From Methanosarcina acetivorans C2A (GTDB lineage: Archaea > Halobacteriota > Methanosarcinia > Methanosarcinales > Methanosarcinaceae), in contig NC_003552.1 of the NCBI RefSeq assembly GCF_000007345.1, positions 1,860,001-1,924,000 on the forward strand: a stretch of 64,000 nucleotides of DNA. Direction: 5' to 3'. Position 1 is the first letter of the stretch. Each line of letters opens with the position of its first letter. The notes below the pieces were generated by a model that searched no databases, was not told where the DNA came from, and was given only the letters and a program-made list of their open reading frames with translations. Shown piece after piece: positions 1 to 64,000 of the stretch. Position numbers and translations under genes: made by a program.

Positions 1-535
1 TCCCTCCCCAGAGCACGGTGGTAAGTGCGACATGTCCTGAAGGGAAGCCGAAAGGAGAATCGGGGAGGGGGTCCTGAAGGCGGAAAGCCTCAAGGATTTC
101 CCTGTCCGGAACTTTGAAAAAACCCTTTTCTCCGTTTCCATTAAAGGGAGAGGTATTTTTGATTCCATCCTCAAGGTTGAGGACCCTGCTGTCTACAAAA
201 TCCGGCCTTGGGAAGGCGATAAGTGCCTTAAAGGTCTCGGTAATCAAAGCAGTCCAGATCAGCAGCTGGAACAGAAGAAAACCCTTCCTGAAATCAATCC
301 CGAAAGTAGTGATGATTATTATGCCGGCAAAAAAGGTGGCAGATCCCATTGAAGTTATCAAAACCACAAGGAATGTAAACCATTCGGTCCCGAGGGACTG
401 GAGATAAAGTATGGGTTCTGTCTGGAACAAGGAGTCACTCCTGATTAAATGCTTTCCGTCAGTCGTATATCCGGCTATATCCAGAAAGAAGGGAAACTGT
501 AAAAAGTTTATGTTAAGTTTGGCATTTGACTCCAC
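1..535 (-). CDS. PAP2 family phosphatase, partial (C-terminus off the left edge)
   Basis: The minus strand is open from about 535 to the window edge and encodes a type 2 phosphatidic-acid-phosphatase-like membrane protein. Visible family motifs are KALIAFPRP (the K-x6-RP motif 1) followed by FPSGH (motif 2); the third motif with the catalytic His would lie beyond the edge. Two hydrophobic segments precede motif 1. PAP2 enzymes remove phosphate from lipid phosphates or isoprenoid pyrophosphates at the membrane; the substrate here is unknown. The first possible start is GTG at 535, directly after an in-frame TAA, with no Shine-Dalgarno site, so the true start may be an internal codon such as TTG before FQTEP. 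The 132-bp inverted-repeat element immediately upstream (539-670) probably separates the gene from its original promoter. Confidence 0.8.
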   Translation of the reverse strand, partial: MESNAKLNINFLQFPFFLDIAGYTTDGKHLIRSDSLFQTEPILYLQSLGTEWFTFLVVLITSMGSATFFAGIIIITTFGIDFRKGFLLFQLLIWTALITETFKALIAFPRPDFVDSRVLNLEDGIKNTSPFNGNGEKGFFKVPDREILEAFRLQDPLPDSPFGFPSGHVALTTVLWGG

Positions 536-538
536 TTA

Positions 539-670
539 AGACCTATCCGAAAAGTCAATAATGGCATGTTGTAGAAGTTACAATAGGCCATAATATCGAG
601 TATCAGTTAAGTTGTGCATATTGCCAATTGTAAAAGTTACAGTAGGTCACAACACTTTTCGGATAGGCTC
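539..670. mobile_element. MITE-like element, family 1 (132 bp, 16-bp terminal inverted repeats)
   Basis: Left end AGACCTATCCGAAAAG and right end (read inverted) GAGCCTATCCGAAAAG form a 16-bp inverted repeat. The flanks carry a 3-bp direct repeat TTA (536-538 and 671-673), as expected for a target duplication. There is no coding capacity. Inside are two similar blocks beginning GTTACAATAGG and GTTACAGTAGG. A right-half copy of the same family lies at 35451-35498, and the ends resemble the family 2 elements at 4176 and 35009. I infer a non-autonomous transposable element moved by a transposase encoded elsewhere. Confidence 0.8.
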
Positions 671-780
671 TTAGTAAATATGGAAAAATTAATAAAAATG
701 TGAAAAAAATATTTATGATTTTGAGAGCAATAATGAGATCATATTTTTTCTAATCAGAGTGCAACACCAGGATCGATAGC

Positions 781-1230
781 TTGAAACTGAACCAGATAGA
801 CGACACCCGAAGAAAAAGGGCAGTTATCATTTTCCTTGCCGCCATTATTTTTATCTCGGTCAAGGGGTTTTTGTCTCCTGTGGTAGGTGTCGGTTTCATC
901 CTCCAGAAAGAAGTGGTCGGAGTTACGGGAGAAGAGAGGACTATCATCTTCCAGAGCGGCCCTGAGGGAGTCCTGGTCCAGAACGCAACCTGCGGAGAAC
1001 TGCTCCCGGAGAGCGAAAATCTCCAGATCAACGAGTCAGTGGAAGCCGAACTAAAAACCATGTACCCGGAAATCGAATACGTTGTCCTGATGCGGCTCTG
1101 CGTTGAAGACGAAGTAAGGGAATACAGGGCAAGCAGGGAGGACTTCAATACGCTGGAAGTGGGCAGGGTGGCCAAGTTCAGGGTTTACCGCTCCGAAAGG
1201 GACCTGATCGAGAGGATAGTCGAAATGTAA
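781..1230 (+). CDS. Hypothetical protein with one N-terminal membrane segment
   Basis: 149 residues from a TTG start with AGGA eight bases upstream (769-772); there is no ATG or GTG in frame between the upstream stop at 751 and this codon. A basic N-terminus (DTRRKR) is followed by a hydrophobic segment at about residues 13-42, probably an anchor, then a soluble acidic domain of about 100 residues containing two Cys. I do not recognise the family. Codon use and GC content match neighbouring real genes, which supports coding. It stands alone, with the inverted-repeat element upstream and T-rich tandem repeats downstream. Confidence 0.7.
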   Translation: MKLNQIDDTRRKRAVIIFLAAIIFISVKGFLSPVVGVGFILQKEVVGVTGEERTIIFQSGPEGVLVQNATCGELLPESENLQINESVEAELKTMYPEIEYVVLMRLCVEDEVREYRASREDFNTLEVGRVAKFRVYRSERDLIERIVEM

Positions 1231-1261
1231 GCTCTGCAACCGGAGCCTGCTATCAAAATAT

Positions 1262-1346
1262 CTTTTAGATTTTTTCCTTTTAGATTTTTTCCTTTTAGAT
1301 TTTTTCCTTTTAGATTTTTTCCTTTTAGATTTTTTCCTTTTAGACT
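1262..1346. repeat. 15-bp tandem repeat, T-rich, about 5.5 copies
   Basis: The unit TTTTAGATTTTTTCC is repeated almost perfectly between 1262 and 1346. It is followed (about 1347-1440) by a little over two copies of a looser pyrimidine-rich unit of about 40 bp containing TTTCCCGGTTATTTT. Both follow the stop codon of the preceding gene; the T-runs could also serve as an archaeal transcription terminator. Nothing else is seen between 1441 and 1640 apart from AT-rich sequence with repeated TTCCGGAA-like words. Confidence 0.85.
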
Positions 1347-1659
1347 TGTTTCCCGATTATTTTCTTGTATTTCCTGTTTTTCTGTTTTTCCCGGTTATTT
1401 TTTGTATTTCCCGTTTTTCTGTTTTCCCGGTTATTTTCTATTTTTATCTTTCGCAGAAAATTTCGTTCCCTCAGTTTTATATCCCGTGATATATAATTTT
1501 CATATATTCGGTATATACCGGAAATAATGAGCCATCGTAAATATCTGCCATAATATTCGATATTTCTGGAAATTTGATGTTCCGGAACATTGGAAATCCC
1601 GGAAATTCAATATTCTGGAATACGATATTTCCGGCATATGCACGTTTGAGGGGGATTAA

Positions 1660-2529
1660 ATGAAATTCATGAAAACACTACTCTTACTTTTGCTCATAGT
1701 ATGCCTTATCGGCGTTTCAGGCTGCACAAGTTCTGAAGATTCCGAACCTGACGTTCCTGTGCCCGATACTCCTGAACCCAGTCCCGATGTCCCGGCTGTT
1801 CCCAGAGCAGCAGGGAATACTTCAACTGACATCCTGAACGAAACCGTTAATATCACAGGTGAGAGTCTGGAATATCCAAGCTATACGGCCGCTCCGGCTG
1901 TAGAGGGCGAATACCCGGCTGTGGTGCTTATCCACTCCTTTAACGGCTTTGAACCCGGATACCAGGAGATGGTGGACAGGATGGCAGCAGACGGGTTTGT
2001 TGTGGTTGCTCCGCAGTGGCAGACCTATTCCCGTTCACCTCCGGATTCTGAGGTGGAGGCCCTTGTCAGAAACAGCGTAAGTTACCTGGAGAGCAGGGAC
2101 GATGTGGATCCGGAAAAAATTGGCCTCACCGGTTTTTGTGCGGGCGGCAGGTATACCATGCTTTTCCTGCCCCAGATAGAGGAGTTCAATTCAGGAGTTG
2201 CCTGGTATGGTTTTCCTTACTCAGGCGGGACTGAAACCCAGCCGGAAGCACCTGCAAACCTGACCGACCAGCTTGAAGCCCCGATCCTTATCATCCACGG
2301 GACTCGCGACCAGGCGAGCAATGTCTCGGATATCTACCGGTACGCCGGCGAGCTGGATGCAGCTGACAAGTATTTCGAACTGAAAGTTTACCAGGGGGAA
2401 CCACACGGTTTCATGGTCCAAGACGGAGAACTTTCCGAAAGCTTCGTTGCACAGGATGCATATGATGAGATGATTAATTTCTTTGACAGGACACTGAATT
2501 CCGGAACAATGAATAATTCGTCTCAGTGA
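1660..2529 (+). CDS. Dienelactone-hydrolase-family lipoprotein
   Basis: 289 residues. A lipoprotein signal peptide (basic start, Leu-rich core, lipobox VSGC with Cys22) is followed by a Pro/Asp/Glu-rich linker to about residue 50 and an alpha/beta-hydrolase domain. The dienelactone hydrolase triad is visible: nucleophile Cys160 in GFCAGG, Asp217 in HGTRDQ, His249 in EPHGF. The enzyme probably acts outside the membrane on an unknown ester or lactone; the family assignment does not give the substrate. The start is supported by a strong GAGGGGG eight bases upstream. It is flanked by non-coding sequence on both sides, so it is likely monocistronic. Confidence 0.88.
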   Translation: MKFMKTLLLLLLIVCLIGVSGCTSSEDSEPDVPVPDTPEPSPDVPAVPRAAGNTSTDILNETVNITGESLEYPSYTAAPAVEGEYPAVVLIHSFNGFEPGYQEMVDRMAADGFVVVAPQWQTYSRSPPDSEVEALVRNSVSYLESRDDVDPEKIGLTGFCAGGRYTMLFLPQIEEFNSGVAWYGFPYSGGTETQPEAPANLTDQLEAPILIIHGTRDQASNVSDIYRYAGELDAADKYFELKVYQGEPHGFMVQDGELSESFVAQDAYDEMINFFDRTLNSGTMNNSSQ

Positions 2530-2801
2530 CCTGAGAGAGCACTGTCAATCTCATCAATTCATTTTTTTATAAAAATAGCATTTCAGTCCGTTTTATCGTA
2601 ATAGGGATATATATTTTTCCTGCGTCTCTGAAATTTTGTATGTATCTCTGTATATATCTTTTAACAGATTGCTTTTTACTTCATATTATTGCTGAAAGTA
2701 GAGGCAACTTTGGAACTTTCGAATACGATTTTTCAAAAAAGCAATATATATTTAATCCATAATATTAAAATAAAAAATGTTCTTGCCCGAAACATGGACT
2801 T

Positions 2802-3854
2802 ATGGTAAACACACTTTCTCACCTGGGAATAGGTTTTCTGATTGCACTGGCTCTGGGTCTGAGAGGAAAGAAACTAAAAGTTGTTGCTTTTCTCTCCGTG
2901 CTCCCTGATCTGGACGTTATCCCGTATTCGTTGTTTCTCGCTGTCAGCAGCAGCCTGACCCATGAGTCCCGGAACCAGCTTTTCTACCTGTTCGGACACA
3001 GGGAGTTCACGCACTCAATTCTTTTCATTGCTCTGGTTACACTTTTTATCTGGGTAAAAACGAGAGACTGGATTTTTACCTACGGAGGATTTCAGTCCAT
3101 TTTTCTCCACGTTTATCTGGACTATGTCACAACCTGGAAAATGCGCCCGCTTTATCCGTTCAGCACAGACCCTTCCATTATAGGGTCAGTTTATTTCTAT
3201 GACCCCCTGCTAAATTTGCTTCCACTCCTGCCCCTTTTCTTTATAATTCTGGGGAGTTTGAGACGCAGGGGAAAGCTAAACGGCAGATTCAACAACTTTT
3301 ACGTTTATATATGTAAGAATTCCGATAAACTCTATGCTTCCCTGATCCTCGTACTATTTATCTGGCTTGCTTTTACGCCGGTTTCAAAAGCCTTCCTCAT
3401 CAATCATATATCCTGGACAGAAGAAGCCGAAATAAGCTACCAGAACACCTATCCGGAATCCACAGGCGGGTTTCTGACTGCATATTCCTTTAATTCTACT
3501 CATTATAAGGTCCTGGAAGTTAACTACCTTTCAGGGATCGAGAGGAGCAAATACATTGAAAAAATATCAGTAAATGGAGATATCCCTGAGGCTTCTGTCT
3601 ACGTTGAAAGAGCTGAGAAACTCTACAGTGCCGGTCTTCCTCAGGAAATCGACTATCCGGTTTATGTGGTTTCTGAAAATAACAGCTCTGTAATGGTAAC
3701 CCTGAGTGATGCAAGAAATCCTTATGTTAGAAACTGGGCTTATTTTTACTCGGTTTACAGATTTATTTTTGACAAAAGGAATGAGGAGTATCATGTTTAC
3801 GCAAGTGTCCAGGGAGGGCCGGAAGAAGAACTTAATAGAAACTGGTTCGGATGA
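2802..3854 (+). CDS. YdjM/DUF457-type membrane-bound metal-dependent hydrolase, paralogue 1
   Basis: 350 residues. The N-terminal half is a polytopic membrane domain with the family's conserved polar motifs: SHLGIG near the start, LPDLD at about 45, GHREFTHS at about 69, and LDYVTTWKMRPLYPFST at about 110; these His and Asp residues are the presumed metal ligands. After another membrane segment (about 180-200) comes an extracytoplasmic domain of about 150 residues. The family is described as putative inner-membrane metal hydrolases; the reaction is unknown. The start MVNTLSHLG is shared by two paralogues at 4340 and 7914. An AT-rich stretch with ATATATATTTAA at 2742-2754 is a plausible TATA element. 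Confidence 0.85.
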   Translation: MVNTLSHLGIGFLIALALGLRGKKLKVVAFLSVLPDLDVIPYSLFLAVSSSLTHESRNQLFYLFGHREFTHSILFIALVTLFIWVKTRDWIFTYGGFQSIFLHVYLDYVTTWKMRPLYPFSTDPSIIGSVYFYDPLLNLLPLLPLFFIILGSLRRRGKLNGRFNNFYVYICKNSDKLYASLILVLFIWLAFTPVSKAFLINHISWTEEAEISYQNTYPESTGGFLTAYSFNSTHYKVLEVNYLSGIERSKYIEKISVNGDIPEASVYVERAEKLYSAGLPQEIDYPVYVVSENNSSVMVTLSDARNPYVRNWAYFYSVYRFIFDKRNEEYHVYASVQGGPEEELNRNWFG

Positions 3855-4175
3855 TCCTTTTTCAGATGATTTTTTCAGATGATTCTTATCTGGTGATATT
3901 TTACTCGACACTTTTTGAGTAATTTTTTAGATAATTCCTTAGAACGATTTATCACCTTCAGGATTATGAACAGTATAAATAGCTTCTAAGTTTCATTTCT
4001 TCTTTTTTCCAGACTTCATTCAATTATCTATCTATTTATATAATAAGATAGGAATATACTGAGGAGAGTACTGAGGAGAAGCACCAGAGCAGTAGAACTT
4101 CTCTATCAGAAGAACTTTAGAACTGAAGTGCTTCCAGAACTATAGTTTCCAAACCTTATGCATTAAACACACCTC

Positions 4176-4306
4176 GAGCTGATCACAAAACTCAAAAATC
4201 GCTTCGTTGAATCTCGATATTGGAATAATCAATCGAGCTATTGATTACGAAAGTAGTTATGAAACTCTTATGCATGTGGAAATAATATTGTTTTTGGGAT
4301 AGGCTC
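4176..4306. mobile_element. MITE-like element, family 2, copy A (131 bp)
   Basis: Left end GAGCTGATCACAAAAC and right end (inverted) GAGCCTATCCCAAAAAC form imperfect terminal inverted repeats, and CTC flanks both sides (4173-4175, 4307-4309), a candidate 3-bp target duplication. The left 45 bp align closely with the element at 35009-35136. The 3855-4175 region before it holds short direct repeats of TTTTCAGATGAT just after the stop of the upstream gene and otherwise nothing recognisable. The element ends 33 bp before the start codon of the second YdjM paralogue, so it may supply part of its leader. Confidence 0.7.
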
Positions 4307-4339
4307 CTCTAATAATACGGAATAATTCACGGTAGATTT

Positions 4340-5533
4340 ATGGTAAACACAATTTCCCATATAGGAATCGGTCTGCTTCTTGCCCATTCCCTGGGCTTGA
4401 AAGGAAAAAAGAGGCTTGGCCTGGTTCTTCTTTCTATAATCCCTGACCTGGACTATGTCAGCTATTCGCTCTTTACGCTCATCAGCGGAAGCGTAAGTCA
4501 CGAGGCGCGAAACCAGCTCTTCTATTTGCTGGGGCACAGGGAGTTTACGCATTCGATTTTTTTTGCTTTTCTTGTTGCACTTCTTATCTGGTTCAGAACT
4601 AAAGACAGAGCTTTTGCATTCGGAGGGTTTCAGGCTCTTTTCCTTCATATCCTCCTGGATTACACTACTATCGCAAAAATGCGTCCCTTCTATCCGTTCA
4701 GCACAAATGAATCCGCTCTTAGAGCCCTTTACCCCTTCGACCCTGTGATAAATGTCATACCCTTGCTGCCGGTTTTCATAGTGGCTGCGGAATATATGAA
4801 AAACAGGGACAAATGGAGTCTTGGAACCGGAGATAAATGGAACCTTAAAAACGCGAAGAGATGGCCCTTCGAAGGCATGGAAAGCTGGAGCCTTAAAAAA
4901 AGATACAGTCTCAAAAACAGAGACATGCTGAGCAGAAAATTAAGCGGACTGAAAAAATTAAGTGTATTAAACGGATTCCATGGTTTTGTAAACAGGCATG
5001 AAGGCAAATTCTATGCCTCTTTTATCCTGGTCCTCCTTGTCTGGACCACAATATTCCCTATTGCAAAAATCCTCCTGATAGATAGCATCTCCAGGGAAGA
5101 AGGAACCGAGATCAGCTACAACGACACCTATCCTATATCGATCGACAAATTCCTGGCAGCATATTCGTATGATGATGCCCGGTATAAACTCCTGAAAGTC
5201 AGCTACTGGTCAGGAGTCGAAAAAAGCTTCTACGTTGAAAAAGTAACCGTGACCGGAGACATCCCGAATGCCTCCGCCTATGCCGAAAGAGCCGGGAGGC
5301 TATACGGGAATTCAGTGCCTCAGGCGATCGATTATCCTGTATATTCGGTTTCGGAAAAAGATGGGGCTGTAACCGTAATATTAAGCGATGCCAGAAATCC
5401 GTATGTTAAAAATTGGCCTTATTTTGATACGGTTTACAGGTTTGTTTTTGACAGGGAAAGCGGAGAATACGAGGTATATGAGAGTCACTACGGAAGAGCA
5501 GAAAAGAAGCTTGATAAAAACTATTTTGAGTGA
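4340..5533 (+). CDS. YdjM/DUF457-type membrane-bound metal-dependent hydrolase, paralogue 2
   Basis: 397 residues, with the same motif order as its neighbour: SHIGIG, IPDLDYVSYSL, GHREFTHS and LDYTTIAKMRPFYPFST. It is about 47 residues longer than the two paralogues because of a charged, Trp/Lys-rich insertion at about residues 150-205 containing loose internal repeats (KWSL, KWNL, SWSL, RYSLK). The insertion falls in a loop between membrane segments. The C-terminal extracytoplasmic domain is closely similar to those of the other two copies. A family 2 inverted-repeat element lies 33 bp upstream. The function is unknown beyond the putative hydrolase family. Confidence 0.85.
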   Translation: MVNTISHIGIGLLLAHSLGLKGKKRLGLVLLSIIPDLDYVSYSLFTLISGSVSHEARNQLFYLLGHREFTHSIFFAFLVALLIWFRTKDRAFAFGGFQALFLHILLDYTTIAKMRPFYPFSTNESALRALYPFDPVINVIPLLPVFIVAAEYMKNRDKWSLGTGDKWNLKNAKRWPFEGMESWSLKKRYSLKNRDMLSRKLSGLKKLSVLNGFHGFVNRHEGKFYASFILVLLVWTTIFPIAKILLIDSISREEGTEISYNDTYPISIDKFLAAYSYDDARYKLLKVSYWSGVEKSFYVEKVTVTGDIPNASAYAERAGRLYGNSVPQAIDYPVYSVSEKDGAVTVILSDARNPYVKNWPYFDTVYRFVFDRESGEYEVYESHYGRAEKKLDKNYFE

Positions 5534-5709
5534 ACCTTGAGTGAACCCTGGAAGCAAAAAGCATTTTGAGAAAAACCGGAGTCGTTTCCGATTACACTTC
5601 ATCCAAAAAAGGTAATCGGAATAACATAACTATGCTTAAACAACATAATTATGCCGAATTATGCTGAAAATAATTTTCCGATTATTATGTCGAGAAATAT
5701 CTTCCCGAT

Positions 5710-6321
5710 TTATTTCTGAATCTTTTTGAAGTACTTGTCGAGTTCTTCCCAGTCGATTATGTTCCAGAACCCTTCTATGAATTTGCCCCTGTCATTCTTG
5801 TAATCAATGTAGTAGGCGTGCTCCCAGACATCCAGGTCCATAATGATCGGGAAATCAGGGACCAGGTTTACATTATGCTTTTCTATCTGTACGATCCCGA
5901 GCCTTTTGGTGCCCTTGCAGAAAGTTAAGGCTGCCCAGCCGGAACCTTCGACACTTGATGCGACCTTGGAAAATTCTTTTTTAAATCTTTCAAAACTTCC
6001 GAAATCTTCCTTAATTGCTTCAGCAAATTCGCCTACAGGTTCCTTGCTGGCATTGCTTGCAGGAGTCATCTCCCACCAGAAGAAGTCGTGAAGGACATGC
6101 CCGCTCAGATTGAAAGACAGAGCTTTTGCAGTTGCTTTATAGTCAAAATCCGTGTCCTCTTTTCTGGCTTTGTCCATCATTTCCAGAAGGGCGTTAGTGT
6201 TGTTCACATAACCCTGATGGTGTTTGTCGTGGTGTATACGCAGCTGTTCTTCGGAAATGTACGGTTCAAGGTCTGCGTATCCATATTTCAATGGTGGTAA
6301 CTTGTACAGGTCTTTAGCCAT
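5710..6321 (-). CDS. sod: Iron/manganese superoxide dismutase
   Basis: 203 residues beginning MAKDLYKLPPLKYGY; an upstream in-frame GTG at 6339 is possible, but the ATG at 6321 has GAGGG eight bases before it. It converts superoxide to oxygen and peroxide in the cytoplasm. All four metal ligands are visible: His in RIHHDKHH, His in GHVLHDFFW, and Asp and His in DVWEHAYY. The length is typical of the family. It lies convergent to the YdjM paralogue on its left and is apparently monocistronic. Whether the metal is iron or manganese cannot be read with certainty; methanogen enzymes of this family are usually iron-dependent. Confidence 0.95.
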   Translation of the reverse strand: MAKDLYKLPPLKYGYADLEPYISEEQLRIHHDKHHQGYVNNTNALLEMMDKARKEDTDFDYKATAKALSFNLSGHVLHDFFWWEMTPASNASKEPVGEFAEAIKEDFGSFERFKKEFSKVASSVEGSGWAALTFCKGTKRLGIVQIEKHNVNLVPDFPIIMDLDVWEHAYYIDYKNDRGKFIEGFWNIIDWEELDKYFKKIQK

Positions 6322-6368
6322 ATTATATACCCTCTTCACAATCGGCTGGTTTCACAGAATTTGCTCCG

Positions 6369-6473
6369 GAATCGGAATAGGGTCCGAATAGAATCCGAAT
6401 GGAGTCCGAATAGATCTGAATAGGATCTGAAAGGCGTCCGAACAACTTGAACGACGTCTGAACAGAGTCAAAC
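6369..6473. repeat. Degenerate short tandem repeat upstream of sod
   Basis: About nine imperfect copies of a 10-12 bp unit related to GTCCGAATAGA lie upstream of the superoxide dismutase start. The repeat could be regulatory or simple slippage debris. The rest of the 6474-7152 gap is AT-rich with repeated TTCGTAATCGTCAAAC-like words at about 6780-6870 and no gene that I can support. Confidence 0.6.
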
Positions 6474-7152
6474 AGAATTTCACAGATTCTACACTTTCCA
6501 GTCAGAGATTCAATTAAAAATCCTGCCTGTGAACCAATTTTCCCCTAAATATGTTAACAGAAGTATGTCTTTCAAACTACTCTGTCACAAACTACTCAAT
6601 CCCAAAATATTCTGCGCCGTATCTTTTCAATACAAAGCAAACACATATAAAATCGCCATCTGGCAATTCTAAATGTAAAATATAATTATACATCAAACCT
6701 ATTTAAAGGTAAAAGACGAAAACTATGAGAGATTTTTGAAGAAACTGATTCAAGGTTTCACCAAACTTTTTGTGTCTTTAGCCAAACCTTTTGTTTCGTA
6801 ATCGTCAAACTGTTTGTTTCGTATTCTTCAAACCGTTTTTCTGTAATTGTTCGCCTGTAATTATTTGTTCCTTTTTCTGCAGGTGAACACAAAAAGTTCA
6901 TTTCATTTTTTGCTGCTTTCTAGTTTTCTAATTTGTTGAAGGCTCCTTCGCGTGATGTTGTATTTGGAGCTCCAATCATAAAAGAAGGAACTTTAGGAAA
7001 AATAGCAAAATTTGGATTGAAGAAAATAAAACTACAACAATAGCTCTAAGTAGAAGAATATAATTAATAGTAATATTTAAAAATGGGTTAATATAAATAA
7101 CGGATACTTGTTATGGATTTATCAAATAAAGGGTGATGGGGAGAGAGTTGAA

Positions 7153-7587
7153 GTGACAGTTGAGGAAAACCTGCAATTGATGACAACACTGGATGATGCA
7201 TGGAATTCACAGGACTGGGACACGTTCGAGAAACGTCATACTGAAAAGGTTGAGGTTTACTGGCCGGGTCAGCCGGAGCCGACAAGGGGAAGAAAATCGC
7301 ATCACGAAGAAGCGGTACAATTTTTCAAAACATTTCCGGATAACCATGTTGAGAACAGACCGTATAAGGTGTTATTTGGACAGGGAGACTGGACCTGCTC
7401 AGTAGCTACATTCACAGGTACCATGAAGGGACCCATGATTGGAGCTGATGGAAAAGAAATTCCACCTACAAACAGGAAATTCAAAGTGGAATTTTGTACG
7501 GTTGCTCACTGGAAAAATGGAGAAATCGTCGAAGAGAGGCTTTTCTACGACCTTGTCGGGCTGATGAAACAGATTGGCCTTATGTAA
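7153..7587 (+). CDS. SnoaL-like / ester cyclase-type protein
   Basis: 144 residues from a GTG start (MTVEENLQLMTTLDDAWNS) with GGGGAGAG about eight bases upstream; an in-frame TTG at 7108 gives a longer but unsupported N-terminus. The sequence has the NTF2-like fold signature: an N-terminal helix pair with AWNSQDWDTFEKRH, then VYWPG, a central HxE-type segment, and a C-terminal VAHWKNGEIVEERLFYD strand pair typical of SnoaL-like cyclases. The fold binds small hydrophobic ligands, and many members are enzymes of unknown substrate. It sits between sod and the third YdjM paralogue, on its own. Confidence 0.75.
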   Translation: MTVEENLQLMTTLDDAWNSQDWDTFEKRHTEKVEVYWPGQPEPTRGRKSHHEEAVQFFKTFPDNHVENRPYKVLFGQGDWTCSVATFTGTMKGPMIGADGKEIPPTNRKFKVEFCTVAHWKNGEIVEERLFYDLVGLMKQIGLM

Positions 7588-7913
7588 CAGATTAGCCTTA
7601 TGTGAGAGAAAAGAAACAATCGGTTTTTCAAATATACCTGGAAACGGGTACACGCCTGAATTATAGCTGCTTGAATTTAGTTGCTAAATTGCATTTGCAT
7701 GAATCACACGCTTGAACTGTAGTTGCTTGCGTAAAGTTTTATATCATATCTGAACAGTTCTATGCGCAAGCAACCGGGTTTTTAGACATCCCGCTTTTTG
7801 TTATCTTCTGCTTCTGGCAGGCCCTGAATTAAGGACTTATATTTTTCAAAGTTTCCCTCTTCAATAAGATATATATTTTTCAAAGTTCTCTCCCATAATA
7901 AAGGGATAAAAAA
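7588..7913. other. Intergenic region with a 43-bp-spaced direct repeat
   Basis: No gene is supported on either strand. Two copies of ATATTTTTCAAAGTT, about 43 bp apart at roughly 7830 and 7873, lie just before the third YdjM gene, and the words TGCTTGAA and TAGTTGCT recur at 7660-7730. An antisense open frame covering this region and the next gene is a shadow of that gene. Confidence 0.5.
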
Positions 7914-8969
7914 ATGGTAAACACACTCTCCCACCTCGGAGTCGGCCTTCTGATCGCTCTGGCTCTCGGATATAAAGGAAGAAAACGAGAAACTCTGGCT
8001 TTTCTGGCAATCCTGCCGGACCTGGACTTCATCCCTTACATCCTCTTTGCCCTTGTCAGCGACAGCGTAAGCCATGAGACCAGAAACCAGCTCTTTTACC
8101 TGCTGGGCCACAGGGAGTTCATGCACTCCATCCTTTTCATCCTGCTCGTAACGCTTTTCATCTGGCTTATAACAAAAGACCGCAGGTTCACCGCCGCTGG
8201 GTTTGCAGCTATTTTTCTCCACAGCTACCTTGATTATGCCACCAGCTGGAAAATGCGCCCCCTCTACCCTTTCAGCACCGAGACATCCATCATGGGAGCC
8301 GTCTATTTTTTCGATCCGTTGGCAAACCTCCTCCCCCTGCTGCCCGTCTTTATCGTACTTGTCGGGCATATGAAAAGGAATGGCAGATGGAACGGAAAGT
8401 TCAACAACTTCTGTACCTTTGTCGCCGAAAACCGGAGCAAATTCTATACAACGCTTCTGGTCGTGCTCCTGGTCTGGATCACAGTGCTGCCTATGGCAAA
8501 GTTTTTCCTTGTCAACCAGGTCTCCGAAGAAGAAGGAACCAGAATAAGTTACCAAAATACCTACCCTTCCTCCCCCGGAAAGTTCCTTACCGCGTACTCT
8601 TATAACGCCACCCACTACAAGATTCTGGAAGTCAGCTACTGGGCAGGGATCGAAAGAAGCGATTATATCGAAAAAATCAACGTAACCGGCGACGTCCCCG
8701 ATGCCTACGCCTACGCCGAAAGAGCCGGAAAACTCTACAGCACAGCCGTCCCTCAGGAAATCGATTACCCTGTTTATAGCGTTTCGGAAGAAAACGGCTC
8801 GGTAAATATCGTGCTGAGCGATGCAAGAAACCCGTATGTTAAAATGTGGACGTATTTTGATACGGTTTACAGGTTCGTTTTTGATACGGAGGGCGGGGAA
8901 TATGAGGTGTATGCAAGCGTGCAGGGGGAAGAGGAGGAAGAGAAATTGGGGAAGAATTATTTTGGGTGA
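7914..8969 (+). CDS. YdjM/DUF457-type membrane-bound metal-dependent hydrolase, paralogue 3
   Basis: 351 residues, nearly the same length as paralogue 1, with SHLGVG, LPDLDFIPYIL, GHREFMHS (Thr replaced by Met relative to the other copies) and LDYATSWKMRPLYPFST. The membrane half is followed by the same extracytoplasmic domain, and the acidic C-terminus EEEEEKLGKN is specific to this copy. The body is more GC-rich than paralogues 1 and 2, so the three copies are not very recent. The function is unresolved. Confidence 0.85.
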   Translation: MVNTLSHLGVGLLIALALGYKGRKRETLAFLAILPDLDFIPYILFALVSDSVSHETRNQLFYLLGHREFMHSILFILLVTLFIWLITKDRRFTAAGFAAIFLHSYLDYATSWKMRPLYPFSTETSIMGAVYFFDPLANLLPLLPVFIVLVGHMKRNGRWNGKFNNFCTFVAENRSKFYTTLLVVLLVWITVLPMAKFFLVNQVSEEEGTRISYQNTYPSSPGKFLTAYSYNATHYKILEVSYWAGIERSDYIEKINVTGDVPDAYAYAERAGKLYSTAVPQEIDYPVYSVSEENGSVNIVLSDARNPYVKMWTYFDTVYRFVFDTEGGEYEVYASVQGEEEEEKLGKNYFG

Positions 8970-9101
8970 AATTACAGAATCTGAAGTTTCATTTCAAAAA
9001 ATATCATTTAATCTCTTTTTAATAGAATTATCTATTTTGAAACCTTCAATATATCAAATAATTTGATAAAATTTAAAATAAGTTAGCACATATCGCATTA
9101 C

Positions 9102-10266
9102 ATGGATAAAGAAGCCTTCTTGCATCAATTGGAATCCTCTGCAACAAAGAAGGATAAGAAATTGTTTGCTAAAACTTTTTACGACCTTCAGCCTGATGTA
9201 ATAATCGGCTTCACTAAAGAAGAATTTTCGCGAACTATTTACATATCCCATCAGTTTAGCTCACAGAAAATGGATAGGTTATTTAATTTTCTTGAAAATA
9301 AAGGATTATTTTTCCTGAATAACGCTTTAAAGGGAATCGATGAACTCAATAATTCTCTTCTCAGTAAATTCTATTATAGTTTATGTATTTCCCTCTATGA
9401 AACCAATAAAGAAAAAGTCAAGCGCGTATTAGTAAATAATGCAGTTGCCTGCTGTAAGCTTGCAGAGATGGGCATTGACAGCAAGGAGAATCTTGAAACT
9501 GTTATCAGTCTTTATGGCAATGTCAGGGAAATTTTTCCCAAAAAAAGCATAGATTACGCTATTGTGTTGATGAACGAGGGTAATGCAAGACAAACACTTG
9601 CAGAAATGGGCATTAAAAGTAGGGAAAATCTTGAAATTGCTGTCAGTTTTTACGGCGATGCCAGGGAAATTTTTCCCAAAAAAAGCATAGATTACGCTAT
9701 TGCGTTGATGAACGAGGGTAATGCAAGACAAACACTTTCAGAAATGGGCATTAAAAGTAGGGAAAATCTTGAAATTGCTGTCAGTTTTTACGGCGATGCC
9801 AGGGAAATTTTTCCCAAAAAAAACGCAGATTACGCTCGTGTATTGATAAACGAGAGTACTGCAAGGCAAACACTTGCAGAAATGGGCATTGAAAGTAGGG
9901 AAAATCTTGAAACTGCTATCAGTTTTTACGGCGATGCCAGGGAAATTTTTCCCAAAAAAGGCGTGGATTATGCTATTGCGTTGATGAACGAGGGTAATGC
10001 AAGAAAAGAACTTGCAGAGATGGGTATCGAAAGTAGGGAAAATCTTGAAACTGCTATCAGTTTTTATGGCGAAGCTAGGGAAATTCTTCCCAAAAAAAGA
10101 ACACCTTACGCTCGTGCGTTGATGAACGAGGGTAATGCAAGACAAAAACTTGCAGAGATGGGCATTGATATCAAGAAGAATCTTGAAATTGCTGTCAGTT
10201 TTTACGGCGATTCCAGGGAAATTTTTCCTAAAAAAAGCGTGGATTATGCTCGTACGTTAATGAATG
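9102..10266 (+). pseudogene. 5' part of a 995-residue repeat protein gene, split by an IS21-type element
   Basis: The N-terminal 118 residues are unique and mostly helical; from 9459 the protein consists of 46-residue repeats (consensus LAEMGI-S-ENLE-A-SFYGDAREIFPKK-DYA-ALMNEGNARQT), five complete and a sixth interrupted. The insertion sequence enters at 10267, after which the frame runs 13 residues into the element and stops at 10307. Joining 10266 to 12471 restores the frame exactly inside repeat 6 (TLMN-EGTARQT). The repeats are TPR-like helical hairpins and suggest a protein-interaction scaffold. A truncated 401-residue product could still be made. No enzyme domain is seen. Confidence 0.85.
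9459..10266 (+). repeat. 138-bp coding tandem repeats (46-residue units)
   Basis: Units begin at 9459, 9597, 9735, 9873, 10011 and 10149, each exactly 138 bp; the array continues after the insertion sequence with units at 12491 and 12629 and a decayed one at 12767. Units 2 and 3 are nearly identical at the DNA level, which points to recent duplication or gene conversion. Confidence 0.9.
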
Positions 10267-10362
10267 TGTCAAGGGCGGTTAACTTTTTTCCATTTTGGGC
10301 GGTTTAGAATTTGCCAACCTTTTAATATAAATTTTACTCAATTTTTCATAAACTTTTAGAAA

Positions 10363-11136
10363 TTACTGGCATATATTTCCTGTTTTTATTCCCTGTTTCT
10401 TCCTTTCTTTCAGCCTGTAACTTTCCCCTTTGATGTTAATCGTAGTTGAATGGTGGAGAATCCTATCAAGTACAGCAGCCGCTATTACATGGTCCTTGAA
10501 TATCTCTCCCCATTCTCCATATGATTTATTTGATGTCAAGATCGTTGAACTCTTTTCATACCGTCTTGAGATCAGCTGAAATAGGCAGTGAGCTCCTTCT
10601 TCGTCAAATGGGAGATACCCTATTTCGTCAATTATCAGCACTTTATATTTCATCAAGTCCCTTAGTTTCTTTTCAAGCATTCCTTCTCGATTTGCTATTT
10701 TCAACTTCTCGATAAGGTTTCCTGTATTGGTAAAGTAAACCGAAATCCCTGCTTTTGCTACTTCAATCCCAAGAGCGATTGCAAGATGAGACTTTCCAAC
10801 TCCGGGAGGACCAAGGAAAACGACATTCTCTGAATTATGAACAAATCTCAAGGTTGCAAGGTCTTCGATTGCTTTTTTATCAATGGATTTCTGAAATTCA
10901 AAATCGAATTCCTCAAGAGTCTTTTTAACGGGAAAAACTGCACTTTTCATCCTTCTCTCAATTGCAACAGCTTCTCTGTGTTTCTTTTCCTGTTCAAACA
11001 AGTAATCAAGGACTTCCATTGTTGTCTTGTTGTCCCTTGCAGCAATTTCAAGGTAGTTATCCAGAAGCTCTTCGATAGAATTAAGTTTCAGGTATTGCAG
11101 GTTATTGTGAAGTCTCTCATAGGTGAAGTTGTTCAT
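10363..11136 (-). CDS. istB: IS21-family helper ATPase IstB
   Basis: 257 residues, the normal length for IstB. It is an AAA+ ATPase that helps the IstA transposase choose and capture target DNA. Walker A GPPGVGKSH (about residue 107) and Walker B VLIIDEIGYLPF (about 166) are intact, followed by the sensor region ILTSNKSYGEWG, the family hallmark, and a C-terminal RGESYRLKE-like motif. The ATG overlaps the istA stop codon by four bases, so translation is probably coupled. Confidence 0.95.
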   Translation of the reverse strand: MNNFTYERLHNNLQYLKLNSIEELLDNYLEIAARDNKTTMEVLDYLFEQEKKHREAVAIERRMKSAVFPVKKTLEEFDFEFQKSIDKKAIEDLATLRFVHNSENVVFLGPPGVGKSHLAIALGIEVAKAGISVYFTNTGNLIEKLKIANREGMLEKKLRDLMKYKVLIIDEIGYLPFDEEGAHCLFQLISRRYEKSSTILTSNKSYGEWGEIFKDHVIAAAVLDRILHHSTTINIKGESYRLKERKKQGIKTGNICQ

Positions 11137-12377
11137 TCAAAACCACCTTCACTAAATATTTCATAGACATCAAGAGACCTTTTTTCAACTTCGGGATCTG
11201 AGAACTTCAACGGGATCTGTGAATCTTTTTTGCATTTTGAGTTCTCTTTAAGAATCTCACTCAGGAGACCCTGGAAATGTTCCTTTTTCCTTGAAACTCT
11301 GCAGTTTCCAGGAAGGATTTCATGTTCACAGACTTTCTCATAATCAACATAGACCTCGAATATTCCTTCAAGGATCTGAAGCTCTGCAGTTCTCCCTGCA
11401 AACCTGTAAGGAACAGAATACTTATTTCCAAGGAACGAAATATAACAGTCTCTGGAGACCTTTCTGGTCTCCTTATGGACAACTTTGTAAGGAGGAACCT
11501 GATCCAGAGGGCTCAGTTTCTCCTCCTTAAAGCGTTCAAGAGGGATTTGATAGGTTGTTCCGTGGACAGTTGAATTTACCCATTCCAACCAACTGTGAAC
11601 TTGGGCGTTCAGGTCTTCGAGAGAGGTAAACCTTCTTCCAAGGAAGAAATCCCTCTTGACGAAACCGACTGTATTTTCAATTTTCCCTTTTGTCTGAGGC
11701 CTGTAAGGCCTGCATAACCGTGGAATAAAACCAAAGCATTTGAAGAAATCCTCAAACTGTGGGTTCCATTCGGAATCTGATGATTTTAAGGCTCTTTTGA
11801 TAACAACCTGTTTCATGTTATCATAGAGGATCTCCTGTGTAAATCCTCCAAAGTACTCAAAAGCGTTCAGATGACACTGAATAAGAGTGGGAGTGTCTAT
11901 GCTCAGTGTAAATTCAACATATCTCATTCTTGAATATCCAAGAATCATGTTGAAGCAAAAGAGTTTCTTTACCTTTCCATCAACCTCAACTGTTCCCATC
12001 TCTGCCCAGTCAACCTGAGCCTGTACACCTGGTTTTGTTTCATAGCGGAGTACAGCAGGGACTCCCTGTTTAGGTCGGACTTCTCTTACGAAGTCCTTGA
12101 CTATGGTTTTTCCTCCATCAAAACCCATTTCTTTGATTTCCCTATAAAGGCGAACAGCAGTATAAGGACCTTCTTTGAGTTTTTCTTGTATGTAAGGTTT
12201 GAAAGGATCAAGTTTACTCGGTTTTGGCGGACGTTTCTGAGGTTCTGGGGCAGTTTTCTTTTTAAGATATTTCCTCACAGTTTCCCTAGCATAACCTGTT
12301 CTTCTAGAGATCTCACTGATGCTGAAGCCTTGTGAATACAAATCTCGTATCAATAGCCATTCCTCCGTTTTCAGCAT
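11133..12377 (-). CDS. istA: IS21-family transposase IstA
   Basis: 414 residues. An N-terminal helix-turn-helix (about residues 16-36, FSISEISRRTGYARETVRKY) is followed by a DDE integrase core: first Asp in QAQVDWAEMG (about 130), second Asp in EILYDNMK (about 190), Glu in KGKIENTVGFVKRDF (about 236), and then a C-terminal domain. It catalyses cut and strand transfer of the element. It is slightly shorter than many IstA proteins but has all core motifs, and it is followed by istB with a four-base overlap. Confidence 0.95.
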   Translation of the reverse strand: MLKTEEWLLIRDLYSQGFSISEISRRTGYARETVRKYLKKKTAPEPQKRPPKPSKLDPFKPYIQEKLKEGPYTAVRLYREIKEMGFDGGKTIVKDFVREVRPKQGVPAVLRYETKPGVQAQVDWAEMGTVEVDGKVKKLFCFNMILGYSRMRYVEFTLSIDTPTLIQCHLNAFEYFGGFTQEILYDNMKQVVIKRALKSSDSEWNPQFEDFFKCFGFIPRLCRPYRPQTKGKIENTVGFVKRDFFLGRRFTSLEDLNAQVHSWLEWVNSTVHGTTYQIPLERFKEEKLSPLDQVPPYKVVHKETRKVSRDCYISFLGNKYSVPYRFAGRTAELQILEGIFEVYVDYEKVCEHEILPGNCRVSRKKEHFQGLLSEILKENSKCKKDSQIPLKFSDPEVEKRSLDVYEIFSEGGFE

Positions 12378-12470
12378 TATCTACAATCCTCGAACTTTTC
12401 ACAAGGATTGAGAATTGGAAGTTTTTAAACCGCCGTAATTGGAAGATTCTTAACCGCCCTTGACAGAATG

Positions 12471-14293
12471 AAGGCACTGCAAGACAAACACTTGTAGAGA
12501 TGAGCATTAAAAGTGAGGAAAATCTCGAAACTGCTATCAATCTTTACGGCGAAGTTAGGGAAATTCTTCCCAAAAAAAGCGTAGATTATGCTCGTGCGTT
12601 AATGAACGAGGGTACTGCAAGATCAAAGCTTGCAGAGATGAGCATTGAAAGCAGGGTGAATCTTAAAATTGCTGTCAGCCTTTATGGCGATTCTAGAGAA
12701 ATTTTTCCCGAGAAAAGCACAGATTACGCTGGCGCATTGATGAACGAGGGTAATGCAAGATCGATGCTTGCAGAGATGGGGATTGATATAAGAGATAACT
12801 TTGAAAGATCAAAGGAATTGTATTTACAAAGTATTTCAATTCTTGAAGAATTAGGAGATGGATGGACATATTCTGTCGCTTTATTGGGTTTTAACTACCT
12901 ACTTAAAGACAACTTCTACAAAACCGGAGAGAAAAAACATCTCGAAGAATGGGAGAGAAATCTTGGGGATATAGAAGAAAAGATAAAGGATCGAAATATT
13001 AGATACAAAAAACGTGTAATGGCAAGCATTCATGAAATACGTGCCAGTTTATTTGAGTTCGATGGGAAACAGGGAATATCCGATGCATCTTTTGAATATT
13101 ATGAAGCATATAAACTTTCAAAAGAGCCTTATTATAAGTTTATGAAAGAATTCTGCCAAGCGAGAAGTGGCACTATATCTTTTTGTGAGCTTGTGTCTAA
13201 TTGGAAATTAGAAGAGAAAAAAAGTATCTTTCTTGATTATTACGATTACACTGTGTTCGAGTGCCATCTGGAAAATGCTTTGAAAAGTACCATTAATGAA
13301 GAAGACGAGTTGAAACTCGCAGTGAAAAAACTTACAGAAATAAGAGACCGGACGCAAATTAAGATCATCAAAGACAGAGTTTCAGCTTACATTCACCTCT
13401 TACAAGCTCTTGTTGACTGTTTTACTGAGGAAGCATACACAGAAGCTGCAAAGAATGTTAAAGAAGGATGTAAAATCTTCCGTGAATATGGAGATAAACA
13501 GGGGCAGCAAATGTGTGAGATTTTTCACAATGCAGTTGTGAAAAAAAGGGATCCAGATGCATGGCAAGAAATAATTCGAAACAGGGAATTTTCGTCTAAT
13601 TTTTACAATTTGCTTTGTCAGTATTCAGACCGTAAGAGAGTAGATCTTGAATATTATAGGTTTGGCCAAGTACACGAAATAATAGGTGTTGTTAGTAAGG
13701 ATGTAGAGCAGGTAAAAGAGATTTCAATACGCACTGAGAATAAAATTGATGAGATCCAAAGTCAGATACATTCAGGATTTACCGAAATAAAAAGTCAGAT
13801 TGAAGACGGATTCGATGGCACAGCTGCTGAACTCAGACAAATTAAAGGGAAAATCGATAATATTGAGCAGGATTTTGACAATCTGGTGCAGATTTCAAAT
13901 GAAGTTGGCGGCAAAGAAGGGGAATGCATCAAGGAATTCGCATCACAGATGCTTGAGCTTATGAAAAAAGGAGATTCTGAAGCTTTAAAGCGTTTCAGTG
14001 AAAAGATTATTCAAAATAGTTCATCTATTACAGAAATCATAGAAGCAGCAGAGATCCCTGAAAAGGAGAAAGCAGAAGCAAAATCTAAACTCGCGGATCT
14101 CAAAAAGATACCGGGGATTTTAAAGGAAAAAGCGAAATCTTTCAGTGTAGATGTCACAAAAGACGTGATAGTGAGTTTGACTGCTGAAGAAATTATTACA
14201 TTGCTTACTCCGGTGTTGTCAACAGCAGCATTTGGTGTACCTATACCTTCTCAGATTATGACTATGTTGTTAGCAGCGATAAGAAATTCGTGA
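12471..14293 (+). pseudogene. 3' part of the split repeat-protein gene (repeats plus coiled coil)
   Basis: Continues the protein from repeat 6 (EGTARQT) through repeats 7 and 8 and a diverged ninth, then about 240 residues of helical TPR-like sequence with many aromatic residues, a coiled-coil stretch (about 13680-13900, with the related heptads ENKIDEIQSQIHSGF and EIKSQIEDGF), and a C-terminal domain ending in a hydrophobic segment (LLTPVLSTAAFGVPIPSQIM). The end could be a membrane or pore-associated tail, but that is inference. Separated from its start by the insertion sequence, it has no proper start except an internal ATG at 12500 without a good ribosome site. Confidence 0.8.
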
Positions 14294-14314
14294 GTTCTTA
14301 TATTTGCACTTCAC

Positions 14315-14331
14315 CGCCTGCTCAACAGGCG
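14315..14331 (+). terminator. Short hairpin after the repeat-protein gene
   Basis: CGCCTG, a five-base loop CTCAA, then CAGGCG: a 6-bp perfect stem 21 bases after the stop codon. It is a possible terminator or 3' end structure, although no strong T-run follows directly. Confidence 0.4.
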
Positions 14332-14490
14332 TATGGCCGCCCTGTATTTAAGAAATGTCGAAACCCAAACCAGCCTGAATTATGAAAATCCTGCAAAAAT
14401 TGACGGGCGATCAAAAGTCATATTTCATTTTTAATCTTTTCATTTCCATTTTATGTCCACTTATAAAGACTAGTAAAATACCAACGAAAG

Positions 14491-14500
14491 CTATATAAAC
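14491..14500 (+). promoter_or_regulatory. Probable TATA element for a leaderless ATPase transcript
   Basis: CTATATAAAC lies about 29 bases before the ATG at 14524. Archaeal transcription normally starts about 25 bases downstream of the TATA box, which would put the start almost at the ATG, and no Shine-Dalgarno motif is present. A diverged copy of this upstream region occurs at 18656-18752 without an ATPase gene behind it. Confidence 0.5.
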
Positions 14501-14523
14501 GAACTTACAAATATCTAACTTAG

Positions 14524-15813
14524 ATGGAGAAAAGCCAGCTTCGCCAGGTAATAATTGACCAGCAGGTCTCTTTCAGGAAAAGGGAAGAGCTTGTATTCCG
14601 TGATATCGACCTTGAGAGATACCTCAGGGGAAATGAAATTGTTATCATCTCGGGGATCAGGCGGTGTGGGAAGAGTTCGCTTTTGAAGTTGATAGCCGGG
14701 CAGCTTGAGGGGGTTAAGTTTTATGTGGACTTTGATGACATCCGGCTCTCGGATTTTAAGGTCGGGAATTATCAGGATTTGCAGGATCTGGTAATTGAGC
14801 TTTATGGGAAAGAGATGGAAAAAAATGGGACTGGGCAGATTTATTATTTTTTTGATGAGATACAGAACGTGCCACTCTGGGAAAGGTGGCTTAACAACCT
14901 TTACAAAGAAGGAAAAAAGGTATTTGCCACAGGCTCGAATTCCCAGCTCCTCAGTTCGGAAATATCTACATTTTTGACCGGAAGAAACAAAGTGCTCAGG
15001 CTTTTTCCTTTCTCCTTTAAGGAGTTCCTGCGCCTGAAGGGAATCGAGATCACAGGAGAAGAAATTGAAGCCGATCTTCTTACTAGCTCCAAAAAAGCTG
15101 AGATATTTAGTTATTTTCTGGAATACTTCGAAAGCGGAGGCTTTCCGCTTGTCCTGAAAAGCAGGGACCTTGAACTTTCCAGAGGATATTTTGAAGATAT
15201 CCTGAACAAAGACGTTCTGGTCCGCTACAATATAAGGGAGGGAAGAGCTCTTAAAGACCTTGCCCTGTTCCTGCTTTCTAACGTGGGGAAGGCGTATTCT
15301 TACCCCACATTGAGAAGCATAACCGGGATAAAGAGTTTAAGCACGATCAAAAATTACATTGATTACTTCCAGAATGTGTTTTTACTCTACCAGGTTCCCA
15401 GGTTTGACTACTCACTGAAAAAGCAAAAGGTATCGTCTTCGAAGATTTATACCATCGACAATAGTTTCCTGAAGACGGTGGCGTTCAATTTCTCCGAAAA
15501 CGAAGGACAGAGGCTTGAAAATCTGGTCCTTGTCGAACTGTTGAGAAGAAAAAAAGAACTGTATTACCATTCCGAAAAAAAGGAATGCGATTTTGTACTG
15601 AGGGAAGGGCTGAGGGTTAGTGAGGCAATTCAGGTTTCAGTGAACCTGAACAATCCGGAAACAAAGAAGAGGGAAATTGAAGGATTAAAAGAGGCAATGG
15701 AAGCTTATAAACTTGACAGGGGGCTTCTCCTGACGTTTGAAGAGGACGACATATTGGATACAGGAGGGAGAGAAATAGTCGTGAAACCGGTATGGAGATG
15801 GCTTCTCAAATGA
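14524..15813 (+). CDS. AAA_14/DUF4143 family ATPase
   Basis: 429 residues. The N-terminal AAA domain has Walker A GIRRCGKSS (44-52) and Walker B YYFFDEIQNVPLWERWL (about 115), followed by FATGSNSQLLS (sensor 1) and TGRNKVLRLFPFSFKEFL, the signature of this large prokaryotic group. The C-terminal DUF4143 part contains a winged-helix-like stretch and ECDFVL (about 350), a nuclease-fold-like motif. These proteins are widespread in archaea with no settled role; some are thought to be linked to mobile elements or toxin-like modules. It is monocistronic, with a likely leaderless transcript. Confidence 0.9.
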   Translation: MEKSQLRQVIIDQQVSFRKREELVFRDIDLERYLRGNEIVIISGIRRCGKSSLLKLIAGQLEGVKFYVDFDDIRLSDFKVGNYQDLQDLVIELYGKEMEKNGTGQIYYFFDEIQNVPLWERWLNNLYKEGKKVFATGSNSQLLSSEISTFLTGRNKVLRLFPFSFKEFLRLKGIEITGEEIEADLLTSSKKAEIFSYFLEYFESGGFPLVLKSRDLELSRGYFEDILNKDVLVRYNIREGRALKDLALFLLSNVGKAYSYPTLRSITGIKSLSTIKNYIDYFQNVFLLYQVPRFDYSLKKQKVSSSKIYTIDNSFLKTVAFNFSENEGQRLENLVLVELLRRKKELYYHSEKKECDFVLREGLRVSEAIQVSVNLNNPETKKREIEGLKEAMEAYKLDRGLLLTFEEDDILDTGGREIVVKPVWRWLLK

Positions 15814-15954
15814 AAAGTTTGTTTAGTTTCTCTTTAAACTTCTCGAACTGGGAGGCTATCTAAGTATGCTTGTCAAATCGGCCTTAATTACGAAATTCAT
15901 GCAAAAATTTACGTGTGCATGTGCGAAAAAACGTGATTATGCAGGTCATTCGGG

Positions 15955-18270
15955 TCATTCATTACTATATCCCAGTTTTGCATTAATCTCCTCGGCTTTT
16001 GCAAGGTATTTCGCAGCTTCTTCGGATTTGCCCATATTCTCAAGTACACTTGAATATGTTTCAAAGATCATGGAAGAACGGGCAAGGTAATTAAAGTCCT
16101 CGGGATCGGTTTCAAGCAGTTTTGCATTGAGATCCATTGCTTTTTCGAGGGTTTCCTTTGCTTTTTCCAGATCCTTTTGGGCTAAGAATGTGATTCCCAT
16201 CTGGTGGAATATGCCTTCAAGAACAGTTAAATAATTCAGATTTTCGGGGTTTTTTTCATGCAATTTTTCGCGGATTGCAAGGGAACGTTTGAATTCTTCA
16301 ATCGCCTCCTCATACATTTCGTTCTCTCTGAAAGAAATGCCCATCTTTTCAGCGATTTCGGCAATCAGTTCCTTATCTTCCATTATTTCCGGTTTGACAG
16401 CATAAAGTTTATTCTCTGCTTTTTTAGCGAGCTCAAGGTATTCCTTGACAATGCCACTTTCTTTTCCCCGGGATTCTTCATCGAGTTTAAGTCTTGATCC
16501 AAGGAGATAAATGCCGGTGACAAACCTTTGCAGGAATAACGGATAGTCAGAGGATTCTTCCAATATTTTTTCATGAATGTCGAGAGCCAGCCTGTGATAA
16601 CGGGCTTCCTGCTCAATATCCCCTCTTTCGGAATGAAGGAGTGCAAGGTTAGTGTATGTGACCGCGAGGTCTTCCTTATATTCTCTTTCTTCGGGGTTCA
16701 GGTCAAGCATACGCTGCTGGACTGCAAGCAATTTGCTGTACATCTCGGCTGCCTTTTCATGCTCTTCCTGATTTTTGAATAATTGTATAAAGTTGTTGAG
16801 TACCTTTTTGAGCACTGAATAATGTATATCCATTTCCGGCTCCAGCTCGAAATTGTTTTCAAGCACTGACAGAGCATCTTCAAAATATTTCTGTGCTTTT
16901 TCGGGTTCTTCATCAAGATAGAGTTTTCCGATAGTAGCCTGTACCTCAGCCATATATGTCTTGTAGTCCAGGGCATCGGGCTCTGTTTCCAGAAGGCTTT
17001 CGTAGATTTCTATTTCTTTTTCGTAGTAAGCCTTTGCTTTTCCAGTTTCCCCGTGTTCTGCAAAGATGTCTCCGAGTTCTTCATATGTATCGGAAATTTC
17101 AAATATGGGATTCAGGTCTTCAGGATCTTCATCATGCAGGTTCCGGAAAACATCCAGTTTGTCTTTGTAGCAGAGTTCTGCAGCCTCGAATTCCCCTATT
17201 TTTGAAAAACGGTCCCCCAGGTCATCCAGATACATTGCAATTTTTTTGTTGCGTGCAAATTCTGAAGGGTGGTTTATTATCAGGTCCCGGTAAATTTCCC
17301 TGGCTTTTGTGTAATTCGCGATTGATTTTTCGAGATATTTTCTATTGGAAAAAGCAACGCCATAGCTTTCATGAATATTGGCTAAAGAAACGGCATACGC
17401 ATAGTCCTCGGGAAATTCTTTATAGCCTTTATCCATCAATTCCACGGCTTCCTCGTAATACCGCTCTGCCTTTTCCAAATTTTCCATGCCTGAATACAGG
17501 CTCCCATGGTAGCTGTAAGTATAGCTCAGGTAATATTCGGCCATGCTGTTTTCAGGGTCTTTCTCAATCATTTTTCTGTAAATTCCTGCTGCTCTGAAAT
17601 AATTGCCTTCGGCTTCCTTCAGGTGTCCGTAATTCCGGAATAAATACCCGTAAAGTTCGATGTCCTCATCAAAGTCGCCGAGAAGATCCGTCTCTCCGGA
17701 CTCAAGCTCGAAGAGTTTTTCGTAGATGTCTATTTTTTTGTCAAAGAGCTTCACCGCCTGATCCATCAACTGCCCGGCTTGATAACACACCCCCATACTT
17801 CCAATAATCTCCAGGAAACCGGAAAGATATTCCTGATTTTCAGGGTCTGATTTCACCAGTTCTTCAAATGTCCGGACAACTTTCTCAAACTGCTTTTCCA
17901 TCGGTCCCAGCAACTCTTCAGCTCTTTCCTCATCATTAAGCTCGTCAAATGAACTCCCTATCTCCTCAATCATATTGCTTATGAATTTTTGATAGTTCTT
18001 TTTCCCCGGCTCTCCTGAAAACAGCGGTTCGATGATTTTGAGGGCCTCACCATAAAATTCCAGAGCTCCCTCCGGATCTCCAGCCTTACTTATTGTGTAT
18101 CCCTTCAAAAATAAGGTATGGAAAGAAATTTCAGGGTCTTTTTCTTTTTTCATTATTTTATCGACATCTTTCAAGCTCTCAAGAGCCCTGTCATACTTTC
18201 CATTTTCAATGAAAGTGGCTGCTTTGCCAAATAAACGATTTGCAGAATCCTGAAGCCGTCTTGATACCAT
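15955..18270 (-). CDS. Tetratricopeptide repeat protein (771 residues)
   Basis: Almost the whole protein is TPR-type helical hairpins of 34-45 residues with the usual small and aromatic positions, for example GKYDRALESL, EKAERYYEEAVELM, GKAKAYYEKEIEIYESLL and EEAIEEFKRSLAIREKL. No signal peptide, membrane segment or enzymatic domain is visible, so it is probably a cytoplasmic scaffold or adaptor. It lies convergent to the ATPase gene. The N-terminal block (DSANRLFGKAATFIENGKYDRALES) starts in register with the repeats, and the ATG at 18270 is the first start codon. The partner is unknown. Confidence 0.85.
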   Translation of the reverse strand: MVSRRLQDSANRLFGKAATFIENGKYDRALESLKDVDKIMKKEKDPEISFHTLFLKGYTISKAGDPEGALEFYGEALKIIEPLFSGEPGKKNYQKFISNMIEEIGSSFDELNDEERAEELLGPMEKQFEKVVRTFEELVKSDPENQEYLSGFLEIIGSMGVCYQAGQLMDQAVKLFDKKIDIYEKLFELESGETDLLGDFDEDIELYGYLFRNYGHLKEAEGNYFRAAGIYRKMIEKDPENSMAEYYLSYTYSYHGSLYSGMENLEKAERYYEEAVELMDKGYKEFPEDYAYAVSLANIHESYGVAFSNRKYLEKSIANYTKAREIYRDLIINHPSEFARNKKIAMYLDDLGDRFSKIGEFEAAELCYKDKLDVFRNLHDEDPEDLNPIFEISDTYEELGDIFAEHGETGKAKAYYEKEIEIYESLLETEPDALDYKTYMAEVQATIGKLYLDEEPEKAQKYFEDALSVLENNFELEPEMDIHYSVLKKVLNNFIQLFKNQEEHEKAAEMYSKLLAVQQRMLDLNPEEREYKEDLAVTYTNLALLHSERGDIEQEARYHRLALDIHEKILEESSDYPLFLQRFVTGIYLLGSRLKLDEESRGKESGIVKEYLELAKKAENKLYAVKPEIMEDKELIAEIAEKMGISFRENEMYEEAIEEFKRSLAIREKLHEKNPENLNYLTVLEGIFHQMGITFLAQKDLEKAKETLEKAMDLNAKLLETDPEDFNYLARSSMIFETYSSVLENMGKSEEAAKYLAKAEEINAKLGYSNE

Positions 18271-19201
18271 AATTGCAGTTATTGTCCTTATACATGATTA
18301 ATACTAACGAACCTGATACTAAAAAATCAGCCTTGATGAGGTGGAGGGTTTAAGTCAGCAGAGTTACGTCAGCATAGTTACGTCAGCATAGTTACGTCAG
18401 CAGAATTGCGGCTTTGCAGCTCGAGTTTCGCTCTGCTCAAGCAGACTAAAATAACTTCATTTTTCATTTTGTACGGGCGATTTCCCCCTTATCAGCCCAC
18501 AAAACAATTTGAAAACTCGATATTTCACAGAGTGCCGATTAAAGCTTCAAAATCGTTTATTTTGGCATGAAAGTACTTTCAATTACTTTCATTATTTGTG
18601 CCTGTTATTCGAAGAATATCATGTGTGTTTTATCAGAAATTAAAGGTACAGGGACACGGTCAAAACTCAGGTTTCATTTTTAAACCTTACATTTCTACTT
18701 CACCTTCGTTTATAAATATCAGTAAAATATCAGCGAAAGCCTTCATATATTCAAAAAAAATGGGTTATGGGGGTTAGTTACTGAAGAAGCATTAGCAGAA
18801 GAATTCAGTGAATTCAGGTAAAAATCTAACTCAAATGACCAGAATTACGTATAATATATTCCACGCAGCTTATATAATTAAGAGTAATATATCTGGTATA
18901 CTCATTTTCGTTGGGGTCTGGGAATACCTGTCTCAAAAAAATGAGTATGCACAAACAGGAAAACTGGGTGTAGGGGTAGCTCGCAGATAGAATCGTAGGC
19001 GATGACAGACGTGTCTTTTTGTCAGATTTGATCGGTAACACGCTCCACTACACGAAAAGTAACTGGAAGAATAATACCTTCCGCCTCCCTTCCAGACTGG
19101 GATCCAGATGCCGGATATCCATCCCCAATAGGTACATTCCGGCAGGAAGTTCGAGTGAAGGAGCTTTCCTTCACTCATTTCTCTTATTTATCTCTCATCA
19201 T
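18271..19201. other. Intergenic region with a 14-bp tandem repeat and an orphan copy of an ATPase promoter region
   Basis: At 18353-18404 the unit GTTACGTCAGCATA is repeated about 3.5 times. At 18656-18752 lies a stretch that aligns with the region before the DUF4143 ATPase (shared words TTTCATTTTTAA, AGTAAAATA and CGAAAGC followed by a TATA-like box), but only a six-codon frame follows it. At 18896-18952 TATACTCATTTT pairs partly with AAAAAAATGAGTATGC around a GGGGTCTGGG loop. I could not recognise an RNA gene or a protein here. Confidence 0.5.
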
Positions 19202-21991
19202 TCATTCTTCTTCGTCGACTTCTTCTTCAACTTCTTCAACTCCCGCTTCTTCGACGTCCTTTGCTTCTTCAGGTTCTTCGGATTCGTCCTTTCCGACCTC
19301 GAATTCGGATTTTACACTTACTGCTTTTCCGGATTTGAGGTTAGTGATTTTCAGCTGTTTTTGATCCTCATCTTCAGCTTTGATACGGGCCATCCCGACG
19401 ACTTTGTCCCCGGATTTCATGTTCATGATCCTTACGCCCTGGGTATTTCTGCCCTGGATTGAGATATCTTTTGCCGGCACACGGATAATGATGCCTTCCG
19501 AACTGGTAATCATCAGTTCGTCATCCTCAGCTACGGATTTGACGTTAGCAACAAAGCCATTTCTCAGGTTCGTAACGATTGTTATTACGCCTTTCCCGCC
19601 GCGGCGGTGCATAGGATACTGGGAGTACTCTGTCCTTTTACCGAACCCGTTTTCAGTTACCGATAGGAGAGTTGTGGTCTCATCGACAAGGTCCATGCTG
19701 ACCACCTCGTCTTCCGGGCCATCAAGGATCATGCCGCGGACTCCTCTTGCAGTCCTGCCCATCGGACGGACGTCGTCTTCGGAGAAGCGTATTGCTTTGC
19801 CTTTCTTAGAGACCATCAAGACTTCCTGCTTTCCATCGGTAAGGAGGACTTTCACAAGCTCGTCGCCTTCATCCAGGCTGACTGCGATAATACCGGCTTT
19901 TCTCGGGTTCCTGAACTCGGAGAGAGGGGTCTTTTTGGTCGTGCCTGCCCTTGTTGCCATAAGGAGGTATCTGTCTTCGGCAAACTCTTTTACAGGGATC
20001 ATTGCATTGACCATTTCACCTTCCCGCAGCTCAAGCAGGTTTACTATGGCTTTACCTCTCGACTGGCGGGAACCTTCAGGGATCTCATAGACCTTCTGCC
20101 AGTAGAGCCTGCCCCTGTTTGTAAAGAAAAGGATATAGTTGTGGGTTGAGGAAATAAAGAGGTTTTCCACGAAGTCTTCTTCCTTCATCTCCATACCGAT
20201 AATCCCCCTGCCTCCGCGGCGCTGCATGGAATAAGTATCAAGGGGGATACGCTTTATGTAGCCGCTGTTTGTGATTGTGACCACAACGTCGGCTTCCGGA
20301 ATAAGGTCTTCATCGGTCACTTCTTCCGTGTAATGTACGATCTTTGTCCTGCGGACATCCCCGTACTTTTCCTTGAGTCCGAGGAGTTCGGTCCTGATAA
20401 TCTCGTACTTGAGCTCATCGCTTTCCAGGATCTTTTTGAGTTCGGCGATCAGTTTTATGAGGTTTTCCAGCTCCTCAAGGATTTTCTTGGTCTCAAGCCC
20501 TGTCAGACGCTGCAGGCGCATATCCAGGATAGCCTTTGCCTGGACCTCGTCAAGGGTAAAGTTGTCCATCAGGCCCTGCCTAGCTTCATCGGCATTTGCA
20601 GACCCCTTGATAAGGGCAACAACTGCGTCTATGTTGTCAAGAGCGATCCTTAACCCTTCCAGGATGTGGGCCCTTTCTTCGCTTTTTTTCAGGTCGTAAA
20701 GCGTCCGCTTCTGGACAATCTCCATCCTGTACTCAAGGTAGATCTCGAGAAGCTGCTTCAGGTTAAGCTCCTGTGGCTTTCCGTCCACAAGGGCGAGGTT
20801 GATGACCCCGAAAGTGGTCTCCATCTGGGTGTGCTTATAGAGCTGGTTTAAGACAACCCTGGCGTTTGTGCCCTTTGAAAGCTCGATTACGACCCTTATC
20901 CCTTCCCTGTCCGACTCGTCCCGCAGATCGGAAATTCCTGAAATCACCTTTTCCCTGACAAGCTGAGCAATATTTTCAATCATCCTTGCCTTGTTCACCT
21001 GGTAAGGAAGTTCGGTTACTATAATCTGCTCCCTATCTTTTTTAAGCTCCTGAATTTCGGCAACTGCCCTGATCTTTACCGGCCCCCTTCCGGTTGTGTA
21101 TGCAGACCTTATACCTGCTGTCCCGAGGATATGCGCACCTGTGGGAAAGTCCGGCCCCTTTACCACGGTCATCAGTTCCGAAACCGGGGTTTCAGGGTTG
21201 TCAATAAGCATCAGAGTCCCGTCAATTACCTCACTTATATTGTGGGGAGCCATGTTCGTTGCCATTCCGACGGCAATTCCGGTTGACCCGTTGATAAGGA
21301 GGTTCGGAAGCTTTGCAGGAAGGACTTCCGGCTCTTCAAGGGACCCGTCATAGTTAGGCCTGAACGGAACGGTCTCCTTTTCAATATCTGTCAGCATCTC
21401 TTCTGCAATCCTATCCATGCGGACTTCGGTATATCGCATGGCTGCAGCCTCGTCCCCATCAATGGACCCGAAGTTCCCCTGCCCATCGATCAGAGGGTAG
21501 CGAAGTGAGAAGTCCTGCACCATCCTCACGATACTATCATAAACAGCAGCGTCTCCGTGAGGGTGATATTTACCAAGCACGTCACCCACCACACGGGCTG
21601 ACTTCTTATACGGTTTGTCGTGAGTAATCCCGGATTCCTTCATTGAAAAAAGGATCCTGCGGTGGACCGGTTTTAAGCCGTCTCTGGCATCGGGAAGTGC
21701 CCTTCCGACGATGACGCTCATTGCATAATTAATGTAGGAGCGTTTCATTTCATCGTCGATAAGGATAGCCGTAACTCCATTATTATCGGGTTCCGGCCCT
21801 TCGTCCTCGGTTTCGTCCGAAGCAGGGTCGGATAGGGCCAGTTCGAGTTTCTTGCCGGACTCTTCGCGAGTAAGGGGGATTGAACCGTCTCCATGTTCCT
21901 GCTTATCGTCTCTCTCTTCCGGGATAAGGGTAGCTTGATAAGATTTTTTCATTTCAGCTTCTGATTTTTTTTCTTCTTCGTATTTTGCCAT
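19202..21991 (-). CDS. gyrA: DNA gyrase subunit A
   Basis: 929 residues. It cuts and rejoins DNA as part of the GyrA2GyrB2 negative supercoiling enzyme. Visible are the quinolone-region block RVVGDVLGKYHPHGD, the catalytic Tyr187 in AAAMRYTEVRM, and the GyrA box QRRGGRG in the C-terminal DNA-wrapping beta-pinwheel, which separates gyrase from topoisomerase IV. Two additions are unusual: an acidic N-terminal extension of about 65 residues before the conserved DDEMKRSYINYAMSVI, and a very acidic C-terminal tail (EEVEEEVDEEE). The start has GAGGTGG just upstream, overlapping the gyrB stop; the genes are 11 bases apart and form an operon. Confidence 0.97.
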   Translation of the reverse strand: MAKYEEEKKSEAEMKKSYQATLIPEERDDKQEHGDGSIPLTREESGKKLELALSDPASDETEDEGPEPDNNGVTAILIDDEMKRSYINYAMSVIVGRALPDARDGLKPVHRRILFSMKESGITHDKPYKKSARVVGDVLGKYHPHGDAAVYDSIVRMVQDFSLRYPLIDGQGNFGSIDGDEAAAMRYTEVRMDRIAEEMLTDIEKETVPFRPNYDGSLEEPEVLPAKLPNLLINGSTGIAVGMATNMAPHNISEVIDGTLMLIDNPETPVSELMTVVKGPDFPTGAHILGTAGIRSAYTTGRGPVKIRAVAEIQELKKDREQIIVTELPYQVNKARMIENIAQLVREKVISGISDLRDESDREGIRVVIELSKGTNARVVLNQLYKHTQMETTFGVINLALVDGKPQELNLKQLLEIYLEYRMEIVQKRTLYDLKKSEERAHILEGLRIALDNIDAVVALIKGSANADEARQGLMDNFTLDEVQAKAILDMRLQRLTGLETKKILEELENLIKLIAELKKILESDELKYEIIRTELLGLKEKYGDVRRTKIVHYTEEVTDEDLIPEADVVVTITNSGYIKRIPLDTYSMQRRGGRGIIGMEMKEEDFVENLFISSTHNYILFFTNRGRLYWQKVYEIPEGSRQSRGKAIVNLLELREGEMVNAMIPVKEFAEDRYLLMATRAGTTKKTPLSEFRNPRKAGIIAVSLDEGDELVKVLLTDGKQEVLMVSKKGKAIRFSEDDVRPMGRTARGVRGMILDGPEDEVVSMDLVDETTTLLSVTENGFGKRTEYSQYPMHRRGGKGVITIVTNLRNGFVANVKSVAEDDELMITSSEGIIIRVPAKDISIQGRNTQGVRIMNMKSGDKVVGMARIKAEDEDQKQLKITNLKSGKAVSVKSEFEVGKDESEEPEEAKDVEEAGVEEVEEEVDEEE

Positions 21992-22002
21992 TTTCAGCCA
22001 CC

Positions 22003-24622
<2,620 letters not shown>

Positions 24623-25744
24623 TCAAACCATGCCCAGTTCTTTCAGCCGGTTAGGAAGATAGACCTCGGTCACGAAGTCCAGACCTTTTCCTGCGAAAGC
24701 CTGCTGTTCAGCCTTCTTGCCGATATCGAGCTGGAGCTGGATCTGCTCCTTCCAGTATTCGGATTCAAAGCGGGGATCGGAAAGTTCGCTTCGAAGTGCG
24801 CTTATGTCCTGCTCGGTGAGCTTGTCGGTTGAAAGTTCGTACTCCACGATATCCGAGGGCTGGAGCCCCAGGAACCTGGCAGCGGGGGTTGCCATGAATT
24901 CCGAGAGGTGAGCGCTTTTTATAGCCCCGTAGGCAACCGAGGCATAGATCCTGTAAGACCAGGGGTCGCCGTCAGTAAAGACTGCTACGGGAATCTCCAG
25001 CTCCTCGTTCATACGCTTGATTATCCTGCGGGTTGACCGTGCAGGCTGGCCCTTCAGATGGACAAGAATAGCATTATAAGCCTCATCAAACCCGTTTTCC
25101 ATTAAACGGGCATACATACCCCCGGTCTCTATGGCAATTATCATGCTTGCGTCGTGATTCTTAAACTCAATATTTTCCACATTAAAGGGGATCTGGTACC
25201 CGCCTTCTCCCACGTCCTTCTGACAGTGGATATTCCGCGCGCCCCGTTTGGTCAGTTCCGAGATCTCAATCGGCCCGAACATCGTAGCCCCGTCTTCTTC
25301 AGGACGCATATGGAAATACTCCCTCTGGAGACTGGTCAGGAGTTCCAGATCTTCGATCAGGCGGTCGCTTTCAGCTTGCTCTTTGAATTTGGCATAGTCC
25401 CAGCCTTCGGAAATATAATAAAGTTCTCGAAGTGTTGAACCGCGGTTATGGGCAAGGTGTTCGTTTATGAGAAAGTCCGTAGCATAGGTAGTCTTCAGGA
25501 GCTGGAATGCCCCTTTTACGGTCTTTGCACTCCTCTCACTTTCCCTGTCCCCGTAAACCCAGACATCGCTTTCGTCGGAATATTCTATATTTGCCTTGGT
25601 CCGGCTGGGGAGGCTGACACTCGGGATTACCTCCTCTTCAAACTGGTTATAGATCTTTTCTGCAAGCCCGAGGAGTCTTTCTTTTGCCAGGGTATCTCCC
25701 TGTCTTTTTTTGCTGTTTACTTCGTTATTTACGTCTCCTGCCAT
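24623..25744 (-). CDS. top6A: DNA topoisomerase VI subunit A
   Basis: 373 residues from MAGDVNNE. This start fits better than an upstream in-frame one because the top6B stop (25746-25748) lies immediately before it, with CAGGGGTGT as ribosome site. It is the Spo11-like cleavage subunit of the type IIB topoisomerase, which relaxes and decatenates DNA. The catalytic Tyr is in [11 protein letters not shown]; the Toprim metal site is in [15 protein letters not shown] with an upstream Glu ([12 protein letters not shown]). The length is normal. It is translationally coupled to top6B. Confidence 0.96.
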
Positions 25745-25745
25745 T

Positions 25746-27611
25746 TCAAACACCCCTGAAAGCCTTTGCCCCGGTAACCAGCTCTTCTTCAATCCCTTCC
25801 ACAATCAACTGGGGAAGCTTCCGGAGTTCTTCAACGGTTGCTGACTCTATTTTATAACTGAGTACCTTTGAAGAGCCTGCAGCGGCCGAAACATCCCAGA
25901 CGTAATCGTAATCGTTGTCCATGGTCACAACTTTTGGCTCCGGTTTTGCCCCGTTAATTTTGCAGGGGAGCATTTCGTGCACCCTGAAAGAATGTGCCGA
26001 GGTTCCGAAATTCTTGACCTTTATTGCCACATCCGCAGTCCCGTCGCCGTTGCTTTTAACTTTCCTGTACACAAGCAGGTTCCCCATGATCTTTGCAACA
26101 ACAGGGTTTATGTCAGGGACATCCTTTTCCAGAATATTTGCAACCTTTACTGCCATTTTCGGGAGCACCTTCGTAATGATAATCTCTTTTTCCCTGCGTT
26201 TCTTGAGGTTGCTCTGCTTGCTCAGGTAATGTTTGAGTTTTCTTGCAACCTCTTTGACTGCAAGGTCCACTTCTTCCTTAATTACAGGGATATCGGCAAT
26301 CGCGTCCTTTGATTCGGAGGTAAAGGGCACGTTAATGGAGGCTACATGGATCAGGAGAAGAACAGGCCCAATCGGAACCCCTCCCCCGGGCTGGTTTAAG
26401 CCGTACTGCTTCCACCTGATGTCTTCTACGGCATGAGTGGTCACGCAGCCTCCCTGCTGATAAAGCAGAGGCACACGGTTTGCAAAACGCATGATACTGA
26501 TCTTTTCTTCTTTAGGGAGATTTCCCCCGTATGCAAGCCCCACCTCCACTACAAAGGGGTTCCCGGAATATACGGCCGGTTTTCGCGTGCTTGTGGCAAT
26601 GAAGTCCACGTTTGTCTCTTTCTCAAGCCCCCGATAGATCAGCTCTTCCCCTATAGGGGAAAGGCAGTCCGTAGGCGGAGACATGATCTTTACCTTCTGG
26701 AAAGCCTCGATCAGTTTTCTTGCCTCGTGGCGCCCCAGGGCATGAGGATCGATTTCGGGATCAAGCCCTGCCGCCTTGCAGATTTCATCAGCAGTGAGCA
26801 GCCCGATTTTACAAAAAGAGTAGCGAAGAAAGGGGGCAAGCTTCTGGCGCTCCGTGTAATGAAGCATTTTCATAAGAGTGCCCAGTTCGATCCCTTCGGG
26901 ATGGGGCAGGATTTCTTCTGCGGGGTCAGGAATTTTATCCGTAGCCCTTTCAAAGACCTCCTCGTTGCCGTCAGGGTCGATAAGGGTTATCCTTGCGTGG
27001 GGGTTCACAATTGCAGTGGCTTTAAGGTATTCGTAAATAGACTGCCTCCTCCCTTTCACATAGGCAGCCTTCATCTCCAGTTCGATCTGGGTCCCGTGGG
27101 GGCGGAACCAGTCCCTGACTTCATCCATCAGGATATCAGGCTCATTGGTACTGGTATTGATCATGAGCTCGTAATAATGAGCAGGAACGTTTGAGCCGGT
27201 CTTGGAGAGGATTTTTGTGTGCCTGCCTGCGGTCATCTGGGCATAGAGCACGGCTGCCGAAATTCCTATTCCCTGCTGCCCCCTGCTCTGCTTGAGGGCA
27301 TGGAACCTTGAACCGTAGAGCAGCTTTGCAAAAACTTTGGGGATCTGTTCTCTTACGATTCCCGGCCCGTTGTCTTCAATGATAACGGTTACATAGTCCT
27401 GACCTGTTCTCTCAACCTGAACAAGGATATCCGGCAGGATCCCGGCTTCCTCACAGGCATCCAGGGAGTTATCCACGGCTTCTTTTACGGTTGTTATAAG
27501 GCTTCGAGGCGCGGAATCAAAACCCAGAATCTGCCTGTTCTTTTCAAAAAATTCGGCTACACTTATTGATTTTTGTTTTTTGGCGAGTTCTTCTGCAATG
27601 GGGATTTCCAT
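25746..27611 (-). CDS. top6B: DNA topoisomerase VI subunit B
   Basis: 621 residues. It is the GHKL ATPase subunit of topoisomerase [18 protein letters not shown] (N box, about 44), EDNGPGI (about 80), [21 protein letters not shown] (ATP lid, about 100), followed by the H2TH and transducer domains and a C-terminal Ig-like domain of about 100 residues present in some archaeal B subunits. GAGGT eight bases upstream supports the ATG. It is first of the top6BA pair. The gyrBA operon lies just downstream on the same strand, so both type II systems are encoded within about 8.5 kb. Confidence 0.96.
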
Positions 27612-27802
27612 GGACTTTTACCTCAGGGATGAAAAATTGATCTGATGCTTAAAAGGATACGGTCTTCACAGTAAGCTTCTCTGTCTGAAAAGGAATTCTT
27701 TCTTAATAAAAGCGTAAGGTAATAAATATTAGCGCCTGCTAAAAAAGATAACGATTCTTCCGCTCTTTCCTGTCGGAAGTTCAGGCTTTCAGGCGCCAGG
27801 AA

Positions 27803-28033
27803 TCAGAGTTCCGCACCGATAATCGTCTGGGTTGCGGTCACGGTTTCGCTTTCCCTTATCCTGTCTACCACGGCATTGAGGATGCTAAGGTCTTTAACGT
27901 CTATGATTACGACAAAGTCATACTCTCCGAAAACATGGTAGACGTCCTTGATTCCCTCTATATTCTTCAATTCCCTGTATGCTGCCTTTTCATATCCGGG
28001 CAGCACGTTTATCATTGTAACTCCTATAACCAT
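27803..28033 (-). CDS. Stand-alone Lrp/AsnC-type ligand-binding (RAM) domain protein
   Basis: About 76 residues from ATG at 28033 (GTGAT seven bases upstream); a GTG at 28042 would add three residues. The sequence IGVTMINVLPGYEKAAYREL, then DVYHVFGEYDFVVIID and the C-terminal ETVTATQTIIG, is the complete beta-alpha-beta RAM domain of Lrp/AsnC regulators without the DNA-binding helix-turn-helix. Such one-domain proteins bind amino acids and can modulate full-length Lrp proteins. It lies upstream of top6B on the same strand with a gap of about 190 bases, so co-transcription is uncertain. Confidence 0.85.
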   Translation of the reverse strand: MVIGVTMINVLPGYEKAAYRELKNIEGIKDVYHVFGEYDFVVIIDVKDLSILNAVVDRIRESETVTATQTIIGAEL

Positions 28034-28389
28034 AGGTATCACTATGAGGTAACGGCTGCAAGTTATTTATTTTTATCCGACGGAGAAATTTTCACAGCAT
28101 AAATTGATAGCCTTTAAGGCAACCGGATTTATTTCCTCCGACTTTATTTCTTGTTCTTAAAGTCGAGGTGATTCACCTTCAAGCTTTTGGGCAATTATTA
28201 AACGAATTTTTTTCGCATGAAGTTTTGCAAAAGAGAAGGTATTGCAACCAACATTGTTAGCGAAATAATTTCAGGATAAAACATATCACTATTTGCACTT
28301 TATATAATATAGTCACTTTCAATTTTGCCTGATATTGATTTTTTAACGCTTTGCAGGCTCATGGCAGAGAGATCACATAAAACCTACTT

Positions 28390-28612
28390 TCGGCAGGTAA
28401 CTTGATTTTTTCCAAGTATTTTTACTGATAGCGTTTTTGTGGGAAAACACATTTTCTTCCACATTAAACATTACTGCAAAAATGGTTCGTTACTTATATA
28501 GGGCGTAAGATTTGAGTCGTATGTTAACCAGCTTCAAGTATATTACAAATTTGCAGAATGTTTAAAAAACAATATCAGCAAAAATATTTAATTCATAATG
28601 TCGACCTGCCGA
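28390..28612. repeat. 223-bp element bounded by inverted TCGGCAGGT, copy 1
   Basis: The element begins TCGGCAGGTAACTTG and ends GTCGACCTGCCGA, so the ends form a 9-bp inverted repeat. A second copy (40914-41135, 222 bp) aligns over the whole length, with shared blocks such as ATTTTTACTGATAGCG, AAAACACATT, CATATGTTAACCAG-like and TAATGTCGACCTGCCGA. It contains no open frame. It may be a non-autonomous mobile element or a structured non-coding RNA gene. The rest of the 28034-28720 gap is AT-rich and shows nothing else recognisable. Confidence 0.7.
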
Positions 28613-28720
28613 ATATAAGATAAAACTAAAATTTGTGTTCCTTTCTGTGCAAAAAGTCTATAATGAAATATATTATGAAAAAAAAATCAAATCGGTGACA
28701 TTAGTTACAATTCTGTCAAA

Positions 28721-29323
28721 TTAGGGAAAAAGGTAACTAAGCTGGACCGAAAAAATATTTTCATTTTGTTCCATTTCATTTTTTATTTTTATTGCATCCT
28801 CTTCCGGAATCCAATAAGTCCGGGGACCATCACTATAAAGAAAACGAATCTTACACCAGGTAAATTTTTCCACTTTAATATCATATTTGGCCAGTATTTC
28901 AAGAAATTTTCCGTCCTTGACTGCTTGTTCAGAGACAGGAAGAACGTAATAATCTTCTTTTTTCATAACTTGAGCAGGTATAGATAGGGTCCAATTTTTT
29001 TTATTATTTCCTTTCATCTCTGTTACAAGTTCGCTTCTGATGTCACTCCAGTTATCTTTGTCTGCCATTATGTAGTAATCCATATCGGAATAATTAGTGT
29101 CATATGTTAGTCTATAGTTCCGAGTCATGTTATAGTGTTGAAGAATGGCTTTTACTTCGGACTCAGAAATCCCATCTTTAAATTGGATAGCCATACCACC
29201 TACTTTTGATTCAGGATATGGTGTTTTCGTATCCTCTACCGGTGTTTTTACAAATAACCCCCAAAGCGCTACAAGAGTTAGAAAAACAATAAAAATCACG
29301 ATTTCCTTATTGATTTTGCTCAT
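28721..29323 (-). CDS. UPF0228 family protein, membrane-anchored
   Basis: About 200 residues from ATG at 29323 (an in-frame GTG at 29332 is the alternative). One N-terminal membrane segment (about residues 5-24, [17 protein letters not shown]) anchors an outward-facing domain with the family's [20 protein letters not shown] start, a central [10 protein letters not shown], and the C-terminal [32 protein letters not shown]0228 is, to my knowledge, a family found mainly in Methanosarcina, of unknown function. The 223-bp inverted-repeat element lies about 110 bp downstream of its stop. Confidence 0.85.
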
Positions 29324-29476
29324 ATTAACCACTTCAGAAGTTGTGGAGTTTAATCCCTCAATTGTACACGACTAATTTCAAAACCAGAGGCTTCAGCAGT
29401 TTATGTGTCAAATCAGAAAGGAAATGAATGATTATAATATAAGTCTCGCCAGAAATCCGGTTATCCAATCCCTATC

Positions 29477-30778
29477 TTACTTTTTCCTGAGCTTCCACCC
29501 TCCATACAGGCAAGTCAAGCTTCCTAATAATCCAAAACCTGGAGTAGAGCTAATTTCACTCGATTCATTTCCGCCGGAGCTACTATCATTGTCAGATTCC
29601 GAATTATTATTGTTTGAATTATTGAGTTCGACAGCATTTTTTTCTTCAGATGATAAGTTCGTTTTTTCAATTCCTGTATCTTCAGTTGCAATAGAGGCTG
29701 CACCTGTGCTTTGATCAGTTACATTAGAATCTATAAAGTGCCCTAAGGCTATTTCAACAGGATGATTTTCTATATCTATAGTTGTTATAACACTGTCTGT
29801 AGCCGTGTCAATTACAGAAACAGTGTTGCTGCCGTAGTTAGCCACATATGCCTTTTTTCCATCAGGGACGAATGCAATTCCACAAGGATTAGTTCCTACA
29901 GGAATTGTAGTTGTGACATTATTAATTGCTGTATCAATTACAGAAACCGAATTGTTTTCCCAGCTTGTCACATATACCTTGGCTCCTGCCGGGTTAACTG
30001 CAACTCCCCAAGGATATTCTCCTACGTTTACAGTGGCTATAACATTATTTGTGGCTGTTTCAATTACAGAGACATTATTGCTTCCTGAATTGGTCACATA
30101 TGCCTTTGTTCCATCTGGACTGACTACGACATCCCAAGGATATTCTCCTACATTTACAGTGGTAATAACACTGTTTGTAACTGTGTCAATTGTAGAAGTG
30201 ATATCGCTGCGATGGCTTGTAACATATATTTTTGTTCCATCGGGAGTGATTGCAATTCTATCAGGATTCCGCCCCACATTAACTTTTGCTGTTACACTGT
30301 TTGTGGCTGTGTTAATTACTAAGATATTTGTACTATCACGGATCGACACATATACCTTTGTTCCTGCCGGGTTAACGGCGGCCCCCCAAGAACTACCTTC
30401 AACATTCACTATGGCATCAACTGTATTTGTTACTGTGTCAATTACAGAGACATCAGTACTGCCTATACCTGAGTCCGTCACATATATTTTTGTTCCATCC
30501 GGTGTGACTGCAACTTCGCCAGGATAACCTTCTATCTTCATCGTGGCTGTAACAGTATCTGTTGCGGTATCAATTATGGAGACTGCATCACTCAGGCCCA
30601 TCACATATGCAAATGGAGCTGCACCTGTTACGCTTACCAGTATTAAAATCGCAAATACTGTTATTCCGAAAGCTCTTATGAGGGTACATCCTCTGCGTGC
30701 TTTATCAGACATTTCCACAAATGGGAGTGGAATAGAAAATGTGTCGATATGTATTGTTGAGATAGTTTTACTTTTCAT
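29477..30778 (-). CDS. YVTN-family beta-propeller surface protein, paralogue 1
   Basis: 433 residues from MKSKTIST, chosen because the paralogue next door starts MKIKIIPT and both have a GGGG ribosome site at the same distance; upstream in-frame starts exist. A hydrophobic N-terminal segment (FGITVFAILILVSVTGAAPFAYV) is followed by about seven repeats of about 42 residues with the pattern VAVSPDGTKAYVTN, then SVIDTATN, which form a beta-propeller. A Ser/Asn/Asp-rich linker leads to TPGFGLLGSLTCLYGGWKLRKK, which resembles a PGF-CTERM archaeosortase signal (PGF, short hydrophobic stretch, basic end). It is therefore likely surface-anchored. It is tandem with the next gene. Confidence 0.88.
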   Translation of the reverse strand: MKSKTISTIHIDTFSIPLPFVEMSDKARRGCTLIRAFGITVFAILILVSVTGAAPFAYVMGLSDAVSIIDTATDTVTATMKIEGYPGEVAVTPDGTKIYVTDSGIGSTDVSVIDTVTNTVDAIVNVEGSSWGAAVNPAGTKVYVSIRDSTNILVINTATNSVTAKVNVGRNPDRIAITPDGTKIYVTSHRSDITSTIDTVTNSVITTVNVGEYPWDVVVSPDGTKAYVTNSGSNNVSVIETATNNVIATVNVGEYPWGVAVNPAGAKVYVTSWENNSVSVIDTAINNVTTTIPVGTNPCGIAFVPDGKKAYVANYGSNTVSVIDTATDSVITTIDIENHPVEIALGHFIDSNVTDQSTGAASIATEDTGIEKTNLSSEEKNAVELNNSNNNNSESDNDSSSGGNESSEISSTPGFGLLGSLTCLYGGWKLRKK

Positions 30779-30853
30779 CTTTTTCCCCAGGCGGCGTTTG
30801 TCTTTCATGTTATTCAGTCCGAAAAATAACGACAGCAAATCCCATTTTGGAAC

Positions 30854-32185
30854 TTACTTCTTCCTTAATTTCCACCCTCCATACAGGCAGGTCAAGCTTC
30901 CCAATAACCCAAAACCTGGAATAGAGTTATTCTCACTCGATTCATTTCCGCCCGAGCTACTATCGTTATCAGATTCTGAATTATTATTTTTTGAATTATT
31001 GAGTTCGGCAGCATTTATTTCTTTAGATGATAAATTAGTTTCTTCGACTCCCACATATTCAGTTGAATTGGAGGTTACCTTTATGCTTTGATCAGTTACA
31101 TTAGAATCTACAAAGTGCCCAAAGGCAACTTCAATAGGATATTTTCCTACTTTCACTGTATCTGTAACCTTGTTTGTAGCGGTGTCAATTACAGAGACAG
31201 TGTGGCTCGCGTAATTCACCACATATACCTTTGCTCCGTCTGGGGTGACTTCAATTCCACCAGGTGCCTTTCCTACAGGCACAGCAGTGGCTGTGACCTT
31301 GTTTGTGGCTGTATCAATAATATCAACAGCACCTGTAAGTGAATTGATGGGATTTATCGCTACGTATATCTTTTTCCCATCCGGACTGACCGCTACTCCC
31401 TTAGGACTTCTTCCTGTTTTAACCGTACTTACAACAGCATTTGAAATTGTATCTATTATAGAAATACTGCTGCCTGCCATATTCGCCACATATACCTTTT
31501 TCCCATCCGGACTGATTGCAACCCCAAGTGAATTATTTCCTGTAGGTATCGTGGCTGCAGCAGTGTTTGCGGTTGTGTCAATTACAGAAACTGTGCCTGT
31601 AAAATTAGTTGAGTAACCGCCAGAATTCGCCACATATACCTTTTTCCCATCCGGGCTAACGGCAACTCCGAAAGGAAAGTTTCCTACAGGCACTGTGGCT
31701 GTAACTTTGTTTATGGTTGTGTTAATTACAGAAACAGTGTTGTTGCTGAAACTCGTCACGTATGCCTTTGTCCCATCCGGACTTACTGCAATATTTTGAG
31801 GATAGGTTCCTACTTTCACTGTGGCTATAACTTTATTTTTGGTGGTGTCAATTATAGAAACCGTGTCATCATATGAGTTAACCACATATGCCTTTGTTCC
31901 ATCCGGACTTACTGTAACTCCGGCAGGATGTTCTCCTACATCTACTGTGGCTGTAACCTTGTTTGTAGCCGTATCAATTACAGAGAGATTATTGCTGTCG
32001 GAGTTAGTAATGTAGGCAAATGGAGCTGCACCTACGACATCCATCAGTATTAAAATCATAAGTGCAGTTATTCCTAAAACTTTCATGATTTTAAGCTGCT
32101 TGTGTACCTTATTGGATGTAGCTACAGATGAGAATAGACTCGAAAAAATGGCAATCTCTGTTGTTGGTATAATTTTAATTTTCAT
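30854..32185 (-). CDS. YVTN-family beta-propeller surface protein, paralogue 2
   Basis: 443 residues. It has the same architecture as its downstream neighbour: membrane/signal segment (VLGITALMILILMDVVGAAPFAYI), about eight YVTN repeats, and an acidic Ser/Asn linker nearly identical to that of paralogue 1 (NNSESDNDSSSGGNESSE) followed by IPGFGLLGSLTCLYGGWKLRKK. The near identity of the last about 45 residues against more diverged propellers suggests conserved sorting or recent gene conversion. GGGGG eight bases before the ATG supports the start. The gap to the next gene is about 75 bases on the same strand, so an operon is possible. Confidence 0.88.
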   Translation of the reverse strand: MKIKIIPTTEIAIFSSLFSSVATSNKVHKQLKIMKVLGITALMILILMDVVGAAPFAYITNSDSNNLSVIDTATNKVTATVDVGEHPAGVTVSPDGTKAYVVNSYDDTVSIIDTTKNKVIATVKVGTYPQNIAVSPDGTKAYVTSFSNNTVSVINTTINKVTATVPVGNFPFGVAVSPDGKKVYVANSGGYSTNFTGTVSVIDTTANTAAATIPTGNNSLGVAISPDGKKVYVANMAGSSISIIDTISNAVVSTVKTGRSPKGVAVSPDGKKIYVAINPINSLTGAVDIIDTATNKVTATAVPVGKAPGGIEVTPDGAKVYVVNYASHTVSVIDTATNKVTDTVKVGKYPIEVAFGHFVDSNVTDQSIKVTSNSTEYVGVEETNLSSKEINAAELNNSKNNNSESDNDSSSGGNESSENNSIPGFGLLGSLTCLYGGWKLRKK

Positions 32186-33801
32186 CTATTTACCCCCTGT
32201 AGTGTTTGTCTTTTATGCAGGTGCCGAGATCAGATATAAAATTAGTCCAAAAACAATAGAAACAATAATTCCCTCATAAATATTACTCATATCTGTTTCT
32301 TAAAAATGAGGAGTTAAGCTCTTCATATGTATCAATTTCAGTCTTTTATATTCCCCTCGCTCAGAAAATCACATATATACGCAGGCCTTCTGTGGACTAC
32401 CTGATACAGCTTCCCAGTAATCGCTGCCTTTTAGGGTGTATTTTATGGAGTTCGTATGGTACGGGAAATACTTTTGAACTCAATAAATTCCTTTTATCTA
32501 ACTCCTTATAAGTTTTCTGGTCATATCATCAAACTATTCGTTATTCATACCTGTTTTGAGTCTGCAATTTTTCCCTGAGCATTGACTATTGGACTATTTG
32601 GCTAGAAATAATATATATGAGTACTCAACTGATGTCATATTCTGTATTTTTTATAAATATTCGAAGTAGCACGAAATAAAATATACCAAGTCAATACTTG
32701 TATCGGTTTATACTTGAGTTCCAAAATATTAAGCGCATATCCATGTTTCCACAAATCTGTGATGTCATTTGACTACGGTTTTAGAACTTGAAACTGAGTA
32801 TTATGTGGTTAAGGTTAAGCACGTAATTTGGCATCAAGCGGCTTTTGTGTGCCAAAAATCCGGAACTCAGGTTTATAGTATTCTTGAACTACTTAAAGTC
32901 CCACATAAAGTCCCAAGACTGTGAAATTACATCAAGGCTGGTACAATTTCACTCCGCTTTCCCCTCGGCGGTAAAACAAACGACAACAACTTCAAAATTT
33001 GGTAAAATATAAGGTTGGGACATATCCGACCTTATTAAAGCAAAATATTCTTAATAAAATTATATAACGATCAATATATTCAATAACGGAAATTACAATT
33101 ACCTAAGGTAATTGTCGGACAACCTGTTTAGGGTGGGGTGGCCGCCCGCAATTTGATTTAATTTTAAGATAGCCTCTTAGAGGTAATACAATAATAATCT
33201 TTCAAAAAATAATAGCTATGTATTATTTGATAAGTATATTTGTCAATATATTTTCGATTATGGGGAGTTATCATATCTCTACCTTAACCGCCTTCGTTAA
33301 CATTAAGCGAAAAAAGCTGGATATTTCAATAAAAGCGGGATTTAAGGAAATGGCAACTTCTCAGGCGGCAGGGGATTTTTTTATAAGTTATTACACATTC
33401 GGCATGCCATCTGAAGATATTGGAAGTACGCAGGTTCTCTAAACCTGACTTTCTTTATATCTCTACTTTATAACTTTCGCTAAAAACGAAAAAGCTTTAA
33501 TCTAAAAGAAAGTTAGTACTTAACATTAGTTGCCAGGAATCTCTGGATATTTTCTGTAAGGTACATGACAACACCTTGGTTTTCTATCCTGATCCGCCCG
33601 GATTTATTTTTAGCTGGCAGCAGTCGTAACATTTTGCAAGATTGTCAATTCTCAAAAAATGTAAAATACGAGGATCGATCGTTTTTAAGGATTTATTCCT
33701 AAAAACAGTAGCACCAGTAAAAAAAGTACGATATCCGGTAAAAAAGTACACTAATTTAGGCATTACTAAGTTAGAGGAAGAGAATTTTTGAGGGAATAGT
33801 T
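32186..33801. other. 1.6-kb AT-rich region without a supported gene
   Basis: A perfect 8-bp hairpin CAATTACC-TAA-GGTAATTG lies at 33096-33114, enclosed by GGTTGGGACATATCCGACC (about 33013) and TGTCGGACAACC (about 33112), which are partly complementary and may bound a degraded element. A 74-codon frame at 33218-33442 has no ribosome site and no recognisable product. The last about 250 bases (33530-33801) are homologous to the region before the second chagasin-like gene (38830-39089) and should contain its promoter. Confidence 0.45.
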
Positions 33802-34374
33802 ATGAAGAAAATTTTAAAGTTGATGGCAATGCTTCTGGTCATTGCCGCTGTTGTCTTTGCAGCCGGCTGTACCGAAGAGGCAGGGCCTGCAGAAAATGAA
33901 ACTCCGGAAGATTCCGAACAGGTTCCGCCTGTAACACCTGAAACTTCCAACATGGCAGACGAAAGTGTTACCGAAAATAACACAGCTGAAAATGGCATAG
34001 CTGAAAATGACATAACTGAAAATGACACAGCTGAATTTGATGAGACCGTGGAAACAGGACAGGTAGTAACCGAAGCTGACAACGGGACAAGCATAAGTCT
34101 CAACAATGGAGAGAATTTTACCCTCCAGCTCAGTGGAAACCCCACTACAGGTTATTCCTGGGAACTCAACGTGAGCGAGGGACTCAATATTCTCAGTGAA
34201 GATTATACTCAGGATGCAGTTCCTGAAGAATCTACCGGTGTTCCCGGAACTTATACCTGGATAATTCAGGCCGTGGATCAGGGCACCCAGCAGGTAAACG
34301 GCGAATATATACGACTCTGGGAGAATGCAACCGGGCCTGAGGATAACTTTACACTCACTGTTGAGGTTGCCTGA
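33802..34374 (+). CDS. Chagasin-type (I42) cysteine protease inhibitor lipoprotein, paralogue 1
   Basis: 190 residues. Lipoprotein signal peptide with lipobox FAAGC (Cys23), then an acidic low-complexity linker (about 24-85) with repeated TENN/AENG/TEND units, then a chagasin-like beta-sandwich. The three inhibitor loops are recognisable: NPTTGYSW (113-120), a Gly-rich GVPGTYTW loop, and RLWE in place of the usual RPW. It probably inhibits papain-type proteases outside the membrane, although the cognate protease is not in this window. GAGGG nine bases before the ATG supports the start. A close paralogue lies at 39090. Confidence 0.9.
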   Translation: MKKILKLMAMLLVIAAVVFAAGCTEEAGPAENETPEDSEQVPPVTPETSNMADESVTENNTAENGIAENDITENDTAEFDETVETGQVVTEADNGTSISLNNGENFTLQLSGNPTTGYSWELNVSEGLNILSEDYTQDAVPEESTGVPGTYTWIIQAVDQGTQQVNGEYIRLWENATGPEDNFTLTVEVA

Positions 34375-34500
34375 GAGGCATTTTTGTTTCTCAGGTTTTT
34401 TACTTTTTTACTTCTTTATTTGACTTTCTTGTGGGGTCGGAGGCTTTTCAGGTTGCAGGAGTTTTTTAAGAGAGGACTTTTAGGTTATGTTTAGCTACTG

Positions 34501-34626
34501 CGATTCTGTTCCAGTGCTGTATGGATGACCTCGCTTACTTCCTGAGGTGAGATCGCCTTTTATATTCACGTTTGTGGGGTATGTTTTTCATGTGAAAATA
34601 ATTATACTTCATTTTATTATATTAGA
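34501..34626 (-). pseudogene. Relic of the 96-residue protein gene (5' part and leader only)
   Basis: Read on the minus strand this stretch aligns with the start of the genes at 38487 and 41419 (KGDFTPQEVSEVIRAALEQN region) and with their leader (TTCATTTTATTATA), but has lost two bases inside the FTPQ codons and the ATG region, and homology stops near codon 30. It lies just after the first chagasin-like gene, as an intact copy lies next to the second. Confidence 0.6.
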
Positions 34627-34667
34627 ACTTACGCAGTTGAAGGTTTAATTGTGCACTTTTGCAACTA

Positions 34668-35448
34668 CTACTCTCGGAGTACAATTCCAAGCATAGGGTT
34701 GAATACTTCTAACCTTAACTTCCATTTTTTTGTAGGGAATATGTTAAATTTAAGAGCTTTATTTGATTCTTTTACTTTCTTAGGAACTTCAGTAATGATA
34801 CTTTTTTCACCAAAATTTATGTTTTTCACTTTTCTAAACTTCAATAGGCTATCAATAGGTGAGAACTTATTATTTATCTCTGCTTTTTTAATTGCCTTCA
34901 ACAATTTGCGGTACGCATATATGAAAGAAATGCCACAAACACATGTCCATAAACGCTCTGATCCTCATGAAGATACAACATATCAGCATCTAATGTTGTT
35001 TTGTATATGAGCTAATCCCAAAACTCAAAATTTGCTTCTTTGGATCTCATATTTAAGCTACATATCTAGCCTCGTTTATGAAACAATCCTGAATAATCCT
35101 GGGTAATTAGATAAAACTGGGTTTTGGGATGAGCTCTATGTCAAACAACTTTTCATAGAGTCTTTTTTTGAAGAGTTCATACATCTCCTTTTTTCCGATG
35201 TCGTAATTGGAGATAATCAAGAACTTCCCTGCTCTATTTTGTTTTAAAGAGTATTCTTCATCACTGATCTTCCCTTCCTCTCTCTTTCTGAAGATCGTCT
35301 TCTGTTCTTCAAGTCTTAGGTCCAGGTCTTCATATAAATATAGGAACAAATATGGGAACCTATTTCCTAACTCTCTTTTACCACATTTGATGAGTCTATC
35401 ATGACAGACGAATTCTTCATTAAGGTGTATTCTTGTGTTTCCGTCCGG
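34668..35448 (-). pseudogene. Transposase relic (IS4/IS1634-like C-terminal part), disrupted
   Basis: On the minus strand the frame runs from 35448 (PDGNTRIHLNEEF...) through FRKREEGKISDEEY and GKFLIISNYDIGKKEMYELF up to KLFDI, where a 128-bp inverted-repeat element (35009-35136) is inserted; it resumes as YKTTLDADMLYLHEDQSVYGHVF, which is the expected continuation. A frameshift then follows near 34915 and the end reads KAIKKAEINNKFSPIDSLLKFRKVKNI to a stop at about 34668. The pattern (a GKFLIISN strand, then a Glu/aromatic helix before HEDQSVYGHVFVAFLS) is that of IS4-superfamily transposases. The N-terminal half and the ends of the element are missing. Confidence 0.7.
35009..35136. mobile_element. 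MITE-like element, family 2, copy B (128 bp), inserted in the transposase relic
   Basis: Ends GAGCTAATCCCAAAAC and, inverted, GAGCTCATCCCAAAAC: a 16-bp inverted repeat with one mismatch. Flanks carry TAT on both sides (35006-35008, 35137-35139), and removing the element with one TAT restores the transposase reading frame exactly. This is good evidence for a real transposition event. The internal sequence matches copy A at 4176. Confidence 0.85.
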
Positions 35449-35450
35449 TT

Positions 35451-35498
35451 TTGCATATTGTGAAAGTTACAGTGGGTAACCACTTTTCGGATAGGTTC
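35451..35498. mobile_element. Right half of a family 1 MITE
   Basis: TTGCATATTGTGAAAGTTAC through CACTTTTCGGATAGGTTC aligns with the right half of the 539-670 element (GCATATTGCCAATTG... CACTTTTCGGATAGGCTC). The left half is absent; the fragment abuts the broken upstream edge of the transposase relic, so the two were probably joined by a later deletion. Confidence 0.7.
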
Positions 35499-36426
35499 TA
35501 AATAGTAGGGGCTCTGAATGCTTGCCGGGAGTGTGCTCAGTTCTCTTATTGAGCATCGTTTTCTTTTTAAACTGTGACCCTGAAAGTGCGTTTCGAGGAT
35601 TTTCCCACTTATATGCGCTCAAAGACGATCTCCATCCGGACTTTGTATATTTTGTAATTAAAAGAATAGTCGTAAAGCTTCTTTCGGAATTTTCCAGGAA
35701 GGCAAAAATACAGCTTGTAGGTGTAGGGGGTTAGTAATCTTAGGGAAATAGACAGGAAGCAGATGCTTATTACGGATTTTTTAAACTGGTCCCGGTTAGA
35801 AGATTTAGAAAAGAGTTTATAATTTATGATTCTTTTAAGTCCTCGTTGATGGAACGAAATCAGGAATATTAGATTCTTCCCATAAAATATTGCGGCATGG
35901 ATATCTTTTTAATTAAATCGATATCATTTATGCCTCTTGACAACTTATTTGAAACCGAAGATTTTACAGAACTAAATTTTACTCTAAAAATCAGCAAACT
36001 TTAACTTATAGAACCTGCTACTAATTGATTTTAATCCTTAACTCCAATGTTTTGTGGGGATATAGAGATCTTATCAAGAAGATGGTAGTTTTCAACTACA
36101 AGTGCCTCAATGACAAAAGTTCTATAAATTGATTCCTAAATTCTTTACATAGCTTTCAAAAACTCAATGATTAAATTAGAACAGTAATAGCTTAATGCAG
36201 ACCAAAACTGAAGGGAAATAATTGTTTAAATTGTTTACTTTCTTTAGTATCTTCTAAGCTTAGTGTAATCTTCAAGTTTACGAAAACTGTATATTCAATA
36301 TATTGAAAATTAATTTGTTTTCAAATGTGATAAACTTGATTATAACAAAAATACATATTTAATATATTCCCTACAAAAAATCGGAGTTAAGGTTTAATAT
36401 TAATGCACTGAGGTCACGGACTAACC
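35499..36426. other. Intergenic region before the ABC exporter
   Basis: A 70-codon frame at 35522-35734 has no ribosome site and I do not recognise it. A perfect 14-bp palindrome TTCAATATATTGAA (36294-36307) lies about 120 bp before the ABC ATPase gene and could be an operator. ACATATTTAATATATT (about 36352) is a plausible TATA region. Confidence 0.4.
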
Positions 36427-37383
36427 ATGAAAGCAATTGAAGTATCTCATCTCATTAAAAAATTTGGCTCCCTTACTGCTCTCAATGACATCAGTTTCTC
36501 AGTCGGTGAAGGAGAAACTTTCGGGTTTTTGGGTCCCAATGGTGCCGGCAAGACAACTACTATTCGTATTTTGACAGGAGTATCAAGACCTACTTCCGGA
36601 ACTGCAACCATTTTTGGTCATGATGTTAAACACGACACCATTGCTGCAAGGCAGTCTGTAGGCATTGTTTCTGAAAATTCAAACGTGTACGATGACCTGA
36701 CCGCCTGGCAGAACCTGATGTTTTCAGCTGAACTCTACCATGTAGGACGAAAAGAGCGAGAAAAAAAAGCTAACGAACTGCTCAGGAAGTTTGAATTATA
36801 CGAACGGCGTAATGACAAAGTTCAGGGTTTTTCAAAAGGAATGAAAAGGCGTCTGACGCTTGCTATGGGCATGGTCAATAGTCCTCGTCTGATATTTTTG
36901 GATGAGCCGACCTCAGGGCTCGATGTACAGAGCAATCTTATCATCCGGGAAGTGATCTCAGGTCTGGTCCGCGAAGGTGTCACTGTTTTCTTAACAACTC
37001 ATAATATTGAGGAGGCAAATGTTATGTGTGACAGGGTAGCAATTATCAATAAAGGAAATATCGTTGCAGTCGATACACCTGAATCGTTGAAAAGGACAAT
37101 TCGGAGTGTTCAGTCGATAGAAGTTGCTTTTGATAATAATTCTATTGATCATCTCGAAGAACTCAGCCGCCTTCCAATGATAAACGAAGTTCACAAAGCA
37201 GGTGACAAATTTAAGATCTTTACCGAACTTCCATCTGAAGTTATTGATGCTCTGGTTGTTTATGCCCACTCTTATAACTTAAAAATTCTCAGTATAGCAA
37301 CTCCCGGTCCGAGTCTTGAGGATGTATTTGTAAGGTTAACCGGTCTTCAACGGGCAGGTGATGGAATTCATGCCATCGATTGA
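36427..37383 (+). CDS. ABC transporter ATP-binding protein (ABC-2 type exporter)
   Basis: 318 residues. It energises export by the adjacent permease. Walker A GPNGAGKTT (about 38-46), Q-loop/D-loop region, signature FSKGMKRRL (about 138), Walker B LIFLDEPTSGLD (about 160) and switch His in LTTHNIEEA (about 194) are all intact. A C-terminal DUF4162-like domain follows from about residue 225. This layout is typical of CcmA/NatA-type drug or ion exporters; the substrate is unknown. GAGGTCA lies before the ATG. The 3' end overlaps the permease start by 14 bases. Confidence 0.95.
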   Translation: MKAIEVSHLIKKFGSLTALNDISFSVGEGETFGFLGPNGAGKTTTIRILTGVSRPTSGTATIFGHDVKHDTIAARQSVGIVSENSNVYDDLTAWQNLMFSAELYHVGRKEREKKANELLRKFELYERRNDKVQGFSKGMKRRLTLAMGMVNSPRLIFLDEPTSGLDVQSNLIIREVISGLVREGVTVFLTTHNIEEANVMCDRVAIINKGNIVAVDTPESLKRTIRSVQSIEVAFDNNSIDHLEELSRLPMINEVHKAGDKFKIFTELPSEVIDALVVYAHSYNLKILSIATPGPSLEDVFVRLTGLQRAGDGIHAID

Positions 37384-38137
37384 GCATAAAGGATGGACAA
37401 AGCACTTATCTCGGGAAATGAACGGTGCATGGGCAATCGCCAAAAAGGATATGAGAATCTACTACTTCAGGTCCAATATCATAGTTTCCGGCATACTCTT
37501 TCCTCTTTTTATGTTCCTATCTTTTGCTATTGGGAAGAATGCCCCCCCAAAAACACTGGTACCCGGATTGATTTCAATCACTTTACTGTTTTCTGCTTCA
37601 CAAATAGAGCCGGTTTCATTAACTCTTGAGCGGCGCGTAAAGACTTTTGAACGCTTGCTCTCAGCACCTATTTCCCTGAACTCAATGATTTTCGGGGAGA
37701 GCATCAGCGGGTTTCTCTACAGTCTCGTCATTGCGTTATTACCGCTTGTTGTCGGCATCTTCATATTCGATACGCAGATAGTAAATGCACCTATCCTTGT
37801 TATTTCCATGATTCTCACATCGTTCTGTTTTGCTATGCTTGGGACGCTATTTGCTGCGTACCCCACCGAGACTGCGGGCGAGGTCATGGCAATTCTTAAT
37901 ACTGTCAGGCTACCGCTTATATTTATCTCCGGCATTTTCATTCCGATATCTTCTATGCCTCAGATAGGTCAGAAGATTGCACTGATATCCCCACTTACTT
38001 ATGGAAACGATATGATAGGATACGCATTTACGGGTAATTCACTGTTTTCTCCACTTATAGATATTTCAATGCTTGTGATATTCATTATAATCTTCCATCT
38101 GGCTACAAACTATATGTATAAAAATTTCAACGAGTGA
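37370..38137 (+). CDS. ABC-2 type transporter permease
   Basis: About 255 residues from MPSIEHKGW. This ATG is preceded by GGTGATGG at the proper distance, although in-frame GTG 37358 and ATG 37361 would also open the frame. It has six hydrophobic segments with a cytoplasmic amphipathic start (EMNGAWAIAKKDMRIYYFRSN) and the ABC-2 family stretch LPLIFISGIFIPISSMP near residue 185. It forms the membrane part of the exporter with the upstream ATPase; the overlapping frames indicate translational coupling. No substrate-specific accessory gene is nearby. Confidence 0.92.
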   Translation: MPSIEHKGWTKHLSREMNGAWAIAKKDMRIYYFRSNIIVSGILFPLFMFLSFAIGKNAPPKTLVPGLISITLLFSASQIEPVSLTLERRVKTFERLLSAPISLNSMIFGESISGFLYSLVIALLPLVVGIFIFDTQIVNAPILVISMILTSFCFAMLGTLFAAYPTETAGEVMAILNTVRLPLIFISGIFIPISSMPQIGQKIALISPLTYGNDMIGYAFTGNSLFSPLIDISMLVIFIIIFHLATNYMYKNFNE

Positions 38138-38399
38138 ACAACGTAACTGTATCTCTAAATTTTAATTAATACTAAAATAAAAATATATTAATTAAGTTGT
38201 TCACTGCAACTCAATACGGGGCAGGTAACCGTCACAATTCCGCGAGCACACAAAGCAAGAAGGAGAATTTTTCACGCATTGTGAAGTCATTGGACAGGCA
38301 TTTTAGATTTTCAGACCCATTTGTTTTAAAATACTGATAAACTGTTCAATTTGCTTTTTACCGCGGAAAGAACGGAAAAAACGGAAAAAACTTGCCTGT

Positions 38400-38560
38400 C
38401 AGGCTGTCTCAAAACTCAAACCATTTCTACAATTGGATAATGAGCAACGTTGAATTTAAAAACAAGACCACCTAAATTAGAAAAATTTATACATGAATTA
38501 ACCTTGTAGTAGAAAAATTTGACACAATTGTAGAATTAACTTTAGTTTTGAGACAGCCTG
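38400..38560. mobile_element. 161-bp inverted-repeat element with perfect 17-bp ends
   Basis: CAGGCTGTCTCAAAACT at 38400-38416 is repeated exactly inverted at 38544-38560. CTGT flanks both ends (38396-38399, 38561-38564), a candidate 4-bp target duplication. There is no coding capacity of its own. Its right part supplies the last about 25 codons of the truncated gene at 38487. It is a third inverted-repeat family, different from the GAGCC-ended ones. The 38138-38399 stretch before it is AT-rich with no gene. Confidence 0.8.
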
Positions 38561-38789
38561 CTGTAGTGCTTTCTAAAAAGTCGTCATCGTCTCCAAGATC
38601 CCCTGAATCAAATTTTTCCATAAAATGGTCTGAATCCATCCCATACTTATTCTCAAAATTCTCACAGATACCCGAGTACTTTTTTATTTTGTATTTTGCA
38701 ACGCGTTCATTCTGATCAAGCGCTGCACGAATGACTTCACTTACTTCCTGAGGTGTGAAATCGCCCTTTATATCAAGAGTGAGAGTCAT
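38487..38789 (-). CDS. Truncated paralogue of a 96-residue protein, C-terminus replaced by element sequence
   Basis: 100 codons. Residues 1-71 (KGDFTPQEVSEVIRAALDQNERVAKYKIKKYS, then NFENKYGM and KFDSGDLGDDDDF) match the intact copy at 41419 closely. After DDDF the homology ends and the frame runs into the 161-bp inverted-repeat element, so the last about 25 residues are element-derived and the WYAAKRG C-terminus is lost. It is probably inactive or altered. The family is unknown to me. The leader (TCATTTTATAATAAGG) is shared with the intact copy, and the gene is divergent from the second chagasin gene. Confidence 0.7.
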   Translation of the reverse strand: MTLTLDIKGDFTPQEVSEVIRAALDQNERVAKYKIKKYSGICENFENKYGMDSDHFMEKFDSGDLGDDDDFLESTTAGCLKTKVNSTIVSNFSTTRLIHV

Positions 38790-39089
38790 ATCCCTTTCAC
38801 CAGATAGAAATTGTGCCTCATTTTATAATAAGGTGATTCAGGAACCGGCTCCGAAAATTACAAACAATACCTTCATTTTCCATCTTTGTCAGTCCGGATT
38901 TGTTTTTACCTTGTACTCAGTGTAAAAATTTTGCAAGAAATATTGGTTCTCAATAGGATACGGGATCAATTGTTCTTCAGGCTTTATTTTCAAAAACCGG
39001 TAATATCAGTAATGAAGTATATAATCAGTAAAAAATTACAATAAATCAGGCGCCATGAAATTAAAGAAGAGAAATTTGAGGGAATAGTT

Positions 39090-39632
39090 ATGACAAAAAT
39101 CTTAAAGTTAATGGCATTGCTACTTGCCATTGCTGCTGTTGTTTTTGCAGCCGGCTGTGCCGAAGATGCGGAGCCTGCGGAAAATGAAACTCCGGAAGAT
39201 TCCGAACAGGTTACGCCTGCAACACCGGAAACTTCTAACATGACAGACGAAAATGTTGCCGAAAATAACACAGCTGAAAACAACGCAACCGAAGCTAATG
39301 AAACCGTGGTAACAGGGCAGGTAGTAACCGAAGCCGACAATGGGACAAACATTAGTCTCAATAATGGAGAGAAGTTTACCCTTCAACTCAGGGGGAACCC
39401 CACTACAGGTTATTCCTGGCAACTCAACGTAAGCGAAGGGCTCAGTATTCTCAGTGAAGATCATACCCAGGACCCAGCTCCTGAAGGGTATACCGGTGTT
39501 TCCGGAATTTATACATGGGTAATTCAAGCCGTGGATACGGGCACCCAGCAGGTGAATGGAATATACAAGAGACTCTGGGAGAATACAACAGGCATGGAGG
39601 AGAATTTTACACTCATTGTCGAGGTCAGCTGA
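39090..39632 (+). CDS. Chagasin-type (I42) cysteine protease inhibitor lipoprotein, paralogue 2
   Basis: 180 residues. Lipobox FAAGC with Cys23, then an acidic linker ten residues shorter than in paralogue 1 (fewer AEN/TEN units), then the inhibitor domain with NPTTGYSW (103-110), GVSGIYTW and RLWE. Signal peptide, linker and domain are very similar to the copy at 33802, and about 250 bp of upstream DNA is also homologous, so the promoter was duplicated with the gene. GAGGG before the ATG is conserved. The target is presumably an extracytoplasmic papain-like protease. Confidence 0.9.
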   Translation: MTKILKLMALLLAIAAVVFAAGCAEDAEPAENETPEDSEQVTPATPETSNMTDENVAENNTAENNATEANETVVTGQVVTEADNGTNISLNNGEKFTLQLRGNPTTGYSWQLNVSEGLSILSEDHTQDPAPEGYTGVSGIYTWVIQAVDTGTQQVNGIYKRLWENTTGMEENFTLIVEVS

Positions 39633-39891
39633 GAGTTATTCTCACTTTTTAGTTCCAATTTCATTTTTTCCAGTCTGATTGTGCTAACGCCTCCGCCAGC
39701 TTGCCTGACTGCCTTTGCAAAATAAATAAGTAGGTTGAAATGAGTAATTCAGGTCTTGCCAAATTATAAAAGCACTTTATTAGCCAAGAAAAAAACCTGC
39801 AGAAATTCCGGTAAAGTGCGTATATTGATCAGAAGTCTCAATTGGCACTCGCAAGAGAAATGTTTTATAACCCTGCGTTAATCTCATAATT

Positions 39892-40113
39892 ATGGAAGAG
39901 ACGTACAGGTTTTCAGCTGTTGTCCAGAAGGAAGGAAAATGGTATGTTTCCTGGTGCCCCGAGCTTGATATTGCAAGTCAGGGAGAAACTATTGAAGAAG
40001 CCATCGAGAACCTGAAAGAAGCTATTGAACTCTACCTTGAAGACGAAGATGCTCAGATCCCCGCAGCCGGACAGGTTTTTACTACGACGGTGGAGGTTTC
40101 TTCCCATCCCTAA
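39892..40113 (+). CDS. HicB-like antitoxin-family protein, orphan
   Basis: 73 residues: YRFSAVVQKEGKWYVSWCPELDIASQGETIEEAIENLKEAIELYLE is the HicB/UPF0150 partial RNase H-like fold. HicB proteins usually neutralise a HicA mRNA nuclease encoded next to them and often carry a DNA-binding tail; here there is neither a HicA gene nor a DNA-binding domain. The start ATG follows an AT-rich stretch with no clear ribosome site, so the transcript may have a short leader. GTCCTTTTCGCTCCGC hairpin sequence follows the stop. The role is uncertain. Confidence 0.75.
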   Translation: MEETYRFSAVVQKEGKWYVSWCPELDIASQGETIEEAIENLKEAIELYLEDEDAQIPAAGQVFTTTVEVSSHP

Positions 40114-40913
40114 TTTCGCTTCGGGAGCACGAGGTCCTTTTCGCTCCGCTTCGCTGCGCTCAAGAGGACTAATTTATAAACACTGTCTTTCGCACTTTCT
40201 ATGGTTTACAAGAAATAGTTTGCTTTTCTCTCTAATGTATATCGAAATTTAACCAAGATAGCATTCAGATTCAATACATTCTTTTCTTTTTAAGTATTAA
40301 GTCCTTTTTTACTACATTCCTATCAAAAAGTCTTTTCGTCTCCGGTTCTCCAGGCAGCCAGCAGGTAACCGACATATTCAAGAAATCTGGAACAAGCCGC
40401 ACAATTAAGAACTTTACACTTGCTGAGAGGTCGGCTGAATGGTATTTCCGCTTTTCAGATACCACAGGCATCTTTTTTCAATAGATTATTCTAAATGCCT
40501 CCGCAAGCTTTAATCCGCTGAAAATCCGAAAAATAGATAATTACAACCTTAACTCTCCATCGCTTAGGGAATAAACCAATTAGATGATTTTGTCTTTTGA
40601 TACCGTTTTTCTAACCGAGTTATGCATTTTTCTTCTCTCTGTTACTTTCAATTTCGCCAGAAATTTTTTATACATTTAGTAATATCTATTCTTTAGATGC
40701 CGAAAATTTTGTCTGAAACAAACTAAGAGATCTGGAGAAAACTTGTTCCCTATAGGGTATAAGTTTGAGTAATTTTTACGTTTTTGCTTATTTTTAAATT
40801 CGATACCTGTAGGCTCAAAGATCAATTTGTCACCTCTAGCTTCGGAGGAAATTGTCTGAAAAACTTCATACTGATTTTTGAAAATTCGGAATGAAACATG
40901 ATCAAGCCTGCTT
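40114..40913. other. Intergenic region with a terminator-like hairpin and possible coding debris
   Basis: At 40130-40172 GGTCCTTTTCGCTCCGCTTC and GCTGCGCTCAAGAGGACT fold back imperfectly, resembling a motif at 18428-18452. Between 40340 and 40480 the plus strand is open (reading SGSPGSQQVTDIFKKSG) without a start and may be debris of a lost gene. Nothing else is recognised. Confidence 0.35.
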
Positions 40914-41135
40914 TCGGCAGGTAACTTGTTTTTTTCGTAATATTTTTACTGATAGCGTTTTTGCTAGAAAACACATTATTCCTGATACTAGACATTATTG
41001 CAAAAACGACTCATTGTTTATATATGCCGTGAGATTTGGGTCATATGTTAACCAGTTTTGAACCCAACATATATTACATAATGTTTGAAAAACGCCATCA
41101 TTAAAAATACTTAAAATCTAATGTCGACCTGCCGA
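40914..41135. repeat. 222-bp element bounded by inverted TCGGCAGGT, copy 2
   Basis: Homologous over its full length to 28390-28612, with the same ends (TCGGCAGGTAACTTG and GTCGACCTGCCGA). Copy 2 lies about 280 bp downstream of a minus-strand gene (41419), as copy 1 lies about 110 bp downstream of the minus-strand UPF0228 gene. There is no open frame. The 41136-41418 remainder contains a GCCCGATATCTGCTC/GAGCATGCGGGC-type hairpin (about 41331-41365). Confidence 0.7.
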
Positions 41136-41418
41136 CTATAGGATCAAGAGCATTGTTCTCTGAAAAAGTTATTCCTTATTTGTGGCAGAGTTAAGGTTAC
41201 AAGTCAATAAAAATCATACTAGATCTTATATCGAGCATCCGTTCAGACTGGATTCCTCTGGCTCTTTCTGAAATAAACTAATATGCAGTCATTATATTAT
41301 CTTGCAGCTTCTTCTTTTTTGTCAGCGACCGCCCGATATCTGCTCACTTCGTGAGCATGCGGGCGTGGAGAGAAATTATTAAGCAAAGATTCTATTTTTA
41401 AATATTAATCTCTGAAAT

Positions 41419-41709
41419 TCATATCTGAATCCCCGAGATAATTTTCAACTTCTTATCCCAGATATCAAGTCCCCTTTTTGCCGCATACCAGTCGAAAAAG
41501 TCTTCATCATCTCCAAGGTCACCGGAGTCGAATTTCTTCACAAAAAGGTCGGAACTCATCCCGTATTTGTTCTCAAAATTCCCACAAATATCCGAATACT
41601 TCTTTATTTTGTATTTTGCAATGCGCTCGTTCTGCTCCAGCGCTGCCCGAATTACCTCACTTACCTCCTGGGGCGTGAAGTCACCTTTTATATCCACAGT
41701 GAGAGTCAT
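41419..41709 (-). CDS. Conserved 96-residue protein of unknown function (intact copy)
   Basis: It begins MTLTVDIKGDFTPQEVSEVI and ends in WYAAKRGLDIWDKKLKII. The sequence is acidic in the middle (KFDSGDLGDDEDFFDW) with an N-terminal helix rich in Arg/Glu, and has no membrane segment. The form (KIKKYSDICGNFENKYGM followed by an acidic DSGDLGDDEDFFDWYAAK stretch) resembles small prokaryotic proteins often found with toxin-like partners, but I cannot name a family. Two defective paralogues lie at 34501 and 38487. The leader TTCATTTTATAATAAGGTG is conserved between copies. Confidence 0.8.
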   Translation of the reverse strand: MTLTVDIKGDFTPQEVSEVIRAALEQNERIAKYKIKKYSDICGNFENKYGMSSDLFVKKFDSGDLGDDEDFFDWYAAKRGLDIWDKKLKIISGIQI

Positions 41710-41833
41710 ATCCCTTTCACCGAATAGAAATTATGCTTCATTTTATAATAAGGTGATTCAGAGGACTTCCTGTTAGTTGAAAAAACAGGATTCGAGAAAA
41801 TAGTTACAGAAAAAAGTAAAAGACGGGAAAGAA

Positions 41834-42232
41834 ATGAAACATATTGAAGTTGTAGCCGGGATAATCATTTACAAGGATAGAATCCTTTGTATGCAAAGAA
41901 ATGCTAACAAATATGATTATTTATCTTATAAGTATGAGTTTCCTGGAGGCAAAGTTGAACCTGATGAAACAAATAGTCAAGCGCTGATGCGTGAACTGCG
42001 CGAAGAAATGGAGATTGAAATAAACATATCCGAAAGTGACTTTTTTATGACAGTGGTCTATCAATATCCAGATTTTAAGGTCACAATGCATAGCTATATT
42101 TGCCAGGTAAACAGTCCTGAATTCATTAGGAAAGAACATATTAATCATCTATGGTTAAAGCGCCAAGATCTTGATAAACTAGATTGGGCACCCGCGGATC
42201 AACCTATCGTAAAAAAATTGATGCTGGAGTGA
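41834..42232 (+). CDS. Nudix hydrolase (MutT-like)
   Basis: 132 residues. The Nudix box spans residues 39-61: G39, E45, R53-E54-L55 and E57-E58 are in place, with Glu in the usual last Gly position. The start KHIEVVAGIIIYKDRILCMQR is typical of MutT/8-oxo-dGTP diphosphatase-type enzymes, which hydrolyse nucleoside diphosphates linked to another group; the true substrate is unknown. The TGA stop overlaps the GTG start of the helicase gene (GTGA), so the two are translationally coupled and probably work together. Codon use is AT-rich compared with housekeeping genes in the window. Confidence 0.92.
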   Translation: MKHIEVVAGIIIYKDRILCMQRNANKYDYLSYKYEFPGGKVEPDETNSQALMRELREEMEIEINISESDFFMTVVYQYPDFKVTMHSYICQVNSPEFIRKEHINHLWLKRQDLDKLDWAPADQPIVKKLMLE

Positions 42233-44658
42233 TTAATACGGATTGTTGTGTAGAACTGAAAAATGGAATAAAATATGGTTTTTTAGATTCTTCCATTCTG
42301 GCACTCGAAGAATATAAACCCAGGTTGCTAATTAACGATTTTGACCGAGGGGAAAAAATTTTAACATCGTTAGTAATGGAACTTACTAAATGCGATGAGT
42401 TCATGATTTCTGTCGCATTTATAACAAATAGTGGCGTAACCGTTTTGTTAAACACTTTAAGCGACCTGGAACAACGTGGTGTGAAAGGTCGAATCATCGC
42501 ATCTCAATACCAGAACTTCACAGACCCAACTGCTCTAAAGCGTCTGCTACGTTTTAAGAATATTGAGTTGCGGATAGTCACTGAAGATGTAGCTAATATG
42601 CACACGAAGGGATACATTTTTAGAAAATGCAAAGAGTACTCTATTATTGTTGGAAGCAGCAACCTTACACAAAATGCTCTTTGTGAGAATAAAGAATGGA
42701 ATCTTAAAGTTAGTTCCTCTCGCACAGGTGGAATAGTATACAACGTAGTTTCTGAATTTGAAATCATGTTTGAACTTGCAACGCCAGTTGATGATAATTG
42801 GCTTGCTGCATACATGAAGATATACCGTACTGCAAAAGAATCTGAACACATTGCAGCATTATCTGTCGAAAAGAAAATAATTCAATTTTCAAATATCAAA
42901 CCTAATAGAATGCAGGAATCTGCTTTGCAGGCTTTAGCCGACTTGCGAAATCAAAATGCTGAGCGCGCTATGGTTATTTCGGCGACTGGAACTGGAAAGA
43001 CATATTTATCGGCGTTTGATGTTAGAACTGTTAATCCCAGAAGATTCTTATTTGTTGTCCATCGTGAGCTCATTGCTAAAGACGCAATGGATAGTTACAA
43101 GCGTGTTATCCATAATGGAAAAAGTATGGATGTAATGAGTGGCGGTAACAAGGTAGATGCTGACTATATATTTGCTATGATCCAAACGCTATCTAAAGAT
43201 GAAGTTCTCAATCAGTTAAGTCCAGAAGAGTTTGATTATATTGTATTTGATGAAGTTCATAGGGCTGGTGCTGCTTCGTATCAAAAAGTCTTCGAATATT
43301 TTAAGCCAAGATTCTTATTGGGAATGTCGGCAACACCTGAACGTACAGATGGATTTGATATCTTCAAGATGTTTGACTATAATATCGCCTACGAAATTCG
43401 TCTCCAGCAAGCTATGAAGGAAAAAATGATATGTCCATTCCACTATTTTGGAATTTCCGAACTCACAATAGACGGTGAGGTCATTGAAGACAAGGCAGAA
43501 TTCAGCAAACTAACATCTGATGAGAGAGTGCGCAATATCATCGAAAAGATAGAGTACTATGGATATAGTGGTGATCGTGTAAAAGGTATAATATTCTGCA
43601 GCAGAAAAGATGAAGCTGATGAACTGTCCACGAAATTTAATAATTGTGGGTATCGAACCTGCTCACTTCTTGGCATTAACAGTCAAAGTGAGCGTGAATC
43701 TGCAATAGAACGGCTTGAGCAAGATGAGTATGAAGGTGCGCTCGATTACATTTTTACCGTTGACATTTTTAATGAAGGCGTGGATATACCGTCTGTAAAT
43801 CAAGTTGTCATGCTTCGACCTACTCAATCTGCAATTATCTTTGTCCAACAATTAGGCAGAGGCCTGCGTAAAAAAGAAAACAAGGAATATGTTGTTGTCA
43901 TTGATTTTATTGGTAATTATGAAAGGAACTTTTTAATCCCGATAGCCCTTTCCGGAGATCAAACTTACAACAAGGATACAATCCGCAGATTTGTTGCTGA
44001 AGGTAACCGGGTAATTCCTGGTTGCTCAACTGTAAACTTTGATGCGATAACTCGCGAACGTATTTATGCTTCCATTGATCAAGCTAACTTTAATGATTCA
44101 AAACTAATCAAAGAATCCTATCTAGCCCTTAAGCAACGGCTTGGCAGAATTCCTCGGTTAGACGAATTCGCAAGATACGGTTCAGTTGATGTAATTCGCA
44201 TCTTTGATAAGTTTGGTTCATATCACAATTTTCTCAAAATTTATGAAAAAGCATATACTGTCGAGCTATCTACAATTGAATCTACATACATTGAGTTCAT
44301 TTCTACAAAATATGCTAATGGTAAACGACCTCACGAACTTGAATTTGTCAAACTACTTGTTGATGGTCATCCATATCCAGTTGATGGGTTTAAGGAAGTA
44401 ATGAGAGCGAAGTACCCAGCAATTAAATTCAATGAGCACACTATAACTTGCGTTTTAAATCAAATTATGCAAAAGTTTGCCACAGGTTCTGGAAGGGAGA
44501 AGTATAGTTCTGCCATTTTCGTAAACAGGACAACCTCTGGTGAATATGAGATATTTAAGGAATTTGCTAGACTTCTTACAAATAATGAGTTCAAAGTGAT
44601 GTTACTTGATTTGATAGAGTTAGGACTGGAAAGAAATACTTTGTTATATGGCGATTGA
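42229..44658 (+). CDS. PLD-domain superfamily 2 helicase (DUF3427 type), ending at an in-frame UGA
   Basis: 809 residues from GTG 42229. The N-terminal part (about 30-215) is a phospholipase-D-like nuclease domain with HTKGYIF and GSSNLTQNAL (an HxK...N half-site). The helicase core follows: Walker A ATGTGKT (Lys257), motif II DEVH, motif III MSATPERTDG, motif V and VI (FNEGVDIPSVNQ, QLGRGLRKKE). After about 650 comes a helical region, then the frame stops at TGA 44656-44658. The following 161 codons in the same frame clearly continue the protein, so the stop is premature. Family members are thought to act in DNA repair or defence. It is coupled to the Nudix gene. Confidence 0.9.
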   Translation: MINTDCCVELKNGIKYGFLDSSILALEEYKPRLLINDFDRGEKILTSLVMELTKCDEFMISVAFITNSGVTVLLNTLSDLEQRGVKGRIIASQYQNFTDPTALKRLLRFKNIELRIVTEDVANMHTKGYIFRKCKEYSIIVGSSNLTQNALCENKEWNLKVSSSRTGGIVYNVVSEFEIMFELATPVDDNWLAAYMKIYRTAKESEHIAALSVEKKIIQFSNIKPNRMQESALQALADLRNQNAERAMVISATGTGKTYLSAFDVRTVNPRRFLFVVHRELIAKDAMDSYKRVIHNGKSMDVMSGGNKVDADYIFAMIQTLSKDEVLNQLSPEEFDYIVFDEVHRAGAASYQKVFEYFKPRFLLGMSATPERTDGFDIFKMFDYNIAYEIRLQQAMKEKMICPFHYFGISELTIDGEVIEDKAEFSKLTSDERVRNIIEKIEYYGYSGDRVKGIIFCSRKDEADELSTKFNNCGYRTCSLLGINSQSERESAIERLEQDEYEGALDYIFTVDIFNEGVDIPSVNQVVMLRPTQSAIIFVQQLGRGLRKKENKEYVVVIDFIGNYERNFLIPIALSGDQTYNKDTIRRFVAEGNRVIPGCSTVNFDAITRERIYASIDQANFNDSKLIKESYLALKQRLGRIPRLDEFARYGSVDVIRIFDKFGSYHNFLKIYEKAYTVELSTIESTYIEFISTKYANGKRPHELEFVKLLVDGHPYPVDGFKEVMRAKYPAIKFNEHTITCVLNQIMQKFATGSGREKYSSAIFVNRTTSGEYEIFKEFARLLTNNEFKVMLLDLIELGLERNTLLYGD

Positions 44659-45144
44659 TATCTAGATACAAGTTTTCAGCTGTATCAAAAATATACCTAT
44701 GATGATGTATGCAAATGCTTAGATTGGCCTCAGGCAGAGGTACCACAGAACATTGGTGGATACAAATTCCACCAGTTAACTAATACCTTTCCTGTCTTTA
44801 TTAATTATAATAAAGAAGATAATATTGATGACACAATCAAGTATGAGGACCGCTTCCTTTCGCCTTCTTCACTTATTGCAATTTCCAAATCCGGCCGAAC
44901 CAAATCTTCTAAAGATGTCCACCAAGCTTTGAATGCCCAAAAAAACGGTACAGACTTGTGCTTATTTGTTCGTAAAAATAAGGACGATAAAATATCAAAA
45001 GAGTTCTACTACTTAGGCCGAATGTTTGCTACTGGGAATGTAAAAGAATTTATCATGCCTAATACAACAAAAAAAGCTGTGGAAATACAGTATTCTCTCC
45101 TAGAGCCCGTCAGAGATGGCATCTATGACTACTTAGTTGGGTAA
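44659..45144 (+). pseudogene. C-terminal DUF3427 tail of the helicase, severed by one UGA codon
   Basis: It lies in the same frame as the helicase, directly after TGA: YLDTSFQLYQKYTYDDVCKC, LDWPQAEVPQNIGGYKFHQL, TFPVFINYNK, then ISKSGRTKSSKDVHQAL, DLCLFVRKN and EFYYLGRM up to a TAA at 45142-45144. This is the DUF3427 C-terminal domain pattern (a YxYEDVCxxLxW helix and a FYYLG strand). No start codon with a ribosome site exists before it. One base change would restore a 971-residue protein. UGA is not the pyrrolysine codon, so recoding is not expected. Confidence 0.85.
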
Positions 45145-45468
45145 CTTCCAGATAGACATTCACAAGCCACAATAGTAAAAACCGAATTGTTTAGCATGTT
45201 TTTTGTTTTAAACAATTAAAGTTAAGAAGCACTTTATAATCAGGGATTCTTATAGATTGTTCATAATAAAAACTCAAAGTTCAACTTAAGCTATGTAGTC
45301 AGATCATTATTTGACTTCCATACTACCAATTTTCAAATGGTCATATCAACTTAACTTAAAAACAAGAATTTTCCTCTTCCTCCTCTCTCAAACTACACCT
45401 TTAAATCCCTCCTCTCCCTTTTCTATCTCACAATATTACTCTCATAACTTTCACTAGGTGACATTTTT
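45145..45468. other. Intergenic region before the M1 aminopeptidase
   Basis: AT-rich, no gene seen. CTCTTCCTCCTCTCTC pyrimidine runs at 45373-45422 precede the start, and GGTGA at about 45458 is the ribosome site of the next gene. Confidence 0.4.
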
Positions 45469-48315
45469 ATGAATAATAGGCTGTACAAATATTATCCCGA
45501 AGACTTCGGGGAGCTTAATGTTGACGTTTTACATATGAACCTGGCTTTCGATGTCTATGATGACAGGACGAGCGTGAAGTCTCTGCTAAGGATAAGGACC
45601 AGGGACGGGCCGCTTGAGAAGCTTGAGTTAAACTGCAGGGACTTGGAGGTCCGGGCTGTGAGCTGCATACAGTCCGAGGTCTCTTACAGGTACAGGAAAG
45701 ACGATGCAATTCTCGAAATCAACTTCATGGATGTGATTCCTCCGCAGACCGAGATTGCGATTGTTACGGAGACGGTCTGCAGGCCTACAAAGAACATCCT
45801 TGAGGGGCTGTACTACGACGAGACTCCGGCAGGGGCTCCTCCGCAGCAGATCACGCAGTGCCAGCAGTGGGGGTTCCAGAGGATCGTGCCCTGCATTGAC
45901 GACATGTGTGCAAAGTGCACTTACAGGACGACCATCATTGCGGACTCGAGGTACACGAACCTGATCACAAACGGGGACGTCGCAGTCGAACGGCAGACCG
46001 TAAAGCAGGGCAGGGACAAAATCGTCTACGACAACTCGATAACCCCGATGGCGACGTATCTCTTTTTCCTGGGCGTGGGGACTTATGCGACTTTTAAGCG
46101 GGAATTTGAGTACCCGGACGGGGATACCTTTATGCTCGAACTCCTGGTGCCGCCCGGCTCAAGCGAAGAGGCTGCCGAAAAAGCGCTTGACATCCTGCAC
46201 GACTCGGTCATGTGGGTCTATCTCTTTACAGGGCCCGAGCAGTATGATGAAGCTGGACTGCCTGTCAGGAAAGAGCTCTGGGAGCTTGTCCGCAAGCGAG
46301 AGGACATGAAACTTGAGGGAAAGGGGGCCAGGCTGGAAGAGCTTCGGGAGTTCAGGGAAAAGCTTGCCGGGCTTGTTGCAGGCATCACTCCTGGGTACAA
46401 ATACACCGGGACCGTTTACAGGGAAATCGGGATGCAGAACTCGGACTTCGGGGGGATGGAAAACGTCGGGAACACAACGATTACCACAAACCGCATAATG
46501 CCTTTCCCGCAGATCACGGACTCTGCTTTCGAGTACATGATCCGGGTCAAGGTGCATGAATATTACCACAACCAGAACGGGTCCGAGGTTACCGGAAAGA
46601 GCCCGTTTGAGATCTGGCTGAACGAAGCCGTGACCGTACACGTGGAAGAGCAGTACCACGCCTTCCTCTTTGGCGAAGACTACCAGAGGCTCGGCAGGGT
46701 GCTTGACCTGCTCGCCCCGGCCTCGGGGACTTTTGCCCTGGACTCGGGAGCAGCCTCCATGCCAATCATCCCGGACGGCTTTAATGATCCCAACGACCTG
46801 ATCACTGCCGTCACTTACGTAAAAGCTCCGGAATACGTGCGTATGGTCGAGACCCTTATAGGCAGGGAGACTTTTGTCCGGGGCCTGGACCGCTACTTCA
46901 AAAAGTTCAGCCACTCAAATGCAACCACGGATGACTGGATCGAAGCCATGGAAGAAGAAAGCGGACAGGCTTTAAAGGAGATGTCCGAAACCTGGCTGAA
47001 ACAGATAAAGTTCCCGGTAGTCGAGGTCTCAGCCGAATACGACAGGGATGAAAGGAAGTTCGCTTTCCTCATCAAGCAGAAGGTGCCTGCGGGGGGAAAG
47101 CCCTGGGAGTTCCCATTCAAGGCAGCCCTTGTTGACGAAAACGGGAACGACCTTGCCGAAGTCCTGGAAAGGATAAGCGAGGAAACTTCGACGGTTACGA
47201 TTGAAAACGTGGACCTTCCGGCTTTCCTCTCCCTGAACAGGGGCTATTCTTTCTACGGAAAACTCGTCTACAAAGCAAGCCAGGAAGAACTTTTGCTGCA
47301 GGTCCGGAAAGACAGTGACATCACAGGCAGGTTTACGGCTTTCTATACCCTTGTGGACCGGGAAAAGTTCAGGCTGCTTAAAAATCCTGACGCAAAGCCT
47401 TCCGAAGAGTTTGTCGATCTCTATTACAGGCTCCTGAATGACCGGCAGCTCCTCGAAAGGGCAGGCGGGCAGTTCCTCACCATTTTCGAGTCCGTGGAAG
47501 ACGAAGAATTTGCCCACAGTTACCAGGCCCTCTATGACGTAAAACAAAAAATCCTGAAAGCCATTGCCTGGAAGTACAGGAGTTCGATAATTTCTGCCTA
47601 CCGCTTCTTTGAAGACTCCTCTGTTTCAAGGGACTCGACCCTCGAGGAAGCAGCAAGGGTAATCAAAGTCCGGCAGGCCAAAAACATCTGCCTTAACATC
47701 CTTGAAACCCTCGATACGCCGGAGATCCATTCCCTCATAAAACAGCAGTTTGAGACCGCAACCTGTGCAACGGACCGGCTGAACGCCTTTGCCGCATACC
47801 TGAACAGTTCGGCCCCGGACAAGATTGAAGTCCTTAGGGCCTTTGAAGCCGAATCAAAGCAGAACCTTATTGCCTGGGAAGCCTTCCTCGGAGTAATAGG
47901 CAGTAACAGCAGTATTGATGCAGTCGAACTCGTCAGGGAAATGGAAAGGTCAGCCGCTTTCAGGATCGAGCAGACAAACGACCAGCGTGCCCTTTACGGC
48001 AGCTTTGCAAGGAACCGCAAGAAATCCCTCCAGACCGAAGAAGGCAGGGCCCTCTTTGCGGAAATCCTGAGAAAACTGGCCCCTGTAAACGAATACAGCA
48101 CAGTCAATATTCTCAACGCCTTTGCAAACATAGACCTTATGGAATCAAAGTATCATATCCCTCTGGTCAAGGTCCTTGCAGAGCTCCTCGAAGAACTGGA
48201 CCCGCAGAAATTCCCGAGCGTCTATAACAGGATCAGAAAACTCCTCCTCGGAGCCCCGAAAGCTGTCAAAGCCTACGGAATAGAGCACGGGGAAATTCCG
48301 GCTCTGCAATCCTGA
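45469..48315 (+). CDS. M1 family metallo-aminopeptidase
   Basis: 948 residues. It removes N-terminal amino acids from peptides, probably in the cytoplasm because there is no signal peptide. The zinc site HEYYH (His363, Glu364, His367) with the downstream Glu386 in WLNEAVTVHVE and the substrate-binding GMENVGN (variant of GAMEN) identify an M1 gluzincin. The region 120-200 (CRWGFQRI-like CQQWGFQRIVPCIDD) follows the family's N-terminal beta domain, and the last about 350 residues are the helical C-terminal domain of aminopeptidase N. GGTGA sits eight bases before the ATG. It is GC-rich with strong codon bias, unlike the helicase before it. Confidence 0.92.
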   Translation: MNNRLYKYYPEDFGELNVDVLHMNLAFDVYDDRTSVKSLLRIRTRDGPLEKLELNCRDLEVRAVSCIQSEVSYRYRKDDAILEINFMDVIPPQTEIAIVTETVCRPTKNILEGLYYDETPAGAPPQQITQCQQWGFQRIVPCIDDMCAKCTYRTTIIADSRYTNLITNGDVAVERQTVKQGRDKIVYDNSITPMATYLFFLGVGTYATFKREFEYPDGDTFMLELLVPPGSSEEAAEKALDILHDSVMWVYLFTGPEQYDEAGLPVRKELWELVRKREDMKLEGKGARLEELREFREKLAGLVAGITPGYKYTGTVYREIGMQNSDFGGMENVGNTTITTNRIMPFPQITDSAFEYMIRVKVHEYYHNQNGSEVTGKSPFEIWLNEAVTVHVEEQYHAFLFGEDYQRLGRVLDLLAPASGTFALDSGAASMPIIPDGFNDPNDLITAVTYVKAPEYVRMVETLIGRETFVRGLDRYFKKFSHSNATTDDWIEAMEEESGQALKEMSETWLKQIKFPVVEVSAEYDRDERKFAFLIKQKVPAGGKPWEFPFKAALVDENGNDLAEVLERISEETSTVTIENVDLPAFLSLNRGYSFYGKLVYKASQEELLLQVRKDSDITGRFTAFYTLVDREKFRLLKNPDAKPSEEFVDLYYRLLNDRQLLERAGGQFLTIFESVEDEEFAHSYQALYDVKQKILKAIAWKYRSSIISAYRFFEDSSVSRDSTLEEAARVIKVRQAKNICLNILETLDTPEIHSLIKQQFETATCATDRLNAFAAYLNSSAPDKIEVLRAFEAESKQNLIAWEAFLGVIGSNSSIDAVELVREMERSAAFRIEQTNDQRALYGSFARNRKKSLQTEEGRALFAEILRKLAPVNEYSTVNILNAFANIDLMESKYHIPLVKVLAELLEELDPQKFPSVYNRIRKLLLGAPKAVKAYGIEHGEIPALQS

Positions 48316-48358
48316 ATTATTTGGAGAAGTAAGCTTCTTCTGGAACCGGAACCGGTTT

Positions 48359-48387
48359 CTTTGCTCCGGGAAAATACCGGAGCAAAG
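48359..48387 (+). terminator. Hairpin terminator after the aminopeptidase gene
   Basis: CTTTGCTCCGG, loop GAAAATA, CCGGAGCAAAG: a perfect 11-bp stem 44 bases after the stop, followed by CCTTTTACTT. Confidence 0.75.
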
Positions 48388-48652
48388 CCTTTTACTTGAA
48401 TTTCCTGCCTGTTTTTCCGGATCTTTTTACAGATTTGATGAGTCCATTCTTTTTATAGATCCGGCAGGTCTGTTTTTTGCAGATAGGGCAGGGAAGCTAT
48501 TATATTAAGATAGATAAATATCAGTGAGAATCATATCAGTGGGAATCCGGGGGCAAAGTACAGGGAAATTCAAAACTCGCTTCTTTACTCTATAAAGTTT
48601 CATTTTCGAGATCAGTGCATTTTTTGATTCGGTTATCTCGGGAAGAGGGAGA

Positions 48653-48991
48653 ATGGTGCTTGAACTTACCAGTGTGGTTCTGAAGGTATTCGTAATATTT
48701 TTTGAGTTTGTGAGTGCGGTTCTGATCACTTACGGGGGACTAAAAGCTGCGGCTAAAATCTTTCTTGTGGAGGTTCACAAAAAGCCCGAAGCCTACAGGG
48801 GCATAAGAAAAGAATTCACGGATAAAATTCTTTTCGGGCTTGAACTGCTGATAATTGCTGATTTGGTCGAAACTCTGAGAAAGCCTTTCCTGGAAGAACT
48901 GCTGGTAGTTGGAGCCATCGTGATTATCAGAACTATTCTTGGTTACTTCCTGAGTAAGGAAACAGAAGAATCTGTTTTAACCGAATCTTGA
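48653..48991 (+). CDS. DUF1622 family membrane protein, paralogue 1
   Basis: 112 residues with three predicted membrane helices (about 5-30, 62-78, 85-103). It has the conserved pattern GGLKAAAKIFLVE, then YRGIRKEFTDKILFGLELLIIADLVETL, and IVIIRTILGYFLSKE of the DUF1622 family of small inner-membrane proteins of unknown function. GAGGGAG lies just before the ATG. Two further paralogues follow at 49010 and 50053; the first two are only 18 bases apart and probably co-transcribed. Confidence 0.85.
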   Translation: MVLELTSVVLKVFVIFFEFVSAVLITYGGLKAAAKIFLVEVHKKPEAYRGIRKEFTDKILFGLELLIIADLVETLRKPFLEELLVVGAIVIIRTILGYFLSKETEESVLTES

Positions 48992-49009
48992 GGAGCTTGA
49001 GGGATAAAA

Positions 49010-49342
49010 TTGGTCCAGGGACTGTTTAATACATTTTTACAAATCTTTGAATGGGTCTTCGAAGCGATTGGTACAATTATTATAATTTACGGAGGGCTGA
49101 GAGCAGTAGCTCAAATCATTCTTCAGGAAATATCAAAAAGGTCTTACAACCTGGGAGATATCAGAAAGGAACTTACAAACAAAATACTCTTCGGGCTCGA
49201 ATTTTATATCGTAGTCGCTGTTTTCGGAACTATGAGGGACCCTTCGATGCAGGACCTATCTATTCTGGGTATAATAGTGCTTATCAGGACCGTACTCGGC
49301 TACTTCTTAAATAAGGAAATTAAAGAGTATAGGTTTGATTGA
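49010..49342 (+). CDS. DUF1622 family membrane protein, paralogue 2
   Basis: 110 residues from a TTG start with GAGGG seven bases upstream. It has the same three-helix layout, with YGGLRAVAQIILQE, IRKELTNKILFGLEFYIVVAVFGTM and IVLIRTVLGYFLNKE. It immediately follows paralogue 1 on the same strand. In paralogues 1 and 3 an Asp (IADLVE, AADVLE) sits in the second helix; here it is replaced (VAVFG), which suggests some divergence in function. Confidence 0.85.
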   Translation: MVQGLFNTFLQIFEWVFEAIGTIIIIYGGLRAVAQIILQEISKRSYNLGDIRKELTNKILFGLEFYIVVAVFGTMRDPSMQDLSILGIIVLIRTVLGYFLNKEIKEYRFD

Positions 49343-50052
49343 AATTCATTGGTCCTCGGTTAAGGAATTTTCTTGCCTGAAAGCTATCGATTTCGCACCA
49401 AAAGGCTGCCTTAAATTTTGGCCTTATTACATGAAATCGATACCTAGTTCCAGTCCACAACACATTAGCATTATTGGCAACTGTTGTGAGAACAGAGGCA
49501 ATTTCTCACGATTCCTCACTTAACCGAAGACGCATGGATTGAAATTATCATGAATAGCTGTAAATAACCTTTCACCGTATGAATTCTCTTCTAAACCCAC
49601 TCTCGACAGTAAGTTTTTTAGTACGTTAATCCTTCATTCCGATTCAAGTTTTGTTAAAAAGTCCTGAAAAAAGTCCTGAAAGACCTGTTTCGAAATCCGG
49701 AAGTAAATCTTAGATTCCTTTCTCAGTGCCGCCCCTGACCCGAACCGACCCGTCAACCGGCAAATAACAGCTTGAAAACTACCCGGTGCCGCGATTAAGG
49801 ATAATACATATTGAATAAATTATTAAAGAACGGCCCTCCTGGGAGAATACTTTTTCTTCAAACCTTGAGAACGTTTTTCAATTAAAAGGGAAATATAACG
49901 GTCTCCGTCAGCTTGCCTGGAAGCCTGTTTCACTTTCTGACTTTTGCAAGAAGAATATTTATCCCGAGAAATGAAATGTCATAATTGTTATTCGGGAACC
50001 TTTTCCCGGATTTCGATATCTGGCTTTTGAAGGGGATTGAGGGGATGGTAGA
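49343..50052. other. 710-bp gap between DUF1622 paralogues
   Basis: A 62-codon frame at 49335-49523 (containing GCLKFWPYYMKSIPSSSPQH) overlaps the end of the preceding gene and could be a degraded protein fragment, but lacks a ribosome site and a recognisable family. CTCCGTCAGCTTGCCTGGAAGCC (49905-49927, given here as a description of a hairpin-like word also seen near 39692 and 56056) precedes the promoter of paralogue 3. Nothing else is seen. Confidence 0.35.
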
Positions 50053-50388
50053 ATGACATTTTTATATTACGAAGGTCTGGTGCTGGACATATTCTTTGCT
50101 CTGTTCAATATTATGGGATCTTTTCTCATAATATACGGCGGGCTCAGGGCAATGTTGGGGGTTTTCCTAATTGAAGTTTTGAAGAAACCGCACAGCTACC
50201 AGCAGGTGAGAAAAGAGCTGACAAACAAAATTGTCTTCGGGCTTGAGTTTTTCATTGCAGCCGATGTTCTGGAAACCGTACGAAACCCCTCTCAGGAAGA
50301 ACTGCTCCTGCTGGGTATGGTCGTATTGATAAGGACGGTCCTTGGCTATTTCCTCAGCAAAGAAGTTACGGAATACGAGCTGGATTGA
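50053..50388 (+). CDS. DUF1622 family membrane protein, paralogue 3
   Basis: 111 residues: YGGLRAMLGVFLIEVLKK, VRKELTNKIVFGLEFFIAADVLETV, MVVLIRTVLGYFLSKE. It has three membrane helices like paralogues 1 and 2 and is closest to 1 in the second helix (AADVLE). GGGGATGG lies before the ATG. It is separated from paralogue 2 by 710 bp and therefore probably has its own promoter. The function of the family is unknown. Confidence 0.85.
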   Translation: MTFLYYEGLVLDIFFALFNIMGSFLIIYGGLRAMLGVFLIEVLKKPHSYQQVRKELTNKIVFGLEFFIAADVLETVRNPSQEELLLLGMVVLIRTVLGYFLSKEVTEYELD

Positions 50389-50520
50389 ACCGGGGTTGGG
50401 ATGCCGAATCCGAAATCTGCCTGGTTCTCTGTACCTGTACGTTTAACACTACCATTTCTCTCTCTTCCGGGTCTGGAACCTGCAAAAAATTCAAAAATAG
50501 AAATTTTCGAGTTTTCTTCA

Positions 50521-50725
50521 ATCTTCTCTACTTTCCTCTACTCTTTTTCAATCTTCTCTACTTTCCTCTACTCTTTTTCAATTTTCTCTACTTTCCTCTA
50601 CTCTTTTTCAATCTTCTCTACTTTCCTCTACTCTTTTTCAATCTTCTCTTCTCTACTCTCCTCTACTCTTCTTCAATCCTCTCTACTCTCCTCTACTCTT
50701 CTTCAATCTTCTCTTCTTTCTCCAT
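50521..50725. repeat. 30-bp polypyrimidine tandem repeat, about seven copies
   Basis: Units start at 50521, 50551, 50581 and 50611 (30 bp each, first, second and fourth identical), then a 35-bp variant at 50641, another at 50676 and a partial at 50706. Each is built of CTTCTCTA and TTTCCTCTACTC. The plus strand is almost pure C/T. Open frames across it are composition artefacts. Confidence 0.9.
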
Positions 50726-51150
50726 GCTTTTTGAAGATGAATAAACTGCTGTTAGATGCATATGGTATGCCTGTTTCTGCGGAGCTATTATAAAGCCTGA
50801 ATACCGTACAACTCTAAAAAATAGTATGATTTAAAAGCAAGTAGAGTGTTAAGGATACAAAATATTATTAAACTCCAATATTATACTAATCCGAAATCCA
50901 GATTATACTGACCTGAACACTGGGCTGTATTAATAAAGTGGCATAACAAATTGACATGAAATTGTGCAATGACATTGAGTCATATAACTTGTACTGTTAA
51001 CAAATGCTACCGTGAAATTATGCAACAACATGAAATCGTGTAAACGTGAAACCTTGTAATAATCGTGTGATAAATTCTAACATGGAATTGGGTACTACTC
51101 AAAACCCGGTATCCGGATAATTCAAAATCATCAGAAACAGGAGCAATTTA
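50726..51150. other. AT-rich leader region of thrC with degenerate repeats
   Basis: Between about 50950 and 51085 the word ACATGAAATTGTGCAA recurs in degenerate form (ATGAAATTGTG, GTGAAATTATGCAACA, ATGAAATCGTGTAA). No gene is seen. The thrC promoter must lie here; CAGGAG at about 51138 is its ribosome site. Confidence 0.4.
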
Positions 51151-52368
51151 ATGTATCACCTGAAATGTATCGAATGCGGTGCAGAGTATTCCAGAGATGA
51201 AGTGATTTATACCTGCAGCAAATGTGACGGGTTGCTTGATGTTATTTATGACTATTCTTCAATTAAAATCGACATGGAAAAATTAAAGACCGAATGTCCC
51301 TCGGTCTGGAAGTATGCAAAACTTCTGCCTGTGGAAAGGGAACCTGTCACGATCCAGGAAGGCGGGACTCCTCTTTATAAATGTGACCGGCTTGCCGAAA
51401 AAATAGGGATAAAAAAGCTCTATGTGAAGCACGAAGGCATGAACCCGACCGGTTCTTTCAAGGACAGGGGCATGACTGTAGGGGTTACGAAAGCGCTTGA
51501 ACTCGGCATGAACACCGTTGCCTGCGCATCAACCGGGAACACTTCGGCAGCCCTTGCAATCTACGGGGCAAAAGCAGGAATCCCTGTTGTTGTGCTGCTT
51601 CCGGCAGGAAAGGTAGCTCTCGGGAAGGTTGCCCAGGCCCTGATGCACGGGGCAAAGGTCCTCAGCATACGCGGAAACTTTGACGACGCACTTGCTCTTG
51701 TGCGCACGCTCTGCTCCCAGGAAAAGATCTATCTCTTAAACTCAATCAACCCTTACAGGCTGGAAGGTCAGAAAACTATCGGTTTTGAGATTGCAGACCA
51801 GCTGGATTTCAAGGTGCCTGATAGGATTGTCCTGCCCGTAGGAAACGCAGGAAATATCACTGCTATCTACAAGGGCTTCAGGGAGTTCAAAATCCTCGGG
51901 ATAACGGACTCTCTTCCGAAAATGACCGGGATCCAGGCCGAAGGCTCCTGCCCCATAGTAAAAGCCATAAAGAGCGGGGCTCCGGCAATTACCCCCGAAG
52001 AGAATCCCGAAACCGTTGCAACGGCAATCCGGATCGGAAACCCTGTAAACGCAACAAAAGCCCTCAGTGCCATAAGGGAATCCGGCGGCACTGCGGAGTC
52101 CGTGACCGATGAAGAAATCCTTGCAGCCCAGAAAGACCTGGCAAGGCTTGAAGGCATAGGGGTCGAACCCGCAAGTGCAGCCTCGGTTGCAGGGCTCAGG
52201 AAACTTGTTGATATGGGTGTTATAGGCAGGGACGAAACCGTTGTCTGTATCACGACAGGCCACCTCCTTAAAGACCCTCAGACCGTGATTGATGTCTGCG
52301 AGGAGCCGACAGTTGTTGATGCAAACATCGATGCTATCCGGGAAGCAATCTTCGGAAAGGCAAAATAA
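51151..52368 (+). CDS. thrC: Threonine synthase
   Basis: 405 residues. It converts O-phosphohomoserine to threonine, the last step of the pathway, using pyridoxal phosphate. An N-terminal zinc-ribbon-like CIEC...CSKC (residues 6-25) precedes the fold-type II core. The PLP lysine is Lys104 in NPTGSFKDRGM; ACASTGNTSAALA (about 127) binds the phosphate of the substrate side, and LPVGNAGNIT (about 229) binds the cofactor phosphate. The length and the ribbon match the archaeal/class I short form. GGAG seven bases upstream supports the ATG. Confidence 0.95.
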   Translation: MYHLKCIECGAEYSRDEVIYTCSKCDGLLDVIYDYSSIKIDMEKLKTECPSVWKYAKLLPVEREPVTIQEGGTPLYKCDRLAEKIGIKKLYVKHEGMNPTGSFKDRGMTVGVTKALELGMNTVACASTGNTSAALAIYGAKAGIPVVVLLPAGKVALGKVAQALMHGAKVLSIRGNFDDALALVRTLCSQEKIYLLNSINPYRLEGQKTIGFEIADQLDFKVPDRIVLPVGNAGNITAIYKGFREFKILGITDSLPKMTGIQAEGSCPIVKAIKSGAPAITPEENPETVATAIRIGNPVNATKALSAIRESGGTAESVTDEEILAAQKDLARLEGIGVEPASAASVAGLRKLVDMGVIGRDETVVCITTGHLLKDPQTVIDVCEEPTVVDANIDAIREAIFGKAK

Positions 52369-52650
52369 AATCCGGAGAAACGCATTAGATAAGGTATCGA
52401 ATCAGGGATTGAATTAAAGAACCGGATCGGTTCGAAAACCCGATCGGCCAAATACAAAGATAAATATTTACGTGCCGGAACCGTAAACAGTTGAAAGATT
52501 GACATACCGGGATCAGCTGCGATTCAATCCTTTATGGTTTCCGGGGACAGCTTCTTAGCTCCCCTGAACCGTTTACTGTTATTATCCATATTTTACGGTC
52601 GTATTCAGATTCTTTTATACCATAATAATTATCTGTGGGCGTGAACACGA

Positions 52651-55536
52651 ATGGAGCAGGACTATAAGCCTCACGAGATTGAAGAGAAATGGCAGAAAAA
52701 ATGGAATGAGAGCCTGATTTTCCAGGCTGATCCGGATAAGCGGGAAAAGTTCTTCATAACAATCCCCTACCCATACCTTAACGGGAACCTGCATGCAGGA
52801 CATACCCGGACCTTCACCATCGGCGACGTGGTGGCAAGGCACAAAAGGATGCTAGGGTACAACGTGCTTTACCCTATGGGTTTCCACGTAACCGGCACCC
52901 CCATTGTCGGGCTTGCCGAACTGATTGCAAGCCGGGACCCGCAGACCATGGACGTTTATGAGCATCTCCACGGGATTCCGGGAGATATCCTGCCGACCCT
53001 CGATACCCCTGAAAAAATCGTTGACTATTTCAAGCGGGAAGCCGAGAAAGCTATGCGCATGATCGGGTACTCCATTGACTGGAGGCGCAAGTTCACGACA
53101 ACCGACCCGACCTACAAGAAGTTCATTGAATGGCAGTATATCCGGCTTGAAGAAAAGGGACTGATCGTGAAAGGCTCTCACCCCGTCAAATGGTGCCCGA
53201 ACGATAACAACCCCGTAGAAGACCACGATATCCTGTACGGGGAGGAAGCCACAATCGTGGAATATACCCTTATCAAGTTCAGGTACAATGACCTTGTTCT
53301 CCCATGTGCCACCCTCAGGCCGGAAACAACCTTCGGAGTGACCAACCTCTGGGTCAATCCGGACGTCGATTACGTAAAGGCAAGGGTTGAGAAGGACGGA
53401 AACGAGGAGTTCTGGGTTGTCAGCAAAGAAGCTTTCAGGAAACTGACTTTTACGGACAGGACTGTGGAATACGTTGAGGACGTGCCTGCAAAGTCCATCA
53501 TAGGGATAAAACTCACAAACCCGATAACAGGAGACGAAGTAATTTCCCTTCCGGCATCTTTCGTTAAGCCTGAAAATGGCAGCGGAATAGTAATGAGTGT
53601 TCCTGCCCATGCGCCTTTTGACTACCTTGCCCTCCGCGACCTCTACGATGCGGACCTGAGCGAGTACGGGATTACCGAAGACCTCAGGGACATAAAACTG
53701 ATTTCCCTTATCCAGGTGCCAGAATTCGGGGAGTTCCCGGCAAAAGAGATCGTGGAAAGCATGGGGATTGCAAACCAGAAAGCCCCGAAAGCCGAGGAAG
53801 CCACAAAGATCGTGTACAGGAGAGAGTTCCACGGAGGAGTCCTTAAGGAGATTACCGGGAAATACAGGGGATACCCGGTCTCAAAGATCAAGGACGTCCT
53901 TACCAGAGACCTTATCGCCTCAAACGCAGGCGAGACTTTTTACGAATTCAGCGAGCCTGTGGTCTGCCGCTGCGGGACTCCCTGCGTTGTGAACATGGTT
54001 AAAGGCCAGTGGTTCCTTAACTATTCGAACCCCGAATGGAAAGCAAAGGTCTACAAGTGCCTCAGCCAGATGCGGATCATTCCCGAAGAGTACAGGGTCG
54101 AGTTCGAAAACAAGGTAGACTGGCTCAAGGATAAGGCATGTGCCCGCAGGAAAGGCCTCGGGACCCGCCTGCCCTTTGACAAGGAATGGTTGATCGAGTC
54201 CCTCGGGGATTCGACAATCTACATGAGCTACTATATAATTGCCAGGTTCCTTGAGAGAGGCGACCTTGCCCTCGAGCAGCTTACCCTTTCCTTCTTCGAC
54301 TACGTCCTGCTCGGAATAGGTGATTCTGCAGCAGTTTCTGCGGAAACCGGCCTTAAACAGGAACTTGTGGAAGAAATCCGCAGCCACTTCAATTACTGGT
54401 ATCCGGTTGACCTGCGTTCTTCCGGAAAGGACCTTGTCCCTAACCACCTGCTCTTCTTCCTCTTCCACCACGTAGCCCTCTTTGAGGAGGAAAAATGGCC
54501 AAGAGCCCTTGCAGTAAACGGTTTTGTTTCTCTTGAAGGGCAGAAGATGAGCAAGTCCAAAGGCCCCATCCTGACCCTGGAAAGCGCGGTCAGCGCCTAT
54601 GGCGCAGACATAACAAGGATGTACATCCTCTCGACAGCCGAACAGACCCAGGACGCCGACTGGCAGAAGACAGGAATCGATTCTGCCCGCAGGCAGGTGG
54701 ACAGGTTCTACTCCTTTGCAAAAGATGTAATCGAGAGTGGAAAGAGAGCAACCCTCAGCACGGAGCTAAAGCTGATCGACCGCTGGATGCTCTCCAGGAT
54801 GCAGAAATACATCATGGAGACAAACATTGCCCTTGACTCCATCCAGACAAGGGAAGCTATCCAGAACTCTTTCTTCCTGCTCATAAACGACGTCAGATGG
54901 TACCAGCGCAGAGGCGGGGAAGCCCTGCTCTATTATGTGCTGGACAACTGGGTCAGGCTTATGGCTCCTTTCACTCCTCACCTCTGTGAAGAAATCTGGG
55001 AAGCCATGGGGCACGAAGACCCGATCTCCCTTGCCCAGTACCCGCTCGACAACGAAGACTTAATAGACGAGGGAGCCGAACTTGCAGAAGAAGCCGTAAA
55101 GAGCACCCTGAACGATATCGAAGAGATCGTAAGGGTTACGAAGATGACCCCGCAGAAGGTCTACCTTTACACAGCTCCTGCCTGGAAAGCCGAAGCCATA
55201 AGGTGTGCCTGCGAACTGCAAATCGAAGCCCCCCTTGAAGTGGGCGCCCTGATCAAAACCCTGATGGCAAACCCCGAGCTCAAGCGCTTTGGCAAGGAAA
55301 TTCCGAAGTTCGTGCAGAAGATAATCCCCGAGTTCAAGAGCGGGGGCGCCGAACGTTACGAGACGTTTGCCTACCTCGGCCTCGATGAACAGGCCCTCCT
55401 GAAAGAATCTGCCTCCTTCCTGGAAAAAGAAATCGGCTGTCCGGTCGAGATCTACAGCGCCGACTCTCCGGAGTACGACCCCCAGAAGAAGTCCAGGTTT
55501 GCAGAGCCTCTCAGGCCTGCGATTTACATCGAATAA
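52651..55536 (+). CDS. leuS: Leucyl-tRNA synthetase (archaeal type)
   Basis: 961 residues, typical for archaeal LeuRS. It attaches leucine to tRNA-Leu. The class I signature is HAGH at 48-51 (PYPYLNGNLHAGHTRT) and KMSKSK at about 632-637 (GQKMSKSKGP). The CP1 editing domain is present in between with the TLRPETTFGVTNLWVNP motif and a Cys-rich VCRCGTPCVV. The archaeal/eukaryotic-type C-terminal extension follows the anticodon domain. Spacing from a TATA-like CTTTTATACCAT (about 52610) to ATG suggests a short leader. It is strongly codon-biased. Confidence 0.97.
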   Translation: MEQDYKPHEIEEKWQKKWNESLIFQADPDKREKFFITIPYPYLNGNLHAGHTRTFTIGDVVARHKRMLGYNVLYPMGFHVTGTPIVGLAELIASRDPQTMDVYEHLHGIPGDILPTLDTPEKIVDYFKREAEKAMRMIGYSIDWRRKFTTTDPTYKKFIEWQYIRLEEKGLIVKGSHPVKWCPNDNNPVEDHDILYGEEATIVEYTLIKFRYNDLVLPCATLRPETTFGVTNLWVNPDVDYVKARVEKDGNEEFWVVSKEAFRKLTFTDRTVEYVEDVPAKSIIGIKLTNPITGDEVISLPASFVKPENGSGIVMSVPAHAPFDYLALRDLYDADLSEYGITEDLRDIKLISLIQVPEFGEFPAKEIVESMGIANQKAPKAEEATKIVYRREFHGGVLKEITGKYRGYPVSKIKDVLTRDLIASNAGETFYEFSEPVVCRCGTPCVVNMVKGQWFLNYSNPEWKAKVYKCLSQMRIIPEEYRVEFENKVDWLKDKACARRKGLGTRLPFDKEWLIESLGDSTIYMSYYIIARFLERGDLALEQLTLSFFDYVLLGIGDSAAVSAETGLKQELVEEIRSHFNYWYPVDLRSSGKDLVPNHLLFFLFHHVALFEEEKWPRALAVNGFVSLEGQKMSKSKGPILTLESAVSAYGADITRMYILSTAEQTQDADWQKTGIDSARRQVDRFYSFAKDVIESGKRATLSTELKLIDRWMLSRMQKYIMETNIALDSIQTREAIQNSFFLLINDVRWYQRRGGEALLYYVLDNWVRLMAPFTPHLCEEIWEAMGHEDPISLAQYPLDNEDLIDEGAELAEEAVKSTLNDIEEIVRVTKMTPQKVYLYTAPAWKAEAIRCACELQIEAPLEVGALIKTLMANPELKRFGKEIPKFVQKIIPEFKSGGAERYETFAYLGLDEQALLKESASFLEKEIGCPVEIYSADSPEYDPQKKSRFAEPLRPAIYIE

Positions 55537-55554
55537 AAGAAGGACGAAAAAAAG

Positions 55555-55571
55555 CCTCTTGATTTAAGAGG
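55555..55571 (+). terminator. Hairpin after leuS
   Basis: CCTCTT, loop GATTT, AAGAGG, followed by ACTTTTG; 18 bases after the leuS stop codon. Confidence 0.5.
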
Positions 55572-55801
55572 ACTTTTGATTATCTGAAACAATCGTATCC
55601 GGGCTATATTCGATAGCCTCGGGTTCCTTTTTTAGTTCTTATTTCCTTAGTTTCTGCTTTTTAGTTTCTATTTAGTTTCTACTTTTTAGCTTCTACTTTT
55701 TTATGGAGAAGTAACGCTACTTTTCTCTGTCTTTAAGCGGACTAAGTTATAGAGCTATCTGACCCATGCAACGTCATTCGCTATCCTGAACCGTTCTTTC
55801 C

Positions 55802-55827
55802 CCGCTCGACGTAGGAGAGCGGTTTTT
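55802..55827 (+). terminator. Hairpin with T-run
   Basis: CCGCTC, nine-base loop, GAGCGG, then TTTTT. It lies 265 bp after leuS and before the 47-bp repeats. It may be a second terminator or the end of an unrecognised small RNA. Confidence 0.5.
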
Positions 55828-55845
55828 CCCGTAAAAATGAAGCAA

Positions 55846-55977
55846 ATAAAGCTGCTGCTTGAGTTCGTAAACAGAAACAAGAATCGAATTAAATAAAGCT
55901 GCTGCTTGAGTTCGTAAACAGAAACAAGAATCGAATTAAATAAAGCTGCTGCTTGAGTTCGTAAACAGAAACAAGAA
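55846..55977. repeat. 47-bp direct tandem repeat, 2.8 copies
   Basis: Copies begin at 55846, 55893 and 55940 with ATAAAGCTGCTGCTTGAG; the first two are identical and the third is cut after 38 bp. There is no spacer between copies, so this is not a CRISPR array. The rest of 55537-56400 contains no supported gene; the minus-strand frame through this area is made of the repeat. Confidence 0.9.
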
Positions 55978-56055
55978 CCTGATAGATCAAACCGGTATAA
56001 TTTTCGGTCTTTATTTCTCTTTCATTTATTCTGCTATTCTTAGTTTTGAGAAGGG

Positions 56056-56074
56056 CCGCCAGACAAGCTGGCGG
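56056..56074. repeat. Small palindromic element
   Basis: CCGCCAG-ACAAG-CTGGCGG: a 7-bp stem followed by AGGCGC. A related word CGCCTCCGCCAGCTTGCCTG occurs at about 39690 and a weaker one at about 49905, suggesting a dispersed repetitive palindrome. Confidence 0.5.
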
Positions 56075-56400
56075 AGGCGCTGATATTTTTTCTGTAATTT
56101 TAATGAGGTTACCCAGGTCAAGATATGAATTCATCTGTTCTTTTTTTGTGTGTTAGACGAGAAAAGTTCGGCCCTGCAAGGAGTAGAATCAAAAAACAAA
56201 AGGTTCCAGCTCGGATATCTGAATAATATCAATCGATTAATACGAACCAGGAGTTTATCTTTTCAAAAACGGTTTGAAGCTTAGAAAAGAGTGTTTGGAA
56301 AAGATTCCTGCTTTTTCTGAGAACCCGTTTCCTTTACCTTTTCCTTAATTGTTTCTTTAACTGTTACTTTATAAGGTTTATGGAATCCTTTGCAGAACCC

Positions 56401-59400
56401 TTAATAGGACTCTTCTTCCTTCTCAAAGGACTTTAACACCTCAAGTTTTTCCTTTGCTCCTGCCATGTTCGGGTAGATGCTCAGGACCTCGTCGAAGGCT
56501 TTTATTGCTTCTCCGTATTTTTCCAGCTTTCCGAGGAGGACTCCTCTGTAGTTCATGGCCTGGGGGTCCTGCGGTTTTATCCTGAGAAGCTTTTCGAAGG
56601 CTTTCAGGGCATCTTCGTAATCCCCGGTTTTTGCAAGAGAGAGGCCGAGATATCTGAGGGAAGGTTCGTGCCAGGGGTTGATGGTGAGGGCTTCTTTAAA
56701 GGCTCTGGCTGCGGTCTCGTAGAGTTTCTGTTTGAAGCAGACCACTCCCACATTGTAGACCGCCTTGATGTTATTCGGGTCTTTTTTGAGCACATTGTCA
56801 AAGGACTTGAGGGCTTCCCTGTACTGCTCAAGCATGCAGAAGGCAACCCCTTTGTAGTTCATGGCGTCGTAGTTTTCAGGAGAGATCTCAAGGATGCGGT
56901 CAAAGTATCCGAGGGACTCCTGGATCCTGTTCAGCTTGATGAGGGTCGTGGCTGCGTTGTAAAGGGCCTCTTCGTTTTTGGGGTTGAAAAGGGCGGCTTT
57001 CTCGAAGGCTTTCAGGGCTTCTTTCAGGTCTTCAAGTTCAAGGAGGCAGAGCCCGAGGTAGTTCAGGCTTTCGGGGTCTTCGGGTGACGCTTCAAGCAGC
57101 TGTTCAAAGGTCCTGGCAGCTTCTTCATACTCTTCGAGATTGAAGAGCACGAGGGCCATGTTATAGAGGGCATCCCGGTGTGCAGGTTCGCGTTCAAGGA
57201 CAAGGTCCAGAGCCTGAAGGGCTCTTTCGTAGTCCTGAAGTTCTATGCTGGCGATCCCGAGCATGTAACAGGCTTTGGTGTAGTCCGGGAAGCCCGGGGC
57301 AAAGAGGAGCAGTCTCTCAAGGTCTTTTGAGGCTTCTTCGAAGTCAAGGAGCTTGTAACTGGCTACTGCCCGGCTGTAAAGGATATCAACATTTTCAGGG
57401 TTCAGGGCAAGGGCCGAACCGAAAGCGTCCCTGGCTTCTTCGTACCTGCACAGGGCAAGAAGGCCAAGTCCTTTCTGTTCAAGGGCAGCGGTCAGGGCAG
57501 GGTTGAGTTCCAGGGCTTTCTCGAAAACTTCCACTGCTTCTTCGTTCTGGTCAAGCCCGCGCATGACAAGCCCGCTCAGGTACCATACATCGGCATCCGT
57601 CGGATTTTTCTCAAGAATCTTTTCAAAGGTATCAAAGGCATCCTCATATCTCCGGGTTTTGAGCTGGGCAAGCCCTATTTTGGTCCAGGCGTCTTCCAGT
57701 TCCGGGTCACTTATTTTTGACTTCTCAATTTCCGATTCTTCAATTTTTGCCACTTCGTACGGGCTTTCCATCAAAGCCTGTTCGAAGGCTTCAAGGGCTT
57801 CATCGTATCGTTCCTGCGAAAACAGCACAAGGCCTTTCCCGTACCACGCTTTCTTAAAGTCCGGATAAACCTCAAGGATTTCGGAAAAGACCTCAAAGGC
57901 TTCTTCCTGCTTTCCAAGTCCCATAAGTGCTATCCCCGCGCTGTAAAAGGTTCCCTTTGAAGCTAAGCCTTCTCTTATGAGCTTTTCAAGCGGCAGCAGG
58001 GCTTCTTCATAGTGCCCGAGTTCTATCTGGGCGGATGCGAATTTCTCAAGGAGTTCAGGGCTGAACTGAGATTTTTCTCCTGGCTGTGGAGTTTCTCCTG
58101 GCTGTGGAGTTTCTTCTAGCTGTGGAGTTTCTTCTAGCTGTGGAGTTTCTTCTAGCTGTGGAGTTTCTTCTAGCTGTGGAGTTTCTCCTGGCTGTGGAGT
58201 TTCTCCCGTATCTCTATTTTCTCCTCCGGCTTCTTCGGGCAAATCCTGTACTATTTCTCTGGTCAGGTTTTCTGCGGAAAATTCAAGAAGGGAATTTACT
58301 GCGGATACGGCTTCTTCTGCCTTCCCCAGTTCGAAAAGGGCAAGAGCTCTCTTTTGCAGGATTTCCGGCTCCTGTATGCCTGCTCTAAGGACGATATCAA
58401 AGGCTTTTATGGCTCCTGCATAATCTCCAGTTTCGAAGCAGGAAAGCCCCGTATAATAGGAAATTTCAGGCTTCCGGCACCCGAGGTCAAAGGCTTTTTC
58501 AAACTCCTGCATTGCTTCTTTGAAGTTCCTGAGCCTGAAAAGGGCAAGAGCTCTCAGGTACTGCATATCTGCATTTTTGGGGGAATATTCCAGAGCTGCT
58601 TTAAAGGCTTCAGCTGCTTCTTCATACTTTTCGAGTTCGAAAAGCGTGTATCCTTTCTGGTCAAGGGCATATGTACAGTCAGGTTTCAGTTTAAGGACGA
58701 GGTCAAAGGCTTCCAGAGCCTCCAGGTTTTTCCCAAAGGCTTTTAAGGCGAGTCCCTTTCTGAAAAGGATAGTTTTTCTTGCCGGGTTCTGACTGAGCAC
58801 CCTCTCAAAGATCTCGAGGGCTTCTTTGTAATGCCCCTTCTTGAAACAGGCAGTGCTCAGGTGGGCAAGGGCTTCGGTATTTGCCGGGTCAAGGGCAAGC
58901 ACTTCCTTAAAGCCGGATTCAGCTTCCGCGTATCTCCCGAGCCTGAGCAGGGAGAGGCTCTTTTTATACATAATATCCTGGGCTTCGTCGGGGTTCCTCT
59001 CTGAATTTTCAGGAACTGTTGAAAGGGCTTCTTCAAAAGCTTTAAGGGCTTCTTCAAAGTTTCCGAGTTCAAAGCAGGAAAGCCCCAGCCTGTAATATAT
59101 GTCGTGAAGGTCCCGGAATGCCGGGTCGATTTCAAGGGCTTTCTTGAGGGCTTTTGAGGCTTCTTCATGTTTCCCGAGTTTTGAGCAGGACATCCCGATA
59201 AAATACCAGCCTTCCGCAAACTGCGGGTTCTGCTCGGTGAGCTTTGAAAAGATTTCAAGGGCCTTTTCATAAGCTTCCTGCCGGATAAACATAAGCCCCT
59301 TCCAGTAAAGAGGAGAGTCTTTATGAGAATTTTCGCTTTCTTCTCCACTTGCTTCTCCATTTTTAGCTTTTACTTCCTCGTTTATTCCCTCAAAAAGGGG

Positions 59401-62052
59401 AAAGGCTTCATCATAGCGCCCAAGCTCGAAATATTCGATCCCGAGCCTGAACTTTGCTTCATCGAGCCTGAACTTTGTTTCTTCCCTTTCAGGATTAATT
59501 TCAAGCAGGTTTGAGAGGGCTTCGACTGCTTCCTTATGCCTCCCGAGTTCAAGGAAGCAAATTGCCCTGCTGTTCAGGGTTGAAAGGTTTTCCGGATCGT
59601 TTTCAAGTAAGGCTTCAAGGGCTTCGAGAGCAGTTTCGTACTGTCCGGTTTTAAAGAGGCAGACTGCCCTGTATTCAAAGGCGTCGGAAAATTCCGGGTT
59701 AAGGCGCAGCGCCGACTCAAAGGCTCTGGCTGCTTCTTCCTGCCTCTGCAGTTCCTGCAGGGTCAGGCCCTTATAATACCAGGTAATTCCGGAGTCCGGG
59801 TTTTTCTCAAGTGCGCCTTCGAAGGTTTCCAGGGCAGGGAGGAAGTTTCCGAGCTGCATCTGGGCAAAACCCTTGAGGGTTCCGGCGTCTTCATAAGAGG
59901 GGTCCTTTGTAGTGTTCCTTACTATTACTTCATCGAATGCTTTTACAGCATCCTCGAAACGTTCCATGTTCAGCAGAGCAAGCCCTTTCCTGTACCAGGC
60001 TTCTCTCGATCCGGGTTTTTCAAGCAGTACCTTTTCGAATGCCTGCAGGGCAGTTTCATGTTCCCCTAGCTCCATTGCAAGTTTTCCTTTCCTGCACTGG
60101 ATCTCCAGGTCCTCAGGATTTTTTGCAGCAAGCTTTTCAAAGGTTTCCAGGGCTTTTTCCAGCTCCCCCAGTTCCATCAGGGCAACCCCGAGGCTGTAGG
60201 CAAGATCCGGATAATCGGGGCTTAGAGAAACAACTTTTTCAAGATATTCGAGGGCAGTTTCATTTCTTCCCAGCCTGAGCAGGGAGATGCCTCTGTTGTA
60301 AAGGGCGTCAAGGTCTTCGGGGTTTGTTTTGAGGACTTCGGCAAAGGCTTCTTCGGCTTTTTCGTATTCTTCGGAGGCAAAAAGCAGGAGCCCCATGTTT
60401 TTCCAGGCGTCTTCGAAGTCTGGCCTGAGTTTTACGGCTTCTTCGAAAGCTTCCAGGGCTTCTTCGGTTTTTCCAAGCTTGCCGAGCACTATTCCTTTCT
60501 TGTTCCAGCCTTTCTCGAGATAAGGGTTCAGGTGCAGGCCTTCCTTGAAAGCTTCCAGGGCTTCTTCATAGCATTCCAGGGAATAGAGGGCAAAACCTCT
60601 GTTCATCCAGCAGATTTCGTCATCAGGCTTCAGGCCTGCGGCATTTTCAAAAGCTTCCAGGGCGGGCTCGAATTTTCCTATGTCCAGGAGCAGGAGTCCT
60701 TTCTGGATCCACATGTTATAGTTTTCAGGTTCCTTTTCCAGGCTTTTTGTAAGGGATTCAAGGGCTTCTTCAAAGCGGCCGAGCCCTGTAAGCACGGTGC
60801 CCCTGAACTTCTGGGCTTCGGTAAAATCAGGGTGATATTCAAGCAGCCGGTCAAAAGTTTCCAGTGCTTCTTCATATTTACCTGCTCGGGCAAGCAGGCG
60901 GCCCTGCTGGAACCAGGCGTCCGTGTTGCCTGGGTCGAGTTCCGTAACGCGGGCAAAAGACCGGGCAGCTTCCGGAAAGTTCTGCAGTTTCAGAAGAGCA
61001 AGTGCCCGGTTGTACCAGATCTCCTCCATATCTGGATAGGTTTCAAGTATGGTGTCGAAGGCTTCCAGTGCTTCTTCATAGACCTCAAGTTTCATCAGGG
61101 CAAAGCACTTGTAATTCCAGGCTTCAAAATAAGCAGGGTCAAGCCGGATGGCTTCGTCAAAGGCTTCTATCGCTTCATTAAGCCTGAGCAGCTGTACAAG
61201 GGCAAAACCTTTTCTGAACCAGGCTTCCCGGTGTCCGGGGTTTAGCTTCAATACTTTTGAAATGGTTCTTTCGGCGTCTTCATATCTTGAAAGTTCGCTT
61301 AAAAGGATACCTTTATGGTAGAGGGCAGCTTCATTTGCAGGGAATTTCTTTAAAAAGTCCTCGAGGGCTCCCAGAGCCTCTTCATTCTTCCCGAGATTTG
61401 CAAGGATCAGGCATTTCTGTTCAAGGGCAGCCGTATCTTTCGGTTTTTCCCGGATAAGAAAATCAAAACATTCGAGTGCATTTTCGTATTTTTCAATTTT
61501 GGCAAGAATCAGGCCCTTTGCATACCAGGCTTCCGAATTTCTGGGGCTTATTTCAAGTGCCCGCTCAAAATCTTCCAGGGCCTCTTCGTATCGTTCTGCT
61601 TTTCCGGCTACTGTCCCCATTGCACAACATGCAGCTGTATACTCGGGCTTGAGTTCCAGAGCCTTTTCAAAGCAGAGGATCGAAGCTTCGGCTCTCTCCA
61701 TCTCGGCAAAAGCAAGCCCCATCATATACCAGATTTCAGGGGTATCCGGGGAACTTTCAAGGGCACTTTCATAGGCTTCCAGTGCTTCTTCAAACCTCCC
61801 AAGAGCAGCAAAGCAGGTTCCTTTTCTGTAGAGGGCGTCGGAGTTTCCGGGTTCAAGTTGCAGGGCGTCATTAAAGGAATCGAGAGCTTCCTGGGTTTTT
61901 TCAGTTTCAAGAAGAGCAAGTCCCCTGTGGAAAAGGGCTTCTTTATGGTCCGGATCTTTATCCAGAATTTTATTGAATGTGTTTATGGCTTTTTCGTACC
62001 TTTTGCGTTTAACCAGGTCAAGGCCTCTCTGAAAGGCTTCATCGTTAGTGAT
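56401..62052 (-). CDS. Giant tetratricopeptide repeat protein, apparent non-AUG start
   Basis: 1883 residues if started at AUC 62052; the first ordinary start is ATG 61725 (1774 residues). TPR units of 34 residues (consensus features EEALEAFEKALELNP and AWYNKGLALLKLGRYEEA) run from the first codons to the end, roughly fifty in all, broken only by a Pro/Gln/Glu linker at about 1282-1325. The 109 codons above ATG 61725 are perfect TPR sequence in the same frame with no ATG, GTG or TTG; just before them GGAGG stands seven bases from AUC (encoding ITNDEAFQRGLDLVKRKRYE). No signal peptide or enzyme domain is seen, so it is a likely cytoplasmic scaffold. Confidence 0.88.
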   Translation of the reverse strand: MTNDEAFQRGLDLVKRKRYEKAINTFNKILDKDPDHKEALFHRGLALLETEKTQEALDSFNDALQLEPGNSDALYRKGTCFAALGRFEEALEAYESALESSPDTPEIWYMMGLAFAEMERAEASILCFEKALELKPEYTAACCAMGTVAGKAERYEEALEDFERALEISPRNSEAWYAKGLILAKIEKYENALECFDFLIREKPKDTAALEQKCLILANLGKNEEALGALEDFLKKFPANEAALYHKGILLSELSRYEDAERTISKVLKLNPGHREAWFRKGFALVQLLRLNEAIEAFDEAIRLDPAYFEAWNYKCFALMKLEVYEEALEAFDTILETYPDMEEIWYNRALALLKLQNFPEAARSFARVTELDPGNTDAWFQQGRLLARAGKYEEALETFDRLLEYHPDFTEAQKFRGTVLTGLGRFEEALESLTKSLEKEPENYNMWIQKGLLLLDIGKFEPALEAFENAAGLKPDDEICWMNRGFALYSLECYEEALEAFKEGLHLNPYLEKGWNKKGIVLGKLGKTEEALEAFEEAVKLRPDFEDAWKNMGLLLFASEEYEKAEEAFAEVLKTNPEDLDALYNRGISLLRLGRNETALEYLEKVVSLSPDYPDLAYSLGVALMELGELEKALETFEKLAAKNPEDLEIQCRKGKLAMELGEHETALQAFEKVLLEKPGSREAWYRKGLALLNMERFEDAVKAFDEVIVRNTTKDPSYEDAGTLKGFAQMQLGNFLPALETFEGALEKNPDSGITWYYKGLTLQELQRQEEAARAFESALRLNPEFSDAFEYRAVCLFKTGQYETALEALEALLENDPENLSTLNSRAICFLELGRHKEAVEALSNLLEINPEREETKFRLDEAKFRLGIEYFELGRYDEAFPLFEGINEEVKAKNGEASGEESENSHKDSPLYWKGLMFIRQEAYEKALEIFSKLTEQNPQFAEGWYFIGMSCSKLGKHEEASKALKKALEIDPAFRDLHDIYYRLGLSCFELGNFEEALKAFEEALSTVPENSERNPDEAQDIMYKKSLSLLRLGRYAEAESGFKEVLALDPANTEALAHLSTACFKKGHYKEALEIFERVLSQNPARKTILFRKGLALKAFGKNLEALEAFDLVLKLKPDCTYALDQKGYTLFELEKYEEAAEAFKAALEYSPKNADMQYLRALALFRLRNFKEAMQEFEKAFDLGCRKPEISYYTGLSCFETGDYAGAIKAFDIVLRAGIQEPEILQKRALALFELGKAEEAVSAVNSLLEFSAENLTREIVQDLPEEAGGENRDTGETPQPGETPQLEETPQLEETPQLEETPQLEETPQPGETPQPGEKSQFSPELLEKFASAQIELGHYEEALLPLEKLIREGLASKGTFYSAGIALMGLGKQEEAFEVFSEILEVYPDFKKAWYGKGLVLFSQERYDEALEAFEQALMESPYEVAKIEESEIEKSKISDPELEDAWTKIGLAQLKTRRYEDAFDTFEKILEKNPTDADVWYLSGLVMRGLDQNEEAVEVFEKALELNPALTAALEQKGLGLLALCRYEEARDAFGSALALNPENVDILYSRAVASYKLLDFEEASKDLERLLLFAPGFPDYTKACYMLGIASIELQDYERALQALDLVLEREPAHRDALYNMALVLFNLEEYEEAARTFEQLLEASPEDPESLNYLGLCLLELEDLKEALKAFEKAALFNPKNEEALYNAATTLIKLNRIQESLGYFDRILEISPENYDAMNYKGVAFCMLEQYREALKSFDNVLKKDPNNIKAVYNVGVVCFKQKLYETAARAFKEALTINPWHEPSLRYLGLSLAKTGDYEDALKAFEKLLRIKPQDPQAMNYRGVLLGKLEKYGEAIKAFDEVLSIYPNMAGAKEKLEVLKSFEKEEESY
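58076..58206 (-). repeat. 18-bp coding repeat (ETPQLE/ETPQPG linker) in the giant TPR gene
   Basis: On the minus strand about seven 18-bp units encode ETPQPG or ETPQLE. Four central units are nearly identical at DNA level. The linker splits the TPR array and is a likely site of length variation between strains. Confidence 0.9.
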
Positions 62053-62217
62053 AATAATTCCTCCGGTCCCTTTTTTCGTGTTATTCCTGCAGGCTCATTT
62101 GAGTGTTATGTTAATGTTTTTCTTTTTAGCGCGTATCTTTTCTTTTTAGGGGTATTTACACGAGTAAACCGTGCCTTGATGTACATCGATAGACTTACAC
62201 TGATAAAGTGCTAGTGA
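62053..62217. promoter_or_regulatory. Leader region of the giant TPR gene
   Basis: GGAGG (minus strand, complement of 62060-62064) is seven bases before the AUC. An in-frame TGA lies at about 62096, so the coding frame cannot extend further. Upstream is AT-rich with TTTTTCTTTTTAGC words. Confidence 0.5.
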
Positions 62218-62305
62218 TAAATGTTGATGATTTGTATTCGCAGTAAATGTTGATGATTTGTATTCGTAGTAAATGTTATTGATTTGTGTTTGCGGTAAAT
62301 GTTAC
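62218..62305. repeat. 26-bp tandem repeat, about 3.4 copies
   Basis: Units beginning TAAATGTTGATGATTTGTAT start at 62218, 62244, 62270 and 62296. Further decayed copies (ACTGATA, GATAAATGTTAC) continue to about 62400. The repeat lies upstream of the giant TPR gene. Confidence 0.8.
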
Positions 62306-62634
62306 AGTTAGACGTTTGCTGATACGTATTACTGATACATACTACTGATCCGCGTTACCGATAAATGTTACTAGTAAGTATTTACTGATAAATTTTCATT
62401 ACATTAAATATTTTTATATTTAATCTGTTTTATTAAGCCCGGCATCCTTTGTTAGGGTAGGATGTTACTGGATATTCGGAATTTGCTGTCATTATAATTT
62501 TTATTTAGAACCTATTTTTGTAACATACTATATAAATAATCTGCCAGAAGTGAGAGTGGGAGAAAACTTTTCCAATTGCTTTAATTGTTTACGGAGAATT
62601 TAAGCTATTTCTTCGAGGATAGTTTTACGTTACG

Positions 62635-62744
62635 AAATAATATCTAAAATAATATCTAAAATAATATCTAAAATAATATCTAAAATAATATCTAATATAA
62701 TATCTAAAATAGTATCTGAAATAATATCTGAAATAATATCTGAA
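62635..62744. repeat. 12-bp tandem repeat, about nine copies
   Basis: The unit AAATAATATCTA (later TGAAATAATATC) is repeated from 62635 to 62744, ending 27 bp before the stop codon end of the macro-domain gene. The sequence in between (62400-62634) is AT-rich without a gene. Confidence 0.9.
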
Positions 62745-62770
62745 AGGACATTCTAAATCCGAGTTATCTT

Positions 62771-63295
62771 TTAAAGATTCTCTTCAAGGGCTTTTTTGAT
62801 ATTTTTACAGGCTTCTTTATTATAGCAGACAAGAAAAACAATTTCAGGTAGCTCGTTTACCTTAAGAAACTCCTTTACCTGTGAAACTGCAATCCTGGCT
62901 GCTCTTTCGGAAGGAAAGCCATATGCTCCTGTGCTTATGGTCGGGAAAGCTATTGTTTTTACATCGTATTTCCTGGCAAGTTCGAGGCTCTTCCTGTAGC
63001 AGGAAGCCAGAAATTCGTCCTCTCCTTTCGTGCCTTCCTGCCATATTGGGCCAACAGTATGAATAACGTATTTTGCAGGTAGAAGGTATCCTTTTGTAAT
63101 CTTTGCTTCTCCTGTGGGGCAGCCGTTCAGAGTCCTGCACTCTTCCAGCAAGCCGGGGCCTGCAGCTCTGTGGATAGCTCCGTCAACACCTCCTCCTCCG
63201 AGAAGTGTATTGTTTGCAGCGTTTACAATTGCATCCACTTTCAGTTCTGTAATATCCCTTTCAATTATCCTGATTCTTTCTGAATTTTGTGACAT
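62771..63295 (-). CDS. Macro-domain protein (ADP-ribose derivative hydrolase)
   Basis: 174 residues from ATG 63295, which has GGAG eight bases before it; an upstream in-frame start at 63358 would add 21 basic residues with no ribosome site. The complete MacroD-type domain is visible: [33 protein letters not shown] (substrate loop 1 with the catalytic Asn/Asp positions), [22 protein letters not shown], and ISTGAYGFP (loop 2). Enzymes of this group deacetylate O-acetyl-ADP-ribose or remove mono-ADP-ribose from proteins. It is monocistronic on the minus strand and divergent from the mtaA-like gene. Confidence 0.93.
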
Positions 63296-63639
63296 GTTAA
63301 GGCTCCTTTTTCGGCTGTTTCTTTTTAGTTCCTTTTTATATGGTTTCTGCGGGTCCATGTTTCTTTATTTCGTTGCCCAAACAATGATATAGCATAAAAC
63401 AGAGATTATACTGGTCAATTCTGACCTGGGGATTCCATTGTCCTGGTAGTGATGTCTTCTACCCGGACAGCTCTAAAAACTTTTTGCGCCTCAAGGGGTC
63501 ACTGAGGCGATCCTGATAAGAGTCTGATTCGGAGTTCAAATAAATTCCAGGAACTCAAATCTTAAGCATTTTGAAGAAATAAAAACAATTCGTACAGAAT
63601 TTTTAATTTTGTGAATTGAATATTTGGGGAAGATTGAAG
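63296..63639 (+). promoter_or_regulatory. Divergent promoter region and leader of the mtaA-like gene
   Basis: A hairpin CGCCTCA-AGGGGTCAC-TGAGGCG (63487-63509, 7-bp perfect stem) lies in the probable leader; long leaders are usual for methanol-methyltransferase genes of Methanosarcina. GGGGA at about 63627 is the ribosome site. The macro-domain promoter must lie at 63300-63400. Confidence 0.45.
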
Positions 63640-64000
63640 ATGAGTGACATGACACTTAAGGAGAGGTTATTAAACGCCCTCGAAGGAAAGCAAGTTGACA
63701 AAGTGCCTGTTTGTTCGGTGACCCAGACCGGGGTCGTGGAACTGATGGATGAAGTCGGGGCTCCCTGGCCTGAAGCTCACTCTGACGCCGGGCTTATGGC
63801 AAAACTGGCAATTGCAACCCATGAACTGGGAGGGCTTGAAGCCGTAAGGGTTCCTTACTGCCTGACCGTTCTTGCTGAAGCCATGGGCTGTGAGGTCAAC
63901 ATGGGGACAAAGAACAGGCAGCCTTCGGTTACTGCGCATCCTTATCCCAAGGATCTGGAAGGCCTGAAAATGCCCGATAATTTGCTGGGGACGGGCAGGA
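63640..64000 (+). CDS. mtaA: Methylcobamide:coenzyme M methyltransferase, MtaA-like, partial (3' end off the right edge)
   Basis: The first 120 residues are present. It transfers the methyl group from the corrinoid protein to coenzyme M in methylotrophic methanogenesis. The N-terminus MSDMTLKERLLNALEGKQVDKVPVCS, then TQTGVVELMDEVGAPWPEAH and GCEVNMGTKNRQPSVTAHPYPKDLEGL, is that of the uroporphyrinogen-decarboxylase-like methyltransferase family, and the GTKNRQPSV stretch is closer to MtaA (methanol) than to MtbA (methylamines) as I remember those sequences. The zinc ligands lie beyond the edge. Strong GGGGA ribosome site. Which isoform this is cannot be told. Confidence 0.88.
   Translation, partial: MSDMTLKERLLNALEGKQVDKVPVCSVTQTGVVELMDEVGAPWPEAHSDAGLMAKLAIATHELGGLEAVRVPYCLTVLAEAMGCEVNMGTKNRQPSVTAHPYPKDLEGLKMPDNLLGTGR

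Follow-up and report, generated by a model that had tools for sequence, protein, structure and literature searches.

Insertion sequences of the IS1634 family, which was split from IS4, are described in the relevant sections of PMC2266710 as elements of 1500–2000 bp with ends of the form C-----YT and AT-rich target duplications of 5–6 bp. The same sections report that the complete YREK motif is missing from most members, the arginine being present in five of 32. One peptide of an IS1634 transposase of Methanosarcina barkeri binds PCNA, according to the part of PMC4549789 that deals with it, so the family was already known in the genus. Titles and abstracts on Methanosarcina MITEs, insertion sequences and IS1634, covered incompletely, yielded no published description of the MITEs discussed below, and a word search of the main text of the MITE review PMC10969869 returned 0 occurrences of 'Methanosarcina'.

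Here we analyse a 64,000-nucleotide stretch of DNA from Methanosarcina acetivorans C2A, referred to as the window (G000:C1:1860001-1924000, where G000 is its own genome, a single contig of 5,751,492 bases). A sequence-only reading had described positions 34668–35498 as a MITE within a transposase relic, joined to half of another MITE. We found these parts where they had been placed, and the locus is almost certainly the layered, nested debris of ordinary DDE transposons. The observation was thus a correct one of an ordinary thing; its interpretation identified the parts correctly but was too definite about how they were ordered in time.

The 3′ end of an IS1634-family element

On the minus strand, positions 35439–34713 are what remains of an insertion sequence of the IS1634 family, namely its 3′ 37%. 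The relic retains 586 of 1566 element positions, including the real 3′ end at 34713 and the terminal region at 34713–34749 (minus strand; CCTTAACTTCC... in plus-strand orientation). Positions 34668–34712, which the earlier reading had included, are flank and not part of the relic. The coding remains (35439–35137 and 35008–34713) correspond to the C terminus of a 478-aa transposase, amino acids 285–476, to which three minus-strand pieces match (aa 285–382, 382–424 and 409–476). In the transposase alignment, the upstream part of the relic at 35140–35439 holds codons 285 to ~382, and the downstream part at 34713–35005 holds codons 383–476 together with the 3′ terminal repeat.

Because the relic pieces alone had no hits in Pfam, NCBIfam or the IS1634 model, the family was assigned through an intact relative. 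This relative (L011) scored 158 bits against the IS1634 model, for which the cut-off is 100, and the intact 478-aa transposase carries PF01609. The possibility raised with the earlier reading, that the restored sequence would belong to no transposase family, was looked at, and a transposase match was found, to IS1634.

Homologues of the relic were present in 7 of the 30 genus genomes searched, its own genome counted. The intact transposase that the sequence-only reading had proposed to look for in related genomes exists, open and full-length, in G007 and G018 of the same genus: long open frames with 82–83% identity occur at two places in G007 and in G018. G023 holds broken copies at 79–84% identity, and G011, G022 and G009 hold distant copies at 28–39%. 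In G007, one copy has a single 478-aa open frame, whereas that of the second copy falls into two pieces, of 216 and 259 aa. The two G007 elements measure 1566 and 1567 bp, have the ends CCTTAACTCC/GGAGTTAAGG and carry 6-bp repeats on both sides (TAAAAA at one copy, TTAATA at the other). At about 1.57 kb they lie within the 1500–2000 bp of the family, the relic itself being truncated; their ends fit C-----YT (CCTTAACT), and AT-rich duplications of the length described for IS1634 flank both copies. The open relatives differ in one respect from most IS1634 members as PMC2266710 presents them in those sections: by eye, the stretches YKKRDHVEKLFDAYK and YKRRDSIEKLFDAYK of their translations have the Y-(2)-R-(3)-E-(6)-K spacing complete. 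As read from these translations, the spacing goes against the majority pattern of the family and appears compatible with membership.

Unlike such elements, the copy in the window is a relic, its first 63% lost, its catalytic motif shortened, its frame shifted twice and its remaining part interrupted by a MITE. The 5′ truncation lies at 35439/35440, and with the upstream end lost the original target duplication is unreadable. One nucleotide is missing between 34922 and 34921, and one has been added to an A run close to the 3′ end. The loss of 3 nt between 35161 and 35160 brings R and E of the catalytic motif closer together, such that the region of the catalytic glutamate reads YKKRDHVEKLFDAYK in an open relative and FKKRLYEKLFDIYK in the relic across the MITE. 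The upstream part also contains a 12-bp in-frame tandem duplication at about 35336–35359.

Private changes in the relic were distributed 8:8:4 over codon positions 1:2:3 (n = 20 in about 586 aligned positions; the counts skip columns past a stop codon, and the true denominator is slightly below 586). Open-frame relatives showed an excess at third positions (16:9:32 in L011 and 6:3:20 in L012), and the departure of the relic from this pattern is as expected of a dead gene. These counts leave out row L161, which was in the wrong orientation and whose identity figure is void.

No intact copy of the relic's element was found in its own genome; the nearest relative there is a 521-aa transposase, present in three copies, with about 30% identity. 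A pattern scan of the genome contigs with a relic piece gave 143 hits, 0 of which were confirmed. A DNA match of 34707–34822 to C1:4125558 was considered as a second MITE and rejected, as it is the 3′ end of the relic's own insertion sequence.

A 128-bp MITE within the transposase frame

The interrupting element occupies 35009–35136 (plus strand), has the terminal repeats GAGCTNATCCCAAAAC and is flanked by TAT at 35006–35008 and at 35137–35139, the two copies of a 3-bp target duplication. It splits the transposase at codons 382/383. The splice made in the sequence-only reading, which took out the 128-bp element and one TAT, proved correct: with these 131 bp discounted, the frame runs from KLFDI into YKTTLDADMLYLHED.

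The element is short and multicopy, encodes no transposase, and has terminal inverted repeats and target-site duplications, all of which define it as a MITE. Its 15-base terminal-repeat pattern, with at most one mismatch, matched the genome 90 times (49 + 41) compared with 8 times for the reversed control. We counted at least 38 full-length copies of 125–134 bp in its own genome from 59 stretches, leaving out a split copy at C1:2191969 (L033) and dropping pairs outside 118–138 bp; the three closest copies are 93–96% identical to 35009–35136. A perfect 3-bp flanking repeat accompanied 23 of the 38 copies and was lacking in 15, whereas 2000 shuffles of left against right flanks gave 1.9 perfect repeats on average and never more than 7. 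Thus, the TAT at this copy is the normal duplication of the family and not a chance repeat. Copies of about equal length with GAGC ends also occur in other genomes of the genus, and the window has another complete member of the GAGCTNATCCC family at 4176–4306, with CTC on both sides.

In its length of about 130 bp, the absence of a transposase, terminal repeats that open with GAGC, target duplications of 3 bp, a genome copy number in the dozens and presence across the genus, the family resembles the MITEs of IS5-type elements. It differs from them in that our scans found no autonomous partner with its own repeats: of the 63 PF01609 matches, the 30 that were scanned at the DNA level included no such partner, and the stretches around the ends of this MITE held no clear autonomous element. 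A 1944-bp unit (C1:2191969-2193912) that encodes a 511-aa transposase, ends like a MITE and has a 3-bp duplication was rejected as the autonomous parent. Its 1817-bp inner part occurs elsewhere without MITE ends (99.6%), so the unit is another insertion sequence nested in a MITE copy (L033, G000:C1:2191969-2193912). At L206 (G000:C1:3671200-3676200), an element with a 521-aa transposase lies within a copy of this 1817-bp insertion sequence, with a 6-base overlap that resembles a target duplication.

The genome also contains an 869-bp element whose 271-aa transposase scored 252 bits against an IS5 model (cut-off 110), which places it in the IS5 family. Its terminal repeat, GAGCCTATCCGAAAAG, is similar to that of the 128-bp MITE but not identical, differing from several MITE ends (GAGCCTATCCCAAAA) at one base over 15, and it too makes 3-bp duplications. 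The GAGCTNATCCC family may have no matching autonomous element in this genome and may owe its mobility to cross-recognition by this resident element, although we regard this as doubtful.

A second MITE cut at the broken edge

Against the relic's broken edge, at 35440–35498 (plus strand), lies the right-hand part of another type of MITE, with the terminal repeat GAGCCTATCCGAAAAG. This 59-bp piece, cut at the edge, corresponds to positions ~65–131 of a family of 131-bp elements and lacks about 8 bp internally; TAA directly follows its right end. The type recurs in the 17 other places that were read, 16 of them in 15 loci of its own genome and one at 621–671 of the window. A copy of the type lies at 540–670, with GAGCCTATCCG-like ends and the flanks TAA and TTA.

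In this second type, unlike the first, the repeats match the resident IS5 element: the terminal 17 bp are common to the MITE and the 869-bp element. The edge piece could on that ground be read as the end of a full insertion sequence, which we consider highly improbable, as the 59 bp also match the inside of 131-bp MITE copies (93% to L041 and 96% to L040), whereas L041 itself matches the IS5 element only over the terminal 17–18 bp and in two 9-bp hits at chance level. The edge piece is best read as a MITE fragment. A comparison of the G007 element with the full window revealed no continuation of the IS1634 sequence beyond this fragment; apart from the relic, it returned only terminal matches within 36029–36395 and short weak hits. 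The deletion would therefore have extended beyond the insertion sequence or taken all of its upstream part.

Order of events

An IS1634-family element of about 1.57 kb was once present at this locus. The 128-bp MITE then inserted at codon 382/383, presumably moved in trans by a 3-bp-duplicating transposase, probably of the IS5 type. Separately, and in no fixed order relative to the MITE, the relic lost its 5′ 63%, presumably through a deletion with one end inside the second MITE, and small indels accumulated. Two of these relations are set by position: the insertion sequence came before the MITE because the MITE splits the transposase, and the second MITE came before the truncation because the truncation cuts it. 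The sequence-only reading had proposed the order transposase, MITE, then frameshift and deletion. Its first step is forced by the nesting, but placing frameshift and deletion after the MITE is not supported, as truncation, frameshifts and remaining lesions all lie at positions apart from the MITE, without overlap, and nesting does not order them.

Together with its duplication the MITE adds 131 bp and shifts the frame, enough alone to inactivate the protein, and its insertion may have killed the transposase, with the other lesions following, as originally proposed. We rate this below an even chance, since nesting does not require a MITE-first order and the private-change counts point, if weakly, in the opposite direction: relative to its three closest copies, private changes number 2 in the 128 bp of the MITE, compared with 20 in about 586 positions of the relic, without a third-position excess. 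The reverse order, with decay of the relic already under way when the MITE arrived, seems to us a roughly even proposition. The clock leans weakly towards it, but the difference is not significant (P = 0.14 for codon positions 1 + 2 and 0.22 for all positions), and the three closest copies stand in for the true parent of the MITE.

Neighbouring elements and the syntenic locus

Dating of the layers, also proposed with the earlier reading, did not succeed either through this clock (P about 0.14–0.22) or through synteny. The genome G006 matches the window at 36394–38151 (96%) and 35790–36035 (89%). On the left, the flanking sequence as far as 34421 has its G006 match about 9.8 kb further on; 34422–35789, which contains the relic, has no G006 counterpart between the flanks, and the syntenic locus gave no date. 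ABC-gene stretches from six other genus genomes and from a second locus in the same genome match G006 only over the ABC genes (7/7).

At 36036–36392 lies a non-autonomous element of 357 bp, which has terminal repeats of the IS1634 type and a perfect 6-bp duplication, TTTAAT. One of its ends is identical to the G007 element end (37/37). The syntenic site in G006, the nearest relative, lacks the element, its flanks meeting a few bases apart at the junction. Insertion after the split from G006 is the simplest reading; its loss from G006 through precise excision is a conceivable alternative. Sequences similar to the element occur in G002 (90%) and G023 (70–73%). The IS1634 ends at 34713 and 36392 face each other and were considered as the limits of a composite unit; this was rejected, as the outer flanks differ (TTCTAA vs TTTAAT) and 36036–36392 has its own duplication.

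Further along, a 650-bp MITE-like nested element (40547–41196) has the same kind of terminal repeat and a 6-bp duplication, TTACAA. It is split by a ~236-bp repeat that shares 95–100% identity with several further sites in the genome and, judging from this identity, was probably recently active. A 161-bp element at 38400–38560, with 36-nt inverted ends starting CAGGCTGTCTCAAAACT and no flanking repeat seen, is perhaps a further MITE. Similar lipoprotein-like genes at 33787–34299 and 39075–39557 (DNA 84–89% identical) stand on either side of an ABC transporter pair. Short-period tandem repeats occur at 50477–50751, 62613–62769 and 58056–58235, with 10/30-, 12- and 18-bp spacing, respectively. 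Rfam gave 0 matches in 34300–36500, and a promoter and terminator scan stayed near the shuffle expectation.

Discussion

The value of these results lies mainly in annotation: an IS1634-family relic and two MITE types are now named in a transposon-rich archaeal genome, and the element at 36036–36392 provides one clean insertion without counterpart in the nearest relative. For nested elements of this kind, reading an order from nesting alone is safe only for the host element preceding its guest.
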